A DNA stretch of 64,000 nt, from positions 248,001 through 312,000 of the forward strand of contig NZ_CP045246.1 in the NCBI RefSeq assembly GCF_035189165.1, given 5' to 3'. This DNA comes from Arthrobacter sp. JZ12 (GTDB taxonomy: Bacteria > Actinomycetota > Actinomycetes > Actinomycetales > Micrococcaceae). This document shows, piece after piece, positions 1 to 64,000 of this stretch (the first letter of the stretch is position 1; every line of letters begins with the position of its first letter). The position numbers were made by a program, and so were the translations under genes. The notes under the pieces were generated by a model. The model saw only the letters and a program-made list of their open reading frames with translations, did not search any database and was not told the DNA's origin.

Positions 1-335
1 CAGACTTGGCATTCGCAGGCGGCGCAGTGCCGAGAGCGGCTGCACTTAAAAGCGCGGCCACCGCCGTGTACCTGAGCCAGTTCGATGTGCTGTGCATTGA
101 ACGTTCTCCCAACGCGGGCGGATTCCAATTCGAACCCCGTGCTGCCGGGCGCCTTCGGTATGAGCGCCGGTCGCCTCGACGGTGAGGGTACGTGCCTCCC
201 AGTATCAGGCAGGCCGAAGCAATCCACAATGAGTGCGATCGGCGGCCCAAGGCTTTCACAGGCTGCCTACCCGCGTTTCCTACCCCCTGTGTACATCTGT
301 ATACAATGGGATCCAGCGTGCCTTAGGAGGACAGA
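1..335. other. Left-edge stretch with no assignable gene
   Basis: I find no recognisable gene here. One plus-strand frame is open from the left edge to about position 182 and could be the tail of a gene that starts outside the window, but its translation matches no family I know. The last 50 bases form the promoter region of the MFS gene that follows. Confidence 0.4.
289..307 (+). promoter_or_regulatory. Promoter/operator candidate upstream of MFS gene
   Basis: The palindrome TGTATACA (298-305) sits about 30 bases upstream of the TTG start. An imperfect half site, TGTACA, lies just before it (290-295). TACAAT at 302-307 would serve as a -10 element. The TGTATACA core resembles operators bound by FCD-type GntR regulators, but no such regulator gene is next to it, so binding is inferred. 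Confidence 0.35.
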
Positions 336-1598
336 TTGACCGACACAAGAAAGCCGGTTTGGTCCTGGCTCATCGTGCTCGTTGTTGCCGCCCTTCTGAC
401 GCAAACGGCTTTGAACGTTGTCCGACCGGTCACCACCTACAAGCTTTTGGACCTGGGGGCCGATCCGACCGTTCTCGGTCTGATCACCGCTGCCTACGCT
501 GTGGTCCCCCTTGCTACCGCCCTCTGGTTCGGCAGGATCAGTGACCGTGTACTGGATCTTCGGTGGCTGGTTGCCGGAGGAGCGGGCTTGCTGGCGCTCG
601 GAAGCGTGGGTCTGGCCGTGGCCTCGAATATCCCGCTGGTGGGTCTTGCCAGCGCACTGCTGGGGCTCGGCCATCTGGTCTTCACCATCGCCGGACAAGC
701 ATCGGTTGCCCGCTATGCGCCGGCCGACCGGATGAACACCGGGTTTGGCTGGTTCACTGCCGCTTACTCCGCGGGTCAGCTGATTGGTCCGCTGATCGGC
801 GGTTTCCTGCTGGGTACGGAAACCGGCTCGGCGGCTGAGGGCCGCTCCGCAGGCATTGCGATCGCGCTGTGGGTCGGAGCCCTGCTGGCCTTAGCCGCGG
901 CCCCCATGATGCTCATCAGGTCTGCCGCAGGACCCGGGCGGGGCAGGCTTGAGGTTGAACAGTTGGGGCCTGAGACCGGAGAGGAACCGGCCGAGACCTC
1001 GGGCGTTCCGGCCGGCAAGGCCACGTTGGTCGGCGTCTTGAGGGTTCGGGGCGTGGCCTCGCACATGCTGGCCTCACTCGCTCTCCTTGCGATGCTGGAC
1101 ATCCTGACCGCATTCCTTCCCCTGGTAGGTGAGGCGGCTGGAGTGTCGCCGGCGGAAGTTGGGATATTGCTGGCCGTCAGGGCGATGGCGTCGATCTCCT
1201 CCCGTGTCTTCCTTCCCCGGTTGTCATTGCGCTACAGCGCACGGGCCTTGTTGCTGCTCAGCCTGTACGGCTCGGGTCTGGCGCTGATCCTTCCGCCCCT
1301 GGTGATCACTCACGTCTGGGCTGTGGTCCCACTCCTCATCCTGGGCGGGTTCTGCCTCGGGCTGGGACAACCGCTGACAATGACCCTGGTATCGATGTCC
1401 GTACCCGAAAGCTGGCGCGGCGCGGCGCTTGCGGTGCGCCTGACAGGCAACCGGGCAGGGCAGGTTGTCATGCCGTTGGTTGCCGGGCTCATCGCCGCGC
1501 CGCTCGGAGCGGCAGGAGCAATCTGGTTCACCTGCGGCGTTCTGCTTCTAAGCGGATGGGAAAAGTCCGTGCGAAGCGATCCGCCGCCCTCAGGGTGA
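336..1598 (+). CDS. MFS transporter, probable drug/metabolite exporter
   Basis: A 420-residue polytopic membrane protein of the major facilitator superfamily, probably a proton-coupled exporter. About 12 hydrophobic segments are visible. A charged central loop around residues 190-230, rich in Gly and Glu, separates the two six-helix halves. FGRISDRVLD near residue 65 matches the conserved loop 2-3 motif of the superfamily. The start is TTG, chosen because AGGAGG lies five bases upstream (325-330); no better ATG is in frame. The gene is monocistronic and converges on the degenerate ABC gene that ends 26 bases downstream. The substrate cannot be deduced. Confidence 0.8.
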   Translation: MTDTRKPVWSWLIVLVVAALLTQTALNVVRPVTTYKLLDLGADPTVLGLITAAYAVVPLATALWFGRISDRVLDLRWLVAGGAGLLALGSVGLAVASNIPLVGLASALLGLGHLVFTIAGQASVARYAPADRMNTGFGWFTAAYSAGQLIGPLIGGFLLGTETGSAAEGRSAGIAIALWVGALLALAAAPMMLIRSAAGPGRGRLEVEQLGPETGEEPAETSGVPAGKATLVGVLRVRGVASHMLASLALLAMLDILTAFLPLVGEAAGVSPAEVGILLAVRAMASISSRVFLPRLSLRYSARALLLLSLYGSGLALILPPLVITHVWAVVPLLILGGFCLGLGQPLTMTLVSMSVPESWRGAALAVRLTGNRAGQVVMPLVAGLIAAPLGAAGAIWFTCGVLLLSGWEKSVRSDPPPSG

Positions 1599-1624
1599 GG
1601 CGAACCAGCGGGTGACTCGGATTC

Positions 1625-2347
1625 TCAGCGTCCCTTCCGCTGCCCCTCGCGCACCTCGAGGACGGACAGGGCGCCGGTTGCGTCCTCAACTGTCGACCGG
1701 CCCAGCACCGCTACCCGGTCGGCCAGGCGCAGTGCCTCGTCCATGCTGTTGGTCGCGAGCAGAACAGTGGTCGGCAGGGCGCGGTGCAGCGTCTGGAGCA
1801 CGTTGTGCAGTACGGTCCGGGCTGCACCTTCGACGGCGGCGAAAGGGTGGTCGAGCAGCATGACGCCAGGACCGCTCGCCATGGCTCGTGCCAGGGCCGC
1901 CCGCCGTGCGATTTCGGCGGTTACCTCGGCAGGAAGCAGTTTCGCGAAGCGATGAAGTCCCGCCAGGTCCATCAGCTCTGCAACCTTCGCCTTCGCCTCG
2001 CTCGCGCTGAAGCTTTTGCGCAGTCCGAGCGCGAGGTTTGCCTGCAACGAGTGTGCAGGCTGCAGGTCCGCGTCCCGCGGAGTCCAGGAGCAGCGGTCAT
2101 CGGTGTGCCGGACGGGTTCGCCGCCTACCAGCACCGAGCCGGAGCGGGGATGATCGACTCCCGCAGCGGTGCGCAGGAGGCGGGAAGCGCCGTCGTTCTC
2201 GCTGCCGACGAAAGCGAGGACTTCGCCGGCCTGGATGTCGAGGGTGACATCGCGGACGCCCTCGGCGTGCAGCTTCACGAAAGAGACCGGCAACGGCGTG
2301 GAAGCGCGCTTGAACACGTGATGGGGTGGAACCGGGCTGGTACTCAT
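1625..2347 (-). CDS. SsuB-like ABC protein lacking all ATPase motifs
   Basis: A 240-residue protein that aligns along its length with the intact SsuB-like ATPase encoded at 10986-11821 but has lost the catalytic residues. Walker A is replaced by GSENDGASR (residues 48-56, no GKS/T). The Q-loop is replaced by PRDADL (90-95). The signature is EVTAEIA instead of EVSGGMA (141-147). Walker B keeps Asp but reads LLDHP instead of LLDEP (164-168). The switch His is Asn200. Scaffold stretches such as DDRCS, KAKVAELM, ARRAALARAMA and PTTVLLAT are preserved. The start is ATG, with GGAG six bases upstream; a GTG two codons earlier is possible. I infer a non-hydrolysing pseudoenzyme, possibly regulating a sulfonate-type importer. 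It has no stops or frameshifts and keeps normal codon use, so it is not simply decaying. Confidence 0.8.
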   Translation of the reverse strand: MSTSPVPPHHVFKRASTPLPVSFVKLHAEGVRDVTLDIQAGEVLAFVGSENDGASRLLRTAAGVDHPRSGSVLVGGEPVRHTDDRCSWTPRDADLQPAHSLQANLALGLRKSFSASEAKAKVAELMDLAGLHRFAKLLPAEVTAEIARRAALARAMASGPGVMLLDHPFAAVEGAARTVLHNVLQTLHRALPTTVLLATNSMDEALRLADRVAVLGRSTVEDATGALSVLEVREGQRKGR

Positions 2348-2374
2348 CGGCACTCCGTTGGCATCCGGGATTCC

Positions 2375-2390
2375 GGGCGCTGCAGCGCCC
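2375..2390 (-). promoter_or_regulatory. 16-bp palindrome in leader of pseudo-ABC gene
   Basis: GGGCGCTGCAGCGCCC is a perfect palindrome 28 bases upstream of the pseudo-ABC start codon. It could be an operator or a leader hairpin. No poly-T follows, so it is unlikely to be a terminator. Confidence 0.3.
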
Positions 2391-2472
2391 GCCAGTAATC
2401 CCTCCTAACCTAGCCGCACCAGGACGGATCCGGGTCGCGGCGCGTTACCAACGCGTAATAAAGCGACCCAAA

Positions 2473-2676
2473 TCAGCGGCAGGGGCGTGCCGAGGGTTCC
2501 ATGGTTCGGTCGAGCGGGGTGTAGACAGCGCAGATGATGAGGCCGAGCCAGGCGCTGCGTGCAAGATCGGTCAAGCTCCAGGAGGAGAGCGGCCGGCGCT
2601 CGGCCGCCGGAACGGACGAGCGCCCGATGTACGCGAGGGCCGCGACGGTGATCCCGAGGATGATCAGGAGTGCCAT
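2473..2676 (-). CDS. Small membrane protein (67 aa)
   Basis: A short protein with an N-terminal hydrophobic helix (about residues 2-19, MALLIILGITVAALAYIG) and a second hydrophobic stretch around residues 43-54 (WLGLIICAVYTPL). The start ATG is preceded by GAAGGA. It begins two bases after the stop of another small membrane gene, so the two are probably cotranscribed. I recognise no family. A longer reading upstream in the same frame is Arg-rich and lacks a credible ribosome site, so I rejected it. Confidence 0.55.
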   Translation of the reverse strand: MALLIILGITVAALAYIGRSSVPAAERRPLSSWSLTDLARSAWLGLIICAVYTPLDRTMEPSARPCR

Positions 2677-2678
2677 TC

Positions 2679-2861
2679 CTATCGTCCTTCGGTTGCGATG
2701 CCGGAAGCGAAACTGGAGTAGGAGCGGCTCGGCAGGTCCGCGCTTCCCCATCCGCTGTGGGACTGCACCGGTGGAAGATGCCTCAGGCCGTCTGCGGTGA
2801 CGGCGTGGAGGACTGCCGCGATAAGGGCGGCCAGCAAAACCAGTACGACGACGATTTCCAT
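2679..2861 (-). CDS. Small membrane protein (60 aa)
   Basis: First gene of a two-gene unit. An N-terminal transmembrane helix (MEIVVVLVLLAALIAAVLHA) is followed by a hydrophilic Ser-rich tail of about 40 residues. The ATG is preceded by AGGAGG at a normal distance, which makes it a convincing gene despite its size. The next gene starts two bases after its stop codon. No family recognised; a single-helix regulator or subunit of a membrane complex is possible but unsupported. Confidence 0.55.
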   Translation of the reverse strand: MEIVVVLVLLAALIAAVLHAVTADGLRHLPPVQSHSGWGSADLPSRSYSSFASGIATEGR

Positions 2862-3044
2862 ACCTCGATGGTCCTCCTCGCCTTCCCCTGCCAACAGTGG
2901 CAGAAAAGACCACTATCAATAAATTACTGCCATGTTCCGAATTTCTTCGGAAAGTGCGTAACCCGGGCAGGGTAGATGTCGATTACGGGAGTGTGAGGTT
3001 GCGCCGCTCCTCCCCACAGGACGGCGCAACTTCGGCTTGGAGTC

Positions 3045-3076
3045 AAGCAACACAAGGAATAAGCAACACAAGGAGT
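3045..3076 (+). repeat. Tandem duplication carrying the ribosome-binding site
   Basis: AAGCAACACAAGGA occurs at 3045-3058 and again at 3061-3074, giving a 16-base period with two Shine-Dalgarno-like AGGA segments. The second lies directly before the ATG at 3080 and is the functional ribosome site by position. Confidence 0.85.
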
Positions 3077-3079
3077 CCC

Positions 3080-3661
3080 ATGAAGATGCACGAACGTATC
3101 AACGCCCTGAGCCTGCCCGCTAAGGTTGCGGCTCTCGCTGCAGTCATCGCCGTCGGCGGTGCCGGAGTGGCCGTCGCAGCTCCGTCCGTTGAGGGCACCG
3201 GTAAGGGCGCTGCTGACGTCAAGGCCGTCGTCGCACCTGCAGACGCTGCCGTGCCTGCGGTTCCTGCTGTGCCCGCCGTTCCCGTTCCCGGCGAAGAAGA
3301 CGTTCCGGCTGTTCCTGCCGTTCCGGCCGTCCCCGCCACCCCGGCTGTTCCGGCGGACGTATCCGTGAAGGGTGCAGCTGACGCAGAGGTGGCCGAGGAC
3401 GTCGCCGCCGATGCTGCAGCCGCTGCCAACTCCAACGGTGCCGACAACGCTTCGGTCAACGCTGCGGTGAAGGGCGATGCCAACGCCAACGCTGAGGTTC
3501 GCGGTTCGAATGTGGCCGTTCCCGCCGTTCCTGCTGTCCCCGGCGAAAACGGTGAACCGGCAGTTCCGGCTGTACCGGCCGAGGTGACCCTTCCCGAGGT
3601 TGCTGTCGGCGCCGGCGTCGAGGTTGCCGCCGAGGCCAAGATTGAGGGTTCGCGCCGCTAG
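3080..3661 (+). CDS. Secreted Ala/Val/Pro-repeat protein
   Basis: A 193-residue exported protein. The N-terminus is a typical signal peptide: MKMHERINALSLPAK, then a hydrophobic core, then VAVAA around residue 34. The mature part has two blocks of AVP repeats (about residues 54-93 and 153-175) flanking an Ala/Asn/Asp-rich centre. The composition is low complexity with no Cys, suggesting an extended wall-associated or spacer protein; no enzyme signature is visible. The ATG at 3080 is chosen over an upstream in-frame start because the AGGAG and the signal peptide both begin there. It lies just upstream of an ECF sigma factor whose membrane partner is also proline-rich, so it may be part of the same surface-stress module. 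Function unknown. Confidence 0.75.
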   Translation: MKMHERINALSLPAKVAALAAVIAVGGAGVAVAAPSVEGTGKGAADVKAVVAPADAAVPAVPAVPAVPVPGEEDVPAVPAVPAVPATPAVPADVSVKGAADAEVAEDVAADAAAAANSNGADNASVNAAVKGDANANAEVRGSNVAVPAVPAVPGENGEPAVPAVPAEVTLPEVAVGAGVEVAAEAKIEGSRR

Positions 3662-3736
3662 ATCCGGCGTCGCTAGGATTGCGGGGTCTGGGTGCGGCCC
3701 ATCAAGGCCGCACCCGCCCCCGATCGAGAGGTGTAT

Positions 3737-4297
3737 GTGAGTTCAACGCTGACGGAAGACCTGCTGGGCGCTGCCCAGGCGGGCGATACTGTCGCGCTGA
3801 ATTGCATCTACACCGAGCTCTCGCCGAAGGTTCTCGGCTACCTTACCGCGCGAGGGGTTGATGACCCCGAAGCCGTGACGCAGGACGTCTTCCTGTCCGT
3901 TTTCAGCAGGCTTTCCACCATCAGCGGAGGCGAGCAGGGCCTTCGGACGTTCGCATTTTCCGTGGCGCACGCCCGTTCCGTGGACGAGGCCCGCAAACGT
4001 TCACGACGTCCCGCAATGTACTCATACGACCCGTCTTCCGACGACCGGACGACGGCGTCCGCCGAGACCGCCGCGCTGGACCGCCTTTCCGGCGACAGGG
4101 CACTGCAGCAACTTCAGGCGCTGAAAGCGGACCAGCGCGAAGTATTGGCCCTACGGATCATCGCAGACCTGCCCCTGGAGGACGTGGCGCGGGTGGTCGG
4201 CAAATCGCCCGGCGCAGTGAAACAGCTCCAGCGCCGCGGCCTGATCAAACTCAAGCAACTCATCGTGGAAAAGGACTCGAGCAACCATGGCGCATGA
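3737..4297 (+). CDS. ECF-type RNA polymerase sigma factor
   Basis: A 186-residue sigma-70 family protein of extracytoplasmic-function size. Region 2 spans about residues 8-85; AVTQDVFLSVFSRL is the 2.1/2.2-like segment. Region 4 is near 130-180; LPLEDVARVVGKSPGAVKQL is the helix-turn-helix that reads the -35 box. Region 3 is absent, as expected. GTG 3737 is preferred over GTG 3731 because GAGAGG is then five bases away. Its last 11 bases overlap the next gene, which encodes a one-helix membrane protein, the usual arrangement for a sigma/anti-sigma pair. The regulon is unknown; the secreted AVP protein just upstream is a plausible target. Confidence 0.88.
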   Translation: MSSTLTEDLLGAAQAGDTVALNCIYTELSPKVLGYLTARGVDDPEAVTQDVFLSVFSRLSTISGGEQGLRTFAFSVAHARSVDEARKRSRRPAMYSYDPSSDDRTTASAETAALDRLSGDRALQQLQALKADQREVLALRIIADLPLEDVARVVGKSPGAVKQLQRRGLIKLKQLIVEKDSSNHGA

Positions 4298-5063
4298 TCC
4301 GTCCTCCCGGGCAGCGGTTCAGAACCTGCTTGCCGAGTCCGACGTCGCACCCTCCGAAGAGCTGACCCGAGCCCTTTCCGACCTGTCGTCGGTGGGCCGA
4401 AGGGAAGCCCCGCCCATCTCGCCGGAACTTGCCGCGGTGATGCGGCAGGCCTCCAGCGCCCCCGGCGATAACATCTCGGCCACTCCTTCCCGCACGACCG
4501 GCGAGAGCAACGTCATCCCTCTGCGGCGCGGACGGAAGGCGAGCCGCGGCGCAGCGATGGGCGGCGCCGTCGTACTGGCGATGGCGGCGGGTATTGGGGG
4601 AGTGGCGGCATTCGGACCGGACAATTCGGTTGAGTCTGCCGTGGAATCGGTGCTCCGATGGGTTGCGCCTGCTGACGCTCCTGAACCGGCCTCCGACGAC
4701 CAGCCGGCCAAGCCGGCCCCGGCGCCGGCTCAGGTAACCCCGGACTCTGTGCCAACACCCGCCCAGCCGACAGGCCCGGTCGTGACCGAGGTGCCGACTG
4801 AGGTGCCGGTGGAACGGACGGCCCCCGAACCAGGGCGGGCGCTTCCGTCGCCGACTCAGGATCGGCCGACGCCTCAGGACGCCGGCAAGCCCGAGAAGAA
4901 GGTAGTACCGCGCGTGGAGCTGCCCGAACTCCCAGTTCCCGTTCCCGACCCGGGAACGGGAAATCGGCCGGAGCTGCCCATCGATACACCGGAGCTACCG
5001 GTGCCCGGCGGCATTGGCACTACGGCTCCGACACCGGATCCGGCCCTCCGGCAGTCCCGCTGA
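4287..5063 (+). CDS. Putative membrane anti-sigma factor, proline-rich outer domain
   Basis: A 258-residue protein with a cytoplasmic N-terminal half of about 87 residues, one transmembrane helix (about residues 88-109) and an external tail of about 145 residues very rich in Pro, including ELPELPVPVPDP and PELPIDTPELPVPGG. It overlaps the sigma gene by 11 bases, so translation is probably coupled. Position, topology and a sigma partner support an anti-sigma role, but I see no HxxxCxxC zinc motif, so it is not a ZAS-type factor. The stiff Pro-rich tail could span the cell wall and act as a sensor, which is inference. Confidence 0.6.
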   Translation: MAHDPSSRAAVQNLLAESDVAPSEELTRALSDLSSVGRREAPPISPELAAVMRQASSAPGDNISATPSRTTGESNVIPLRRGRKASRGAAMGGAVVLAMAAGIGGVAAFGPDNSVESAVESVLRWVAPADAPEPASDDQPAKPAPAPAQVTPDSVPTPAQPTGPVVTEVPTEVPVERTAPEPGRALPSPTQDRPTPQDAGKPEKKVVPRVELPELPVPVPDPGTGNRPELPIDTPELPVPGGIGTTAPTPDPALRQSR

Positions 5064-5094
5064 ACCAGCCGGGACTGCCTACCTCAAAGACGGA

Positions 5095-5589
5095 CTAAAC
5101 CGTCACCTGGCGCTTCGACGAGATGACACCGGTGTTGAAGCCAGCCAGGTTCAGTCCACCGTGGAAGCGGGCGTGCTCGATCTTGACGCAGCGGTCCATC
5201 ACCACGTTCATGCCGGCAGCTTCAGCGTCGCGAGCGACCTCCTCATGCCAGGAGCCCAACTGCAGCCACAGCGTCTTCGCGCCGGCAGCCTTAGCTTCCT
5301 CCAGAACGGAGGGCAGGTCATCGTGCTTGCGGAAAACGTCCACGATGTCGGGCTGCTCGGGCAGATCGGCCAGAGACTTGTAGACCGGCTGGCCGAGGAT
5401 CTCCTTGGCCGTCGGGTTTACGAAGTACAAGCGGTACGGCGAGGACGACTGCAGGTACGTTGCCACGAAGTACGACGCCCGCGACGGCTTGTCCGAGGCG
5501 CCCACAATCGCGATCGACTTTGCATTGCGCAGGATGTTCAGGCGCTCCGGCGCGGACGGGCCTTCCCATGTGCGTTCCGAGGTGCTCAT
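5095..5589 (-). CDS. CoA-binding domain protein (YccU-like)
   Basis: A 164-residue Rossmann-fold protein of the succinyl-CoA-synthetase-like CoA-binding family. SIAIVGASDKPSRASY (residues 25-40) is the glycine loop; KTLWLQLGSWHEE and NVVMDRCVKIEH are the conserved later blocks. Its ATG overlaps the metY stop codon in ATGA, so it is the last gene of the sulfur operon and is translationally coupled. These small proteins bind CoA derivatives, but their role is usually unknown. Here the association with a CoA ligase three cistrons upstream is suggestive. A second family member lies at 34837-35253. Confidence 0.85.
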   Translation of the reverse strand: MSTSERTWEGPSAPERLNILRNAKSIAIVGASDKPSRASYFVATYLQSSSPYRLYFVNPTAKEILGQPVYKSLADLPEQPDIVDVFRKHDDLPSVLEEAKAAGAKTLWLQLGSWHEEVARDAEAAGMNVVMDRCVKIEHARFHGGLNLAGFNTGVISSKRQVTV

Positions 5590-6959
5590 GCGCCTACTCC
5601 TACCTGGCTGGTACGCGTTGTATCCGTCGTTGCGTCGTCCTCGGGGGTCTGAGGCAGATCACCGTCCGTCGACCCAGCCACCGCTGCGTCCAGCGCCTGG
5701 TCGAGGTCCCAGAGGATGTCGTCGAGGTCCTCGAGTCCCACGGAGATGCGGATAAGGTCCTCAGGGATTCCGGCGGCCTCCAGCTGCTCGGCGGTCAGCT
5801 GCTGGTGCGTGGTGGAGCCCGGGTGGATCACGAGGGTGCGCGCGTCACCCACGTTGGCCAGGTGGGACGCGAGCTGCAGCGACTCGATGAACGTCTGGCC
5901 GGCCGCGCGTCCGCCCTTAACGCCGAAGCTGAAGACGGAGCCGGGACCCTGCGGCAGGTACTGCTTCGCCCGGTCGTGGTGGATGTGCGAAGGCAGTCCC
6001 GCGTAGTTGACGTACTCGACGCGGGGATCCTTCTCAAGCCATTCGGCGACTGCCTGTGCGTTGGCGACGTGCTCGTCTACGCGCTGGGCGAGCGTTTCGA
6101 CGCCCTGCAGCAGCTGGAACGCGGCCGACGGCGACAGCGACGGCCCGATGTCACGCAGCTGCTCCGTGCGCAGCTTGGTCAGGAATCCGTACTCGCCGAA
6201 GTTCGCCCACCACTGAATGTTCCCGTAGGAGGGGACGGGCTCGGTCATGGTGGGGAACTTGCCGTTGCCCCAGTTGAACCGCCCACTTTCGACGACGACC
6301 CCGCCCAGGGTGGTGCCGTGCCCGCCGATGAACTTGGTGGCGGAGTGGATCACGATGTCCGCGCCGTGCTCCAGCGGACGCACGAGGTAGGGCGTGCTGA
6401 GGGTGGAGTCGATGACCAGGGGGACGCCGGCGTCGTGCGCCACCTTCGCCAGCCCGGCAATATCGGTGATCTCGCCGCTCGGGTTGGCGATGACCTCCGC
6501 GTATACGGCCTTGGTGTTCTCCTGGATGGCTGCGGCGTAGTCGGCCGGGTCGGTGCCGGGAACGAAGGTGGTCTCGACGCCGAACCGGCGCAGCGTGACG
6601 TCCAGCTGCGTGACGGTGCCGCCGTACAGCTGCGAGGCGGCCACGATGTGGTCGCCGGCTTGGCAAAGCGCGGCGAAGGTGATGAACTCCGCGCTCATGC
6701 CCGACGCCGTCGCAACCGCCCCGATGCCGCCTTCAAGGGAGGCGATGCGCTCCTCGAAAGCGGCCACGGTGGGGTTGCCGATGCGGGAGTAGATGTTGCC
6801 GTACTTCTGCAGTGCGAAGAGGTTGGCGGCGTCGTTGGTGTCTTTGAACACGAACGACGTGGTCTGGTAGATGGGCACCGCGCGGGAGCCGTGCGTTGCG
6901 TCCGGGGTTCCGCCTGCGTGCAGCGCACGGGTGCGGAAACCGAAGGTGCGGTCAGCCAT
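5586..6959 (-). CDS. metY: O-acetylhomoserine sulfhydrylase
   Basis: A 457-residue PLP enzyme of the Cys/Met metabolism family that makes homocysteine from O-acetylhomoserine and sulfide, a direct sulfhydrylation route to methionine in the cytoplasm. Diagnostic segments: TRALHAGGTPDATHGSRAVPIYQTTS is split at the N-terminus; SRIGNPTVAAFEERIASLEGG follows; SATKFIGGHGTTLGG near residue 220 carries the PLP lysine; and SVGLEDLDDILWDLDQAL lies near the end. The C-terminus has an acidic, Thr-rich tail of about 30 residues not typical of the family. It sits in an operon headed by a SAM riboswitch, which fits methionine-dependent control. Confidence 0.93.
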   Translation of the reverse strand: MADRTFGFRTRALHAGGTPDATHGSRAVPIYQTTSFVFKDTNDAANLFALQKYGNIYSRIGNPTVAAFEERIASLEGGIGAVATASGMSAEFITFAALCQAGDHIVAASQLYGGTVTQLDVTLRRFGVETTFVPGTDPADYAAAIQENTKAVYAEVIANPSGEITDIAGLAKVAHDAGVPLVIDSTLSTPYLVRPLEHGADIVIHSATKFIGGHGTTLGGVVVESGRFNWGNGKFPTMTEPVPSYGNIQWWANFGEYGFLTKLRTEQLRDIGPSLSPSAAFQLLQGVETLAQRVDEHVANAQAVAEWLEKDPRVEYVNYAGLPSHIHHDRAKQYLPQGPGSVFSFGVKGGRAAGQTFIESLQLASHLANVGDARTLVIHPGSTTHQQLTAEQLEAAGIPEDLIRISVGLEDLDDILWDLDQALDAAVAGSTDGDLPQTPEDDATTDTTRTSQVGVGA

Positions 6960-6998
6960 GAAGGAGCCGCCTTTCTTGGTGGGTGTTTCCAGTTCTTC

Positions 6999-8966
6999 TC
7001 AAGTATCGCGCCTGCCGGCCGCGATCACCTCGGCGATGCGCGGCACGCACGCCTCGTTCTGCAGGCTGGTGGTGTCCCCGAGGGGCGTGCCCTCGTACAG
7101 CTGGGTCAGCAGCCGCCGCATGATCTTGCCGGAGCGCGTTTTGGGCACGTCCGGAACAACGACGACGGCGGCCGGCTTGGCAATCGGCCCGATCTCGCGG
7201 GCCACGTGGGCACGCAACTGCTGTGCCAGTTCCGGGTGGTCCTCACCGCGGACGACGACGAAGGCCGCGATCGCGTGCCCGGTCACCTTGTCTGCCACCG
7301 GGCAGACTCCGGCCTCCACCACCTGCGGGTGCGAGACGAGCGCTGACTCGATCTCGATCGTCGAGAGCCGGTGGCCGGAGACGTTGATGACGTCGTCCAC
7401 GCGGCCCAGGATCCAGGTGTGGCCGTCGTCGTCGTACTTGGCGCCGTCACCGGCAAGGAACCAGCCCTTGTCCGCGAACTTGCGCCAGTAGGAGTCCAGG
7501 TACCGCTGAGGATTCCCCCAGACGGTGCGCGCCATGGCGGGACCGTGGCGGTCCACCACGATAAGGCCCTGCTCGCCGGGCGCGACGGTCTCGCCGTCGT
7601 CGTTCACGATGCGGGTGCTCACGCCGGGCAGAGCGCGGGAAGCGCAGCCGGGCTTGAAGGACGCGTCCGTGGGACGGGGGCTGAGCACGGTGGCGCCGGT
7701 CTCGGACTGCCACCAGGTGTCCACCATGGGGGCGGTGCCGGAGCCGATGTTTTCCCGGAACCAGCGCCAGGCCTCAGGATTGGTCGCTTCTCCCACGGTG
7801 CCGAGGACCTTGATGGAGGAGCGGTCGTAGGACTCGGGGACCCCGTCAGGGAACCAGCCCATGAGCGAGCGGATCAGGGTGGGCGCCGTGTAGTAGCTGG
7901 TCACGCGGTAGCGTTCGATGATTTCGAAGTGCCGGCCCGGGTGGGGAGTGTTCGGTGTGCCCTCGAAGATCACCTGCGTGGCACCGTTGGAGAGCGGTCC
8001 GTAGATTTCGTAGGTGTGGGCGGTGACCCAGGCGAGGTCGGCGGTGCACCAGTGGACGTCGCTCTCGCGGCCGGCCGGATCAGGGTCGCTGAACAGGTAC
8101 TCGAAGCTCCAGGAGGCCTGGGTCAGGTAGCCGCCGGTGGTGTGCACCAGGCCCTTGGGTTTTCCGGTGGTGCCCGAGGTGTACATGATGAACAGCGGCG
8201 TCTCGGCCTCGAACGCCTGCGCCTCGTGGACGGGCGAGGCGGAGCCGACGGCGTCGTGCCACCACACATCGCGACCCTCGGTCCACGCGATGTCGCTGCC
8301 CGTCCGGCGAATCACCAGCACGTGCTCGATGGCGTTGTCCCCGGCGACGGCTGCGTCGGCATTCTCCTTGACCGGTACGGCCGTCCCGCGGCGGTATTGT
8401 CCGTCCGTAGTCACGAGCAGCTTGGCGCCGGTGTCCTCGACGCGGAAACGCAGTGCTTCGGCTGAGAAGCCGCCGAACACCAGGGAGTGCACCGCGCCGA
8501 TCCGGGCGCACGCCAGGGTGATGACCACCGTCTCCACCAGCACGGGGAGGTAGATGACCACCGGGTCGCCCTTGCCGATACCCAGGGCGGTCAGCGCGTT
8601 CGCGGCGCGGGAGACCTCGTCCTGGAGTTCGCGGTAGGTGACGGTGCGGCGGTCGCCGGGCTCGCCCTCGAAGAACAGCGCCGGCTTGTCACCGAGACCC
8701 GCCTCGACGTGACGGTCCACGCAGTTGTAGGCGGCGTTCAGGGTTCCGCCCGCGAACCACTCGATCCGGGGCACGGACAGTTCGCCGTCGGAGCCCGGGC
8801 GTGCCGGCTCGAACGTGTGGGCCGTGTGCCACTCGCTGGTCCAATGCAGCCGACGCGCGGCCTCCTCCCAGAAGGCCACGCGTTCAGCTTCAGTTTCCAG
8901 CCCTTCAGCTCCTGCATCGGGCGCCGTCAACGTGGAGGTGCTCAGGTCCACCGGCGTACCGCCCAT
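6999..8966 (-). CDS. acs: Acetyl-CoA synthetase-like acyl-CoA ligase
   Basis: A roughly 655-residue AMP-forming ligase: carboxylate, ATP and CoA give acyl-CoA. YTSGTTGKPKGLVHT is the adenylate loop, DTWWQSETG the A5 motif, GRVDDVINVSGHRLST the hinge region, and PKTRSGKIMRR near the end carries the catalytic lysine that is usually regulated by acetylation. Length and motifs match acetyl-CoA synthetase. The ATG at 8966 overlaps the permease gene by 25 bases; a GTG five codons later is an alternative. Context is unusual: it lies between a sulfonate-type ABC importer and metY in a SAM-riboswitch operon. It may activate acetate for O-acetylhomoserine supply, or a carboxylated sulfonate released from the imported compound; the sequence does not decide this. 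Confidence 0.88.
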   Translation of the reverse strand: MGGTPVDLSTSTLTAPDAGAEGLETEAERVAFWEEAARRLHWTSEWHTAHTFEPARPGSDGELSVPRIEWFAGGTLNAAYNCVDRHVEAGLGDKPALFFEGEPGDRRTVTYRELQDEVSRAANALTALGIGKGDPVVIYLPVLVETVVITLACARIGAVHSLVFGGFSAEALRFRVEDTGAKLLVTTDGQYRRGTAVPVKENADAAVAGDNAIEHVLVIRRTGSDIAWTEGRDVWWHDAVGSASPVHEAQAFEAETPLFIMYTSGTTGKPKGLVHTTGGYLTQASWSFEYLFSDPDPAGRESDVHWCTADLAWVTAHTYEIYGPLSNGATQVIFEGTPNTPHPGRHFEIIERYRVTSYYTAPTLIRSLMGWFPDGVPESYDRSSIKVLGTVGEATNPEAWRWFRENIGSGTAPMVDTWWQSETGATVLSPRPTDASFKPGCASRALPGVSTRIVNDDGETVAPGEQGLIVVDRHGPAMARTVWGNPQRYLDSYWRKFADKGWFLAGDGAKYDDDGHTWILGRVDDVINVSGHRLSTIEIESALVSHPQVVEAGVCPVADKVTGHAIAAFVVVRGEDHPELAQQLRAHVAREIGPIAKPAAVVVVPDVPKTRSGKIMRRLLTQLYEGTPLGDTTSLQNEACVPRIAEVIAAGRRDT

Positions 8967-9844
8967 TTCTCCGCCACGCCCAGCAGCGCATCGGTGGTCT
9001 TGCCGATCACCGCGAGCAGGATGATCGCCAGGAAGATCCTGTCCGTACGGCCGTTGTTGGTCGAGTCCGTGAGCAGGAAGCCAAGTCCCAGCGACGACGC
9101 GATCAGTTCCGCGGCCACCAGGAACAGCCACGCCTGGGCAAGCGCCAGGCGAAGTCCCGAGAAGATCGCGGGAACGACGGCGGGCAGCTGCACCGTGGTC
9201 AGCAGCCGGATTCCCTTCAGGCCGAAGGCCCGAGCCGCCTCGATCAGGTTCCGGTCCACGTGCCGCAGCGCCAGGTACAGGGTGGTGAACACGGGGAAGA
9301 ACGCGCCGATGAGAATCAGCGTCACCTTCGAGTCCTCGCCGATCTTCATCCACAGGATGAGCAGCGGAACCCACGCCAGGGACGGAACAGCCCGCAGTGC
9401 GCCGATGGTCGGCGCCAGCAGGACATCGGCCAGGCGGGACAGGCCGAGCAGCGCGCCCAGCGCGAGGCCCAGCGTGGCACCCAGCGCGAAGCCGATGAGC
9501 ACGCGCTGGGTGGAGATGGCGATGTGGATCCCCAGTTCGCCGCGCTCGATGAGCTCACGCGCGGCATTCACGACGTCGCCGGGCGGCGGCAGCTGCACAG
9601 CACTGAACACTCCGACGACGGAGTTCAGCTGCCACGCGACCACGATCAGCGCGGGAACCACCAGCCCGAGCAGCAGCCGCACCGACCGCCGGCCAAGCAG
9701 CCCGACGGAGGCCTCCGTGGGCTGGGCGGGTGCGCCGCCGTCGTCGTTCGCTGTTGTCACCGTGTGCCCGGTAGCTTCAAGGCCTTCCTTGCTGATGGCG
9801 TAGACGCTCTGGCCGGTGTTTCCGGGGTTCCCCATCTGCGTCAT
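8942..9844 (-). CDS. ssuC: Sulfonate/taurine-type ABC transporter permease
   Basis: A 300-residue inner-membrane permease of the SsuC/TauC family with about six helices. The conserved cytoplasmic EAA loop is visible as EAARAFGLKGIRLLTTVQLPAVVPAIFSG in two parts around residues 200-225. An N-terminal hydrophilic stretch of about 45 residues precedes the first helix. The start ATG overlaps the ssuA stop codon (TGATG), and the end overlaps the ligase start, so the genes are tightly coupled. Together with ssuA and ssuB it forms an importer for an organosulfur compound; the actual substrate is not evident, and no sulfonate monooxygenase (ssuD or tauD) lies in the operon. Confidence 0.88.
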   Translation of the reverse strand: MTQMGNPGNTGQSVYAISKEGLEATGHTVTTANDDGGAPAQPTEASVGLLGRRSVRLLLGLVVPALIVVAWQLNSVVGVFSAVQLPPPGDVVNAARELIERGELGIHIAISTQRVLIGFALGATLGLALGALLGLSRLADVLLAPTIGALRAVPSLAWVPLLILWMKIGEDSKVTLILIGAFFPVFTTLYLALRHVDRNLIEAARAFGLKGIRLLTTVQLPAVVPAIFSGLRLALAQAWLFLVAAELIASSLGLGFLLTDSTNNGRTDRIFLAIILLAVIGKTTDALLGVAEKWAVRRWT

Positions 9845-10890
9845 CAGGAGGCCTTGATTGCGTCCGGGTCGGCGTTGGAGATGAACGAGTCATCGAAGAG
9901 GGAGTCGAGTGCCTCGTCGATCTTGTCCTGCGAGGAGACATCGCCGGTCTCGACGAAGGACGGGCCGACCTTCTCGAGGACCTTGCGCTGCGCCTCGCCC
10001 GGCGCGGGGTCGACGTCGAGGTTGGTGCGCTCGATGATGACGGCGTTGGCCAGTTCCACGTCGATGCCGGCGACCTCGGCGAGGATCTGGGCGGTCTCCT
10101 CCGGGTTTTCCTTGGCCCAGGCGCGCGCCTTCTCGTAGGCGTTCACCACGGTCTGGGCGAGCTCGGGGCTCTCCTCCAGGAACTCCTCGTTGGCGTTGAG
10201 GAAACCGTAGGTGTTGAAGTCGATGTTGCGGAAGAAGAGCTCGGCGCCCTCCTGCTCGGCGGAAGCCATGATCGGGTCCAGGCCCGCCCAGGCGTCGACC
10301 GAACCGTTGTTCAGGGCGGCCCAGCCGTCAGCGTGCTGCAGGTTCTGCACGGTGACCTCGGAGGGGTCGATGCCTGCCGACTCGAGCGACTGCACCAGGA
10401 AGAAGTAGGGGTCGGTGCCCTTGGTCGCCGCGATGGACTTGCCACGCAGGTCCTCAAGGCTCTCGATGCCGGTGCCCTCGACGGTGACCATCGCGGACCA
10501 CTCGGGCTGGGAGTAGATGTCGATCGTCTTGATCGGCGAGCCGTTGGAACGGGCGAGGAGCGCAGCGGAACCTGCGGTGGATCCGACGTCGACGGCGCCG
10601 GCGCGGAGGGCCTCGTTGGCCTTGTTGGAGCCCGCGGACTGAACCCAGTTGACGGTGACGCCCTCGTCCTCGAGCTCGGCTTCCAGCCAGCCCTGATCCT
10701 TGATGACCAGGCTGAGCGGGTTGTAGGTGGCGAAGTCGATGTTGAGCTCGGTCGCCGTGGTGCCGGATGCCTCGGTGGTGGAGGCTGCGTTCTCGCCTGC
10801 GAGGCAGCCGGTGAGGGCAAGGGTGCCGGTGGCGGCAACTGCTGCCGAGAGGACGGCGCGGCGGGTGAAGGACAAGCGTGTGCTGTTCAT
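9844..10890 (-). CDS. ssuA: Sulfonate-type ABC substrate-binding lipoprotein
   Basis: A 348-residue lipoprotein. The signal has twin arginines (SFTRRAVLSA) and a lipobox, LTGC, near residue 29, so it may be Tat-exported and is lipid-anchored. The mature part fits the SsuA/NMT1-like fold: FATYNPLSLVIKDQGWLE at the start, RAGAVDVGSTAGSAALLA in the middle, and DAWAGLDPIMASAEQEGA where family members close over the ligand. The ATG is preceded by AGGAAG. It lies between the ATPase gene upstream and the permease gene downstream, in the SAM-riboswitch transcript. It delivers a sulfonate-like compound to SsuC. Confidence 0.87.
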   Translation of the reverse strand: MNSTRLSFTRRAVLSAAVAATGTLALTGCLAGENAASTTEASGTTATELNIDFATYNPLSLVIKDQGWLEAELEDEGVTVNWVQSAGSNKANEALRAGAVDVGSTAGSAALLARSNGSPIKTIDIYSQPEWSAMVTVEGTGIESLEDLRGKSIAATKGTDPYFFLVQSLESAGIDPSEVTVQNLQHADGWAALNNGSVDAWAGLDPIMASAEQEGAELFFRNIDFNTYGFLNANEEFLEESPELAQTVVNAYEKARAWAKENPEETAQILAEVAGIDVELANAVIIERTNLDVDPAPGEAQRKVLEKVGPSFVETGDVSSQDKIDEALDSLFDDSFISNADPDAIKAS

Positions 10891-10985
10891 TTCTTCCTTT
10901 AGGTGGTGCGGCAGCCATCGTGCGGACGGGCACGACGGCGGAACGGGGGTGAAATTCTTGGGTGGCTGTGAAAGCCGGAAGCGGC

Positions 10986-11821
10986 CTAGTGGCCGGGAAC
11001 ACCGAGTTCGGTGAGGAGCGAGCTGCGCATTCGGCCCAGCTCGGCGGAGTTGCGGTCGCGGGGGCGGTCCCCGGGAACCGTGAGCACTTCGGCGATGGAG
11101 GCGCCGGGGCGGGTGGGATCGCTGGATTTGGCGAGCACAATGATGCGGTCGGCAAGTTGGAGGGCTTCGTCGACATCGTGTGTCACGAGCAGGACCGTGG
11201 TGGGCTGTGCCCGGTGGATGTCCAGCAGGAGGTCCTGCATCTTCAGGCGGGTCAGGGCGTCGAGGGCGCCGAACGGCTCGTCGAGCAGGAGCACCTTGGG
11301 GTTGCGGGCGAGCGCCCGGGCCAGCGACGCCCGCTGCGCCATGCCGCCTGAGACTTCGCGCGGCCGGTGCTCGGAGAAGTCGGAGAGTTCCACCAGCCCG
11401 AGGAGTTCGCTGACCTTTGCCTTGCCCTCGGCGGCGCCGGTTCCCTTGGGGAGGCCGATTGCCACGTTGGCGCGCAGCGAAAGCCAGGGGAGCAGGCGGG
11501 GTTCCTGAAAGGCGACGGCGCAGCGGTCGTCGATGCCGTTGACCGCGGTCCCGTCGATGAGGACGGCACCGCTGGTGGGGGCGTCGAGACCCGCAGCAGC
11601 GCGAAGCAACGTGGACTTGCCGCAGCCGCTGGCGCCGACAATCGCCAGTACCTCACCTGCGCGCACGTCGAGGTTGATGTCGCGTAGGACAACGTGTTCG
11701 CCGCTGCCCGTGCCGAAGGAACGGGTCAGGGAGGAGAAGGCCAGGGCAGTGCCTGCTTGGTGGCGACGCCGGACTGGATTTTGGCGGCGGCCTGCTGCTG
11801 GGCGCTGAGGACAGTACTCAT
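10986..11821 (-). CDS. ssuB: Sulfonate-type ABC ATPase with apparent N-terminal frameshift
   Basis: ATPase subunit of the importer. All catalytic motifs are intact: Walker A GASGCGKST, Q-loop FQEPRLLPW, signature VSGGMAQRA, Walker B LLLDEPFGALD and switch LLVTHDVDEA. The natural start is the ATG at 11821: GGAG lies eight bases upstream, and the SAM riboswitch ends there. Read from that ATG, however, the frame gives MSTVLSAQQQAAAK and about 15 further residues, then stops. The ATPase frame is one base out of phase and has no good start of its own. Adding one G near 11744-11750 would join them as KQALALAFSSLTRSFG. Either a real 1-bp deletion or a sequencing error; a weak internal start is the alternative. 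Confidence 0.8.
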
Positions 11822-11827
11822 TTAGAT

Positions 11828-11928
11828 CACTCCATCGCTCCTGGCAGTAGCACCCGTTCCCCTGCGATGCAGGTAAGGGTTGCTGCGGCGTCAACGATCC
11901 AGGTCTCTCGGCCGCTCGGGATGGTGAG
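11828..11928 (-). promoter_or_regulatory. SAM riboswitch (S-box / SAM-I/IV type)
   Basis: Leader of the sulfur operon. On the transcribed strand the conserved core reads CCGAGCGGCCGAGAGACC, then GACGCCGCAGCAACC, then a variable hairpin, then GGGTGCTACTGCC. These are the hallmark blocks of the S-adenosylmethionine-binding S-box clan as found in actinobacteria. Stem P1 pairs CTCACCATC (11920-11928) with GATGGAGTG (11828-11836). The GGAG in the 3' strand of P1 is the ribosome site for the ATG at 11821, so ligand binding should hide it and block translation. I cannot separate the SAM-I and SAM-IV subclasses by eye. Confidence 0.85.
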
Positions 11929-12143
11929 CTTCTACTAAACGACTTTGTGACCGTCCGTTGCAACATGTGTCGTAACAAAGCGACCAGCGCGCTGAAGAAG
12001 TGTTAATGCATCGGTGACGGAAATCACGGTCGGTGAACGGCCGGTGAACAGAACTTAAGAGAGTCCTCATCTGCTTCTCACGGGCTTCTCCTTCCTGCTT
12101 GGTTGTGTGGAACCCGGGAACAATCAATCGAAAGGAATGTCCC
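11929..12143. other. Divergent intergenic region without a gene
   Basis: Spacer between the riboswitch-led operon (minus) and the P-loop gene (plus). Together with the riboswitch the gene-free stretch is 322 bases. It must hold two divergent promoters. The P-loop gene has GAAAGGA eight bases before its ATG. I see no further structured element or small gene with a credible ribosome site. Confidence 0.5.
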
Positions 12144-13265
12144 ATGGGTCTCATCACTGAAGCAGCAGAACTCAATGTCAGCACGGCAGTTAATGTCAGC
12201 ACGGTCTCCGAACGGCTTATCGCCCTCGATCCCGCACGCCTGAAGCGGGCCAAGAAGGCCTACACAACGCGGCACTTCGCGGCGGCGGTCGAGGCCGAGC
12301 CGAACGGCTACTTCCTGCGCCAGGGGGTGCCGGCGGTCGGTGACCTGGTGCTCGCAGAGGTCGTTGAACTCGGCTCACATACCAAGCTGGAGGGCCCGCA
12401 CTCCCGGCGCCAGTCGATGTTCGTCGGCGACGAGATCGTGGTGACCTACGGCAACCGGTACGCGCCGGACCAGTTCCTGGCAGAGGTGCCCGGGGACCTG
12501 CGTCAGTGCAACCTCGTTGCTGCCGGGGGTGTTGCCGGTGCCGTCCTTGAGCAGCACGCGGCGATGAAACCCGCGACCGTTATCCAGCCGATTGGGCTCG
12601 TGTCCACCCGCGACAGGGTACTGAACCTCCGGGACCTCGTGCCGAACGAGGACGCGCCGTCGGGCGGCACCGGGTCGCCGAAGGTGATCGCAGTGCCTGG
12701 AACCTCAATGAATTCGGGCAAATCCACCACCGTCGGCTGCCTGGTCAACGGTCTTGCCGGTTCCGGTCTGACGGTCGCCGCAGGCAAGGCCACCGGTACG
12801 GGCTCGGGCAACGATCCCCGGCTCTTCACCGACGCCGGTGCCTCCCACGTTCTGGACTTCACCGACTTCGGCTACCCCACAACCTTCCGCCTGGACTATG
12901 ACGCGATCCGCACGCTCCTGACCCGGCTGATCGGCAGGCTCAGCCGTCCCGACGTCGATGTGGTGGTGGTCGAAATCGCCGACGGCGTCCTCCAGCCCGA
13001 GACTGCGCGGCTGCTTTCGGATCCGGTGTTCCACGCCTCGGTCGACGAGGTGGTCTTCTCAGCCGCTGACGCGCTCGGAGCTACCGCAGGAATCCAGGTG
13101 CTGCAGCAGCACGGCGTGAAGGTGGCAGCGGTGTCCGGCCTGGTGACCGCTTCCCCGTTGGCTGCCCGCGAGGCCAGTGCGGTCTTGGACGTGCCGGTGA
13201 TCAACACACGCGACCTGTCCCGGCCCGACATCGCGCACGGGCTCTTCGCCGGGCAGGACGACTAG
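12144..13265 (+). CDS. P-loop NTP-binding protein, DUF1611/MobB-like
   Basis: A 373-residue cytoplasmic protein. The C-terminal half begins with PGTSMNSGKSTTVG (residues 185-198), a Walker A loop of the BioD/MobB/DUF1611 type, followed by DVDVVVVEIADGVLQPE, a plausible Walker B and acidic switch. The N-terminal half (about 1-180) has no recognised fold. Some DUF1611-type proteins (DgcN) are reported as D-glutamate N-acetyltransferases, but the neighbouring racemase DgcA is missing here. The ATG is chosen for the GAAAGGA before it; an upstream GTG lacks one. It is followed nine bases later by a degenerate ABC exporter, so the two are probably one functional unit. Role unknown. Confidence 0.6.
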   Translation: MGLITEAAELNVSTAVNVSTVSERLIALDPARLKRAKKAYTTRHFAAAVEAEPNGYFLRQGVPAVGDLVLAEVVELGSHTKLEGPHSRRQSMFVGDEIVVTYGNRYAPDQFLAEVPGDLRQCNLVAAGGVAGAVLEQHAAMKPATVIQPIGLVSTRDRVLNLRDLVPNEDAPSGGTGSPKVIAVPGTSMNSGKSTTVGCLVNGLAGSGLTVAAGKATGTGSGNDPRLFTDAGASHVLDFTDFGYPTTFRLDYDAIRTLLTRLIGRLSRPDVDVVVVEIADGVLQPETARLLSDPVFHASVDEVVFSAADALGATAGIQVLQQHGVKVAAVSGLVTASPLAAREASAVLDVPVINTRDLSRPDIAHGLFAGQDD

Positions 13266-13274
13266 GGGCCTTCG

Positions 13275-14921
13275 GTGGGTTCTGCACGGGTTGGTCTTCC
13301 ACGCCTGTTCGACGGCGACCGCGGGCGCGTCCTGGTGCTGCTGGTTGCAGCGGGCCTGGGGCTTGCCTGCCTTGCCGGTGGAACTGCCGTCCTGATGACC
13401 GTACTGCTGGGTGGTGATGTTCATCCGGTGGGGGTGGCACTTGCTGGAGGTGGGCTGGTGGCCGCGGCGGCCGGCGTCGGCTTCCTTCGCTCCGCCGAGC
13501 GGGTGCTGGCCGAGCGTCTTGGCCAGAGCTACATCCAGCAGATCCGCTTGGGACTGCTCGACTCCGCGCTGGCCTCCGATCGCCCGCCGGCGCCCGGCAT
13601 CACCATCGCGCGCGCAACGAACGACCTGACGAGTGTGCGCAACTGGATCGCGCTCGGCATTGCACCGATGATGTCCGGCATTCCGCTGATCCTCGGTTCG
13701 GTGTGCGCGCTCATGGTGCTGCACCCGGTCCTGGGGGCGGCCGCTGCGGTTCCGCTCCTACTCCTGACCGGTGCCCTGATGCTGATGGCCCGGACTGCGT
13801 TTGCCCGGGCGCGGGTGGTGCGCAGGAAGCGGGGCCGGCTGGCATCGCTCCTGGCCGACACGATCGCCGCCGCCCCCTCCGTCCGTGTGGCAGGCGGGCG
13901 CCGGCGCGAGGTGCGGCGCATCGAAAAGGCGGGGTCCGCCGTCGTCGATGCTTCCGTTCACCGGGCGGAAGTCGCCGGCTGGATCCGGGGTGCCGCCGCG
14001 GCAGCCGGAGCGCTGACGGTCGCCGCTGTCGGCCTTGTAGGTCTCTGGCAGCAGCTTCCCGCGGCAACAGTGGCGGGAGCGCTCACGATCGTCGGACTGC
14101 TGGCCACGCCGGTAGCGGACATGGGGCGCGCGGTCGAGTACCGCCAGAACTTCAGGGCGGCCCGCCGCATCCTGGCTCCGGCGCTCGCAGAAACCGGAAC
14201 GACGGCGGCGGGTGCGGTGCGGAGGCAGCCGCCCGTGAGCGCGCCCCCCAAAGGGACGGGTGTCGTCTCGATCGCGTCCGGAAGTGGGGACGACGTCGTC
14301 GTCGGGCTTCCGCTGACGGCGCGGCCAGGCGAAGTGGTGGAGGTCCGCTCAACGGACCCGGCCAGAGTCGATGCGCTCTTCAGCCGGATTGTCGGCCTGA
14401 GCGATCCGGGTGCCCTGCAGGTGTTCGTCGACGGGGTGGAGCTTGGGTCAGCATCGTTCCGGGCGCAGCGGGAGCGCGTGGGCTATGCCGTGGCGGGCAT
14501 GGCCTTGGAACGGGGGACGATCGAGCGTGCGGTGCGCTATCGCCGGCCGGACCTTGACCCCGCTGAGGGGGAGCATGCCTTGGCCCAGGCCGGTCTTGGT
14601 GCCGCGATCGGATCCCTGCCGAAGGCCGAGCGCACCGAGCTGCGGCGGGGCGGGGAGCCTTTGTCGGTATCGGACAAGGCGCGGCTCCTGGTGGCGCGCG
14701 CAGCGCTTGGTGAGCCCGCGCTGCTGGCCCTCAACCGGATCGACGCCGAGCTCGACGACGATGGCCGCGCCATGCTCCGCCGCCTGATCGAGAACTATCC
14801 CGGAGTGGTGCTGGTGTCCTTCGCCCGGCCCGAGGGCCCGCTGCTTCTGCGTGACGGGGTGGGACCGGTGGTGTGGGACCTCGATGAGCTTCCATGTGGC
14901 TTGAGCGGTGAGGGAACCTAA
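13275..14921 (+). CDS. ABC exporter-like protein with degenerate nucleotide-binding domain
   Basis: A 548-residue half-transporter. About residues 15-285 form a six-helix exporter domain, including RATNDLTSVRNWI, a coupling-helix region typical of type I exporters. The C-terminal domain should be an ATPase but lacks every key residue: GEVVEVRSTDPARVD replaces the Walker A region (352-366), LRRGGEPLS replaces the signature (456-464), LLALNRIDAELD replaces Walker B (483-494, no DE), and the switch His is Phe516. The flanking helix LLVARAALGEPALLAL is still recognisable. GTG start with AGGGG upstream. It follows a P-loop protein, which could supply or replace NTP binding; a catalytic partner ABC subunit encoded elsewhere is the other option. 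Its stop overlaps that of the convergent permease gene. Confidence 0.75.
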   Translation: MGSARVGLPRLFDGDRGRVLVLLVAAGLGLACLAGGTAVLMTVLLGGDVHPVGVALAGGGLVAAAAGVGFLRSAERVLAERLGQSYIQQIRLGLLDSALASDRPPAPGITIARATNDLTSVRNWIALGIAPMMSGIPLILGSVCALMVLHPVLGAAAAVPLLLLTGALMLMARTAFARARVVRRKRGRLASLLADTIAAAPSVRVAGGRRREVRRIEKAGSAVVDASVHRAEVAGWIRGAAAAAGALTVAAVGLVGLWQQLPAATVAGALTIVGLLATPVADMGRAVEYRQNFRAARRILAPALAETGTTAAGAVRRQPPVSAPPKGTGVVSIASGSGDDVVVGLPLTARPGEVVEVRSTDPARVDALFSRIVGLSDPGALQVFVDGVELGSASFRAQRERVGYAVAGMALERGTIERAVRYRRPDLDPAEGEHALAQAGLGAAIGSLPKAERTELRRGGEPLSVSDKARLLVARAALGEPALLALNRIDAELDDDGRAMLRRLIENYPGVVLVSFARPEGPLLLRDGVGPVVWDLDELPCGLSGEGT

Positions 14922-15844
14922 CCCTTCTCGGCTCCCGCAGTCAGCCCCTCGGTCAGCAGCCGCTCAGCCGCAAAGAAAATGATGATGATCGGCAGGGTCA
15001 GAATGACGGAACCGGCCATGAGCACCGTCGTCGGAATCTCAATGCTTCCGGCCAGCTGGGAGAGCCCCAGCGACACCGTCCAGTTCTCACGGGCCTCGAC
15101 GAGGAAGAGCAGGGCGAACAGGAACTCGTTCCAGGCGATCATGAAGATGTAGAGAGCGTTCGAGATGATGGCGGGCATCGCCAGCGGCAGGCTGACCCGG
15201 CGCATGATGGCGAGCCTGCCGGCGCCGTCGATCGCTGCTGCTTCTTCCAGGCTTGTGGGTATGGTTTCGAAGTAGTTGCGCAGCATGTAGATGCTGACGG
15301 GAACCACTTGCGCCACATAGACCAGAAGGAGTCCGGCCAGTTCACCCCGGAGGCCGATCCGCGTGAAGAAGACGAACAGCGGAATGGCCAGAAGGATGCT
15401 CGGAAACAGGTAGACGGCCAGGAAGAGGGCGCCGATCTTTCGTCGTCCGAAGAACTGCAACCGGCTGATGGCGTAGGACCCGGGGATGGCCAGAAGCAGC
15501 GTGACGAGCACCGTCCCGAGGGCAACCAGCGCACTATTCCGCATGAAGACCAGGAAGCCCTGCCCACCTTCGGAGGTCGAGCGCAGGACTGACGTGTAGG
15601 TGTCGGCGCTGAATTCCGCCGCGGTAATCCAGATGACGCCCGGATCCTGCAGGAGGCTCGACAGCGGGCGGACCGACAGGATGAGCATGTAGTAGAAGGG
15701 AAAGAGGGTCACAAGCAGGATCACCGCAATGACGATCCACCGCAGCCACGTGAGGACCAGCGTTTCGATCCTGTCCCGCGACCACGGCCGCTTGCTCGAC
15801 GCCGGAGCGCCCCTGCGCTGCGCTTCAACCTCGGTTGCCATCAC
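14918..15844 (-). CDS. Carbohydrate ABC transporter permease (MalG type)
   Basis: A 308-residue membrane protein, last gene of the first glycan importer. Six hydrophobic segments follow a basic N-terminal tail of about 35 residues. EEAAAIDGAGRLAIMRRVSLPLAMP (residues about 205-230) is the EAA loop that docks on the ATPase; it is typical of CUT1 sugar permeases. Its start overlaps the upstream permease stop by four bases. No ATPase gene is present in the locus, so a shared MsmK/MsiK-type ATPase encoded elsewhere is likely, as is common for CUT1 systems in actinobacteria. Confidence 0.88.
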   Translation of the reverse strand: MMATEVEAQRRGAPASSKRPWSRDRIETLVLTWLRWIVIAVILLVTLFPFYYMLILSVRPLSSLLQDPGVIWITAAEFSADTYTSVLRSTSEGGQGFLVFMRNSALVALGTVLVTLLLAIPGSYAISRLQFFGRRKIGALFLAVYLFPSILLAIPLFVFFTRIGLRGELAGLLLVYVAQVVPVSIYMLRNYFETIPTSLEEAAAIDGAGRLAIMRRVSLPLAMPAIISNALYIFMIAWNEFLFALLFLVEARENWTVSLGLSQLAGSIEIPTTVLMAGSVILTLPIIIIFFAAERLLTEGLTAGAEKG

Positions 15845-16845
15845 CCCACCTCCTCTTTCCTCGCGAAAAACTTCAGGTAGATCCCCACTAGGACGGCGAG
15901 AATCGCGGCCAGGACGAGGGCCTGCGCGGAAGCAGCGCCGATGTCCCCGCGCGCGGTAAGAAAGTTGTAGACGCGGACGGCCACCACCTCGGTACCGGCC
16001 CCGCCTCCGGTGAGGAGGTAGATGTCGTCGAAGCTATTGAACGTCCAGATGAAGCGCAGGACGGACAGTACGGCAATGGTCGGCAGCAGTTGGGGCAGGA
16101 GGATGTGCCGGAACCGTTGGGTGGGAGTAGCACCATCAACGCGGGCGGCTTCATCCAGGCTGGCCGGAACCGCCTGCAAGCGGGCGGTCAGGAACAGGAA
16201 TGCGAAAGGAAAGGACCGCCACGCTTCGAAGGCAATGACGGTCAGCAGTGCGGTGGGCACTGGAAAGGTCAGGCCGAGGAACGAAACTTCCCGTTGTCGC
16301 TCGCTCAGGAACGGAACGGCGTCATCCCAACCGAGGAATTGTGTTCCCCAAACATTGATGATGCCGAACTGGGGGTTGAGCATTGTGGTCCACACAAACG
16401 TGACGGCCACGATCGGCGCGACGTAGGGGATCAAGGTCGCGGCGCGGACAAACGTCCGTCCGCGGAAGGGCTTTCGCAGGGCCAGCGCCGCAACCAGTCC
16501 GAACAGGATTGCCAGACCTGTGCCCGCGACTGAGTAGACCAGTGTTGTCATCAACGCTTCGAGGAAGCCCGGGGATGAAAACACTTCGACGAAGTTGGAG
16601 ATCGTGTAATTGCCGAAAATCCCGGCCGTTCGAAGGTTCAGCAGGCGAATCCGCTGGAAGGCGAGCAGGATCGTCCAGACGATCGGCAGGACAACCATAA
16701 CCACGACGATGACCAGCGTGGGCGAAATCAGGAAGAGGCCGGCACGTTGCTCGGCCCGGGCCATCGGTGAGAGCTTCCTCGTGGCGCGGGGCTCCGACGC
16801 GCCAGGCGTCGGAGCCCCGTTGGCCCTGCGGATGCTGGTTGTCAC
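15841..16845 (-). CDS. Carbohydrate ABC transporter permease (MalF type)
   Basis: A 334-residue membrane protein, the first permease of the importer. After a 35-residue cytoplasmic tail there are six helices. The EAA loop reads DEAARVDGATPTQRFRHILLPQLLP around residues 225-250. It overlaps both neighbours by four bases (ATGA type), so synthesis of binding protein and permeases is tightly coupled here, unlike the second importer at 25.5-28.7 kb, where a hairpin separates them. Substrate likely an oligosaccharide from the glycan processed by the lyase encoded at 20.3-22.3 kb. Confidence 0.88.
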   Translation of the reverse strand: MTTSIRRANGAPTPGASEPRATRKLSPMARAEQRAGLFLISPTLVIVVVMVVLPIVWTILLAFQRIRLLNLRTAGIFGNYTISNFVEVFSSPGFLEALMTTLVYSVAGTGLAILFGLVAALALRKPFRGRTFVRAATLIPYVAPIVAVTFVWTTMLNPQFGIINVWGTQFLGWDDAVPFLSERQREVSFLGLTFPVPTALLTVIAFEAWRSFPFAFLFLTARLQAVPASLDEAARVDGATPTQRFRHILLPQLLPTIAVLSVLRFIWTFNSFDDIYLLTGGGAGTEVVAVRVYNFLTARGDIGAASAQALVLAAILAVLVGIYLKFFARKEEVG

Positions 16846-18248
16846 TGCAGCGAGTCCTGGATGGACTGCAGGGTCTCGGCTGCCTGCCGTGCTGCTGCCT
16901 CCGGGTCTGCGCCGCCGCTGGTTACCTCGGCGACGGCGTCGGCGATGGGCAGTTCGCCCAGCGCCGCACCCGCGAGGTCTCCCTGGCCCTGTGGAATTCC
17001 CCAGAGGCGCAGGTCGTCCACTCCGGTCTGCAGGGCTTCGAGCACCTCCCCGGAGTAGAAGTTCTCGAGCGGCTCCTTGCGGTCAACGCCCGCGGGGAGG
17101 GTCTGCCAGGCGTCGGAGTATTCGGTTGGGCTGTCTGCGGTGCCGAAGCGGACAGGAACCTTCCCTTCGGGTGCAATAGCCAGGTAGTCGACGTAGCCGT
17201 CGCTCATCATGTACTCGACGAACTGCTTGGATGCTTCGGCATTGGCTTCCGCTGTGATGGTCCAGTTGGTGATCTGGCCGAATTGCGCCGGTTCACCGCC
17301 GTCGGGACCGAGGATGGCGGGCACAACCCCGGTGTTCTCGGCGAGGAACGCGGGGTTGTCGGCGCATTCCGGGCAGGTGGGCAGTGCGTCGTCGCGAAGC
17401 CCAGCCATCTCATCGAGTACGAAGGTGGACCAGATGAACATGGCGGCTTCTCCGGCGAAGTAGTTCGCGCGTACCGTGTCCACGTCCTGGGCCCCTGATA
17501 CCGAGTAGTTTCCGATCAGGTTGCCGTAGAACTCCAGGGCGGCGACACACTCGGGGCTGTCGAAGAGGATCTCGCCCTCCTCGCTGACCATTTCACAGCC
17601 GTTTCCGAGGGCCACGTGCTCAATAGTCTGCTGCGTGAAGGCGTCACCGGGGGCGGTGGCCCCTACGAAGCCTGCAATGTCCGGAGAATCGAGTGCTTCC
17701 GCCGCCGCGAGCATGTCCTCGTAGGTTTCCGGCGCTGCGAGCCCGGCCTCTTCGAACAGATCCGTACGGTAGTAGAGGAGCTGTGCCCAGGATTCGCTCG
17801 GTACGGCCAGGAGTTCGTCGCCATCGCGGTTCAGTTCAAGGGCCCGGGGAGAGAAGGTGTCTTCACCGAGTGCATCGACCACTTCCTGCACAGCCTGGGT
17901 GTTAGCCAGGTCATTGGCGCCGAGTGTGCGGACCTGCGTCAGCCCGATCGATCCGATGACGTCGGGCAGCTCGCCGGCGGCGGCTCCCGACGTAAGCACC
18001 TGGTTGAACTGATCTTCCTCTACGCCGACAACCTCGACCTGGATGCCGGATTCGCTCTCGAAGGCCGCTACGATCTCCTCGAATGCCGCCAGGCGGTCGG
18101 GGAGGGTATCGCTGGTCTGAACGGTGATGGACTGTCCCTCAGTGTCCGCTTCACCGCCTCCGCCGGAGCAAGCGGCCAGGGTGGCCACGGATATTGCTGC
18201 GAGCATTGTCGATGCTGCGAGCCTGCGCTGGGGGATGCCGATCTTCAT
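16842..18248 (-). CDS. Carbohydrate ABC substrate-binding lipoprotein
   Basis: A 468-residue solute-binding protein of family 1. The signal ends in the lipobox LAAC near residue 28, followed by a Gly-rich linker and an acidic mature start. ITVQTSDTLPDRLAAFEEIVAAFESE is the usual first strand and helix (given in two blocks around residues 38-63). The ATG at 18248 is chosen because AAGGAG precedes it and the signal peptide starts there; longer in-frame readings are not supported. It heads an operon with two permeases. A candidate operator, TGTGAAGCA, lies about 165 bases upstream (18412-18420). Confidence 0.85.
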   Translation of the reverse strand: MKIGIPQRRLAASTMLAAISVATLAACSGGGGEADTEGQSITVQTSDTLPDRLAAFEEIVAAFESESGIQVEVVGVEEDQFNQVLTSGAAAGELPDVIGSIGLTQVRTLGANDLANTQAVQEVVDALGEDTFSPRALELNRDGDELLAVPSESWAQLLYYRTDLFEEAGLAAPETYEDMLAAAEALDSPDIAGFVGATAPGDAFTQQTIEHVALGNGCEMVSEEGEILFDSPECVAALEFYGNLIGNYSVSGAQDVDTVRANYFAGEAAMFIWSTFVLDEMAGLRDDALPTCPECADNPAFLAENTGVVPAILGPDGGEPAQFGQITNWTITAEANAEASKQFVEYMMSDGYVDYLAIAPEGKVPVRFGTADSPTEYSDAWQTLPAGVDRKEPLENFYSGEVLEALQTGVDDLRLWGIPQGQGDLAGAALGELPIADAVAEVTSGGADPEAAARQAAETLQSIQDSLQ

Positions 18249-18410
18249 TCGAAACTCCTTCTCGCTGTACCTGGGGAACGCGATCAATGCGCTCCACCGG
18301 GGCGGGAGTCTCGATGGAGCCATTCCTACACGGAGCCACCTGACGGTGGACGATTCTCGTCGAGGTTGGAGAAGTGGAAGGTCCACATCGCCACTAATGC
18401 TCAAACGGTA

Positions 18411-18426
18411 GTGTGAAGCAGATCAC
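18411..18426 (+). promoter_or_regulatory. Candidate operator GTGTGAnGCAnnnCAC
   Basis: GTGTGAAGCAGATCAC lies upstream of the binding-protein operon. A closely similar element, GTGTGACGCAAGGCAC, occurs in the lyase/dehydrogenase divergent region (22397-22412), and TGCTTCACA, the inverse of the core, is at 22361-22369. Sharing among the locus promoters suggests the DeoR/LacI-type regulator encoded at 19190-20359 as binder; this is inference. Confidence 0.4.
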
Positions 18427-18506
18427 GTGTCGAGCAGTGACGGGCGAATTGTTATGGTCCCGGATGAGCTCGCGGAAAGCCCAAACTGAGCACGGTGAGC
18501 GGGGCC

Positions 18507-19193
18507 TCAGGCTAGCAACCAGTCCACTGCGCGCACTAGGAGTTCGCGGTGTTCCGGTGATGAGTACGACGCCGCGTCGTGGCCGAGCGCGTCGTAGAAA
18601 CTTCGTGCGACGCCGGCTCCGGAGCCGGCGTCGGCCCTCACCGGCCGCTGAAGCGACCACATGAGGGGATGCAGGTGCCCCTCATGCTCGTGGCGTGCAT
18701 GCACGACGACGTCGGGCGAAGTTCGCAGCCAGCTGTACCGTTCGTCGTCGACCGTGAAGTCCGGAACTCCCACCGGAAAGGAGCCTTCCAGCAGGATGTT
18801 GGCCTTCCCGTACTCCGGATGCATCGAGACGCCACGGACCCAGCGTCCGCCGAGCGCCGCTTCCCACGCTTCGGACTCCACGAAGCTGGTGGAGCTGGAG
18901 TGCAGGCCGAGCAGGGGCCGCCCGCCCGTGAGCCAGGCGTCGAGACCTGCGCTCGCTTCAGCGGTTCCCGGCGAGGTGCCGCCGTCGCGGGGGAGTCCGA
19001 CGTTGACGACCAGGAGATCCGGCCACGCGCCCGGGTCCCGAAGCCCGGCAAGGGCGGTGTCGACGTCGTCAGCGGTGGTGACCTGAAGGCCTCGGGCCTT
19101 CAAGAGCCCTGCGACTGCATCGGAAGTCTCCTCGAAGGGATGCCATGGGTCGGCGTACCGGCCGGTGCCGGACAGGAGCAGCGCGGTTGTCAT
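18507..19193 (-). CDS. ThuA-like domain protein
   Basis: A 228-residue protein of the ThuA-like glutamine-amidotransferase-fold family. Typical blocks are LLLSGTGRYADPWHPFEETS at the start, LLGLHSSSTSFVESEAWEAALGG in the middle (as two parts), FTVDDERYSWLRTSPDVVVHA, and PLMWSLQRP near residue 180. The nucleophile-elbow position has no Cys, as in other ThuA proteins. ThuA proteins accompany sugar-utilisation loci; a role in keto-sugar or disaccharide metabolism is known only for the trehalose system. The start overlaps the regulator gene stop (ATGA). Confidence 0.82.
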   Translation of the reverse strand: MTTALLLSGTGRYADPWHPFEETSDAVAGLLKARGLQVTTADDVDTALAGLRDPGAWPDLLVVNVGLPRDGGTSPGTAEASAGLDAWLTGGRPLLGLHSSSTSFVESEAWEAALGGRWVRGVSMHPEYGKANILLEGSFPVGVPDFTVDDERYSWLRTSPDVVVHARHEHEGHLHPLMWSLQRPVRADAGSGAGVARSFYDALGHDAASYSSPEHRELLVRAVDWLLA

Positions 19194-20359
19194 GGAAGGT
19201 TCACCTCTGCGGGAGCGGGGACCGGAGTCTGGTCAGAAGCGGCTGACTGCAGCGGCTGCGGTGCACCGAGTGAGGATTCCCGCACGATCAGGTCGGGGTT
19301 GAGTTCCACCCGGTGCACCGGGCGCCGCCGTCCCTCCGCAATCCGGCCGGTCAGCAGCTGGACCGCCAGCCGCCCCACATAGTGTTTGGGCGGCCGCACC
19401 GCGGAGATGGCGGGCTCGGCGAGGTAGGCCACCTCGTCGTCGTATGCCACCACCGACAGTTCGCCGGGCACCGAGATTCCCCGGTCGAGGCAGTGCTGCA
19501 CCAGCGCGACGGCCTGGGTGTCCGCGTGCACCAGCAGCGCGGTTGTGCCCGTTTCCCTGCAGCGGGCGATGATGTTGTCGAACTGGTCGCTGCGCGGGTT
19601 TCCGAAGCGGCCGACGGTGTCATCGTGGACGGCGTCGGCAGGGATGCCGAGGGCCGCAACGGCCTGCCGCCAGCCGCGCAGCACGTGCCGGCTGGTGGGG
19701 CTGGCGGGATCGGTCAGGCAGCCAATCACCCGGTGCCCCTCCTGCCACAGGTGCCTAACGGCCATTCCGGCGCCAAACGCATGGTCGGTGGCCACCCACT
19801 CAAGCCGGTGCGCCGGGATCATCGTGGGGGAGCGGCGCTCCGCCAGCACCACGGGCAGGGGCAGCGAGTTGAGCCAGCGCAGCAGGTCGTGTCCCGGTTC
19901 GCCGCCTGTTTCGGGCGCGATGACGATGCCCCCGAGTCCGTCCATCTTCAGCAGCGCCTGGACCTGGCGCCGGTTGTCTTCCGCGTCGTAGCTGGAACCG
20001 CGCACCACCAGCCGGCTTCCCTGCGCTTCAGCTTCGGCCCGGGCGCCGCTGATCACCTGCGGCCAGTAGTAGTCCAGCGAGGGAACCACCATGCCGATGA
20101 GCGGACGGGTGCCCTTCAGTTGGTCGGACGCGGTTCGCTCCAGTGAGCTGGGCAGCACCGCACCACCGTGGACGCGGGAAACAAGCCCCTGTTCGGCTAG
20201 AACGTTCACGTCCCGCCGGATTGTCAGCTCGCTCACGCCGAGTTCAGCGGCGACGGTGCGGACGGTGATCGACCCGTGCGCCCGCAACTCGTCCATGAGG
20301 CGTTCGCGCCGCTGAAGGGAGAACATGGACCGCCCGCCCTGGGCATCATTGATGGACAT
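19190..20359 (-). CDS. DeoR-HTH / LacI-type sensor transcriptional regulator
   Basis: A 389-residue regulator with a chimeric build. Residues about 12-65 are a DeoR-type winged helix (RRERLMDELRAHGSITVRTV, then SELTIRRDVNVLAEQGLVSRVHGGA). The rest (about 85-360) is a periplasmic-binding-like sugar sensor as in LacI/GalR proteins (PLIGMVVPSLDYYWPQVISGA at its start, RGISVPGELSVVAYDDEVAYLAEP late). AAAGGCG precedes the ATG at 20359; a start at the internal Met of MFSLQRRERL is possible. It overlaps the lyase gene upstream and the ThuA gene downstream. Likely local repressor of the glycan locus. Confidence 0.85.
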   Translation of the reverse strand: MSINDAQGGRSMFSLQRRERLMDELRAHGSITVRTVAAELGVSELTIRRDVNVLAEQGLVSRVHGGAVLPSSLERTASDQLKGTRPLIGMVVPSLDYYWPQVISGARAEAEAQGSRLVVRGSSYDAEDNRRQVQALLKMDGLGGIVIAPETGGEPGHDLLRWLNSLPLPVVLAERRSPTMIPAHRLEWVATDHAFGAGMAVRHLWQEGHRVIGCLTDPASPTSRHVLRGWRQAVAALGIPADAVHDDTVGRFGNPRSDQFDNIIARCRETGTTALLVHADTQAVALVQHCLDRGISVPGELSVVAYDDEVAYLAEPAISAVRPPKHYVGRLAVQLLTGRIAEGRRRPVHRVELNPDLIVRESSLGAPQPLQSAASDQTPVPAPAEVNLP

Positions 20360-22328
20360 GATTCGCCTTTATTTCGAGGGTGAAACTGCCTTTGCGGCGC
20401 ATCCCGGGCGCCGTCCGGAAGGTCAAGCGGGTCAGCCGGCCGCCCCACACCTCCGCTAGCAGCGGATCGTCGAGTTCCCAGTGCTCAACCCCGGCTTCGG
20501 CTGCCGCCGGATCCCAGCTCAACAGTGCGCTGCGACCACTGACGACGCCGGGAATCCCCTCCGGTGCCACCGTCGCCATTCCGCGCTGAACCGTGACACC
20601 TCCGGCGAGGAGATAACGCACGTACACGCCGTCGTCGTTGTCTTCCGAGGCATCCGGAAGGTGCCATTCGTCTCTCACCGTGATGACGGCTCCGCGCTCG
20701 CCGGATGCCGGCTGCAGACCGGCGGCCCTGCGCCATTCCGCTCCGTCCGGGAGTCCGTAGGCCTTCTCCAGTTGCATCGCCATCACCAATTGCTGCGGCG
20801 TGGGCGGCTGTACGACGACGGCGGAAAACTCCCTGCCGACGCCCTGTCCCAGCCCCCACGGGGCGGGAACAGAGTGCCACTCGCTCTGCATGGCGCGGAT
20901 GGAGTACCGGTCGGGCCCGAAGGTTTGCGCCGTGTAGGTGGGCTGGCCGGCGTCTACCAGCAGCGGTACGCCGTCCACTGCGACGGTCACCGATCCGACG
21001 TCAAGGTGGTTGTGGTGCTCCGCGTTGTGGCCGCCCTTGGCAGTGAGCACCAGACCGGAAGCGCTGCCGCCGGTTTCGCGGGCAACCAGAATCTGGACGG
21101 ACTCGAGGTAGGTGAACGGGACGAGCGGTGGCGAGACGGGTGTTTCGTCTTCAACGGTGGAGCGGGCACCAAAGGCGGTGCTGTCATCGAAGGAGACCGC
21201 GTGCAGGGCACGCAGCAGGCTGGCGTCCACCACCGGTTCGGATCCGATCATGCACCGCGCGTGCCGGGTGGCGTCGTCGTCGTTCACGCGCCGGGCCCAC
21301 CGGTGGACCAGTTCCCACGGCAGGGTATCCGAGGCCCTGCCGGGGCCGTCCGCAACGTTGAGGAAGAAGGAGCCGCCGACGTGCATCCGGTGTGGGAACG
21401 CAACCAGTTCCCGGATCAGCGGAAGGTCGCCGTTCAGCTCACCGGCAGTCGCCACCTCCAACAGTTCGAGGGCTTCGAGAGCCCTACCCGCGCCGTTCCA
21501 CCAGTACGCGAACCCTTCATCGATCGCACCGTCGGAGGGGAGGGAGGACAGGAACCGGTCCAGGCCCTCGATGACCCGAAGTGTCAGCTCCGCCCGACGG
21601 CCGGGTTCGTCTTCCAGGAGGAGAGCAGCCGTCAGCACGTTGGAGTGGATCCAGGGGTTCCAGTTGTGGACATCGCCGTCCAGGCCCAGCCAGTGCCAGT
21701 CCAACCGGGTAAGGAACGGTACGAAGGCGCGTGTGTTCGTTTCTGAACGGATTCGCGATCGGAGTCCGGGAGCGCGTGTATCGATGCGCGCTCCGAGGAG
21801 CAGGTCGATCCACGCAAGCTGGGCAACCACCTCACCCGCACCGAGATCCAGGTACGGATTCGACGGGTCCGGAACCACGTGTCCCTTGCGGAAGAAGACG
21901 TCGTCATGGGCGGCCCAGCACCAGGAACTCTGTTCGCAGAGCAGGTAGGTCCCGTCGATCACCTCATCGAGCCACACCTGGTCCCCGGGTTGCTGCAGTG
22001 CCAGGAGGACCGCCCGGGTCAGCCTCCGCTGGCGCTCGCCGATGAGGCCTTCATAGGACGTCCGGTTGCCGTCGCGGAAGAACCGCGCGTAGTGCGAGAC
22101 CAGCGGCTGGGGCCACGGGGTGCCGCGTTCCGCGTGAGCGCGTTCGATCACTGCTGTCGGGAGCCGTAGCGGACCGGTGTTTCCCGGCTTGAGGAGACCT
22201 TTCCAGAAGCTCTGAAGGCGGCTCCGGGCGCCGTCGAGATTGCAGCGCAGCGAGGGCAGCGACGCGCCGTCCTGCCAGGCGGCGGTAAGCGGTCCGGTCG
22301 GAGGAGCGGCGACGAATTGTTCAGTCAT
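20346..22328 (-). CDS. Heparinase II/III family polysaccharide lyase
   Basis: A 660-residue protein with an alpha/alpha toroid N-terminal half (Trp-rich helical repeats up to about residue 380) and a beta-sandwich C-terminal half. GGHNAEHHNHLDVGSVTVAV near residue 430 is the heparinase II/III signature with the metal/catalytic His residues. Enzymes of this fold cleave uronic-acid polysaccharides by beta-elimination. No signal peptide is visible, so it probably acts on imported oligosaccharides in the cytoplasm. First gene of the minus-strand unit that also encodes the regulator and ThuA protein. The exact substrate (alginate, glycosaminoglycan, ulvan or other) cannot be told. Confidence 0.82.
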   Translation of the reverse strand: MTEQFVAAPPTGPLTAAWQDGASLPSLRCNLDGARSRLQSFWKGLLKPGNTGPLRLPTAVIERAHAERGTPWPQPLVSHYARFFRDGNRTSYEGLIGERQRRLTRAVLLALQQPGDQVWLDEVIDGTYLLCEQSSWCWAAHDDVFFRKGHVVPDPSNPYLDLGAGEVVAQLAWIDLLLGARIDTRAPGLRSRIRSETNTRAFVPFLTRLDWHWLGLDGDVHNWNPWIHSNVLTAALLLEDEPGRRAELTLRVIEGLDRFLSSLPSDGAIDEGFAYWWNGAGRALEALELLEVATAGELNGDLPLIRELVAFPHRMHVGGSFFLNVADGPGRASDTLPWELVHRWARRVNDDDATRHARCMIGSEPVVDASLLRALHAVSFDDSTAFGARSTVEDETPVSPPLVPFTYLESVQILVARETGGSASGLVLTAKGGHNAEHHNHLDVGSVTVAVDGVPLLVDAGQPTYTAQTFGPDRYSIRAMQSEWHSVPAPWGLGQGVGREFSAVVVQPPTPQQLVMAMQLEKAYGLPDGAEWRRAAGLQPASGERGAVITVRDEWHLPDASEDNDDGVYVRYLLAGGVTVQRGMATVAPEGIPGVVSGRSALLSWDPAAAEAGVEHWELDDPLLAEVWGGRLTRLTFRTAPGMRRKGSFTLEIKANHVHQ

Positions 22329-22360
22329 GTTCGTTTCGGATCGAGTGAGAGAAGAATGAT

Positions 22361-22416
22361 TGCTTCACATCGAACCTGAGTATGTACTGGTTTCCGGTGT
22401 GACGCAAGGCACACGG
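22361..22416. promoter_or_regulatory. Divergent promoter region with two candidate operator copies
   Basis: Between the lyase and dehydrogenase genes. It contains TGCTTCACA (22361-22369, inverse of TGTGAAGCA) and GTGTGACGCAAGGCAC (22397-22412) inside an imperfect inverted repeat CCGGTGTG...CACACGG (22394-22416). The same element lies at 18411-18426, so a common regulator is likely. Confidence 0.4.
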
Positions 22417-22462
22417 TTACAAGCATCCGCTGCATATCCGGGAGCTCCCGAGAGGACAACTC

Positions 22463-23476
22463 ATGACGAACAAACCCGAGGCACTGGTGGTGATGGGCTC
22501 AACGACCTTCGCCGACCAGTTCGACTCCTCGCGGTTGGAGCGGCTCGGACAGCTGGTAAACCTCGGCGACCCGGTCTGGACGAACTCGCTTGACGCACCT
22601 GAGTTGTCGACAAGGCTCGCAAACGTCGAGGTCCTCGTCACCAGCTGGGGCGTTCCCCGGCTCAACGCCGAGCGGCTGGCGGCGATGCCGAAGCTCCGGG
22701 CGGTCTTCCACTGCGCCGGCACCATCCGCGACTTTGTCAGTGACGAACTGTGGGCCCGAAACATCCTGGTCACCAACTGTGCGGACGTGAATGCTGTGCC
22801 GGTTGCGGAGTTCACCTTCGCCTCGATCCTCCTGGCTGGGAAACGCGCCCAATTCCTCGCGAACGACGCCCGCAACTTCCGCGCCGATTGGTCCTACATC
22901 GGCAACCACGGGGACCTCGGGAACATCGGCCGCACCATCGGCGTCATCGGTTTCTCGCGGGTAGGGCGGCGGGTGGTGAAGCTGATGGAACGTATCCAGG
23001 ACGCAACGTGCCTGGTGGTCGATCCCTACGCCGATCCTCGGGATGTCGCAGCAGCGGGCGGGCGCCTGGTGCCCCTTGACGAGATGCTGCCGGTGGCCGA
23101 CGTCGTCACCATCCACGCCCCCGAACTTCCCGCGACGCGCCACATGATCGGAGCACCGCAGCTGGCAGCCATGAAAGACCACGCCACCCTCATCAACACC
23201 GCCCGCGGCTCCCTGGTGGACACGAGCGCTCTTGAGGAAGCATGCCGGTCCGGCCGGATCCAGGCCATCCTCGATGTGACCGATCCGGAACCATTGCCCG
23301 CCGACTCCGTGCTGTACGACCTGCCGAACGTCGTGATCACCCCGCACATCGCGGGATCACTGGGAACCGAAACCCGCCGCATGTCCGACGCCGCCCTCGA
23401 CGAACTCGAACGCTACCTGTCCGGCGAAGCGCTGGTTGCCCGCGTCCTCCTTGAAGACCTGGGGCTGAGCGCATGA
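22463..23476 (+). CDS. D-2-hydroxyacid dehydrogenase (NAD-dependent)
   Basis: A 337-residue oxidoreductase of the D-isomer-specific 2-hydroxyacid dehydrogenase family. GRTIGVIGFSRVGRRVVKLM (about residues 154-173) is the NAD-binding loop. INTARGSLVDTSALEEA holds the catalytic Arg, DVTDPEPLP the Glu, and TPHIAGSLGTE the catalytic His. Opens the plus-strand operon that continues with the DUF2264 enzyme and second importer. In a uronate pathway it could reduce or oxidise a keto-acid intermediate; this is inferred from context only. The start ATG follows GAGAGGA. Confidence 0.88.
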   Translation: MTNKPEALVVMGSTTFADQFDSSRLERLGQLVNLGDPVWTNSLDAPELSTRLANVEVLVTSWGVPRLNAERLAAMPKLRAVFHCAGTIRDFVSDELWARNILVTNCADVNAVPVAEFTFASILLAGKRAQFLANDARNFRADWSYIGNHGDLGNIGRTIGVIGFSRVGRRVVKLMERIQDATCLVVDPYADPRDVAAAGGRLVPLDEMLPVADVVTIHAPELPATRHMIGAPQLAAMKDHATLINTARGSLVDTSALEEACRSGRIQAILDVTDPEPLPADSVLYDLPNVVITPHIAGSLGTETRRMSDAALDELERYLSGEALVARVLLEDLGLSA

Positions 23477-25401
23477 GCCCGCACACCCAGCAGACCCTCC
23501 GCTCCTTCCCGGCATTGGACAGCGAGCTCTCGCCCTTCACCGGCTGGACCCGCGAGCACCACGCAGCCCTTGCCGACTCGATGCTGCTCGGCGTCCGCCA
23601 GTGGGCAAGCCCTCATCACGGGCGGATCACCCCTCCCGGACGGGAAGGTGGCTACGGGCGTGCGATCGACGGCCTCGAGGGCTTCGCGCGAACCTTCATG
23701 ACCGCGGGATTCCGCCTGGCCGGCGAGCATGGCAGGGACCCCCTGAACCTCGCCGAGTGGTACGCCGAGGGCCTGCGCTCCGGCTCGGACCCGCAGTCAC
23801 CGGAACGCTGGATCCGACCGGACGAACACGGCCAGGCGAAGGTCGAGGCCGCGGCGCTGGCGCTCGTGCTTGACATGACCCGGTCGTGGATCTGGGACCG
23901 GTTGGACGCCACCGTCCAGGAACAGGTTGTCGACTGGTTCTCGCGCACCACCGACGCCGACTACCCGCCCATCAACTGGGTGTGGTTCCGCATCGTTGTG
24001 CAGCAGTTCCTGAAGTCCGTCGGTGCCGACTACAGCCAGGCCAACATTGACGAGGACCTCGCCCTCCACGACACCTTCGAGCGCGACGGCGGCTGGTACA
24101 GCGACGGCGACAAGCGCTCCTACGACCACTACTGCGGGTGGGCCCTCCACCTCTACCCGGTGCTCTGGCAGCGGATGGCCGGGCACGACGACGGCCCCGG
24201 CCCCGCGCGCAAGGAAAGGGACACTGCCCACCTGAACCGCTTCCTGCTCGACGCCGTCCGCCTGGTCGGAGCCGACGGCTCACCGCTCATTCAGGGCCGC
24301 AGCCTCATCTACCGCTTCGCCGCCGCGGCACCGTTCTGGGGCGGCGCGCTCGCCGGCTGCACCGCCGTCGACCCCGGCCTGCTGCGTCGCGCCGCCAGCG
24401 GAATCGTGCGCCACTTCGCCGACCGCGGCGCTCCCGACGCCGACGGTCTGCTCACCCTGGGCTGGCACCACGAGTGGCGGCAGATGGCTCAGTCCTACTC
24501 CGGTCCGGGCTCGCCCTACTGGGCATCGAAGGGCCTGCTGGGCCTCGCGTTGCCCGCCGATCACGAGGTCTGGACCGCCGTCGAAAAGCCGCTGCCCGTC
24601 GAGGAAGACGACTTCACCTTCACTGCCGCGGCACCCGGTTGGCTGGCCAGCGGCACTCGGGCCGACGGCGTCGTGCGCGTGATCAACCACGGCACCGACC
24701 ATGCCTCGCCCGGCGCGGAAGTGGCGGACTCGCCGCTGTATGCGCGGCTGGGCTACTCCACCGCCACCTCGCCCATCCTGGGCTCCGACGGGGAGACCGA
24801 CCCGCGCGACATGGCCGTCACGCTCGCCGACGCCCAGGGCCGGCCCAGCCACCGGTCCGGTTTCGAGACCCTCGCCGTGGAGGTGACAGCCGACGACGCC
24901 GGTGCGCTCGCCGGGGCATCCCGGGCGCAAGCCCACTGGGTGGAACCGGATCCCCACGGATTCGACCACGGCTACGGCGCCAGCGGGATCGTCAGCCGGG
25001 GCGCCCCGCTCACCACCGTGTCCATTGTCTCGGGGCCGTGGGAAGTGCGGCTTGTCCGGGTCGACCGGGAGCCGGCGGCCGGAGAGGTTCAGCTGGGCGC
25101 TCTCACTATCGGCGGCTGGCCGTTGCCGGACTCCAGTGAGCTGGCCTCCGTCGTCGAGCCCCTCGTGGGACTCGAGCGGGCCGAACCCCGCGTCCTCCTC
25201 GATGCCACCCCGCTAGGCGACCGGACCGTCATTCCTGCTGCGGCCACCGAAAGGCCGGAGGTGGGCAGCTGGTACGGCGCCGCCGTCAGCCTTGGTGATT
25301 CCGCCTCCCTGAACCGCCGCCCCGACGTCGAGCTCGGCGCCGGCACGGCTACCGTCTGCTGGCCGGGCCACCACACAACCACTGTCGTTCTGCCCGAATA
25401 G
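23473..25401 (+). CDS. DUF2264 domain protein, probable glycoside hydrolase
   Basis: A 642-residue protein of the DUF2264 family. The N-terminal two thirds form a Trp-rich alpha/alpha barrel (GGYGRAIDGLEGFARTFMTA, then WNWVWF-like INWVWFRIVVQQFLKSVGAD, then GWYSDGDKRSYDHYCGWALH). The remainder (from about residue 390) is beta-rich. As I recall, the family has been placed among glycoside hydrolases with beta-glucuronidase activity in Bacteroides (GH154), which would fit a uronic-acid polysaccharide. No signal peptide, so cytoplasmic. ATGA overlap with the preceding dehydrogenase gene. Confidence 0.8.
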   Translation: MSPHTQQTLRSFPALDSELSPFTGWTREHHAALADSMLLGVRQWASPHHGRITPPGREGGYGRAIDGLEGFARTFMTAGFRLAGEHGRDPLNLAEWYAEGLRSGSDPQSPERWIRPDEHGQAKVEAAALALVLDMTRSWIWDRLDATVQEQVVDWFSRTTDADYPPINWVWFRIVVQQFLKSVGADYSQANIDEDLALHDTFERDGGWYSDGDKRSYDHYCGWALHLYPVLWQRMAGHDDGPGPARKERDTAHLNRFLLDAVRLVGADGSPLIQGRSLIYRFAAAAPFWGGALAGCTAVDPGLLRRAASGIVRHFADRGAPDADGLLTLGWHHEWRQMAQSYSGPGSPYWASKGLLGLALPADHEVWTAVEKPLPVEEDDFTFTAAAPGWLASGTRADGVVRVINHGTDHASPGAEVADSPLYARLGYSTATSPILGSDGETDPRDMAVTLADAQGRPSHRSGFETLAVEVTADDAGALAGASRAQAHWVEPDPHGFDHGYGASGIVSRGAPLTTVSIVSGPWEVRLVRVDREPAAGEVQLGALTIGGWPLPDSSELASVVEPLVGLERAEPRVLLDATPLGDRTVIPAAATERPEVGSWYGAAVSLGDSASLNRRPDVELGAGTATVCWPGHHTTTVVLPE

Positions 25402-25489
25402 CTCTAGCTCCATCTTCAAACTCAGTTACTCAACCAGTACCGACCACTCCCGCCGACAGCGGCCGGGAGTACAACCAAGGAGATCCGCA

Positions 25490-26770
25490 ATGAAGCGAAA
25501 TGTACTCGCAGCCGCTGCCGTGGCTGCCACCGCCGTCCTGGCGCTCACCGGATGCGGCGGCGCCGCCGGTCCTGCGGAGGGAGGCGGCGGAGAGGACGGC
25601 AAGACGCCGCTCACCGTCTCGGTCTGGAACTACGAGGGAACTCCCGAGTTCAAGGCTCTCTTCGACGCGTATGAGGAAGAGAATCCGGACATCGACATCC
25701 AGCACATCGACATCCTCGCCGACGACTACGCCGAGAAGGTCACCACCATGCTGGCCGGCGGTGACACCACTGACGTCCTGACCATGAAGAGCCCCATGGA
25801 GTACGCGCGCTACGCCAGCCGCGGGCAGCTGCAGGACGTCAGCGATGTCGTCGGCCAGCTCGACACCGAGAACACCGCGAACCTCGACGCCTACGAGGTG
25901 GACGGCAAGTACTTCGCTGCTCCCTACCGCCAGGACTTCTGGCTGCTGTACTACAACAAGGATTTGTTCGACGCCGCCGGAGTGGAGTACCCGGAGAACC
26001 TGACCTGGGACGAATACGCCGAGGCCGCAAAGAGCCTCGCCAGCGGCGAGGGCGGCAACAAGGTCTACGGCGCCTACCACCACTACTGGCGCTCGGTGGT
26101 TCAGGCCATCGCCTCGGCCCAGACCGGCGGCGACCTGATCGGCGGCGAGTACGACTTCCTCGCAGACCAGTACCAGACCGTGGTGGACCTGCAGAAGGAA
26201 GGCGCGGCGCTGGACTGGGCAACCGCGATGAGCCAGCAGACCGGCTACCGCACCATGTTCGAGACCCAGCAGGCCGCGATGGTCCCCATGGGCACCTGGT
26301 ACATCGCTCCGCTGGTCGCGGCGCAGGAGGCCGGGGAAGTCGACTTCAACTGGGGACTTGCGCCCATGCCGCAGATTTCCGACGGCGAGGACATCACCAC
26401 GTTCGGATCGCCCACCGGCTTCGCCGTCAACAAGAACGCCGAGCACAGCGAGGAAGCGAAAGCGTTCCTCGCCTGGGCGGCAGGTGATGGCGGGGCAGCA
26501 GCGATCGCCGAGATCGGCGTCGTACCCGCACTGCAGACCGACACCGTCACTGAGGCCTACTTCCAGCTCGAGGGCCTGCCCGCTGACGACCTCTCGAAGG
26601 AAGCCTTCACACCCGAGGAAACCAAGCTCGAGATGCCCATCAGCGACGTGACCAGCGACATCGACGCGATCCTGGCCGAGGAGCACGAGCTCATCATGGT
26701 CGGCGAAAAGACGATCGAGCAGGGCATCGCCGACATGACCAAGCGCGTACAGGGCGAAGTACTGAACTGA
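25490..26770 (+). CDS. Carbohydrate ABC substrate-binding lipoprotein (second importer)
   Basis: A 426-residue family 1 solute-binding lipoprotein: signal with lipobox LTGC near residue 22, a Gly/Glu linker, then TVSVWNYEGTPEFKALFDAYEEE. A run of aromatic residues, FAAPYRQDFWLLYYNKD (about residues 142-158), is typical of sugar-binding members. AAGGAG precedes the ATG. It is separated from its permeases by a 52-base gap holding a hairpin (26778-26804), which probably trims downstream expression so that binding protein exceeds permease. Confidence 0.87.
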   Translation: MKRNVLAAAAVAATAVLALTGCGGAAGPAEGGGGEDGKTPLTVSVWNYEGTPEFKALFDAYEEENPDIDIQHIDILADDYAEKVTTMLAGGDTTDVLTMKSPMEYARYASRGQLQDVSDVVGQLDTENTANLDAYEVDGKYFAAPYRQDFWLLYYNKDLFDAAGVEYPENLTWDEYAEAAKSLASGEGGNKVYGAYHHYWRSVVQAIASAQTGGDLIGGEYDFLADQYQTVVDLQKEGAALDWATAMSQQTGYRTMFETQQAAMVPMGTWYIAPLVAAQEAGEVDFNWGLAPMPQISDGEDITTFGSPTGFAVNKNAEHSEEAKAFLAWAAGDGGAAAIAEIGVVPALQTDTVTEAYFQLEGLPADDLSKEAFTPEETKLEMPISDVTSDIDAILAEEHELIMVGEKTIEQGIADMTKRVQGEVLN

Positions 26771-26777
26771 TCCGCTC

Positions 26778-26804
26778 GGGGCGCCGTCGGCACGGCGGCG
26801 CCCC
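26778..26804 (+). terminator. Intra-operon hairpin between binding protein and permease genes
   Basis: GGGGCGCCG (26778-26786) pairs with CGGCGCCCC (26796-26804) around a nine-base loop. No T-run follows, so it is more likely an mRNA-stabilising or partial-termination structure than a full terminator. Confidence 0.55.
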
Positions 26805-26822
26805 TACGGGAAAAGGCACACT

Positions 26823-27764
26823 ATGACTACGCAGACACTCAAGCGGCCCAAGGCCTCCCGGACGGGCACGAGCCCGCGATCGCAGGGCAACCGTAAGCAG
26901 GCCCGGCGCACCACCCTGATCGGGTGGACCTTCATCCTTCCCAACTTCCTCGGGTTCCTCGCCTTCACGCTGATCCCGGTGTTCGCCGCGTTCGCGCTGG
27001 CCTTCATGGAGTGGAACTCCTTCTCCACGCCCGAGTGGATCGGCCTTCGGAACTTCCAGGAGATGTTCGGCAGCGAGACGTTCTGGATCGCGCTGATGAA
27101 CACCGTCGGGTACACGATCGGGCACGTACCGCTGACCCTGGGGCTGGCCCTCCTGCTGGCAATGCTGCTGAACCGGAAGCTCAAAGGCATCGGCTTCTTC
27201 CGGGTGGCCATCTTCTTCCCGTACATCACTTCGTTGGTGGCGGTCGCCGTTGTCTGGAACATGCTCTTCAACCCGACAACGGGGCCCATCAACCAGCTGC
27301 TGGAGGCCATCGGCATCGCCAACCCGCCCGGCTGGACGTCCAGCTCCGACTGGGCCATGCCCGCGGTGATCATCACCAGCGTCTGGCGGGACATGGGTTA
27401 TTACATGATCCTGTTCCTCGCCGGACTGCAGGCCATCCCCAACGAGCTGTACGAAGCCGCTGAGGTGGACGGCGCCAACGCCTGGCAGCGGTTCTGGAAC
27501 GTCACGGTTCCGGGTCTGCGTCCAACCACCTTCTTTGTACTCGTCATGCTCACGGTCTCGAGCTTCAAGGTGTTCGACCTCATTGTCGTGATGACGGACG
27601 GCGGGCCCGGACGGTCAACGACGGTGCTGTCCCAGCTCATCTACCAGGAGGGCATTACGGAGGGTAACTTCGGCTACTCCTCGGCGATCTCCCTGGTGCT
27701 CTTCCTCATTGTGCTGACCGTGACGGTGGTGCAATTCAAACTGCAGCAGCGGAAGGAACGCTGA
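26823..27764 (+). CDS. Carbohydrate ABC transporter permease (MalF type)
   Basis: A 313-residue membrane protein with six helices after a basic cytoplasmic N-terminus of about 35 residues. Its EAA loop reads YEAAEVDGANAWQRFWNVTVPG around residues 217-238. It belongs to the CUT1 sugar family. The stop overlaps the next permease start in TGATG, indicating coupled translation. As for the first importer, no ATPase gene is in the locus. Confidence 0.88.
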   Translation: MTTQTLKRPKASRTGTSPRSQGNRKQARRTTLIGWTFILPNFLGFLAFTLIPVFAAFALAFMEWNSFSTPEWIGLRNFQEMFGSETFWIALMNTVGYTIGHVPLTLGLALLLAMLLNRKLKGIGFFRVAIFFPYITSLVAVAVVWNMLFNPTTGPINQLLEAIGIANPPGWTSSSDWAMPAVIITSVWRDMGYYMILFLAGLQAIPNELYEAAEVDGANAWQRFWNVTVPGLRPTTFFVLVMLTVSSFKVFDLIVVMTDGGPGRSTTVLSQLIYQEGITEGNFGYSSAISLVLFLIVLTVTVVQFKLQQRKER

Positions 27765-28690
27765 TGACCAACGTGACAGAAGACCTCAAGACCGAAGCAT
27801 CACTGGCACCAGCCTTGCCGCTGGAGCGGCAGGGGAGCGGCCGCCGTCGTTCCCGTTCCCGGAAGGAGATCACCTCCCGGCGGGTGAACCTGCTCTGCTA
27901 CGGGCTGCTGGCCGTGCTGGTGGCGGGGCTGATGGTGCCGTTCATCTGGATGGTTTCCTCCTCGTTGAAGCTGAACAACCAGGTGTTCACGGTTCCCATC
28001 CAGTGGATCCCGGAGGAATTCATCTGGAGCAACTACACGGAGATCTGGTCCCGCATCCCGATGATGGGCTACATCCAGAACACCCTGTACCTGGCTGTCA
28101 TCATCACGTTCCTCCAGGTGCTCACCGGCTCGCTTGCCGCCTACGGGTTCTCCAAGGTGCGGTTCCCCGGTCGGGACGCGCTGTTCCTCGGCTACATCGC
28201 GACCATCGCCGTACCGTGGCAGGCCTACATGGTGCCGCAGTACATCATGATGCAGAACCTCGGGCTCACCAATACGTTCTGGTCCCTCATTCTGCTGCAG
28301 GCGTTTGGCGCCTTCGGAGTGTTCCTGATGCGCCAGTACTACATGACCATTCCGGATGAACTCTGCGAAGCCGCGCGCATCGACGGTCTCAGCGAGTACG
28401 GCATCTGGGCGCGGGTGATCCTGCCCCTGTCCAAACCGGCACTGGCGTCCCTGGCGCTGTTGACTTTCGTCAACACGTGGAACGACTACATGGGACCGTT
28501 CATCTACCTGACCAGCAACCGGCTCTGGACGGTGCAGTTGGGCCTGCGGTCCTTCGTGGGACAGTTCGACGCCGAATACGCCATGATCATGACCGGATCA
28601 GTCATCTCGGTGATCCCGATCCTGATCATCTTCCTGCTGGGGCAGCGGTACTTCATCCAGGGGATTGCGACGAGCGGAATGAAGGGGTGA
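27764..28690 (+). CDS. Carbohydrate ABC transporter permease (MalG type)
   Basis: A 308-residue membrane protein; a 40-residue basic tail (RRRSRSRKE) precedes six helices. The EAA loop is CEAARIDGLSEYGIWARVILP near residue 200. Partner of the MalF-type permease upstream. The final codons overlap the YesL-like gene (GTGA), so that protein is made together with the importer. Confidence 0.88.
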   Translation: MTNVTEDLKTEASLAPALPLERQGSGRRRSRSRKEITSRRVNLLCYGLLAVLVAGLMVPFIWMVSSSLKLNNQVFTVPIQWIPEEFIWSNYTEIWSRIPMMGYIQNTLYLAVIITFLQVLTGSLAAYGFSKVRFPGRDALFLGYIATIAVPWQAYMVPQYIMMQNLGLTNTFWSLILLQAFGAFGVFLMRQYYMTIPDELCEAARIDGLSEYGIWARVILPLSKPALASLALLTFVNTWNDYMGPFIYLTSNRLWTVQLGLRSFVGQFDAEYAMIMTGSVISVIPILIIFLLGQRYFIQGIATSGMKG

Positions 28691-29403
28691 GTTCGCTGCT
28701 GCGACCGGCGCGGTCGGGACAACCCGCACGACGGCGCGGGGCCGGCCTGGGGTTCGAAACCTTCAGCAGCATCTTCGCTTTCGTCTACACGTTCCTGGCC
28801 GTCAACGTGTCGTTGGCAGTCACGAACGCGCCCCTGGTGTTCTTCCTCTACGCGGTGGTTGAGCCCGCGGCGTCCTGGCCGTTCTTCCTGGCTCTGTCGG
28901 TCACGGTGCTGCCTTCCCTGGGCGGAGCATTCGCAGCCTTCGCCGACCTGCGGGGCGAGGAAAGCGTCGATCGGCCGTTCGCGGCGTTCTTCCGCGGCTA
29001 CCGGGCGGCGTTTCGGCGGGCTGCGCTCGCGGGGCTTGCCGCCGTCGTCGTGCTTTTTGTCCTGGGGGTGGACCTTGCGCTGGTCGCAGGGCAGCCGGCA
29101 GGGGTGCTGCTTGCCCCTCTCGCGGTTCTCGGCATCGTTGCGGTCGTGGTCTGCGCGGTTCACCTGGTGGCGGGCGCGGTGCTGTTGCCGTCTGCGCGGC
29201 TGCGGGACCTTGCCAAGGCCGCGCTCTTCATTTCGGTTCGCCGCTGGTATCTGAGTGCCGCGGCCCTGGTGCTGCTGGGGATCGTTGCCGGGGCAGCGCT
29301 GGTGCAGCCTGTGCTCGGTGTTGCGCTGGTGCCCGCACCGCTGCTGTTCATTGTCTGGAGCAACGCCGCATACGCCTTCGGGGCGGAGTTGGAGCGGGCC
29401 TGA
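28687..29403 (+). CDS. DUF624 / YesL-like membrane protein
   Basis: A 238-residue membrane protein with about five to six helices. Its early part (LGFETFSSIFAFVYTFLAVN and VLPSLGGAFAAFADLR) resembles the DUF624 family, whose member YesL accompanies sugar ABC importers in Bacillus pectin loci. The GTG start overlaps the permease stop, so it ends the importer operon. Function of the family is unknown; an accessory role in import is suggested by this recurrent linkage. Confidence 0.7.
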   Translation: MSSLLRPARSGQPARRRGAGLGFETFSSIFAFVYTFLAVNVSLAVTNAPLVFFLYAVVEPAASWPFFLALSVTVLPSLGGAFAAFADLRGEESVDRPFAAFFRGYRAAFRRAALAGLAAVVVLFVLGVDLALVAGQPAGVLLAPLAVLGIVAVVVCAVHLVAGAVLLPSARLRDLAKAALFISVRRWYLSAAALVLLGIVAGAALVQPVLGVALVPAPLLFIVWSNAAYAFGAELERA

Positions 29404-29476
29404 GGGTTCGCCCGCTTGGCTTGTGCAGGACGCTTTTCGTGAGCGGCGTCGGACAGGTGCGTGTCAGGATGGCACG

Positions 29477-30130
29477 GTGATCCTCGCTGACCTTACTGAC
29501 CGCATCGAGCACCTCCGCGTGCACACGTCGATGGGTGGGGACAGCGTCGTCGTTATCGGGATCACGGGCGCGCCGGGAGCGGGCAAGACCACGCTCGCCG
29601 AGAGCCTCGTGAGCGAGCTCAATGGGGATGAAGCGGACCCGGAGCGGCAGCTGTATGCGCACGTTCCGATGGACGGCTTCCACCTCGCCGACGCCGAACT
29701 GGACCGTCTGGGCCTGCTGGACCGGAAGGGTGCTCCCGAGACCTTCGACTCATATGGGTATGCGGCACTACTGAGCCGCTTGAGCGAGCCGCGGAATGCG
29801 GTGGTTTACGCGCCGGGCTTCGAGCGGACGCTGGAGCAGCCGCTGGCCGGCGTTATTCCGGTGTACCCGTCGGTGCAGGTTGTGATCACCGAGGGCAACT
29901 ACCTGCTGCTGGACCGTCCGGGCTGGCGCGAGGTGCGTCAGCGGTGCACGGAGACCTGGTTCTGCGAGCAAGAGCAGCGCCTGCGCATTGAGCGTCTGGT
30001 CCAGCGGCACATTCTGTTCGGCAAGTCACCGGAAGCAGCGGCGAGCTGGGTCGAGACCGTGGATGAGCCCAACGCGCGCCTGATCGAAGCCACCCGCAGC
30101 CGTGCGGACCTCGTTGTTCGAGTGGGATAG
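29477..30130 (+). CDS. Uridine-kinase-like nucleoside/sugar kinase
   Basis: A 217-residue P-loop kinase. GITGAPGAGKTTLAESLVSE (about residues 30-49) is Walker A; HVPMDGFHLADAELDRLG is the substrate-binding block; VVITEGNYLLLDRPGW is a Walker B-like strand; TWFCEQEQRLRIERLVQRH is the lid region. The pattern matches the uridine kinase / phosphoribulokinase / type I pantothenate kinase group, in particular the FrcK-like nucleoside/nucleotide kinase family proteins. GTG is taken as start because it begins the conserved core; a strong ribosome site is lacking. It lies downstream of the sugar operon, so a sugar kinase role is possible. Confidence 0.78.
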   Translation: MILADLTDRIEHLRVHTSMGGDSVVVIGITGAPGAGKTTLAESLVSELNGDEADPERQLYAHVPMDGFHLADAELDRLGLLDRKGAPETFDSYGYAALLSRLSEPRNAVVYAPGFERTLEQPLAGVIPVYPSVQVVITEGNYLLLDRPGWREVRQRCTETWFCEQEQRLRIERLVQRHILFGKSPEAAASWVETVDEPNARLIEATRSRADLVVRVG

Positions 30131-30144
30131 CGTCCCGGAGCGAC

Positions 30145-30212
30145 GGATCCGTTGCCTTCGCGCCGAAGACGTTGCCTCAATGCCACGTGCTCTGCGGTGA
30201 GGCAACGGATCC
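30145..30212. repeat. Intergenic inverted repeat with competing stems
   Basis: GGATCCGTTGCCT (30145-30157) is perfectly complementary to AGGCAACGGATCC (30200-30212). A second left arm, GTTGCCTCA (30171-30179), can pair instead with TGAGGCAAC (30198-30206). The two stems share the right arm and exclude each other. No T-run follows. Confidence 0.75.
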
Positions 30213-30270
30213 ATGGGTTACCTGCTGAGCTGGCCGGGCCCGGCCCCACCGTCACAACCCGCCCGTCAAC

Positions 30271-30342
30271 CGCAGAAGCGCCGGGAAGGTGCAGGAACGT
30301 GGAGACGTCCCCACGTTCCTGCACAGCACCGGCGCTTCTGCG
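30271..30342. repeat. Long two-block palindrome (72 nt)
   Basis: Arm one is CGCAGAAGCGCCGG (30271-30284), a four-base break, then GTGCAGGAACGTGG (30289-30302). Arm two is CCACGTTCCTGCAC (30311-30324), a four-base break, then CCGGCGCTTCTGCG (30329-30342). All 28 paired bases match exactly, with a symmetric internal loop and an eight-base apical loop. It could be a terminator, a mobile palindromic repeat or a structured RNA. Confidence 0.8.
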
Positions 30343-30420
30343 TCTGACGACCGCCGCGCCGCTTGACGCACCTATCGAATACCGATAACTTTCTCTTGTT
30401 GCTCAATCGAAGGGGTCCTG

Positions 30421-30912
30421 ATGGGAAAGCTGACCATCATCGCGTTGCAGGTGGTAATTGCGATGGTTCTTGCCGGGTCGCTATTCGTTCAACTGTGGAT
30501 GGTTCCGCTGATCTCCACCGATCTTGAGGAAGCCGGCGCACCCACGGGACTGCGGATTACGTTCAACGCCATCGTGGTCTTCGGCATCGTGACGGTTCAG
30601 GTCAGCGCGCTGTGCGTCTGGAAGCTGCTGACCATGGTTCGGCACAACACCGTGTTCTCGAAGGGCGCGTTCCGCTATGTCGACATCATCTTTGGGGCGA
30701 TTGCCGCCGCGTCGGTGCTCGTCTTCGGGCTTGCCGTACTGCTGGCGCCGGGCGGGATCGCACCGGGAATCATCCTGCTGATCTGCGGTGCATCGTTGAT
30801 GATCGGCGGGGTAGCGCTGATTGTGCTGGTGCTGCGGATGCTGCTTGCCCAGGCGGTAGCCCGCGACGTCGAAGCCAAGCACCTCCGCACCGAACTCGAC
30901 GAGGTGATTTGA
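30421..30912 (+). CDS. DUF2975 membrane protein
   Basis: A 163-residue protein with four predicted helices and a short charged C-terminus (LAQAVARDVEAKHLRTELDEVI). The topology and the directly following small HTH gene match the DUF2975/YozG-type pairs common in Gram-positive bacteria. The stop overlaps the HTH start (TGATG). Function of the pair is not established; a membrane sensor acting with a DNA-binding partner is one proposal. Confidence 0.8.
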   Translation: MGKLTIIALQVVIAMVLAGSLFVQLWMVPLISTDLEEAGAPTGLRITFNAIVVFGIVTVQVSALCVWKLLTMVRHNTVFSKGAFRYVDIIFGAIAAASVLVFGLAVLLAPGGIAPGIILLICGASLMIGGVALIVLVLRMLLAQAVARDVEAKHLRTELDEVI

Positions 30913-31172
30913 TGCCGATCATCGTTGACATCGACGTCATGCTGGCGCGCCGGAAGATGCCCGTGGGCGTCCTCGCGGAGCGGGTGGGAATCACCCCGGC
31001 CAACCTCGCGGTGCTCAAGAACGGAAGGGCCAAGGCCGTACGATTCACAACCCTCGAAGCGCTGTGTGAGGTGCTGCAGTGCCAGCCAGGTGACCTCCTG
31101 CGATGGACTCCCGATGGGCCGGAGTCCCTGGATGATGGGGATGGCTTGGAGCGCGATACAGTTTCGGAGTGA
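30912..31172 (+). CDS. Small Cro/C1-type HTH regulator (YozG-like)
   Basis: An 86-residue DNA-binding protein. LARRKMPVGVLAERVGITPANLAVLKNGRAKAVRF (as adjacent blocks from residue 11 to 45) is a five-helix Xre domain, followed by LEALCEVLQCQPGDLL, which is diagnostic of the HTH_26 subgroup. It overlaps the DUF2975 gene upstream and a PAS-ANTAR gene downstream (GTGA), so three genes are translationally linked. Confidence 0.85.
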   Translation: MPIIVDIDVMLARRKMPVGVLAERVGITPANLAVLKNGRAKAVRFTTLEALCEVLQCQPGDLLRWTPDGPESLDDGDGLERDTVSE

Positions 31173-31930
31173 GTGGTTTCACTGCGTACGGCGCCGATGA
31201 CTCGTCGAAGCTTGCCGGGGATGAAGCGTTCCGGGCAGATACGGTGCCAACCGTCCTTATCGATCGTGATTTGACCATCCGAGCGGTTAATCCCGCCTTC
31301 ACCCGCCTGACCGGCCGTGAAGAAGACTCGTTGGTGTCGGTGCATGCACTGTCGGCGTTTCCCGAGAACCCGGACGATCCCAAGGCCGACGCAGTAGTTC
31401 GACTCGGCGCCTCCTTCGAGAGGGTTCTTCGGACCGGCGTCGCTCACAATATGGTCATCCAGCGCTACGACCTTGTGAACAAGAAGTCGGGGAAGTTCGA
31501 GCAGCGACACTGGGTGCCCTACAACGTCCCGATCCTGCACGAAGGGCGGGTAGTCGGTATCCGGCAGCGCATCCGGGAGGCGACGGTCCTTCGAGCCGAC
31601 GCGTTGGCGGTCATGGAGCACTACCGGGATGTCATGAACAAGGTTGCGGTAGATTCGTCGGAGGCCGAAAGGCACCGGCAGATGGTCGACCTTTTCGCCG
31701 ACGGTATCGCCGATTACAAGGACCTTGCGCAGGAAGTAGCCCAACTCCGTGAAGCGCTCTCGTCCCGTGCCACGATCGAGCAGGCAAAGGGAATGCTGAT
31801 GCTCAGCAGGGGGTGCAGCGCGGACGAAGCTTTCAGTTTGCTCCGGCAGCTGTCCCAGGACACCAACGTGCGCCTGATCGACGTCGCTGCAGCGCTCATC
31901 TATCAGCTCCGAAACACCAACCGAAGGTAG
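31169..31930 (+). CDS. PAS-ANTAR domain RNA-binding antiterminator
   Basis: A 253-residue protein. Residues about 25-135 are a PAS sensor (TVLIDRDLTIRAVNPAFTRL at its start). A helical linker with coiled-coil character follows (about 140-195), then a C-terminal ANTAR domain (about 198-250) with SSRATIEQAKGMLMLSRGCS and an Ala-rich third helix. ANTAR proteins bind paired hairpins in nascent RNA and prevent termination. The GTG start overlaps the HTH gene stop. The targets are unknown; the structured palindromes upstream at 30.1-30.3 kb are possible but do not obviously show the tandem hexaloop ANTAR consensus. Confidence 0.88.
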   Translation: MSGFTAYGADDSSKLAGDEAFRADTVPTVLIDRDLTIRAVNPAFTRLTGREEDSLVSVHALSAFPENPDDPKADAVVRLGASFERVLRTGVAHNMVIQRYDLVNKKSGKFEQRHWVPYNVPILHEGRVVGIRQRIREATVLRADALAVMEHYRDVMNKVAVDSSEAERHRQMVDLFADGIADYKDLAQEVAQLREALSSRATIEQAKGMLMLSRGCSADEAFSLLRQLSQDTNVRLIDVAAALIYQLRNTNRR

Positions 31931-32025
31931 TTGACTGGCACGCATTGGCGCACGCCCGGCGGTACATTGCAGTTAGATCAGCGCTGCAGCCGCAAACCTC
32001 CAACGAACTGAGCGGGAGCCCATCA

Positions 32026-32979
32026 ATGCCCAATCCCATCAACGAGCTCACCGACACCAGGACGCTCGGGGCCACCGGCCTGTCCACCAGCCCGATCACG
32101 CTAGGCACGTCGTTCCTGGGCGCAGGCACCAGGCCCGGTGACGCGGGGGAGGCAGCCGCCGTCGAACTTGCAAAGGTGATGCTGCACGGACCGTATGCGC
32201 TCATCGACACGTCGAATAACTACGCCAAGGGCAGGAGCGAGGCCGTCCTGGGGCTGGCGCTCGCGGACGGGGGTGTGGGGGCGGGCCGAACCGTCGTCAC
32301 CAAGGTCGACGAGGACCCGAACACCCACGCATTCGACCGGGACCGCGTGCGGCGGTCCTTCGAGGAAAGCTGCGCCCGGCTCGGCGTGGACCGGCTCGAG
32401 CTGCTGCACCTTCACGATCCCTACTCGGTCACCTTCGAAGAGGCGGCAGCACAGGGCGGGGCGATTGAAGGAATGCTCCAACTCAAGGATGAGGGACTGG
32501 TCGGCTCGATCGGGATCGCAGCCGGAACCGTGAGCCTGATGCGCAAGTACGTTGCAACCGGGGCCTTCGACGTCCTCCTGACCCACAACCGCTTCACCCT
32601 GGTTGACCGGAGCGCCGTTCCGTTGATCGAGGATGCAGTGGATCGTGGGATGGGCGTCTTCAACGCTGCGCCCTTCGGCGGAGGGCTACTGTCACGGGGT
32701 TCGGCAAGCGGGGCGACCTACGCCTACACGGATGCCTCGCCCGAACTGCTCGCCTGGGTGGCCCGCGTCGAAAAGCTGTGCGCCCAACACGGCATCGACC
32801 TTCCAACGGCCGCACTCCACTTCTCCCTGCGGTCTCCGATGATCGATTCCACCATCGTCGGCATTTCTTCCACCAAGCGGATAGCCCAACTGGAGTGCAT
32901 GCGCGCAACGGAAGTGCCGTCGTCGTTCTGGGACGAGCTGGAAAACCTCGGCACCCCGCCCTCCACCATCACGGATTGA
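32026..32979 (+). CDS. Aldo/keto reductase (aldose dehydrogenase-like)
   Basis: A 317-residue TIM-barrel NAD(P)-dependent oxidoreductase. Catalytic tetrad positions are visible: Asp in ALIDTSNNYAKGRSE with Tyr, the Lys in TVVTKVDED, and the His in LELLHLHDPYS. The variant fits D-threo-aldose or L-fucose 1-dehydrogenase-like members of the family. GGGAG precedes the ATG. It is followed seven bases later by a hydrolase gene and is likely cotranscribed with it. Confidence 0.83.
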   Translation: MPNPINELTDTRTLGATGLSTSPITLGTSFLGAGTRPGDAGEAAAVELAKVMLHGPYALIDTSNNYAKGRSEAVLGLALADGGVGAGRTVVTKVDEDPNTHAFDRDRVRRSFEESCARLGVDRLELLHLHDPYSVTFEEAAAQGGAIEGMLQLKDEGLVGSIGIAAGTVSLMRKYVATGAFDVLLTHNRFTLVDRSAVPLIEDAVDRGMGVFNAAPFGGGLLSRGSASGATYAYTDASPELLAWVARVEKLCAQHGIDLPTAALHFSLRSPMIDSTIVGISSTKRIAQLECMRATEVPSSFWDELENLGTPPSTITD

Positions 32980-32986
32980 GGTTGCC

Positions 32987-33766
32987 GTGCAGTTTGCCGA
33001 GGCCGACGACGGCGCCCGGCTGGCCTGGCGGGAGGACGGCACCGGAGATCCGCTCCTGCTGATTTCCGGCCAGGTGACCGGGTTGGCCGGCTGGGATCCG
33101 ATAGTTCCGAATCTCGCCTCCACCTTCCGGGTGATCCGTTTCGACCACCGCGGAATCGGCGGCAGCGAGGAAGGGTCCGCCGAAAGCTACAGCACAAGGG
33201 GCTTCGCGGCCGATGCGCGGGCGGTCCTCGACGCGGCCGGCACGAAGCGCGCGCACGTGTACGGGCACTCGATGGGCGGCCGCGTGGCCCAGTGGCTGGC
33301 GATTGATTATCCGGAGCGTACGGGCGCGCTCATCCTCGCCGCCACCTCGGCCGGCGGCTACCTTGGCACCAATCGCGATCGCGAAGCGACAGCCGCGCTC
33401 ACCAGCGGTGATCCTTCGCGGCTCGAGCCCCTCTTCTTCGACCCAGACTGGGCATCCCAGCATCGCGAGGCGGTGCACACCTTCTTCACCGCACGCGCTC
33501 CACGCCGTGCCAAGCGCCTTCACTTCCGCGCCAGCAGCGAGCACGACGCGCGGAACCTCCTCTCCTCGGTGCGGGCACCGACGCTCATCCTCCATGGCAC
33601 GGCCGACGTCGTCACTCCACTCGGGAACGCACTCGCGCTGAAGCAATACATTCCGGGTTCCATGCTCGCTCGGGTTCCCAAGGGCAGGCACGGGTTTCAT
33701 CTCGACCGTCCGGAGACCCTCGACTGGATTCGTCAGTTCATCGCGCGGAAGAAGCTCCAACTCTAG
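32987..33766 (+). CDS. Alpha/beta-fold hydrolase
   Basis: A 259-residue hydrolase. HRGIGGSEE is the oxyanion-region block, GHSMGGRVAQ (about residues 92-101) contains the nucleophilic Ser, LHGTADVVTPL the acid residue, and GRHGFHLDRPE the catalytic His. The overall pattern is of 3-oxoadipate enol-lactonase-like hydrolases, but the substrate cannot be named. GTG start, seven bases after the reductase gene. Confidence 0.85.
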   Translation: MQFAEADDGARLAWREDGTGDPLLLISGQVTGLAGWDPIVPNLASTFRVIRFDHRGIGGSEEGSAESYSTRGFAADARAVLDAAGTKRAHVYGHSMGGRVAQWLAIDYPERTGALILAATSAGGYLGTNRDREATAALTSGDPSRLEPLFFDPDWASQHREAVHTFFTARAPRRAKRLHFRASSEHDARNLLSSVRAPTLILHGTADVVTPLGNALALKQYIPGSMLARVPKGRHGFHLDRPETLDWIRQFIARKKLQL

Positions 33767-33813
33767 GGTGGCGGGATCTTATCTTCCTGCCTCAAAACTG
33801 CCATACTGTCTGC

Positions 33814-34779
33814 ATGCTCAGGAAAGTCGCCGTCGTCGTCCTGCCGGGGGTCACTCCGTTCGAGTTCGGAGTGGCCTGTGAGATTTTCGGGCTGGATCGT
33901 TCCGCCCGCGGAGTAGGCATCCCGGCCTTCGAGTTCTCGATTTGTTCGCCGTCCCCCGGGCTCGTTCCCAGCAGTCTCGGCTTCTCGATTTCCGTGGAAG
34001 AGGACCTCGGCGTGACCGAGACGGCCGACCTGATCATCATGCCGCCTTTCGGCGATGACGCTCCCGGCCAGGAGGAGGTGCATCGTGCACTTCGGTCCGC
34101 CCACCAGCGCGGTGCCTGGATCCTTTCCGTCTGCAGCGGCGCCTTCGCCCTTGCCGAAGCAGGACTCCTCAACGGCCGGCGGGCCACCACCCACTGGCTG
34201 CACTCCCACCGCCTGGCCGAACAGTACCCCGAGGTCACCGTGGACGAGAACGTCCTCTACGTGCAGGACGGGCACATCATCACCAGCGCCGGAACGGCCG
34301 CAGGAATCGATGCCTGCCTGCATCTGGTACGGACCGAAATCGGAGCCACCGCGGCAACCAGCATTGCCCGGTCCATGGTGGTCCCACCGCATCGGGCAGG
34401 CGGCCAGGCGCAGTACATCGATCGGCCCATCCCGGTGGGACAGTGCGACACCCTCGAGCACGTGCTGGTCTGGATGGACGCCCACCTGGAGGAGGAACAC
34501 TCGGTCAGGGCGCTGGCCGCGCGCGCACACATGTCGGAGCGCACCTTCGCCCGGCGCTTCAAGGCGGAGACGGGTACGACGCCGGCCGCCTGGCTGACTG
34601 CGCAGCGTGTCCTTCGGGCGCAATCACTGCTGGAGGAGACTGATCTCAGTATCGAAGCCATTGCCCGCGAGACTGGATTCGGGCAGGCCGTGCTGCTGCG
34701 CCATCACTTCCAGCGCTCGCTCGGCACCAGCCCGGCAGCCTATCGGAGGACGTTCCGAGGCGTCTTGGAGCCCGCCTAG
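33814..34779 (+). CDS. GlxA-family transcriptional regulator (DJ-1/PfpI + AraC HTH)
   Basis: A 321-residue protein. Residues about 5-175 are a DJ-1/PfpI-like domain with SVCSGAFALAEAGLL, where Cys occupies the nucleophile-elbow position. Residues about 220-318 are the AraC-type double HTH: SVRALAARAHMSERTFARRF then TDLSIEAIARETGFGQAVLL. Members regulate diverse catabolic genes. ATG with no strong ribosome site; it could be translated from a short leader. Followed by a small CoA-binding protein gene. Confidence 0.87.
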   Translation: MLRKVAVVVLPGVTPFEFGVACEIFGLDRSARGVGIPAFEFSICSPSPGLVPSSLGFSISVEEDLGVTETADLIIMPPFGDDAPGQEEVHRALRSAHQRGAWILSVCSGAFALAEAGLLNGRRATTHWLHSHRLAEQYPEVTVDENVLYVQDGHIITSAGTAAGIDACLHLVRTEIGATAATSIARSMVVPPHRAGGQAQYIDRPIPVGQCDTLEHVLVWMDAHLEEEHSVRALAARAHMSERTFARRFKAETGTTPAAWLTAQRVLRAQSLLEETDLSIEAIARETGFGQAVLLRHHFQRSLGTSPAAYRRTFRGVLEPA

Positions 34780-34836
34780 TCCTGCATTCGACTGGTTTGC
34801 ATCCGCACAGTTTTGTACAAGCACAAGGGAGCCAGC

Positions 34837-35253
34837 ATGCCGCACCGCAACGACCCCGAAACCATCAAGCGTCTCCTGACCACACCGGGGCGGTGGGCCG
34901 TTGTCGGCCTGTCCAACAACCCGCTTCGTGCAGCGATGGGCGTTTCGCGCTTCCTCATCGACCGACTGGGCATGGACGTGGTTCCGGTGAGTCTGAAGGG
35001 CGACGATGTGTATGGGCGCACCGGCTACAAGCGTCTCGCGGACGTCCCTGGTGAGATCGACGTGGTGGACTGCTTCGTCAACAGCCAACGGGTGGGTGCA
35101 GTAGTGGACGATGCCATCGCTGTTGGAGCGAAAGCTGTGTGGCTGCAGTTGGGGGTCATCGACGAAGCCGCTGCCCAACGCGCAAAGGACGCCGGACTCG
35201 AGGTTGTCATGAACACCTGCCCGGCGATCGAGGCCCCTCGGTTGATGCTTTAG
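34837..35253 (+). CDS. CoA-binding domain protein
   Basis: A 138-residue paralogue of the protein encoded at 5095-5589, with the same CoA-binding Rossmann core: RWAVVGLSNNPLRAAMGVSR (residues 19-38), AVWLQLGVIDEAAAQRA and VVMNTCPAIEAPRL. The ATG at residue 9 of the longer reading is chosen for AAGGGA upstream. The biological role of this family remains undefined. Confidence 0.85.
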   Translation: MPHRNDPETIKRLLTTPGRWAVVGLSNNPLRAAMGVSRFLIDRLGMDVVPVSLKGDDVYGRTGYKRLADVPGEIDVVDCFVNSQRVGAVVDDAIAVGAKAVWLQLGVIDEAAAQRAKDAGLEVVMNTCPAIEAPRLML

Positions 35254-35272
35254 TGGGGTGCGGGCCGGACCT

Positions 35273-36100
35273 TCACATGCGCTGATAGCGTGCCCGGACC
35301 ACCATGAAGAGGCCGTACGCAACGAGCCCAACAGCCACCGCGCCCAGAATCCAGACGCCGAACGGCTGCTCCTGGAGTGTCTTCAGCGCACCGTCCAGCC
35401 CGGTGGATTCCTCCGGGTTATTGGTTACCGTCGCGATGACCACGAGGATGCCCAGGACACCGAGTGCAATCCCTTTGGCGATGTACCCGACCGTGCCCAG
35501 CGTTGTGATTGCCTGCCCTACGGAGCCGGATGGTTCACCCGCCAGGTGCTCCTCGAACCTTTGGGTTACACCGCTATAGATGAAGTAGCCGCCAACCGCC
35601 ACTATGCCCCCTCCGATGGCCAGCAGGAGGGCGGTCCCGGCCGGATTTGTCATCAGGGCTGCGCTGGTGGATTGGGCGGACGAGCTGCTGTCGCTCGCCG
35701 ACCCCAGTGCATAACGGGTGAACGTTACACCGATGGCTGCGTAGACAACAGCCTTCCCGGCGTTCTTCAGGCGCTGCTTCAGCTGCTCCTTCCTGTCCCG
35801 GTGCCTACCCTCGAAGAGTGCCTCGCTGAGGAGGAAGAGCGCCAGCGCGAAGCATCCGATGGAGCAGACCCACAGCAGGATGCCGCCTCCGGGTGTGCCG
35901 GCCAGTGAGGCTATGGCTCCGTCCTGGTCAGCGCTGCCCGACCCGCCTGCCGCGACACGTACGGCAATGATCCCGATCAGGATGTGGAGCAGGCCTGCCG
36001 CAACGTAGCCGACGCGTGCAGCGATGATGAAGGGCTTGGATTCCGCTGCTTCCTCTGCCCCGTCTGCAACCTTCCGTGCCTGCCGTCCGAGGTCTCCCAT
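35273..36100 (-). CDS. DUF1206 membrane protein
   Basis: A 275-residue protein with six to seven helices in three similar units of two helices; the repeated unit is recognisable in ARVGYVAAGLLHILIGIIAV, KAVVYAAIGVTFTRYALG and GTVGYIAKGIALGVLGILVV. This triplication is characteristic of DUF1206. Its function is unknown. Ends on a short Arg-rich tail. Convergent with the CoA-binding gene and divergent from the MmcQ/YjbR gene. Confidence 0.85.
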   Translation of the reverse strand: MGDLGRQARKVADGAEEAAESKPFIIAARVGYVAAGLLHILIGIIAVRVAAGGSGSADQDGAIASLAGTPGGGILLWVCSIGCFALALFLLSEALFEGRHRDRKEQLKQRLKNAGKAVVYAAIGVTFTRYALGSASDSSSSAQSTSAALMTNPAGTALLLAIGGGIVAVGGYFIYSGVTQRFEEHLAGEPSGSVGQAITTLGTVGYIAKGIALGVLGILVVIATVTNNPEESTGLDGALKTLQEQPFGVWILGAVAVGLVAYGLFMVVRARYQRM

Positions 36101-36159
36101 GCCCGCTCCTTGAATTGTGGTCCCTATAGTGTGTCACCGCTTGGCGGTACGCTTCCATC

Positions 36160-36585
36160 GTGGATGCAGCCCAGCTACGTGATGTGTGCCTGTCCTTTCC
36201 AGGCGCCTTCGAGGACTTTCCATTCGGGCCGGAAGCTTCCGTCTTCAAGGTGCGTGCTCCGGGCGGAACCGCCAGGATGTTCGCGTTGTCCAACCTGAAG
36301 GCACAGTCGCTCTCCGTCAGCCTCAAATGCGAGCCGGACCTCGCTGAGCAACTGCGCGCTGCGCATCCGGAGATCACCGGTGCCTGGCACCTCAACAAGA
36401 CGCACTGGAACGGCGTGGACTGCACGGGCAGCCTCCCGGACTCCATGCTGCGCGACATGGTGGAGGACTCCTATGACCTCGTCGTGGCCGGCTTGCCGCG
36501 GAAGGACCGGGAGTCCCTTGGCTGGAGCCGGCTCGCGCAGGGAAGCTATAACCGGGAGACGCAGAAGCTGGCCAGCGATGCCTGA
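36160..36585 (+). CDS. MmcQ/YjbR family protein
   Basis: A 141-residue protein with the YjbR/CyaY-like fold: RDVCLSFPGAFEDFPFGPEA at the start, FALSNLKAQSLSVSLKCEPD in the middle, and HLNKTHWNGVDCTGSLP. The family is often labelled DNA-binding by similarity, but the role is unproven. GTG start. Its end overlaps the DUF1990 gene by eight bases. Confidence 0.83.
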   Translation: MDAAQLRDVCLSFPGAFEDFPFGPEASVFKVRAPGGTARMFALSNLKAQSLSVSLKCEPDLAEQLRAAHPEITGAWHLNKTHWNGVDCTGSLPDSMLRDMVEDSYDLVVAGLPRKDRESLGWSRLAQGSYNRETQKLASDA

Positions 36586-37138
36586 GATCACTCATACAGC
36601 CATCGGGTGGACCCGGATCGGTGCCTGGCCCATCGGTTTCCGTCCGCTGCACCATCGCATCCGGGTGGGAGCCGGGGAGTCCGCCTTCCAGTCACTGGCC
36701 CAAGGTATCCTCTCCTTCGAACTTCACCGGCTCGCAGGCCTTCGTGTGATTGCAGCTCCGCAAGCAGCGGTGGGCGGAACCGTGACCGTCGGCTTCGGAA
36801 TAGGAAACCTGCGCCTGAACGCTCCGTGCGAAGTGGTCTGGATTGATGAACTTTCAGGAACTCCCGCCAGGCACGACGACGGCGTTGTCCGTGCCGGGTT
36901 CGCCTATGCCACCCTGCCGGGTCACCCGGAATCGGGAGAGGAAAGCTTTGTGGCGGAGATGGATTCGGAGGGTGTGGTCTTCTTCGACCTCCGTGCCTAC
37001 AGCCGCCACGGCGGCTGGCTGTACCGTGCAGGTGCTCCCGTTGCCCGTTCCTGCCAGGAATTGGTCACCCGACGGTACCTTGCGGCGGCACACAGATTGG
37101 CCGGCGGGAGCCACGGGCCAAAGCGGCCGTCGTCGTAA
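36578..37138 (+). CDS. DUF1990 family protein
   Basis: A 186-residue protein. YTAIGWTRI-like AIGWTRIG and the central FGIGNLRLNAPCEVVWIDE and FAYATLPGHPESGEESFVAE blocks define DUF1990, a START-like small-ligand-binding fold of unknown function. It overlaps the MmcQ/YjbR gene and meets the DUF1304 gene tail to tail with no spacer. Confidence 0.83.
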   Translation: MPEITHTAIGWTRIGAWPIGFRPLHHRIRVGAGESAFQSLAQGILSFELHRLAGLRVIAAPQAAVGGTVTVGFGIGNLRLNAPCEVVWIDELSGTPARHDDGVVRAGFAYATLPGHPESGEESFVAEMDSEGVVFFDLRAYSRHGGWLYRAGAPVARSCQELVTRRYLAAAHRLAGGSHGPKRPSS

Positions 37139-37525
37139 TCAGGCCTGCGTCAGCAGCGGTGCGGTCACCAGGGCCACCAACGGCGGAAGTCCCTGCAGCA
37201 GGGCTCCTGCCCAGAGGGCGCGGTTGGTGAAGACCAGAACGACTGCGGCAAGCACCATGACCGCAAGGGCCATCACCACCATGCCGTAACCCACAAGTGT
37301 GCCCGAAAGCGAAAGTCCAACGATCACGCCCGCGGCGAGGAAGAGGTTGTAGAACCCCTGGTTGAAGGCCATAGGACGGAGGATGTCGGCGTGCTCCTGA
37401 GATGTGATCCCGAACTTGCGCCAGGTTGACGGATGCCTCCAACGGACGCTTTCAAGCACAAAAATGTAGACGTGCAACAAACCCGCAATCATGGCGAAAA
37501 GCGCACTGAACAGCGGGAAGGTCAT
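37139..37525 (-). CDS. DUF1304 membrane protein
   Basis: A 128-residue protein with four helices. LLHVYIFVLESVRW and EHADILRPMAFNQGFYNLFLA are the family signature. Function unknown. Its stop codon adjoins that of the convergent DUF1990 gene directly. Confidence 0.85.
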   Translation of the reverse strand: MTFPLFSALFAMIAGLLHVYIFVLESVRWRHPSTWRKFGITSQEHADILRPMAFNQGFYNLFLAAGVIVGLSLSGTLVGYGMVVMALAVMVLAAVVLVFTNRALWAGALLQGLPPLVALVTAPLLTQA

Positions 37526-37640
37526 GGATCAACCCTAACGGTTCGGCCGGTTGCCCACCGGGTTGTCCACGTAACGATCTGGCCTAATGATGCGTCTGTC
37601 CTGCCAAATCTCAGCACCTGTGGACACTCGTGCTTAAATG

Positions 37641-37676
37641 CCCCGGGCACCGGCGCAATTGCGCCGGTGCCCGGGG
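37641..37676 (-). terminator. Perfect 36-bp palindrome after purL
   Basis: CCCCGGGCACCGGCGCAA and its exact reverse complement form an 18-base-pair uninterrupted stem with no unpaired loop bases in the DNA palindrome. It lies just past the purL stop and before the DUF1304 promoter region, so it likely terminates purL transcription. No T-run follows, as is common in actinobacteria. Confidence 0.75.
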
Positions 37677-37689
37677 TTCTGGGAAGCAA

Positions 37690-39983
<2,294 letters not shown>

Positions 39984-39987
<4 letters not shown>

Positions 39988-40760
39988 TTGTTCACCAGTT
40001 TCTGCAGTACCGAGGTGAAGATGCCGAGCCCGTCCACGCCACCGCGGACCTCGACGTCACCGAAAGCGGACGAGTCGGGACCGAAGCCGGGCTCTACCGC
40101 GTGTTCCGGGTGGGGCATGAGGCCAACGACGTTGCCGTGCTGGTTGGTGATGCCGGCGATGTCGCGGCGCGAACCGTTCGGGTTGCCACCGACGTAACGG
40201 AAGACAACCCGGCCCTCACCCTCAAGCTCGTCGAGCGTGCGTTCGTCCGCGACGAACTGGCCGTCCTGGTTCTTCAGCGGAACCACGATTTCACTGTCTT
40301 CGCCGTACGAGGAGGTCCACACCGTTGAGGTGTTCTCCACCTTGAGGCGCTGGTCCTTGCACAGGAAGTGCAGGTGGTTGTTCTTGACCATGGAACCGGG
40401 CAGTAGGTGCGCCTCGGTCAGCACCTGGAAGCCGTTGCAGATACCCAGCACCGGCAGGGATCCGCCGGAAGCAGCATCGGTGATCTGCTCCATGAGGGGC
40501 GCGAAGCGCGAGATGGCTCCGGCGCGCAGGTAATCGCCGTAGGAGAAACCACCGGGGATGATGACGGCGTCGACGTCCTTCAGGTCGTGGTCGCCGTGCC
40601 AGAGCTGAACACCCGTGCCGCCTGCAATACGGACCGCGCGGAGTGCGTCGCGGTCATCGAGCGTGCCGGGAAACGTGACTACGCCGACCCGCACGCCGGA
40701 GAGGCTGGAGTCGACAGTCTCAGCAGCGGAATGGCCGATCAGCGGAACTTCGACAGTCAC
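39984..40760 (-). CDS. purQ: Phosphoribosylformylglycinamidine synthase subunit I (glutaminase)
   Basis: A 258-residue class I glutaminase that supplies ammonia to Pur[12 protein letters not shown] holds the nucleophilic Cys; [11 protein letters not shown] holds His and Glu of the triad. The GTG start overlaps the purS stop. About 20 extra N-terminal residues precede the usual VGVVTFPGT start, so a shorter product is possible if translation begins later, although no internal start with a ribosome site is evident. Confidence 0.95.
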
Positions 40761-41014
40761 TTGGCGTCCTCGATGACCTCAACACGGGTCACGTCCTCGA
40801 TGACGGGGTTGGAAAGCAGCGTGGTGGCCGCGTGGCGGGCGTGGTCGAGCACCTCTTCAGTGACCTCGCCCTCAACGGTCAGCTCAAACCGCTTGCCCTG
40901 GCGGACTTCCGCGAAGCCGGTGAAGCCAAGGCGGGGAAGGGCGCCGGCGATGGCCTTACCCTGCGGATCGAGGATTTCAGGTTTGGGCATGACGTCAACG
41001 ACGATCCGGGGCAT
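40757..41014 (-). CDS. purS: Phosphoribosylformylglycinamidine synthase subunit PurS
   Basis: An 85-residue structural subunit bridging PurL and Pur[21 protein letters not shown] at the start and [16 protein letters not shown] are typical. The ATG at 41014 is preceded by AGGAG; a longer upstream reading is not needed. First gene of the pur operon. No purine riboswitch is recognisable in its leader. Confidence 0.95.
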
Positions 41015-41216
41015 CCGGTAACTCCTGTGAAGTGTAAACACTGCGGTGAGTGGGGGTTAAATGCGGTTGCCCGACGGGTGCCGTCTCACGCTTGGGTAGG
41101 GACTGCCTGGACCAGCGCTCCGCGAGCTTGCCTTACCATTCTACCGGGCCGGCAGGGACAGCCCGAACGAAGTGCAGGGCGCCGGTTTGCAGGCGCAGGA
41201 AGGCTCCGGCGGTGCG

Positions 41217-41258
41217 ACGCTCTAGGCCTGACGCGCTAGGCCTGAAGCGCTAGGCCTG
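41217..41258. repeat. 14-bp tandem repeat, three copies
   Basis: ACGCTCTAGGCCTG, ACGCGCTAGGCCTG and AAGCGCTAGGCCTG lie head to tail. The last copy runs into the final codons and stop of the minus-strand CBU_0592-like gene, so each copy holds an in-frame-type CTA (TAG) stop core. Possibly a replication-slippage product. Confidence 0.85.
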
Positions 41259-41618
41259 TGCCAGCTCCTCTGCTCGTCCCAGGCCGGGGGTCAAGGAATG
41301 CTCGATTACTGCCAGCTGGCCGGTCGAGTCGGAGACACCCGGGAAGGACGCCTCAGGCAGCTCCGTAGCAGCGGGAGACCCTGCCTCTATGCGCATCCGG
41401 TAGAGCGCGATCGCGGAGATGAGAAACCAGGCGATGTTGGTGGCAACCGATGGCCACGCCCCGTGGAATGAGCCGTTGATGATGAACGCGCATGCTCCCA
41501 GCAGGTTGGCGGTCTGGAAGATTCTTCCTGCCTTCATCCAGCCCATGGACACGGCGAGATAGGCGCTGAGGATTGCAACAGCACCTGCCCATCCCGAAGC
41601 CTCCCACAACAGTTCCAT
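41250..41618 (-). CDS. CBU_0592-like small membrane protein
   Basis: A 122-residue membrane protein with three helices (about residues 8-25, 32-50 and 57-75): ASGWAGAVAILSAYLAVSMG, QTANLLGACAFIINGSFHGA, NIAWFLISAIALYRM. This matches the CBU_0592-type family. A hydrophilic C-terminal tail of about 45 residues is added. The ATG with GAAAGGG upstream is preferred over a longer reading. Divergent from the LysR gene, which may control it. Confidence 0.65.
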   Translation of the reverse strand: MELLWEASGWAGAVAILSAYLAVSMGWMKAGRIFQTANLLGACAFIINGSFHGAWPSVATNIAWFLISAIALYRMRIEAGSPAATELPEASFPGVSDSTGQLAVIEHSLTPGLGRAEELAQA

Positions 41619-41678
41619 GACGTCCCTTTCAAACCCCTTTCGAGCCACCAGCTCGCGACTCCCAGCAGAAGTATGAGC

Positions 41679-41701
41679 GAGCAATTCCGTTTAGAGCAAT
41701 T
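41679..41701. promoter_or_regulatory. Direct repeat in divergent LysR promoter region
   Basis: GAGCAATT occurs at 41679-41686 and again at 41694-41701, a 15-base period, between the LysR gene and the membrane-protein gene. LysR proteins often act on the divergent neighbour, so these are candidate contact points; no T-N11-A test was decisive. Confidence 0.3.
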
Positions 41702-41728
41702 GCATCTAGCTGAAGAGATCATTTAGAA

Positions 41729-42661
41729 ATGCTTAACATGGAAATCGATCCGCGCCGTTTGCGCGTTCTTCTGGCCGTGGCCCGCAACGGAGGCGTTCTG
41801 GCAGCTGCTGATGAGCTGAAAATCACACCATCCGCAGTGTCTCAGCAGCTCGGCAAGCTGGAGGACGAGATTGGGCACACCCTTGTGGTTCGAACGCCCA
41901 AGGGCTCGGTGCTCACGCCTGCCGGCGTCGCTGTAGCCGAGGCGGGTGAAGAGATTGAACGGGCCCTGGATGTTGCCCGCGCCCGGGTCGAAGGGAGTGC
42001 AAAAGTCGCCGGCGTTGTCCGCGTGGGGGGCTTCACCAGTTTCCTGCGCACGGTTGTGATCCCGCGGCTTCCGGAATGGCGTGAGCAGTACCCTCAACTG
42101 CAGGTTCAAATGGTGGAGGACGACTTGCCGGTCCTGACGCGGTTGCTGCGCCAACGCCAGCTGGACGCAGTGGTCGTGGAGCTTGATTCCCTGTCCGCCG
42201 ACCAACGGGCCCTTCCCTCAGGAATGATGGATGAACCGTTGCTCGATGAGCCGTGGAAACTGGTCGCTCCTGAGGGCGTCCTGCTCAGCACTGAGAACCT
42301 TGACTTCGGCCGCCTGCCACTCCCGTGGCTCGACGTTGAACCGTCTTCTGCCAATGCGGCGGTACTTGGCCGGCTGCGCCAAGCCACGGCGACACCGATC
42401 GAGACCGTGCATCAGTACCAGGAAACGCTGACGGCCCTCGCCCTGGTCGCCGCGGGCGAGGGAATCGCAATCGTTCCTTCATTGGCGCTGACCGGCGTGG
42501 TGCAGGCAGGCGTCGACGTCCTGGATGTGCCCGGGCTGGGGACGCGCCGCACCGTGTTGCGCCGGTTTGATGCGCGGCGCCGGCCCAGCGTGGTGGTGGA
42601 CACCGTCGCCCGGCTCCTCAGGGAGGCTGCGTCGGCCTTCGATCCGCGTCTCGCGCCCTAG
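41729..42661 (+). CDS. LysR family transcriptional regulator
   Basis: A 310-residue regulator. RRLRVLLAVARNGGVLAAAD and SAVSQQLGKLEDEIGHTLVVR (residues 9-60) form the winged HTH; the rest is the periplasmic-like effector domain (VRVGGFTSFLRTVVIPRLPE at its start). The closely spaced divergent small membrane gene is the most likely target. Effector unknown. Confidence 0.9.
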   Translation: MLNMEIDPRRLRVLLAVARNGGVLAAADELKITPSAVSQQLGKLEDEIGHTLVVRTPKGSVLTPAGVAVAEAGEEIERALDVARARVEGSAKVAGVVRVGGFTSFLRTVVIPRLPEWREQYPQLQVQMVEDDLPVLTRLLRQRQLDAVVVELDSLSADQRALPSGMMDEPLLDEPWKLVAPEGVLLSTENLDFGRLPLPWLDVEPSSANAAVLGRLRQATATPIETVHQYQETLTALALVAAGEGIAIVPSLALTGVVQAGVDVLDVPGLGTRRTVLRRFDARRRPSVVVDTVARLLREAASAFDPRLAP

Positions 42662-42716
42662 GGATGCTTTGCGCCCCGGAGCACCTTAGGAGACAGGGAT
42701 GGGACGAGCCGCGGGG

Positions 42717-43286
42717 TCAGGTGGCGCCTGCAGATCCAAGCACTGCCTGCAGGGCATTCCAGCGGGCAATTTCGCAGCCGTCCGTCGCGGAGAAGTAGGC
42801 GTGGACACGTTGGCCGTCGACGGTGCCCGTGATGGTTGCGGTCTGCGGACCGCCATACTGCTGCGTGCACATCTTGTTTGGGTCGGGCTTTGCGTTGAAG
42901 AAGGACGCGCCCAGTCGCCGCACGACCTCACATGCAGCCTCCGCGTTGGGCATGGTTGTTGACGAACCGACGCCGTCGCGGGAGCACTCCAGGACGTATT
43001 CCTTTGGTTGGGATTCTGGAGACAGTCTGATGCTGATGGTCAGGTTCGCGGTGCCGGCCGCGTCGGGATCCGTGGGGAACGAGGGGCTCGGCTTCGGTGT
43101 TTCTGGCGGCACGATGCTCTCCGGATCTGTGGGGGAATCGGACGGCTGTGGGGTGGAGGACTGCACGCTCGGCGGGGCGCCGGTCAGCTCCGCACCCGCG
43201 TTGCCGGACGCACCGCAGCCCGTGAGGGCTAACGCCAGTACGACGCCGGCCAGGGCACCTTTTGCGGCGCAGCCCACGGATGTCAT
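42717..43286 (-). CDS. SSI-like (subtilisin inhibitor) lipoprotein
   Basis: A 189-residue lipoprotein. After a signal with lipobox LTGC (about residue 24) and a Pro/Ser-rich linker, the last 110 residues fit the Streptomyces subtilisin inhibitor domain: LTISIRL, EYVLECSRDG, AEAACEVVRRLGASFF, KMCTQQY and ATITGTVDGQRVHAYFS, then GCEIARW. Two Cys pairs are kept. The reactive-site segment MCPMVY of classical SSI reads MCTQQY here, so P1 would be Gln. It could restrain a secreted protease such as the subtilase encoded at 44493-47645, but the changed P1 leaves inhibition uncertain. The start overlaps the upstream gene (ATGA), and GGGAGG precedes it. Confidence 0.72.
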   Translation of the reverse strand: MTSVGCAAKGALAGVVLALALTGCGASGNAGAELTGAPPSVQSSTPQPSDSPTDPESIVPPETPKPSPSFPTDPDAAGTANLTISIRLSPESQPKEYVLECSRDGVGSSTTMPNAEAACEVVRRLGASFFNAKPDPNKMCTQQYGGPQTATITGTVDGQRVHAYFSATDGCEIARWNALQAVLGSAGAT

Positions 43287-44224
43287 GAAAACCTCCCGGT
43301 TGCTTCTTCGCAACCCACCTCTAGTTCCTCCAGATACTTCATTAACTCTGCACGCATTTGCTGGGATTCAGCCGAGAATGCCCGTTGTATCCGCACATAA
43401 TCGGCCCTGCCTGACGGGGTTTCGATCCGGATGGGCGGGTAGCCCCACTCTGCTAGGTCGTACGGCGAGGCCCGCATGTCCACGGCCCGGATGCGCCAGG
43501 AGAGTTCGAAGCAGTCCACCACCAGTTCGCTAGGCAGGGCGGGAGTGAGCTTGTATGCCCACTTGTACAAATCCATGTTGGCGTGCAGGCACCCGGGTTG
43601 CTCGAGGTCCCGCTGGGTTTCCCTGGTCGGTTGCAGTTCGTTGAGGGACACAGCCTGCGGAGCATAGAACCGGAACGCGTCGAAGTGGCTGCAGCGGATC
43701 CGGTTGGCTTCCACCACCTCGTCCGTTCCGCCCGCGCCCAGCCGGAGGTTCAGGTACTCGTGCCGGATGGAATTCTCCTCCGGCCGGTACGCCATTGCCC
43801 ACTCATGCAGGCCGAAGCAGCCGTACTGGGCGGGGCGGGCTGCAGTACCGGAAAGGACGATGCGTGCGAAATCCACCGCCTCGCGCCGCACCCGAAGGAA
43901 CGTGTCGAGATCGAGTGTGACCGCGCCGTCGTCGTCGGCAATGCCCAGCTCCCGCCGCTCCGCGGCGGACAGTGCACGGTAGAACTTCCAGTCCGCGCGT
44001 TCGACGGCGCCGGGTCCGGTAAGGACCGTGTGCGCGCCTGGATGCCAGCGCAGGAGCTGGGCCGGCTTCTGGGTGTAGTAGGTGAAGAGGAAGTCCTCCA
44101 CCGGGTGCCTGCGCTGTTCAGCCCGACGGCGGAGGTAGGGCTCGGTGTAGGCGCGCACCCGCTCCGCATGGGCAAGGGCGCGAGGCTCCCACTCCTGCGG
44201 AGAAAGGACGACAATGGGAGGCAT
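43283..44224 (-). CDS. Actinobacterial protein annotated as 3-methyladenine DNA glycosylase
   Basis: A 313-residue protein. RHPVEDFLFTYYTQKPAQLLRWHPG (in two adjacent parts near residues 40-65) and CFGLHEWAMAY near residue 155 define a conserved actinobacterial family that databases often label 3-methyladenine DNA glycosylase. It lacks the AlkA helix-hairpin-helix and the Tag or MPG motifs as far as I can see, so that name should be treated with caution. ATG at 44224 with AGGAG upstream. Cotranscribed with the SSI-like lipoprotein gene, with a four-base overlap. Confidence 0.6.
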   Translation of the reverse strand: MPPIVVLSPQEWEPRALAHAERVRAYTEPYLRRRAEQRRHPVEDFLFTYYTQKPAQLLRWHPGAHTVLTGPGAVERADWKFYRALSAAERRELGIADDDGAVTLDLDTFLRVRREAVDFARIVLSGTAARPAQYGCFGLHEWAMAYRPEENSIRHEYLNLRLGAGGTDEVVEANRIRCSHFDAFRFYAPQAVSLNELQPTRETQRDLEQPGCLHANMDLYKWAYKLTPALPSELVVDCFELSWRIRAVDMRASPYDLAEWGYPPIRIETPSGRADYVRIQRAFSAESQQMRAELMKYLEELEVGCEEATGRFS

Positions 44225-44492
44225 CTGTCCATTATCTCCTGATGGCCTGAAGCAACGAGGTCTTACCACTGGAGGCAGCCCATGTGAAGAGACGAGCGTT
44301 CTGAAAACGCGACTTTGAGCTAAAGCACTGTTTATGGGCAGCTTCTGCTCAGGACAGCGGTTTTCGAACCCTACTCGGGGTAGCCTATGGATGGCGTTGA
44401 CGCTGTGATACAAGGCACAAGCCCCTCACAGCCGTAGCTGCTTTCAGTCCGGCGTGATGACCGGTCGCTTTTTCGATGAAAGGTAACCTCGC

Positions 44493-47400
44493 GTGAAAGA
44501 CCCCAAACACAGGAGCCCGCGGGTGGGCCTGCGCAGAGCTACAGCTCTCGCCGTCGGCCTTCCGCTGATCCTCGGCTCCATGACGGCAGTGCCTGCCGCT
44601 GCAGCACCCGGCGGATTGCCTGCTACCCAGCAGATCCAGCCGGTGAAGAAAGTCGATCCCAGGGACTACCCCGGAGGCCGTTACATCGTGGTGCTCAATG
44701 AGGAGCCCGCGGCCACCTATGAGGGCGGCGTTCCCGGTATCGCGGCCACCAAGCCCGAAAAGGGCGAGAAGCTCAACGCCAAGAAGGACTTCCCCAAGTA
44801 CAAGAAGCACCTGGAGCAGAAGCAGCAGGCCGTCGCGGCAGAGGAAGGCGTGGAGATCAACCGCACCTACACCGCGGCGCTCAACGGTTTCAGTGCCACG
44901 CTCACGTCGGAACAGGCGGTTGAACTCGCCAAGGACCCGAACGTCCGACTGGTTGCCCCGGACGTCGAGAACGCGCCGGACGACTACTCGAGCATGGACT
45001 TCCTCAAGCTGACCGGCAGCAAGGGAGCGTGGAAAACCCAGTTCGGCGGGGAAAAGAACGCCGGCGCAGGCACGGTGGTCGGCGTCATCGACACCGGCTA
45101 CACGCCGGACAATCCGTTCTTCGCGGGCAAGGAAGTCAAGCCGCTCAAGGGGAAGGCCAAGCCTCGAGTCGGAGAGCCGTACCTGACCGGGGACGGCAAG
45201 ATCGCCATGCTCAAGGCCGACGGGTCGACCTTCATCGGTGAATGCCAGGCAGGCGAGGGGTTCACGGGCGAGGAGTGCAACTCCAAGGTCCTTGCCGCGC
45301 AGTACTTTGCCGAGGACTTCATCGAATTCGTGCCCGAGGCTAACCGCGCCCCCGAGGAACTCCTGTCCCCGGTCGACGTGGACAGCCACGGAACGCACAC
45401 CGCGAGCACCGCCGCGGGCAACAGCAAGGTGACGCAGACCGTAGACGGCCGCGACTTCGGCAAGTCCTCGGGTGTAGCTCCCGCCGCCAAGCTGTCCATC
45501 TACAAGACCTGCTGGGCAGACGATGATCCCAACACAGGGGGCTGCTACTCCTCCGCCGCAGTAGCTGCCATCAACCAGGCAGTCCTCGACGGCGTCGACG
45601 TGCTGAATTACTCCATTTCGGGCAGCACCACCACCACCACCGACCCGGTTTCGCTCGCATTCCTGTCGGCGGCATCGGCAGGCATCTTCGTAGCTACGTC
45701 CGCAGGCAACTCCGGTCCCACCGCCAGCACCGTCAACCACGGCGCTCCCTGGCTGACCACCGTCGCAGCGAGCACCTTCAGCCACGCACTCCAGGGAACC
45801 GCCGAGTTCTCCGACGGAAGCAAGTTCCGCGGTGCGAGCATCATGAACGCAGAGGTCCCGGACAGCCCGGTTGTCCTGAGCGCGGACGCTGCTGCTGCCG
45901 GCGGAGTGGACCCCGACCTGTGCGGACCGAACTCGCTGGACCCTGCCCTCGTCGCCGGCAAGGTGGTTGTCTGTGACCGTGGTGTGTATGACCGAGTTGC
46001 AAAGTCCGCAGAGGTTGCCCGTGCCGGCGGCGTGGGCATGATCCTGGTGAACCTCGTGGATTCTTCCACGGACACGGACAAGCACTCCGTGCCCACCGTG
46101 CACGTCAACGCTCCCGAAGCCCTCGCGCTCAAGGAGAAGGTCGCAGCCAACCCCGACATCCAGGTGTCGCTCGTTGCCGAGGACACCACCGGCCTACCGC
46201 TTCCTCCGGTTCCGCAGATCGCAGGCTTCTCGTCGCGCGGTCCGTTGCTCGCCACTGATTCCGACCTCCTGAAGCCGGACATCGCGGCTCCCGGCGTAGC
46301 GGTTCTGGCGGGCGTGTCACCGATCGGCACCGGCGGCGACGATTTCGGTTTCCTCTCCGGAACTTCGATGGCCTCACCGCACATCGCAGGCGTGGGCGCG
46401 CTCATCCTGTCGAAGAACCCCTCATGGTCACCCGCTGCGGTCAAGTCGGCAATGATGACCACTGCGGACCCCGTGAAGAATGCGGAAGGCGGTGTAGACG
46501 GAGACGTCTTCGCAACCGGCGCCGGCCAGGTTGACCCGGCAAGCGTCCTGAGCCCCGGCCTGATCTACGACGCCGGCGTACGTGAGTACCTGCAGTTCGT
46601 GGAAGGTACGGGCTTCGCGGACGTTGCCAACGTCGACGGTATCGACGCCAAGGACATGAACGTACCGTCCTACGCGGTGGGCAACCTGACGGGCAAGGTG
46701 ACAGTCACCCGTACGGTGACCGCACTGACTCCCGGGCTTTACACGGCCACTGCCAACGTACCGGGCATCAACGTGACCGTGACGCCTTCGGTGCTGAATT
46801 TCAGCTCAGCCGGCGAGACCCGCACGTTTCAGGTGACCTTCGAGAACGCGACCGCACCGCTGGGTGCATTCGCCAAGGGCTCGCTGGTGTGGGAGGGACA
46901 GGGCAAGACGGTTGCCTCTCCTGTCGCGGTCCGGCCGCAGTCAGTAGTGGCCCCTTCCGAGGTTTCGTTCACTTCGGAGGGACCTGACGGAAGCGGAGTC
47001 ATCCCCGTGACGTCCGGCACCAACGCGCCGGTGAACCTCACCCTGGAGGGCCTGTCAAGGGCCAACAGCGAAGAACTCTCGCTGGTGCCCGGGCCTGTAG
47101 CGGTCCAGAACAACCCCTCAAACTTCGTCAGCCGGGTGGAGGTTCCTGCCAATACGCCGTTCGCAAAGATGTCGGTCCTCTCGTCAGATGACGCGGCGGA
47201 CTTCGACCTCTTCGTGTTCGACCCGAACGGGGAGCTGTACCAGGTGGCAACGGCATCGGCCAGCGAGACGCTGAACCTGGAGAACCCGGTTTCCGGCACC
47301 TATACCGCAATCGTGAACCTCTACTCCAGCCCGGAAGGCCGTGCGACGGCAGCAACCTTCGACGCAGCCATCCTCGGCGCAGACGAAGGTAACGCGAGTC

Positions 47401-47645
47401 TCTCGCCGAACCCCCTGGTACTGGCCAACGGTTCCGACGGTGAAGTGACTCTCAGCTGGACCGGTCTCGAGCCCGGCTCCTACGTGGGTCGCGTAACCTA
47501 CGAGGGCTCCACGTCGGTCACCTTCGTTTCGGTAGTCGTGAACGCTGCCGGCGAGAGCACCGTCACAGCTGCCCCGGAGGCCAACGAAGCGGACAAACTG
47601 CCCAGCGGTCCGAGCGGAGCTCCCGCTCCGGGCAACGGCAAGTAG
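44493..47645 (+). CDS. Secreted S8 subtilase with I9 prodomain and PA domain
   Basis: A 1050-residue exported serine protease. Residues 1 to about 38 are the signal; an I9-type prodomain follows (YIVVLNEEPAATYEGG to about 165). The triad is visible: Asp200 in GVIDTGYTP, His299 in DSHGTHTAS and Ser625 in SGTSMASPHIAG. The unusually long His-to-Ser distance is due to an inserted PA domain (about 460-560), as in plant-type cucumisin subtilases. The last 350 residues are beta-rich Fn3-like repeats with no LPxTG anchor. GTG start with AAAGG upstream. An SSI-like lipoprotein gene lies 1.2 kb away, divergent. Confidence 0.92.
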   Translation: MKDPKHRSPRVGLRRATALAVGLPLILGSMTAVPAAAAPGGLPATQQIQPVKKVDPRDYPGGRYIVVLNEEPAATYEGGVPGIAATKPEKGEKLNAKKDFPKYKKHLEQKQQAVAAEEGVEINRTYTAALNGFSATLTSEQAVELAKDPNVRLVAPDVENAPDDYSSMDFLKLTGSKGAWKTQFGGEKNAGAGTVVGVIDTGYTPDNPFFAGKEVKPLKGKAKPRVGEPYLTGDGKIAMLKADGSTFIGECQAGEGFTGEECNSKVLAAQYFAEDFIEFVPEANRAPEELLSPVDVDSHGTHTASTAAGNSKVTQTVDGRDFGKSSGVAPAAKLSIYKTCWADDDPNTGGCYSSAAVAAINQAVLDGVDVLNYSISGSTTTTTDPVSLAFLSAASAGIFVATSAGNSGPTASTVNHGAPWLTTVAASTFSHALQGTAEFSDGSKFRGASIMNAEVPDSPVVLSADAAAAGGVDPDLCGPNSLDPALVAGKVVVCDRGVYDRVAKSAEVARAGGVGMILVNLVDSSTDTDKHSVPTVHVNAPEALALKEKVAANPDIQVSLVAEDTTGLPLPPVPQIAGFSSRGPLLATDSDLLKPDIAAPGVAVLAGVSPIGTGGDDFGFLSGTSMASPHIAGVGALILSKNPSWSPAAVKSAMMTTADPVKNAEGGVDGDVFATGAGQVDPASVLSPGLIYDAGVREYLQFVEGTGFADVANVDGIDAKDMNVPSYAVGNLTGKVTVTRTVTALTPGLYTATANVPGINVTVTPSVLNFSSAGETRTFQVTFENATAPLGAFAKGSLVWEGQGKTVASPVAVRPQSVVAPSEVSFTSEGPDGSGVIPVTSGTNAPVNLTLEGLSRANSEELSLVPGPVAVQNNPSNFVSRVEVPANTPFAKMSVLSSDDAADFDLFVFDPNGELYQVATASASETLNLENPVSGTYTAIVNLYSSPEGRATAATFDAAILGADEGNASLSPNPLVLANGSDGEVTLSWTGLEPGSYVGRVTYEGSTSVTFVSVVVNAAGESTVTAAPEANEADKLPSGPSGAPAPGNGK

Positions 47646-47681
47646 GAGCGCCGCGCAACAGCTGGACAGCAGTCAGGGCGA

Positions 47682-47713
47682 TGCCCCCACTCCGGATCTC
47701 GGAGCGGGGGCAT
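47682..47713 (+). terminator. Terminator hairpin after the subtilase gene
   Basis: TGCCCCCACTCCG pairs with CGGAGCGGGGGCA (one mismatch) around a short loop, followed by TTTCC. It lies 37 bases past the stop codon. Confidence 0.75.
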
Positions 47714-47796
47714 TTCCTGCTTCGGGAGGCTCTTTTTCCGTCCCGCTGACCTAAAATGTGGGTACTTCCACAGCCGCCAGGAAGAAGGCGATACCC

Positions 47797-48078
47797 ATGG
47801 CTGAGAGAACCCCGCACCGCCGGTTCAGGAACCCGGCAGCAATTTTCCTCGGACCCGCCGAACGCGACGACCCGGACCAGCCGGTCGTGCATCGACATGA
47901 CGAGTTCGAAACCGCTTCTGAAGAGGAGCTGGCCGAATTTGAGGTGGAGGTTGACTCGGAAGGGCACCATTACGCCGTCCGGCGTCATCCTGACCGTGAA
48001 CCTGTCCGGCGGACTGAGCCTGTCCAGAAGTACGCGGACTACTTCAGGAACCCGGTACTCCACACAGAGGACCAGTAA
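47797..48078 (+). CDS. Small acidic hypothetical protein (93 aa)
   Basis: A hydrophilic 93-residue protein with an Arg-rich start (MAERTPHRRFRNPAA), an acidic centre (ETASEEELAEFEVEVDSEG) and a C-terminal KYADYFRNP. No domain recognised. The ATG with GAAGAAGG eight bases before is preferred over a GTG 13 codons upstream. It sits between two terminators, so it is transcribed alone. Confidence 0.6.
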   Translation: MAERTPHRRFRNPAAIFLGPAERDDPDQPVVHRHDEFETASEEELAEFEVEVDSEGHHYAVRRHPDREPVRRTEPVQKYADYFRNPVLHTEDQ

Positions 48079-48090
48079 CCTCCGTGAATT

Positions 48091-48136
48091 GGCAGGACAC
48101 GCCCCTTATGGCGATCCATAAGGGGCGTGTCCTGCC
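48091..48136. terminator. Bidirectional terminator, 21-bp perfect stem
   Basis: GGCAGGACACGCCCC plus TTATGG (48091-48111) pairs exactly with the complement at 48116-48136, leaving a CGAT loop. It serves both the small acidic gene and the convergent lysC gene. Confidence 0.85.
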
Positions 48137-48171
48137 GGATCAACGCGAGGGTTGGGAGCCGCTGGCCTCAG

Positions 48172-49458
48172 TCAGCGGCCGGTGCCGGCGTAGACCGTTG
48201 CAACGGCGTCGCCGTCGAGGTCGAATGCTGCGTGCACCGCGCGCACAGCAGTGTCCAGCAGGTCTGCGCTGGTGACCACGGAGATGCGGATCTCCGAGGT
48301 GGAGATCATGTCGATGTTCACGCCTGCGTCGGAAAGCGCCCGGAAGAACTTGTAGGAGACACCCGGGTTGGACCGCATGCCGGCGCCGATCAATGACAGC
48401 TTGCCAATCTGCTCGTCGTACTCCAGGCTGTCGTAGCCCACGCTTTCCTGGGCTGCCTTCAGCGCTGCGAGGGCCTCGGCGCCCTCCACGATCGGGAGGG
48501 TGAAGGAGATGTCGGTGTGTCCGGATCCGTGCGTGGAGACGTTCTGGACGATCATGTCGATGTTGGAGTGCGCACCGGCAACGATCCCGAAAAGTTCCGC
48601 TGCCTTGCCGGGGATGTCCGGCACGCCGACAACCGTGACCTTCGCTTCGGAACGGTCATGGGCTACACCGGAGATGATTGGCTGTTCCAAGGGTTCTCCC
48701 TCTTGAATCTTGATGGTGTCGTCGGGGTTGGGCAGCACCCAGGTTCCCTCGAGCTGGCTGAAGGACGAGCGGACGTGGAGCGGCACGCCGAACCGGCGCG
48801 CATACTCCACGCACCGCAGGTGCAGGATCTTGGCGCCGGAAGCGGCCATCTCCAGCATCTCCTCGCTTGAGATGGTCGAAATCTTCTTGGCGGAGGGGAC
48901 CACGCGAGGGTCGGCCGTGTAGACGCCGTCGACGTCTGTGTAGATCTCGCAGACATCGGCCTTGAGCGCAGCGGCCAGCGCGACCGCCGTCGTATCCGAG
49001 CCGCCGCGGCCCAGCGTGGTGATGTCGTTGCTGTCCCGGCTCATGCCCTGGAAACCGGCGACGATCGCGATGTCGCCCTTCTCGATCGAGGTCTTGATCC
49101 GGTAAGGCGACACATCGATGATGCGTGCCTTGCCGTGGATCGCGTCAGTGATCATGCCGGCCTGGCTGCCGGTGAAGGACTGGGCGCTGGAGCCGGCTTC
49201 GTGGATGGCCATGGCTAGCAGCGCCATGGAGATTCGCTCGCCGGCGCTGAGCAGCATGTCCATCTCGCGGGGATTCGACAAGCTGGTTACCTGCGCCGCC
49301 AGGTCGAGGAGTTCATCCGTGCTGTCGCCCATCGCGGAAACGACCACGACAACCTGGTTGCCGGCCGCCTGGGTCTCTACCACGCGCTTGGCGACGCGCT
49401 TGATGCCCTCGGCGTCGGACACGGAGGAGCCACCGAACTTCTGAACAATAAGGGCCAT
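48172..49458 (-). CDS. lysC: Aspartate kinase
   Basis: A 428-residue kinase that phosphorylates aspartate, the first step to Lys, Thr and Met. IVQKFGGSSVSDAEGIKRVA is the N-terminal signature, GRGGSDTTAVALAAAL the nucleotide site, and EIYTDVDGVYTADPR the substrate region. Two ACT domains fill the last 160 residues, the site of feedback control. ATG 49458 is chosen; a GTG two codons earlier is also possible. The usual partner asd is not adjacent: a terminator and an unrelated small gene follow. Confidence 0.95.
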   Translation of the reverse strand: MALIVQKFGGSSVSDAEGIKRVAKRVVETQAAGNQVVVVVSAMGDSTDELLDLAAQVTSLSNPREMDMLLSAGERISMALLAMAIHEAGSSAQSFTGSQAGMITDAIHGKARIIDVSPYRIKTSIEKGDIAIVAGFQGMSRDSNDITTLGRGGSDTTAVALAAALKADVCEIYTDVDGVYTADPRVVPSAKKISTISSEEMLEMAASGAKILHLRCVEYARRFGVPLHVRSSFSQLEGTWVLPNPDDTIKIQEGEPLEQPIISGVAHDRSEAKVTVVGVPDIPGKAAELFGIVAGAHSNIDMIVQNVSTHGSGHTDISFTLPIVEGAEALAALKAAQESVGYDSLEYDEQIGKLSLIGAGMRSNPGVSYKFFRALSDAGVNIDMISTSEIRISVVTSADLLDTAVRAVHAAFDLDGDAVATVYAGTGR

Positions 49459-49636
49459 GCGCACGCTCGCTGAAACTTGAATCGGTGCCTGACGGGGTGG
49501 AGGGCGCCGAAGGCGGGACAGTGGAACAACAGTGGAATCACTGCGCGGCTGCTCGCCGCACCAGACAGTTTAACGGTTTGGGTTCGGCTGACCCAATTGT
49601 GCGTCGAATTGTTCAGGTGATTGTTAGTGTCACCTT

Positions 49637-49833
49637 ATGTCCAATGGGTATGGGGGGATCATTGCCACTGGCATACGACGAAGTTTTGGCTCCGTCGCTG
49701 CCGTCCGCAACATCGACTTCGAGGCGCCGCCGGGCGAGGTGACCGCGCGTTGGCGGCCGCGGTGCTCTGGGCGGGGAAGCGGGAGCTCCAGACGCCCGCC
49801 CGGCGGCTGACCCAGGGGACGCGCATCGCCTGA
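49637..49833 (+). pseudogene. Fused remnant of an ABC transporter (ATPase N-terminus, permease C-terminus)
   Basis: The first 35 codons read MSNGYGGIIATGIRRSFGSV then AAVRNIDFEAPPGEVTA, which is the normal start of an ABC ATPase up to just before Walker A. The frame then breaks down. In the next frame the last 28 codons, LAAAVLWAGKRELQTPARRL onwards, look like the C-terminus of an ABC-2-type permease ending in TGA (49831-49833). An internal deletion of most of both genes would explain this. The whole 386-base gap between lysC and the Cache gene holds nothing else I can assign. Confidence 0.6.
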
Positions 49834-49844
49834 GCCCGGTGGAG

Positions 49845-50651
49845 CTAGGATGCTTCGGCCGGATGCACGACGGCCAGCGGCAGCTCGCCGCAGGTCAGCA
49901 CTGCGAGCCGCTGACCTGCATACCGCGTTCCCCGGGGTTCAACCGTGCGGGCTGCTGCAAGCAGCCCTGGCCGTTGGAGGGCGAGGACGCTGACGTCGGC
50001 GGTTTCATCCACAGCGCCGGGAGCGAGGAGGGTTCCGGCTGCAACCTGTGCGTCGGACGAAATGATGACCCGTCCAGAGTGATTGACGAGGGCGGCGGAC
50101 GGATGAATCCTTTCCAGTGCCGGGAGCAACAGCGGTTCCAGCGACTCCACGAAAACATCTGCACCTGCCACACCAACCCGCCTGTCTGCGGCTACGACCG
50201 GAACCGTCATGGTCATGGTGTATTCGTCGGTGCACAGGAAGTCCACGTAGGGGCCGGTGACGTGGGGTCGTCCGCTCTTCATCGGCCGGGTGAACCATTC
50301 CCGTCTGGTATAGGCGTCGGATGTGGCGGCAACCGCCAGCAGCGTCAGGCGCTCCATCGAGCTGCCCTGCCACCAAGCCATGTGGCGGGTGGCGTCTGCC
50401 AGGACTGATTCTGCAGCCACAAAACCGGCACCGACTACCGGCCAACACCGGCCGGCGATGATTCCCTCCGCCAGGGGTTTTGCCGCGAGGTTCATCGCCT
50501 TCGTGGTGGGCGGCTGGGCAGGGTCACGAAAGAGGCCGCTCAAGACAGGAGTCCAGGACGATACTTCCCTCAGTATTTCCTGGAAGAACCTGCTCACTTC
50601 GGCGTGAGGGTCTGCTTCGGCCTCAAGGTGCCATTCAGTCATTGAGCTCAC
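49845..50651 (-). CDS. Cytoplasmic Cache-domain sensor protein
   Basis: A 268-residue protein. GPYVDFLCTDEYTMTMTVPV and VGVAGADVFVESLEPLLLP (about residues 130-175) fit the Cache (PDC) small-molecule sensor fold normally found outside the membrane in receptors. Here there is no signal peptide or membrane helix and no output domain, so it appears to be a free cytoplasmic sensor. Its start overlaps the upstream GntR gene stop (ATGA). It probably acts with that regulator and the divergent polyamine-type importer. Confidence 0.65.
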   Translation of the reverse strand: MSSMTEWHLEAEADPHAEVSRFFQEILREVSSWTPVLSGLFRDPAQPPTTKAMNLAAKPLAEGIIAGRCWPVVGAGFVAAESVLADATRHMAWWQGSSMERLTLLAVAATSDAYTRREWFTRPMKSGRPHVTGPYVDFLCTDEYTMTMTVPVVAADRRVGVAGADVFVESLEPLLLPALERIHPSAALVNHSGRVIISSDAQVAAGTLLAPGAVDETADVSVLALQRPGLLAAARTVEPRGTRYAGQRLAVLTCGELPLAVVHPAEAS

Positions 50652-51433
50652 CCGGTCCTCTTCTGGGCGTTGGGTGGCGTGGCGGTACCGGATCGGTCGG
50701 CCAGCCGGGAGTGTTCGTCTATCAGGGCTGCCAGCCCGGCTTGAACCTGCGTCTTTACAGCTTCACGGGCGGCAGGAGGGTCAGCCGCTGCCACAGCATC
50801 GGCGATCCGCTCGCACATTTGTATCATCTCGGCGTCGAACTGGCCGTCTTCATGGAGCAGGGACAGGAGAGGGCCGAAGGCCTTGTACAGGCGGACGAAT
50901 TCGCGCGTCAGCGTTGCGGACTGGCTCAGCGCCGCCAGCTCGAGGAGGAACTCGCCGACGACGGCGCCGCTCAGGCCGGAGTGCCGGGAGCCGCGAAGAA
51001 TGCCGCGCAGCGCATCGACGTCTTCCGTTCCGGCAAAGTCGGCGGCAAGTTCTGCCGCGGTGGCGGCGATTGCCTGGTAGTGGATGGCAAGGTCGCGCAG
51101 CTCAACGCGGCTCATGGAGCGCAGGCGGTCGCGCACCAACTGGCCGCGCTGCCCCACCGGCACCGTGATGAACGTTCCGCCTTCCCGTCCCCTACGGGTG
51201 GATACCAGACCCCGCGACCGAAGCCCGACGAGTGCTTCTCGGGCAGTGACGGTAGCGACCCCCATGGATGCGGCGAGTTCGGCCTCGCTGGGGAGGCGGT
51301 CGCCGTCGGCCAGTACGCCTGCGGTGATGCCCTCGACGATCCGATCCTCAACGCGTTGAGCTTTTCCGCTCTCATTCAGGGGAGCGAAGACCGCAGCGAG
51401 CAGGCGCTGCCTCGGCGACGAGTCGTTCGGCAT
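50648..51433 (-). CDS. GntR family regulator (FCD-like C-terminal domain)
   Basis: A 261-residue regulator. RVEDRIVEGITAGVLADGDRLPSEAEL and VATVTAREALVGLRSRGLVST (in parts, residues about 27-80) are the GntR winged HTH. The helical C-terminal half suits an FCD ligand domain. The ATG with GGAAGGA upstream is preferred over longer readings. Divergent from the polyamine-type ABC operon, which it likely controls; the Cache protein is cotranscribed. Confidence 0.87.
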   Translation of the reverse strand: MPNDSSPRQRLLAAVFAPLNESGKAQRVEDRIVEGITAGVLADGDRLPSEAELAASMGVATVTAREALVGLRSRGLVSTRRGREGGTFITVPVGQRGQLVRDRLRSMSRVELRDLAIHYQAIAATAAELAADFAGTEDVDALRGILRGSRHSGLSGAVVGEFLLELAALSQSATLTREFVRLYKAFGPLLSLLHEDGQFDAEMIQMCERIADAVAAADPPAAREAVKTQVQAGLAALIDEHSRLADRSGTATPPNAQKRTG

Positions 51434-51609
51434 GCCCCCATCCTTCCAGAACAGCGTGAGTGCTTGGCCAGGTCGAGAACCCGCACCTCGACCGAGAAGT
51501 CCTGGCAGCAATTAGCCTGCTGTGACCCACTTTACATTTATCATCTGGTTTCATATGTTAACTCGAGCGATGTAGTCCACATCACACGCAGCTCGAAAGG
51601 ATCACGCCC

Positions 51610-52677
51610 GTGTCAGCAACATTCACGTCCGCTGCCGCCTCGTCGAAGAAGGCGGACACCGCGGGCACACCCGCTATCTCCCTCACGAACGTCGTCAAGA
51701 CGTTTGGGGACTTCACCGCCGTCAAAGGCCTGGATCTCGACATCGCCAAAGGGGAGTTCTTCTCATTGCTGGGTCCGTCCGGATCCGGAAAGACCACTGT
51801 TCTCCGCATGATCGCGGGCTTTGAACTTCCCAGTTCTGGCCGTATTGACCTCGCGGGGGTGGAGGTGACCCACAAGGCCCCGTTCGAGCGGGACGTCAAC
51901 ACCGTCTTCCAGGACTATGCGCTCTTTCCTCACCTGAGCGTGGCCCAGAACGTCGAGTACGGCCTCAAACTGCGCAGAACAGGACGCACTGAACGCCGTC
52001 GCCTGGTCGGAGAGGCGCTGGAGATGATCCGGTTGCCCCATGTCGCGGACCGGCTTCCCTCACAGCTCTCCGGTGGGCAGCGGCAGCGGGTTGCGCTCGC
52101 CCGCGCTCTCGTCCTACGTCCCCAGGTGCTGCTGCTCGATGAACCGCTCGGAGCCCTGGACAAGCAACTGAGGGAGCAGATGCAGGTCGAGCTGAAGCAG
52201 ATTCAACGCACCGTGGGCATCACCTTCGTCTTTGTAACCCATGACCAGGAGGAAGCGCTCACGCTGTCCGACCGGGTCGCCGTCTTCAACGAGGGCGTGG
52301 TCGAGCAGGTGGGCACACCCGAGGACCTGTACGAGCGGCCCGGAAGCAGGTTCGTGGCGTCCTTCCTGGGCAACACCAACCTCATTGAAGGTGAACTGGC
52401 GCAGCTCGTGATCGGTTCTGATGCCTTGCTGAGCGTCCGGCCCGAGCGGATTAAGGTGCGCCGACTCGATGACCCGGTGAACAGCAGCGGTGTCTCCAGC
52501 GTCGAAGCCGTCATTGAGGAGGTCATCTACACCGGACCGGACACCCGCTATGTGGCCCGCACACCGGAAGGGCAGCGACTGATCGCCCAGGAACCGAACG
52601 ACTCCTCGTCCGCCGGTGCCCAGAGGGGCGATCGCGTGCGCCTGCAGTGGCCGTCCCGATTCAACTACACCGTCTGA
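51610..52677 (+). CDS. potA: Polyamine-type ABC transporter ATPase
   Basis: A 355-residue importer ATPase with intact motifs: Walker A GPSGSGKTT, Q-loop VFQDYALFPH, signature LSGGQRQRVALAR, Walker B LLLDEPLGALD and switch FVTHDQEEAL. A C-terminal TOBE-type regulatory domain starts near residue 265. It is the first gene of a four-gene importer operon; the GTG start has AAAGGA upstream. Family members energise uptake of putrescine, spermidine or related amines. Confidence 0.88.
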   Translation: MSATFTSAAASSKKADTAGTPAISLTNVVKTFGDFTAVKGLDLDIAKGEFFSLLGPSGSGKTTVLRMIAGFELPSSGRIDLAGVEVTHKAPFERDVNTVFQDYALFPHLSVAQNVEYGLKLRRTGRTERRRLVGEALEMIRLPHVADRLPSQLSGGQRQRVALARALVLRPQVLLLDEPLGALDKQLREQMQVELKQIQRTVGITFVFVTHDQEEALTLSDRVAVFNEGVVEQVGTPEDLYERPGSRFVASFLGNTNLIEGELAQLVIGSDALLSVRPERIKVRRLDDPVNSSGVSSVEAVIEEVIYTGPDTRYVARTPEGQRLIAQEPNDSSSAGAQRGDRVRLQWPSRFNYTV

Positions 52678-52737
52678 ACTTCAAATCCACTACCCACACC
52701 AACCAATCACCAGCATCACCTCGAAGGAAGGCACCCC

Positions 52738-53943
52738 ATGAAGACCACAAAGGTCCTGCCGCTCGCAGCGCTTGCCTCGCTCTCGCTTGTCCTGGCCGGC
52801 TGCGGCGGTTCTGCCCCGGCAACCTCCGGCGGCGGCAACGGCGGCATCCAGGTTCCCGACATCCCGGCCGCGACCGAAGTGGGGGAGTCCGAAGGTGAGG
52901 TCAACATCGTCGCGTGGGCCGGCTTCGTCGAGGACGGCTCCACCAACCCGGACGCCGACTGGGTCACCCAGTTCGAGGAGGAAACCGGTTGCACCGTTAA
53001 CCGGAAGGTCGGTGCCACCAGCGACGAGATGGTCCAGCTCATGCGAACGGGCGAATACGACCTCGTATCCGCTTCCGGTGACGCATCGCTCCGCCTGATC
53101 GCCGGCGGCGACGTTGCTCCGATCAACACGGACCTGATCCCCAACTTCGGCAACATCGTGGAGGGCCTGAAGGGGCAGATCTACGACACACTCAACGGCA
53201 AGAGCTACGGTGTTCCGATCGGCCGCGGCGCGAACGTGCTGATGTACAACACCGAGGCAGTCCCCGAAGCGCCGGACTCCTGGGAAGCGACCTGGGACCC
53301 GAACAGCGAGTACGCCGGTGAAATCATGGCCTACGACTCCCCGATCTTCATCGCCGACGCGGCCGTCTACCTCATGGCGACCCAGCCGGAGCTCGGGATC
53401 ACCAACCCCTATGCGCTGGACAAGGATCAGCTGGCGGCGGCAGTGGAACTGTTGAAGGGCCAGAACAAGATCGCGGGTGAGTACTGGAACGACGCACTGA
53501 AGGCCGTCTCTTCAATTTCCTCAGGCACCGCCTCGCTGGGAACCGGCTGGCAGGTGATCGTCAATATTGCACAGGGCGACGGCGGCAAGGTGGAGTCCGT
53601 ACTTCCGAAGGAAGGGGCAACCGGCTGGTCCGACACCTGGATGATCTCCGCGAAGTCGAAGAACCCCAACTGCGCCTACAAGTGGATGGATTGGGCTTCC
53701 TCTGCCGAGGTCAACGCCCAGATCGCGCAGAACTTCGGCATGGCGCCGGCCAACGCCCTTGCCTGCGAGGGATCGAAGGAGAACGAGGAGCACTGCGCCA
53801 CGTTCCACGCCACGGACGAGGACTACTACAAGCAGGTCTGGATGTGGACTACCCCTGTGGAGCAGTGCGTTGACGGCCGCACCGACGTCACCTGCACCAA
53901 CTACCAGGAGTGGACCAAGGCCTGGACCGAGGTGAAGGGCTAG
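52738..53943 (+). CDS. potD: Polyamine-type ABC substrate-binding lipoprotein
   Basis: A 401-residue PotD/PotF-like lipoprotein with lipobox LAGC near residue 20. VNIVAWAGFVEDG at the mature start and GVPIGRGANVLMYNTEAVPE near residue 160 are typical of the family. Four extra Cys occur in the C-terminal half (around 300-390). AAGGAAGG precedes the ATG. A strong hairpin follows the gene and separates it from the permeases, as in the 25.5 kb importer. Confidence 0.87.
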   Translation: MKTTKVLPLAALASLSLVLAGCGGSAPATSGGGNGGIQVPDIPAATEVGESEGEVNIVAWAGFVEDGSTNPDADWVTQFEEETGCTVNRKVGATSDEMVQLMRTGEYDLVSASGDASLRLIAGGDVAPINTDLIPNFGNIVEGLKGQIYDTLNGKSYGVPIGRGANVLMYNTEAVPEAPDSWEATWDPNSEYAGEIMAYDSPIFIADAAVYLMATQPELGITNPYALDKDQLAAAVELLKGQNKIAGEYWNDALKAVSSISSGTASLGTGWQVIVNIAQGDGGKVESVLPKEGATGWSDTWMISAKSKNPNCAYKWMDWASSAEVNAQIAQNFGMAPANALACEGSKENEEHCATFHATDEDYYKQVWMWTTPVEQCVDGRTDVTCTNYQEWTKAWTEVKG

Positions 53944-53969
53944 CAGGCCCCTCCACACAGCCCTTCGTG

Positions 53970-54008
53970 AGGGGCACGACGGCGGTGGGTCGCCGCCGTC
54001 GTGCCCCT
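53970..54008 (+). terminator. Intra-operon hairpin between binding protein and permease genes
   Basis: AGGGGCACGACGGCGG (53970-53985) pairs perfectly with CCGCCGTCGTGCCCCT (53993-54008) around a seven-base loop. No T-run. It likely lowers permease expression or stabilises the upstream message. Confidence 0.7.
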
Positions 54009-54115
54009 GACGGGGCGGCAAAACAAGTACGACGCCGGCCACCTCCGGCCGCGTAACTTCCACTTTCAGCAGCAGACACCTCGAAGGAGGAACGGCGGGG
54101 GACCGCCGGAACGCC

Positions 54116-55045
54116 ATGGCAGTACCAACTATTGAGCCCGAGGCGGCGCCCACAAGCGCTCCGGCGTCTGATACCTCCCGCAGCGGGACCGGCGACAGGG
54201 TCTCCCGGCTGCTTCACGCCCGGCCGAAACTGCGGTTAACCGCACTTTTGGCGCTACCGCTGGCCTGGCTCGGCGTGCTGTACATCGGGTCACTGATCCT
54301 GCTGTTCATTACGGCCTTCTGGACCACGGACACGTTCACGTCGAAGGTGGTTCCCGGCTTCACGCTGGAAAACTTCGTCGAGATCCTCACCGTGCCGGCC
54401 TATCAGCTGACGGCGTTGCGGACCATCGGGATCGCGCTGGCGGTGACCGTGCTCTGTGCGGTGCTCGCGTTGCCGCTCGGCCTGTTCATGGCCAAAGTCG
54501 CATCCCCGCGGACGCGGGCCATTTTCGCCATCGGGATCACGCTGCCGCTCTGGGCCGGGTACCTGGTGAAGGTTTTCTCATGGCGGATCACCTTCATGAC
54601 CGGCGGGCCGCTCGATTGGCTGCTGGCACCGCTAGGCATGACCGGTCCGGGTTACGGGACCATGGCACTTGTCATCACGCTGGCCTACCTGTGGTTCCCG
54701 TACATGGCGGTTCCTGTGTACTCCGCGTTCCGCCAGATTCCCGACAACCTCTTCGACGCGTCCTCGGATCTCGGTGCCAGGCCGTGGGCTACGGTCCGGA
54801 CGGTAGCGATCCCGCTGCTGAAGCCGGCGTTCATTGCCGGGTCCATCTTCACCTTCTCCCTGAGCCTGGGTGACTACATCGCTGCCCAGTTCGTCGGCGG
54901 GAAGATTCAGGTGATCGGCACTGTGATCGCCTCGAACATCAACCTGAACCCGCCGTTGGCCGCGGCCTTCGGCACCGTCCCGATTGTCGTCGTCGTTCTT
55001 TACCTCTTCCTGGCCCGCAAGTCCGGCGCCCTCAAGCAGCTCTAG
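54116..55045 (+). CDS. potB: Polyamine-type ABC transporter permease (PotB-like)
   Basis: A 309-residue membrane protein with six helices after a 35-residue cytoplasmic N-terminus. DASSDLGARPWATVRTVAIP around residue 215 is the EAA-type loop. AAGGAGG lies 21 bases before the chosen ATG, somewhat far; an alternative start inside the N-terminal tail cannot be excluded. Followed nine bases later by its partner permease. Confidence 0.86.
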   Translation: MAVPTIEPEAAPTSAPASDTSRSGTGDRVSRLLHARPKLRLTALLALPLAWLGVLYIGSLILLFITAFWTTDTFTSKVVPGFTLENFVEILTVPAYQLTALRTIGIALAVTVLCAVLALPLGLFMAKVASPRTRAIFAIGITLPLWAGYLVKVFSWRITFMTGGPLDWLLAPLGMTGPGYGTMALVITLAYLWFPYMAVPVYSAFRQIPDNLFDASSDLGARPWATVRTVAIPLLKPAFIAGSIFTFSLSLGDYIAAQFVGGKIQVIGTVIASNINLNPPLAAAFGTVPIVVVVLYLFLARKSGALKQL

Positions 55046-55054
55046 GAGCCTCCG

Positions 55055-55858
55055 ATGCGACTTTCCCCCACGTCCAAACTCACCCTGCGGATCTTCGCCG
55101 GGTTGGTGATGGCCGCCATCTACCTGCCGCTGCTGCTGGTCATCCTCAATTCGTTCAACGCCACCACCTCGGGAGCGTTCCCCATCACCGACTTCACTAC
55201 CCGGTGGTGGGAGGCGGCCTTCGAGAACGACGGCGTCAGGGAAGCACTGTGGACATCCCTGCGCGTGGCGGCGGTCGCCACGGTGATTGCCCTGCTTCTC
55301 GGGACCATGATCGCGTTTGCGCTTTCCCGGTATGACTTTTTCGGGAAGAACACCGTCAATCTTCTGGTGGTGCTGCCCATCGCGCTGCCCGGCATCGTCA
55401 CCGGCGTCGCACTGAACAACACCTTCAAGACGGTGCTGGAACCTCTTGGAATCGGACTGGGCCTGTTCTCGGTGATCGTGGGCCATGCGACGTTCTGCAT
55501 CGTCATGGTCTTCAACAATGTGCAGGCACGGTTGGGGCGGATGAACCGGGGACTGGAAGAGGCCGCCATGGATATGGGTGCCAACGTCATCAAGACGTTC
55601 TTCACGGTGACTCTTCCGGGGTTCCGGTCGGCCTTCGTGGCCGGCGGACTGCTGGCCTTCGCACTGAGCTTCGACGAGATCGTGGTGACCACCTTCACCG
55701 CTCCGCCCGGAACAGAAACACTGCCCGTCTGGATCTTCAACAACATGGCTCGACCAAACCAGGCTCCTGTAGTCAACGTGATCGCCGCGGTGCTGATCGT
55801 TGCCTCGATGATCCCGGTCTACCTGAGCCAGCGCATGACCGGCGACGACAAGAAGTAG
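55055..55858 (+). CDS. potC: Polyamine-type ABC transporter permease (PotC-like)
   Basis: A 267-residue six-helix permease. EEAAMDMGANVIKTFFTVTLP near residue 170 is the EAA loop; ALSFDEIVVTTFTAPPGTET is a PotC-family hallmark. AGGAG precedes the ATG. It ends 14 bases from the convergent recR stop with no clear terminator between. Confidence 0.88.
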   Translation: MRLSPTSKLTLRIFAGLVMAAIYLPLLLVILNSFNATTSGAFPITDFTTRWWEAAFENDGVREALWTSLRVAAVATVIALLLGTMIAFALSRYDFFGKNTVNLLVVLPIALPGIVTGVALNNTFKTVLEPLGIGLGLFSVIVGHATFCIVMVFNNVQARLGRMNRGLEEAAMDMGANVIKTFFTVTLPGFRSAFVAGGLLAFALSFDEIVVTTFTAPPGTETLPVWIFNNMARPNQAPVVNVIAAVLIVASMIPVYLSQRMTGDDKK

Positions 55859-55872
55859 GGCGCGCCTTCGGC

Positions 55873-56469
55873 TCAGGAGACGGTGCGGCGGCCCTCGAAC
55901 GCGCGGCCCAGGGTAATTTCGTCCGCGTATTCGAGGTCTCCGCCCACCGGGAGGCCGGATGCGAGCCGCGTTACCTTGATGCCGATCGTCTTCAGCATGC
56001 GGACCAGGTAGGTGGCGGTCGCTTCACCCTCGAGGTTGGGGTCGGTGGCGATGATGATCTCCTGGATCTGCTCGTCCGAGAGGCGGTTCAGGAGTTCGCG
56101 GATGCGCAGCTGGTCCGGTCCAATGCCCGCGATCGGATTGATGGACCCGCCCAGCACGTGGTAGCGGCCGCGGAAGGAGCGTGTCCGTTCGACGGCGATG
56201 ACGTCCTTGGACTCCTCGACCACGCAGATGGCCGAGGGGTCCCGCCGGGGGTCGCGGCAGATCCCGCACGTTTCCTGTTCGGCGACATTTCCACAGATGG
56301 TGCAGAACTTGACCCGTTCCTTCACGGTTACGATCGCGTTGACAAGCCGCTTCATATCCTCGGAGTCGGCTTCGAGGATGTGAAAAGCGATGCGCTGCGC
56401 CGATTTGGGGCCGACGCCGGGTAGTCGTCCCAGCTCGTCGATGAGCTCCTGAACTGCGCCTTCGTACAC
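55873..56469 (-). CDS. recR: Recombination mediator RecR
   Basis: A 198-residue DNA-repair protein acting with RecF and Rec[21 protein letters not shown] is the helix-hairpin-helix, [16 protein letters not shown] the zinc finger, and [16 protein letters not shown] the Toprim start. Full length. The ybaB/ebfC gene usually found between dnaX and recR is missing here: only 61 bases separate them. Confidence 0.96.
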
Positions 56470-56530
56470 GGGTATGCCTTAGCTGTTGGTGGTGCTGGAC
56501 TCTGCGGAGCCAAACGGGGAACGGCCGCAC

Positions 56531-59143
56531 CTACGAATCGAGGCTGCGTTCCTCGATGAGCCGACCATTGAGGATTCGTTCGATGGCCTGACGGCCCACG
56601 AGCCCGGACTCCTCGATCGTCTCGTCGTCGGCACTGGGGATGTCCTCGACGAGATTCAAGTCTACGGGGCCGGGCGTCGGCTTGGGCCGGGCTGCCTCTG
56701 CCCGAGCGGCCTCGTCCAGCAGCTGCTGGTAGCGGCTGGGCCGGGCTGGAGGCTCATCCTCGTACGGAGGCTCCTCGGGCCCTGGATCCTCTGGGTCGTA
56801 CGGCGGTTCGACGGCGCCCGCGGGAGTCCATTCAGTTGCGGCGGGTTGAGCCGGTCGGTGCGTCACCGGTTGAGCGGGCCGCGGTGTCGCCGGCTGAGCC
56901 GGTGCAGGGGTTGCCGGCTGGGCTGGTGCCTGTGCCGGCTGGGCTGGTGCGGAGGTCATCGGTTGGGCGAGTGCCTGTGCCGGGCCGCCTTGGACCGCAG
57001 CTGATTGGCGCGGCAGGCCCCATGCCTCATCGATGGATGCTGCAGCGGAAGGGGTCGACACGGCGTGGGCATCCGCCGATGCTGGAGCAGGCAAAGCAGC
57101 TGCAGAAGCTGGGCTGACGGCGGCTGGACCGGGACGGGTGGATCCTGTGCCGTCTGCCGGGTTGGGCCGGCTAGTAGGTACTTTTGGGTCGGGTTCACCC
57201 GCTGCCGCAGCGCCGTCGTGGATTGCCTCGATGCTGCAGGTGAGCCCCAGGACCTTATTGATTGCCTGCTTCAGGTTGTCCATGTGCTGGCCGCGCTGGA
57301 AGCCGAGGGCGTTGCCTTGCGAGGCGAAGGCGAGCGTCAACTGGTTCCCATTGAACGACCGCGGCTTCGCATCGGTATTGACGTTGAGCCAGGTGCTGCG
57401 CTTGATCCGGGCCAGTTCGTCCATGACTTCCGGCCAGGCCCGCCGGATCATTTCGATCTGTCCCGTTCCCTGCGGGGCAGCAGGTTCGACGGGTTTAGCG
57501 GTATTTCCCTGCGGCGGCACGGGACGGGACTGCGGCTGTTCCGCCTGGCGAGGGGCTGCCGGGTCCTGCGAGGGACGGGAGGGCTCCGATTGCGACGGAC
57601 CCTGCTGGTGGGATTGCGGCTCTTGGCCCGGGAAGCCCTGGCCAGGACGCTGGGTCTGGCCGCGACGCTGGGCGTTCTCGTCGGGACGCTGGGCGTTTTC
57701 GCCGGGACGCTGGGCGTTCTGCTCTGGACGCTGCGCGTTCTCGCCCGGGCGCTGGGCACCCTGGTCGGGACGCTGCTGCGCAGCAGGCTTCTCTGCCGGC
57801 AGGCTCCAACCGCCGCCCCAGTCCGCCGCCCCTGGCTCCTGGGCCGGTTCCGCGGCGCGTTGCAGCTTCTCCGCCGGCGCCGGTTCTTCCTCTTGATGAT
57901 GCCGGGCCGGCTGTGCTGGAGGGACCGGTGCCGGTGCAACGGCCGGGACCGGTGCAGGAGCGACAGCATCCAATCCGCTCGCGTAGCTGAGTCGACGTTC
58001 GATCCGGTCAACGCGTGCGAGGGTGCCCTGCTCGGACTGATCCGCAGCCGGCAGCAGAATACGGGCGCACAGCAGCTCAAGGTGCAGGCGGGGCGACGTG
58101 GCACCCGTCATCTCGGTCAGCGCTGTATTGGTGATGTCAGCGGCGCGGGAAAGCTCCGCACGCCCCAGCTGCTGGGCCTGCGTGCGCATACGGTTCAACT
58201 GGTCCTCGGGCACACCGCGCAGTATCGACGCTGCAGCATCGGGAACGGCATTGACAATGATCAGGTCGCGGAAGCGTTCGAGGAGGTCTTCGACGAAGCG
58301 TCGAGGGTCATGTCCGGTCTGGATTACGCGGTCCACTGCGCCAAAGACAGTGGCGGAGTCATCCGCCGCAATAGCGTCCACGACGTCGTCGAGCAGTGAG
58401 GCGTGGGTGTAGCCCAGCAACGAGACGGCAAGCTCGTAGTCCAGGCCCGAGGGGCCGGCACCGGCCATGAGCTGGTCCAGCACCGACAGCGAGTCACGGA
58501 CCGACCCTCCGCCGGCCCGGACCACCAGCGACAGTACGCCCGGTGCAACTGCGATGTTCTCCTGGTTGCAGAGCAGTTCCAGGTAGGCCATCAGCGGCTC
58601 GGGTGGAACCAGGCGGAACGGATAGTGGTGGGTGCGGGACCGGATGGTGCCGATCACCTTGTCCGGTTCCGTGGTGGCGAAGATGAACTTGATGTGTTCC
58701 GGCGGCTCTTCGACGATCTTCAGCAGCGCGTTGAACCCCGCGCTGGTGACCATGTGGGCCTCGTCGATGATGAAGATCTTAAAGCGGTCGCGTACCGGGG
58801 CAAAGGTGGCTCGCTCGCGGAGGTCGCGTGCGTCGTCGACACCGCCGTGGGACGCGGCGTCGATCTCGATGACATCAAGGCTTCCCGAACCGTTGCGGGC
58901 CAGCTCAACGCAGCTGTCGCAGACACCGCAGGGAATTGGGGTGGGGCCCTGGGCACAGTTCAGGCAGCGGGCCAGGATACGGGCGGAGGTGGTCTTGCCG
59001 CAGCCGCGAGGGCCGGAGAAAAGATAGGCGTGATTCACCCGGTTCTTGGAGATGGCCGTCATCAGGGGTTCGGTGACGTGCTCCTGGCCGATGACGTCGG
59101 AGAAGGTCTCCGGACGGTACCGGCGGTAAAGGGCTGTGCTCAC
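56531..59143 (-). CDS. dnaX: DNA polymerase III subunit gamma/tau
   Basis: An 870-residue clamp-loader subunit. GPRGCGKTTSARILARCLNC is Walker A with the first zinc Cys; CGVCDSCVEL completes the zinc site; FIIDEAHMVTSAGFNALLK is Walker B. The tau-specific region is long and low in complexity: a Gln/Arg/Pro repeat unit NAQRPGE or variants recurs about five times near residues 455-500, and a later PAQPA repeat sits near 745-790. GTG start. Gamma frameshifting is not evident to me. Confidence 0.95.
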   Translation of the reverse strand: MSTALYRRYRPETFSDVIGQEHVTEPLMTAISKNRVNHAYLFSGPRGCGKTTSARILARCLNCAQGPTPIPCGVCDSCVELARNGSGSLDVIEIDAASHGGVDDARDLRERATFAPVRDRFKIFIIDEAHMVTSAGFNALLKIVEEPPEHIKFIFATTEPDKVIGTIRSRTHHYPFRLVPPEPLMAYLELLCNQENIAVAPGVLSLVVRAGGGSVRDSLSVLDQLMAGAGPSGLDYELAVSLLGYTHASLLDDVVDAIAADDSATVFGAVDRVIQTGHDPRRFVEDLLERFRDLIIVNAVPDAAASILRGVPEDQLNRMRTQAQQLGRAELSRAADITNTALTEMTGATSPRLHLELLCARILLPAADQSEQGTLARVDRIERRLSYASGLDAVAPAPVPAVAPAPVPPAQPARHHQEEEPAPAEKLQRAAEPAQEPGAADWGGGWSLPAEKPAAQQRPDQGAQRPGENAQRPEQNAQRPGENAQRPDENAQRRGQTQRPGQGFPGQEPQSHQQGPSQSEPSRPSQDPAAPRQAEQPQSRPVPPQGNTAKPVEPAAPQGTGQIEMIRRAWPEVMDELARIKRSTWLNVNTDAKPRSFNGNQLTLAFASQGNALGFQRGQHMDNLKQAINKVLGLTCSIEAIHDGAAAAGEPDPKVPTSRPNPADGTGSTRPGPAAVSPASAAALPAPASADAHAVSTPSAAASIDEAWGLPRQSAAVQGGPAQALAQPMTSAPAQPAQAPAQPATPAPAQPATPRPAQPVTHRPAQPAATEWTPAGAVEPPYDPEDPGPEEPPYEDEPPARPSRYQQLLDEAARAEAARPKPTPGPVDLNLVEDIPSADDETIEESGLVGRQAIERILNGRLIEERSLDS

Positions 59144-59152
59144 AGAAGAACT

Positions 59153-60073
59153 CTATCGGTTGGGTCGGACGGTCACGGCATCGGTGGAGGAGAGGTGGGA
59201 GGCATCCACAACCCATGGTTCACGCGGCAGGGCGCCCGGATCAAATGCGTCCAGCGCAGCCTCCAGCGAGGCCTCCGGCAGCCGCAGCGAACGCAGGATT
59301 ATTGCCCGGATTTCCGCCGGTTTCCACCCCAACGCGGTGAGCTGCTCGAGGGTGACTGCGCCGTCCCGTTTGGCCAGCCGCTTTCCCTCCGGATTCAGCG
59401 CCAGCGGCACGTGCGCGTACTCGACCGGCGGCAGTCCGAGCAGGGATGCGAGCCAGGCCTGCCGTGGCGCCGAGCTCAGCAGGTCATCCCCTCGCACCAC
59501 CTGGTCGACACGCTGCGCCGCATCATCGACCACCACGGCCAGGTTGTAGGCCGGCACCCCGTCATTGCGGACCACCACGAAGTCGTCCACCGCGCCGGTG
59601 TAGGGACCGTGCAGGACATCACGGATCTCATAACGGTCGACGTCGGCACGCAGGCGCAGCGCCGCCGGCCGCGACAGGCGCGCGGCCTCCCGCTCGGCAG
59701 GGGACAGGTTGCGGCACGTGCCGGGATAGTGGCCGGGAAGGACATGCGGGGCTGATGCTGCTTCGGCGATGTCGCGGCGCGTGCAGAAGCACTCAAAGAG
59801 GCGGCCATCGGCCCGCAGCCGGGACACGGCGTCGTCGTAGAGGGCACGGCGTTCGCTTTGCCGGGTGACCTCCCCGTCCCAGGAAAGCCCGACGGCGGCA
59901 AGCTCCTCGAGCTGGGCGGCTTCAGCGCCGGCGCGGACCCGGTCGAGATCCTCGACGCGCAACAGGAACCGCCGACCGGTGGAGCGAGCGAACAGCCAGG
60001 CGAGGATGGCGGTTCGGAGATTCCCCATGTGCAGTTCGCCCGTTGGGCTCGGTGCGAAGCGGCCGGCGCTCAC
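59153..60073 (-). CDS. gluQ: Glutamyl-Q tRNA(Asp) synthetase
   Basis: A 306-residue paralogue of the GluRS catalytic domain that attaches Glu to queuosine in tRNA-Asp. AGRFAPSPTGELHMGNLRTA holds the HIGH-like site; CFCTRRDIAEAA with YPGTCRNL is the zinc site; KRLAKRDGAVTL is the KMSKS-like loop. It lacks an anticodon domain. GTG at 60073 with AGGAGG seven bases before is chosen; longer upstream readings run into the SRP RNA gene. Confidence 0.92.
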   Translation of the reverse strand: MSAGRFAPSPTGELHMGNLRTAILAWLFARSTGRRFLLRVEDLDRVRAGAEAAQLEELAAVGLSWDGEVTRQSERRALYDDAVSRLRADGRLFECFCTRRDIAEAASAPHVLPGHYPGTCRNLSPAEREAARLSRPAALRLRADVDRYEIRDVLHGPYTGAVDDFVVVRNDGVPAYNLAVVVDDAAQRVDQVVRGDDLLSSAPRQAWLASLLGLPPVEYAHVPLALNPEGKRLAKRDGAVTLEQLTALGWKPAEIRAIILRSLRLPEASLEAALDAFDPGALPREPWVVDASHLSSTDAVTVRPNR

Positions 60074-60131
60074 TGGTTTCCTCCTGCTGCACGGATCCTG
60101 CTGCAAACCAGCATGTTCAGCGAAACGTAAA

Positions 60132-60219
60132 GACCCCTCATGCACCTGCCAGAGCCCGCCTACCCTTGCTACCTTCCGGTCCTGGGGGAGTTCAACAGGA
60201 TGACACCACATGAGGGGCC
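60132..60219 (-). ncRNA. ffs: Bacterial small SRP RNA (4.5S)
   Basis: On the minus strand the apical loop region CAGGACCGGAAGGTAGCAAGG contains the GGAA tetraloop and the asymmetric AGCA bulge bound by Ffh. The ends GGCCCCTCATG and CATGAGGGGTC pair to close the rod. The length near 90 nt and location beside tRNA-Ser and dnaX are typical of actinobacteria. End points are approximate. Confidence 0.93.
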
Positions 60220-60336
60220 GCGTAATAGTCTACAGGAACCGCGAGGCAGGGCTGGTTCAACAGCGAGGCGGGGCCGTTTCGCGGCCGATTCGGCACATCC
60301 GGCTTGTCCGGGTATTCTGGTATCTGCTCCACGCAA

Positions 60337-60422
60337 GGAGGATTCGCCTAGCGGCCTATGGCGCACGCCTGGAACGCGTGTTGGGTTAACAGCCCTCGGG
60401 GGTTCAAATCCCCCATCCTCCG
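60337..60422 (+). tRNA. tRNA-Ser (anticodon GGA)
   Basis: An 86-nt type II tRNA: acceptor arms GGAGGAT and ATCCTCC with discriminator G, anticodon loop CTGGAAC, a long variable arm (about 60380-60400) and T-loop GGTTCAAATCC. CCA is not encoded. A serine tRNA by its long variable arm and anticodon. Confidence 0.95.
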
Positions 60423-60430
60423 CTCTTTTC

Positions 60431-60467
60431 GCGAAGCACCCCGGTCTCACCGTCCGGGGTGCTTCGC
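60431..60467 (+). terminator. Terminator after tRNA-Ser
   Basis: GCGAAGCACCCCGG (60431-60444) pairs with CCGGGGTGCTTCGC (60454-60467) around a nine-base loop. A short run of T lies just before the stem on the same strand; no long U-tail follows. Confidence 0.85.
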
Positions 60468-60669
60468 TATATCAGGGCTGTTGCTGCCCGCGCTGGTGGA
60501 AACATAAGCATACTGAGTAAAATATTGCTTGTATGGATTCTGTGTCAGGTAGCGTGAGCTCAAAAGTTCACCCGTCGGAAGTTCCACCCCTTGCGCGGCA
60601 AGCCGTTCTAACCCCCACAGCTCGTGCCCGGTTCTTCCGGGGCAAGGAGTTGAGATTGGACCATCAGGG

Positions 60670-61734
60670 ATGACCCTGCGACGACCAAAGCTGACACGCG
60701 CGCTGTCAGCCCTGACAACACCGTTGGCGCCTGAGGACTTCCTCTCGTTGTTCAATCCGGTGTTCTCCTCCCGGCAGCTGCGTGGAATCGTCACCAAGGT
60801 TGTGTCGGAAACAGCTGACTCAGTCACCATCCACTTCCGCCCCGGGCGGGGCTGGAAGGCGCACCTCGCGGGGCAATGGGCGCGGATCGGCGTCGAACTG
60901 GATGGTGTGCGCCACTGGCGCTCCTACTCCCTCAGCACTGCGGCCGGGCAGGATCCGGCAATCACCGTGACCGACATGGGGGCGGTGTCCCGGGTGCTCG
61001 TCCGGGAGACCAAGCCCGGCGATGTCCTGTTCCTGGCACCGCCGGAAGGCACTTTCGTGCTCCCCGAGCGCCCGCGTCCCCTCCTGATGCTCACGGCCGG
61101 CAGCGGCATCACGCCGGTGATGTCCATGATCCGCACGCTGGTTCCCCGCCGCCCCGACGCGGACGTTGTCCTCATCCACTCGGCCCGCAGCGCCAAGACC
61201 AGCCTCTTCGTCGAGGAGCTCCGCGAGCTCGCCGACCAGTTCCGCTCGTTCCGGATGAAGCTCTGGTTCACTGCCGAGCACGGCCGCCTGGACTTCTCCG
61301 TCACCTCCGCGCTGGACCGGCTGTGCCCGGACTGGCGCCTGCGGGCGGCCTACGCCTGTGGCCCCGAGAAATTCCTGGAGGACGCCGAATCGCTGTGGAC
61401 CCGCCAGGCGAAATCTTCTCCCGGCACGCTGACCATCGAGCGCTTCAGCACCAAGCTGGCCACGGACAACGGGAACGACGGCGGCCTGGTCACCTTTGAA
61501 GTTTCGGACCGCGAGGTCGAGGCGGACGGGAACACCCCGCTCCTTGAGGTCGGGGAAGATGAGGGGTTGCTGATGCCGAGCGGATGCCGGATGGGCATCT
61601 GCCACAGCTGCCTCATTCCGCTGCGTGCCGGGCAAGTCCGTGACCTGCGCACCAACGAAGTACATGGGGAGCCCGGGCAACTGATCCAGACCTGTGTCTC
61701 GGCCGCGGCCGGACCCGTAAACCTCGAATTCTAA
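60670..61734 (+). CDS. Ferredoxin-NAD(P) reductase with C-terminal 2Fe-2S domain
   Basis: A 354-residue electron-transfer protein. RSYSLSTAAGQDP is the FAD site; LTAGSGITPVMSMIRTLVP is the NAD(P) loop; the C-terminal plant-type ferredoxin has CRMGICHSCLIPL with a later LIQTCVS, supplying four iron-sulfur Cys. It resembles Rv3230c of mycobacteria, which powers the DesA3 desaturase. The desaturase gene follows 42 bases later, so the same pairing is likely here. AAGGAG is 20 bases before the ATG, a poor distance. Confidence 0.88.
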   Translation: MTLRRPKLTRALSALTTPLAPEDFLSLFNPVFSSRQLRGIVTKVVSETADSVTIHFRPGRGWKAHLAGQWARIGVELDGVRHWRSYSLSTAAGQDPAITVTDMGAVSRVLVRETKPGDVLFLAPPEGTFVLPERPRPLLMLTAGSGITPVMSMIRTLVPRRPDADVVLIHSARSAKTSLFVEELRELADQFRSFRMKLWFTAEHGRLDFSVTSALDRLCPDWRLRAAYACGPEKFLEDAESLWTRQAKSSPGTLTIERFSTKLATDNGNDGGLVTFEVSDREVEADGNTPLLEVGEDEGLLMPSGCRMGICHSCLIPLRAGQVRDLRTNEVHGEPGQLIQTCVSAAAGPVNLEF

Positions 61735-61776
61735 GAAACCAAAAATTCAGAGTCAGAGAAGTTCAGGAGGAAGCGC

Positions 61777-62973
61777 ATGACGAACCTCGCAGACCAGGGC
61801 ACCGCCCTGGCAGATCCAGGTACTGCTATTGAAAAGGCGCCGGTTCGACGACGGCCGGGAGCGCTCGCCGAGAGCGGTCACCCGCTGGTGCGTCCGCCGG
61901 CAGCCTCGCACCTGTCCGACGAGCAGGTGGCGGAGCTGGGGCGCGAACTGGACGCCATCCGGGATGAGGTCCTGGCGCGCCGTGGTAAGCAGGACGCTGC
62001 GTACATCCGCCGGGTCATCAAGGCACAGCGGGTGCTCGAGTTCGGCGGACGTGCCGCACTTCTGTTCGGCAGGAACAGGGCAGCCTGGGTCGCGGGAACG
62101 GGCATGCTGAGCATCGCGAAGATCCTCGAGAACATGGAGTTGGGCCACAACATCCTGCATGGACAGTGGGATTGGATGCGCGATCCGGACATCCACTCCA
62201 CAACCTGGGAGTGGGATTTCGTGACGCCCGCGCGTTCGTGGCAGCACACCCACAATGACCTGCACCACCGGTGGACCAACGTTGTGGGCAAGGACCGGGA
62301 CGTCGGATACAACCTGCTCCGCATGGACGAGGACCAGCCGTGGAAGCCGTTCAACCTCGGCAACCCGCTGTACAACGCCCTGCTTGCGCCGGTCTTCGAA
62401 TGGGGGATCGCGCTTTATGACCTCGAGCTCCCCGAGTACAAGGAGGGCCTGAAGTCCAAGGATGCACTCCGGAAGGATCTCCAGGCGCTTGGTCGCAAGG
62501 CGCTGAAGCAGTTCGGCAAGGACTATGTCGCAACGCCCGTCGTGGCCATGGTGACCGGTTCGGGCCGACGCGCGCTCACCGGAACGCTGACCGCCAACGC
62601 GGTCCGCAACGTGTGGGCGCACGCCGTCATCTTCTGCGGACACTTCCCCAACGGCACGGAAACCTTCACGGAGGAAATGGTCGACGGCGAGACCCGCGGT
62701 GACTGGTACGTACGGCAGATGATCGGCTCGGCCAACATTTCCGGTTCGAAGTTCATGCACCTGATGTCGGGCAACCTCTCGCACCAGATCGAACACCACC
62801 TGTTTCCCGACCTGCCGTCCAACCGGTACCACGAGATCGCCCCGAAGGTCCGCGAGATCTGTGCCCGGTACGGGCTTCCGTACACCACCGGTCCGCTGCT
62901 GAAGCAGGTTGGATCGGCCTGGGCGAAGGTCTTCAGGCTGGCGCTTCCGGACCGGAAACCCCAGGCGGGCTAA
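61777..62973 (+). CDS. Membrane fatty-acid desaturase (DesA3-like)
   Basis: A 398-residue di-iron membrane desaturase. The three His boxes are HNILH (about residue 125), HTHNDLHH (about 160) and HQIEHH (about 335). Hydrophobic segments surround them. Its pairing with the reductase gene matches Rv3229c/Rv3230c of mycobacteria, an acyl-CoA delta-9 desaturase, though positional specificity cannot be read from the sequence. Likely adjusts membrane fluidity. AGGAGG lies eight bases before the ATG. Confidence 0.88.
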   Translation: MTNLADQGTALADPGTAIEKAPVRRRPGALAESGHPLVRPPAASHLSDEQVAELGRELDAIRDEVLARRGKQDAAYIRRVIKAQRVLEFGGRAALLFGRNRAAWVAGTGMLSIAKILENMELGHNILHGQWDWMRDPDIHSTTWEWDFVTPARSWQHTHNDLHHRWTNVVGKDRDVGYNLLRMDEDQPWKPFNLGNPLYNALLAPVFEWGIALYDLELPEYKEGLKSKDALRKDLQALGRKALKQFGKDYVATPVVAMVTGSGRRALTGTLTANAVRNVWAHAVIFCGHFPNGTETFTEEMVDGETRGDWYVRQMIGSANISGSKFMHLMSGNLSHQIEHHLFPDLPSNRYHEIAPKVREICARYGLPYTTGPLLKQVGSAWAKVFRLALPDRKPQAG

Positions 62974-63009
62974 CCCAGCCGGCCTAATCCAAGCGGGCTA
63001 GCAAATTAG

Positions 63010-63915
63010 CTACTGCTGACTCTGCACGCGGCGGATCCGGCGAAGCGCGGCTGCTTCGCTGGGTCCCTGCCGCCCGAGTCCGAGCTTGATGACGCCCAGA
63101 ACCAGCAGCACGGCGGGCTTCACGGGCAGGTCCAGTTTCCCGATCCGTGGCACCGACAGGCCGAGCAGCTCGCGTTGCCGCGGCGTGAGCGTAGCCACCG
63201 CTCCGGCGAACAGCACCCTGTACCCAAGCCGCTGGGACCGCGGCAGGGGAGGCCGGCGAATGTACGCAAGCGCGTCCTGAACCTGTTCGTTTGAGGTGAG
63301 TTCGTCGTCGTACGCGGCCAACTGGGCACGCAGTTCCGCGACACTGCGCGGGGGGTCCTCCACGCCCATCAGCCCGCCGGCGACCGCCCACTGCCGCACG
63401 TACTCGTCCGGCCCGCCCGGGAACCGGAGACCGTAGCGCTGGTGCGCGGCGAGGAATGAGTCGGTGAAGGCCAGATGCACCCAGCGGAGCAGGAGTGGGT
63501 CGTTGGCGCTGTAGGGATGCTCGACGCCGTCGGCTCCCGTATACGTGCCGGTCACCTTCTGGTGCAGCTTCCGCACCCAATCCGACGCGCCCCTGGCGGC
63601 GTCGGTCGACCCATAGGTGACCGTGAAGATCCAGCGGATGGTGTTGGCCAGCCTGCCCAGCGGATCTTCCCGGAAGTTCGAGTGCGCGTAGACACCGGCC
63701 ATCGCGCCCGGGTGGAGGGCCTGCAGCAGCAGGGCGCGGATGCCTCCCACCGTGGGCGTCATGGAACTGTGCACGGACCAGACGGCGGATCCCGGCGCGA
63801 AGTAGCCGACGTCGTTCCCCTCCGCCAGTTCCTCCGTCCAGGCTGGGGGCGTTCCGCCCGTGCCGGTGAAGGTGTTCTTGAGCTCGATGCGGAGGCGGGA
63901 CAGCAGGGACTGCAT
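63010..63915 (-). CDS. DUF2236 / MpaB-like oxygenase family protein
   Basis: A 301-residue protein. LLLQALHPGAMAGVYAHSNF (about residues 62-81) with DPLGRLANTIRWIFTVTYGS and LRWVHLAFTDSFLAAHQRYG define the DUF2236 (oxygenase MpaB) family, whose member Lcp is a haem latex-clearing protein; the His residues are retained. Substrate unknown. The AAGGG before the ATG adjoins it with almost no spacer, so a later start is possible. Confidence 0.8.
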   Translation of the reverse strand: MQSLLSRLRIELKNTFTGTGGTPPAWTEELAEGNDVGYFAPGSAVWSVHSSMTPTVGGIRALLLQALHPGAMAGVYAHSNFREDPLGRLANTIRWIFTVTYGSTDAARGASDWVRKLHQKVTGTYTGADGVEHPYSANDPLLLRWVHLAFTDSFLAAHQRYGLRFPGGPDEYVRQWAVAGGLMGVEDPPRSVAELRAQLAAYDDELTSNEQVQDALAYIRRPPLPRSQRLGYRVLFAGAVATLTPRQRELLGLSVPRIGKLDLPVKPAVLLVLGVIKLGLGRQGPSEAAALRRIRRVQSQQ

Positions 63916-63919
63916 CCCT

Positions 63920-63953
63920 TCAGTATGCGGCCGGCGGAGTCAGTATGCGGCCG
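63920..63953. repeat. 14-bp direct repeat before the DUF2236 gene
   Basis: TCAGTATGCGGCCG occurs at 63920-63933 and again at 63940-63953, a 20-base period. The second copy contains the stop codon of the preceding minus-strand gene fragment, so the repeat may be a short local duplication of that gene end. Confidence 0.8.
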
Positions 63954-64000
63954 CCAGGGTGTCGGCGCAGCGTAGCAGGAAGGCGGCGCCCGCGTCGTCG
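63940..64000 (-). CDS. C-terminal fragment of an upstream gene (cut by window edge)
   Basis: The minus strand is open from the edge and ends DDAGAAFLLRCADTLAAAY and stop, 24 bases before the DUF2236 start. Only 20 codons are visible, so no family can be given. Codon bias fits a real coding end, but this is weak support. Confidence 0.35.
   Translation of the reverse strand, partial: DDAGAAFLLRCADTLAAAY

What the first reader, a model, noticed from the sequence alone, without database searches (positions are those of the whole stretch)
1625..2347. ABC ATPase homologue with every catalytic motif replaced
Aligned with the intact SsuB at 10986-11821, this protein keeps the scaffold (AGEVLA, DDRC, KAKV.EL, ALARA, TTVLLAT) but changes Walker A (GSENDGASR), Q-loop, signature (EVTAEIA), Walker B Glu (LLDHP) and switch His (Asn). 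All five sites changed while the frame stayed open, which argues for selection as a non-hydrolysing protein. A pseudo-ATPase related to a sulfonate importer has, to my knowledge, not been described.
Basis: partly seen in the sequence, partly recalled or inferred. Interest (0 to 1): 0.8.

Follow-up and report, generated by a model that had tools for sequence, protein, structure and literature searches.

The report
Conserved dead paralogue of SsuB
A group of Arthrobacter bacteria keeps, under strong selection, a free-standing relative of a nutrient-pump motor protein in which every ATP-using part has been replaced, so it is a maintained non-motor protein whose job is still unknown.

Summary
Confirmed and extended. 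Window 1625-2347 (-) encodes a 240-residue ABC-cassette protein, a diverged paralogue of SsuB. Walker A Lys, Q-loop Gln, signature, Walker B Glu, D-loop and switch His are all replaced; the A-loop segment is deleted. It is not decay: 18 protein clusters and 8 of 38 genus genomes carry it (open frame in 8 of 8), and all 18 clusters lack the motifs that 42 of 42 SsuB rows have. Core dN/dS is 0.064, against 0.076 for SsuB of the same 7 genomes. Only the dead P-loop (0.54) and the tails (0.34 each) are relaxed. Twenty-nine positions switched from one fixed residue in SsuB to another here, 19 of them at the former Q-loop, signature, D-loop and switch regions. The predicted fold is ABC (pLDDT 86). 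SsuB is its ancestry, not an obligate partner: G013 keeps the gene (80% identity) though no SsuB or SsuC orthologue was found; G036 keeps it without the linked small membrane ORFs and regulator. Best reading: a maintained pseudo-ATPase acting through nucleotide-independent protein contacts, partner unknown.

The parts
1625..2347 (-). pseudo-ATPase gene (240 aa, ABC_tran fold, all nucleotide-handling motifs replaced)
2407..2412 (-). TAGGTT, -10-like element; TARRTT at this place in 8 of 8 genomes (by eye); candidate promoter of the pseudo-ATPase gene alone
   Evidence: upstream alignment of 8 genomes; promoter function inferred
2473..2676 (-). TM2, 67-aa ORF with one hydrophobic N-terminal stretch; conserved just upstream in 7 of 8 genomes
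2679..2861 (-). TM1, 60-aa ORF with one hydrophobic stretch; conserved upstream of TM2 in 7 of 8 genomes
2892..2932 (-). near-invariant 41-bp operator-like element (TGGCAG ... CTGCCACT) before TM1; its 25-base core has one match within 3 mismatches in this genome
33814..34779 (+). AdpA/GlxA-type regulator (DJ-1/PfpI + HTH_18), probable regulator at the element before TM1; its orthologue lies divergent to TM1 in other species
   Evidence: regulation inferred
10986..11821 (-). ssuB, paralogue (about 50% identical); motifs complete, but the conserved ATG at 11821 is in another frame than the body
11829..11927 (-). SAM riboswitch before ssuB (not before the pseudo-ATPase)

Best explanation
The gene encodes a free-standing ABC pseudo-ATPase: a paralogue of SsuB-type importer ATPases that changed fast once, lost ATP binding and hydrolysis (inferred from sequence), and has since been held by purifying selection as a folded non-enzyme. 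It most likely acts as a nucleotide-independent protein-protein module (adaptor or decoy) through the former ATP-dimer face, whose catalytic residues were replaced by new fixed residues, together with the still-conserved helical subdomain. Shown here: all motifs lost, ABC fold predicted, selection, presence without a detectable SsuB/SsuC orthologue in one genome and without TM1/TM2 and the regulator in another. Inferred: no ATP binding, and that the newly fixed face is a binding surface. Among partners, the ATPase or membrane subunits of other ABC importers (a decoy giving an inactive complex) seem about as likely (0.35) as an unrelated partner.
Against: No partner identified; no linked gene was seen in all 8 hosts. 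Residues around the Q-loop that I recall as the membrane-subunit docking pocket are changed (Phe, Leu, Trp), which speaks against ordinary docking on an importer. The model used an alignment with 11 intact SsuB-type rows among 29, which biases it to the ABC fold. dN/dS is pairwise Nei-Gojobori at pS near 0.55-0.6, pairs not independent; G018 is more diverged at the protein level (pN 0.21-0.23) than its SsuB (0.09-0.19). ATP binding was not measured.
Confidence: 0.8

Rival explanations
1. Dedicated regulator or dominant-negative partner of the SsuBC sulfonate importer, binding SsuC or SsuB to shut the importer.
For: Derived from SsuB-type ATPases; lies within about 10 kb of ssuBAC in 6 of 8 genomes.
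Against: G013 keeps it at 80% identity with no detectable SsuC and no SsuB-like match (pseudo-ATPase as query). In draft genome G018 it is on another contig than ssu. Supposed docking residues are changed.
Confidence: 0.08
2. Decaying duplicate of ssuB, on the way to a pseudogene.
For: Loss of every catalytic motif; relaxed P-loop with insertions of 3 to 15 residues in 4 of 18 clusters.
Against: Open in 8 of 8 genomes; core dN/dS no higher than that of SsuB; new residues fixed in 18 of 18 at dead sites (Q-loop Arg, signature Ala-Glu-Ile, D-loop Val-Glu, switch Asn-Ser).
Confidence: 0.02
3. Third part of a TM1-TM2-pseudo-ATPase membrane complex controlled by the AdpA/GlxA-type regulator.
For: TM1 and TM2 lie directly upstream on the same strand in 7 of 8 genomes, behind a conserved element. 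In G027, which has no pseudo-ATPase, TM1-TM2 precede a motif-complete ssuB.
Against: In G036 TM1, TM2 and the regulator were not found in the genome nor the element in 25 kb around, yet the gene is kept (pN 0.047 to G031). The gene has its own -10-like element in 8 of 8, and by eye a 9-10 bp inverted repeat separates TM2 from it in G013, G018 and G035. TM1 or TM1-TM2 stand beside the regulator in species without the gene.
Confidence: 0.15
4. A soluble sensor or scaffold unrelated to transporters, with a new ligand or partner at the old nucleotide pocket.
For: New fixed residues at the Q-loop, D-loop and switch positions.
Against: The P-loop, which would frame such a pocket, is the least constrained part of the core and takes insertions; the Walker B Glu place varies between His, Asn and Asp.
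Confidence: 0.3

Closest known systems
SsuB / NitT-TauT importer ATPases (SsuB, NrtC, NrtD, CmpC, CmpD)
   Same: Fold, about 50% identity to genus SsuB, 76 shared fixed positions
   Different: None of the nucleotide-handling motifs; A-loop segment absent; found in a genome without a detectable SsuC
Degenerate nucleotide-binding sites of ABC exporters; extreme case Pdr5 NBS1 of yeast (PMC7756269, passages seen)
   Same: All motifs of one site replaced yet the protein is kept; making all four motifs canonical abolished Pdr5 activity, so degeneracy is useful there
   Different: Pdr5 has a second site in the same transporter; here the cassette is a separate protein that lost both its Walker half and its signature half, so it could not complete any site in a dimer
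Pseudoenzymes in general (pseudokinases, pseudo-GTPases; recalled, no call)
   Same: Conserved fold, dead site, constraint moved to other surfaces
   Different: Different folds; several of those have assigned partners

Membership tests
ABC nucleotide-binding domain fold (ABC_tran, PF00005) | Profile match above the curated cut-off and ABC fold | tested here: met
Functional ABC ATPase / SsuB | Walker A Lys, Q-loop Gln, LSGGQ-type signature, Walker B Glu, D-loop, switch His | tested here: not met
   None of the six sites canonical in any of 18 clusters; one cluster keeps the signature Ser alone
Functional ABC ATPase / SsuB | A-loop aromatic before the first strand of the cassette | tested here: not met
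   9-residue segment absent in 18 of 18; that this segment holds the A-loop is inferred from its place
SsuB of a sulfonate importer | Works with SsuA and SsuC | tested here: not met
   Presence only, not function: G013 has the protein but no SsuC orthologue; SsuA was not searched
Degenerate-site half of an ABC heterodimer | Supplies a signature motif or a Walker half-site to a partner site | tested here: not met
   Signature, D-loop and Walker residues are all replaced
Degenerate-site half of an ABC heterodimer | Forms a dimer with a canonical NBD | not testable with these tools
   No complex prediction or interaction data
Pseudoenzyme | Dead active site with purifying selection on the fold across species | tested here: met
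Pseudoenzyme | No catalysis in vitro | not testable with these tools
   needs purified protein

The most novel reading that the evidence does not exclude
An importer ATPase subunit was rebuilt into a free-standing, nucleotide-independent interaction module: the ATP-sandwich face was re-specified as a permanent binding face, and the protein outlived its own transporter. It may act as a decoy that disables other ABC importers.
Probability: 0.35. Interest if true: 0.75.

Novelty: new variant of a known kind. Interest (0 to 1): 0.58.

Why it matters
ABC cassettes are among the commonest bacterial protein domains (recalled) and are annotated as ATPases by profile alone: 3 of the 4 named clusters here are called ATP-binding or ATPase. 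A selected cassette kept across species without any ATP motif shows that the fold can be kept for something else. It offers a natural system (8 host genomes, relatives without it, one host without a detectable SsuB or SsuC) in which to find out what that is.

Tried and rejected
Decay: rejected by open frames and dN/dS. My first whole-gene SsuB figure (0.133) was inflated by unequal N-termini, among them the out-of-frame start of the window's ssuB; the like-for-like core figure is 0.076. Obligate Ssu partnership: rejected on G013. SAM-riboswitch control of this gene: at window 2300-3080 only a chance-level snoRNA match, E 0.96. In the G027 TM2-ssuB gap no family reached its gathering score, although the sequence looks S-box-like to the eye. 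Origin: one clade, but its sister is unresolved because of the long stem; grouping with G027 SsuB is not rejected (AU p 0.445), grouping with SsuB of its own hosts is nearly so (p 0.069). I first took the 8 hosts for one clade; a purL DNA tree of 30 of 38 genomes groups 7 of them (98/96) and leaves G018 unresolved near G027. The FAD/ALO oxidase near the gene in 7 of 8 hosts (one to four genes away in some) has relatives in 29 of 38 genus genomes (E <= 1e-60), so it is not specific. PADLOC: one weak partial match, mad3, 31.9 bits, not pursued. Literature: the rows shown (20 of 95 papers; 15 of 143; 25 of 3,043; 10 of 22) named no stand-alone, fully degenerate importer ATPase; this is the held open-access library only, and most rows were seen as titles and abstract starts. 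Family search scored 9 candidates per genome at E <= 1e-50. The structure was predicted once, with SsuB rows in the alignment.

Full report
OBSERVATION. The frame at 1625-2347 (-) is open; the ATG and a GGAG before it are found in 8 of 8 aligned genomes. It is an ABC_tran protein (55.8 bits) whose nearest relative in the same genome is the window's SsuB, 50% identical over 201 residues. I aligned 18 relatives with 42 distinct SsuB-type rows (54 tree rows less 8 pseudo-ATPase rows, 2 distant ABC rows and 2 duplicates). Every catalytic position is intact in 42 of 42 SsuB rows and replaced in 18 of 18 relatives: Walker A Lys to Ala/Gly/Thr, Q-loop Gln to Arg, SGG of the signature to T-A-E (one cluster keeps Ser), Walker B Glu to His/Asn/Asp, D-loop Leu-Asp to Val-Glu, switch His to Asn. 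Nine residues at the place of the A-loop are missing in all 18. Kept are the Walker B Asp (18/18) and the first Gly and the Ser of Walker A (17/18 each).

THE COMPARISON PROTEIN. The window's ssuB is not cleanly intact: the conserved start (ATG 11821) is in another frame than the motif-bearing body and meets a stop after 31 codons. The body keeps all motifs and is about 90% identical to G036 SsuB. Whether the break is real is unknown; ssuB is in frame in G036, where ATG and body are read together. The finding does not rest on the window's copy.

CONSERVATION. A search of 5.8 billion proteins (only the 7,996 candidates sharing most words were scored) gave 18 such clusters at 64-100% identity, then a drop to intact SsuB-type proteins at 51% and below (E <= 1e-30). 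In the genus 8 of 38 genomes have the gene. Of 295 genomes sampled from the family, only 4, all of this genus, score above SsuB level. No intermediate with some motifs left was found; the most distant copy (G018, 65%) has none either. Nei-Gojobori dN/dS, whole gene: median 0.094, range 0.053-0.181, 28 pairs. Like for like over residues 32-218 in the same 7 genomes (21 pairs each): 0.064 against 0.076 for SsuB. By region: P-loop 47-56 0.543, N-tail and C-tail 0.338 each, helical subdomain 99-139 0.032, residues 179-197 0.000. The core is held about as tightly as that of SsuB; only the dead P-loop, with insertions of 3 to 15 residues in 4 of 18 clusters, and the tails drift. Against this reading: G018's copy is further away (pN 0.21-0.23) than its SsuB (0.09-0.19). 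pS is 0.5-0.7 for most pairs, so the ratios are approximate, and pairs share branches.

WHAT CHANGED. In 29 columns one residue is fixed here (at least 17 of 18) and another in SsuB (at least 90% of 42); 19 of the 29 fall in the Q-loop (5), signature (6), D-loop (5) and switch (3) regions, 20 with one in Walker A (grouping mine). Twenty columns fixed in SsuB are loose here, and 20 fixed here are loose in SsuB. So, apart from the P-loop and the Walker B Glu place, the old ATP-dimer face has not just been abandoned: it was re-specified and fixed again. Hence the inference of a nucleotide-independent binding face. The AlphaFold model (29 rows, 11 of them intact SsuB-type) has pLDDT 86.0 and pTM 0.83 and matches importer NBDs.

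ORIGIN. The 8 proteins form one clade (100/100) among SsuB-type proteins on a stem of 3.4 changes per site. Its sister is unresolved: G027 SsuB p 0.445, own-host SsuB p 0.069. In G027, which lacks the gene, related TM1 and TM2 ORFs (48% and 57%) and the element (34 of 41 bases) precede a motif-complete ssuB. A plausible history, not shown, is a copy of ssuB behind TM1-TM2 that diverged there.

SURROUNDINGS. In 6 of 8 genomes the gene lies within about 10 kb of ssuB-ssuA-ssuC-acs-metY-CoA_binding; in G013 and G018 it does not. It shows no SsuC orthologue (best 36%) and, with the pseudo-ATPase as query, no SsuB-like match (next best 84 bits, 35%); SsuA and a direct SsuB query were not run. TM1 and TM2 lie just upstream in 7 of 8 genomes. 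Before TM1 is a 41-bp element (TGGCAG ... CTGCCACT) matching its consensus at 37-41 of 41 bases in the six other loci that have it and at 28-34 of 41 in G027, G023, G022 and G005, where a DJ-1/PfpI plus HTH_18 regulator is divergent to TM1. The element resembles the AdpA box TGGCSNGWWY (PMC8653842, passages seen), but position 5 differs. In the window that regulator is at 33814-34779. G036 shows no TM1, TM2 or regulator in the genome and no element in 25 kb around the gene, but keeps the gene. Between TM2 and the gene, 8 of 8 genomes have TARRTT about 60 bases before the start, and 3 of 8 an inverted repeat in front of it (by eye). I read this as a separate promoter, so the gene need not belong to the TM1-TM2 unit.

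FUNCTION. A cassette with neither Walker half nor signature should not power or complete an ATP site. It could be a decoy, adaptor or scaffold. Since no linked gene is present in every host, its partner is probably encoded elsewhere. I put 0.8 on a maintained non-catalytic protein acting by contacts and about 0.35 on action on other ABC systems. Pdr5 of yeast shows that a fully degenerate site can be needed inside a transporter (PMC7756269, passages seen), but there it is part of a chain with another site. AdpA has been linked to sulfane-sulfur stress in Streptomyces (PMC9952706, abstract and outline seen); that is only a lead.

CONTROLS AND LIMITS. Of the 30 best ABC_tran matches of this genome (83 listed), 28 pass a Walker A plus Walker B pattern and 2 have canonical Walker A by eye; the sample favours intact ones. 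A purL tree of 30 of 38 genomes groups 7 hosts (98/96), with G018 unresolved. Literature searches saw capped lists from the held open-access library.

Noticed in passing
window 11726-11821 (-), start of ssuB: The conserved ATG and first ~26 residues of SsuB are in another frame than the rest of the protein; the ATG frame stops after 31 codons.
   Followed up: partly
window 13275-14921 (+): ABC half-exporter with a recognisable membrane region (PF00664, 28.8 bits) but no recognised nucleotide-binding domain; by eye no Walker A, Walker B Glu or switch His. Only G000 of 38 genus genomes has it at E<=1e-40, yet 152 proteins incl. itself match at E<=1e-20, and 115 of the 120 listed carry no PF00005; named ones seen are actinobacteria. 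A wide family of degenerate half-exporters worth its own study.
   Followed up: partly
window 2892-2932 (-) and 33814-34779 (+); L103, L104, L106, L107: AdpA/GlxA-type regulator with a conserved element in front of one or two small membrane ORFs; divergent neighbours in other species, 31 kb apart in the window; regulator and ORFs both not found in G036.
   Followed up: partly
window 2473-2861 (-): Two small ORFs (60 and 67 aa), each with one hydrophobic stretch; 34 protein clusters for the second; no Pfam match.
   Followed up: partly
window 3080-5063 (+): Secreted-looking PAVPAVPA-repeat protein followed by an ECF sigma factor and a possible anti-sigma protein; of the 8 host loci, seen near the pseudo-ATPase in G000, G036 and G031.
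   Followed up: no
left of the window, G000:C1:245982-247238, and window 336-1598 (+): FAD/ALO-domain oxidase (alditol-oxidase-like, name recalled) near the pseudo-ATPase in 7 of 8 hosts; in G000 an MFS transporter sits between them.
   Followed up: partly
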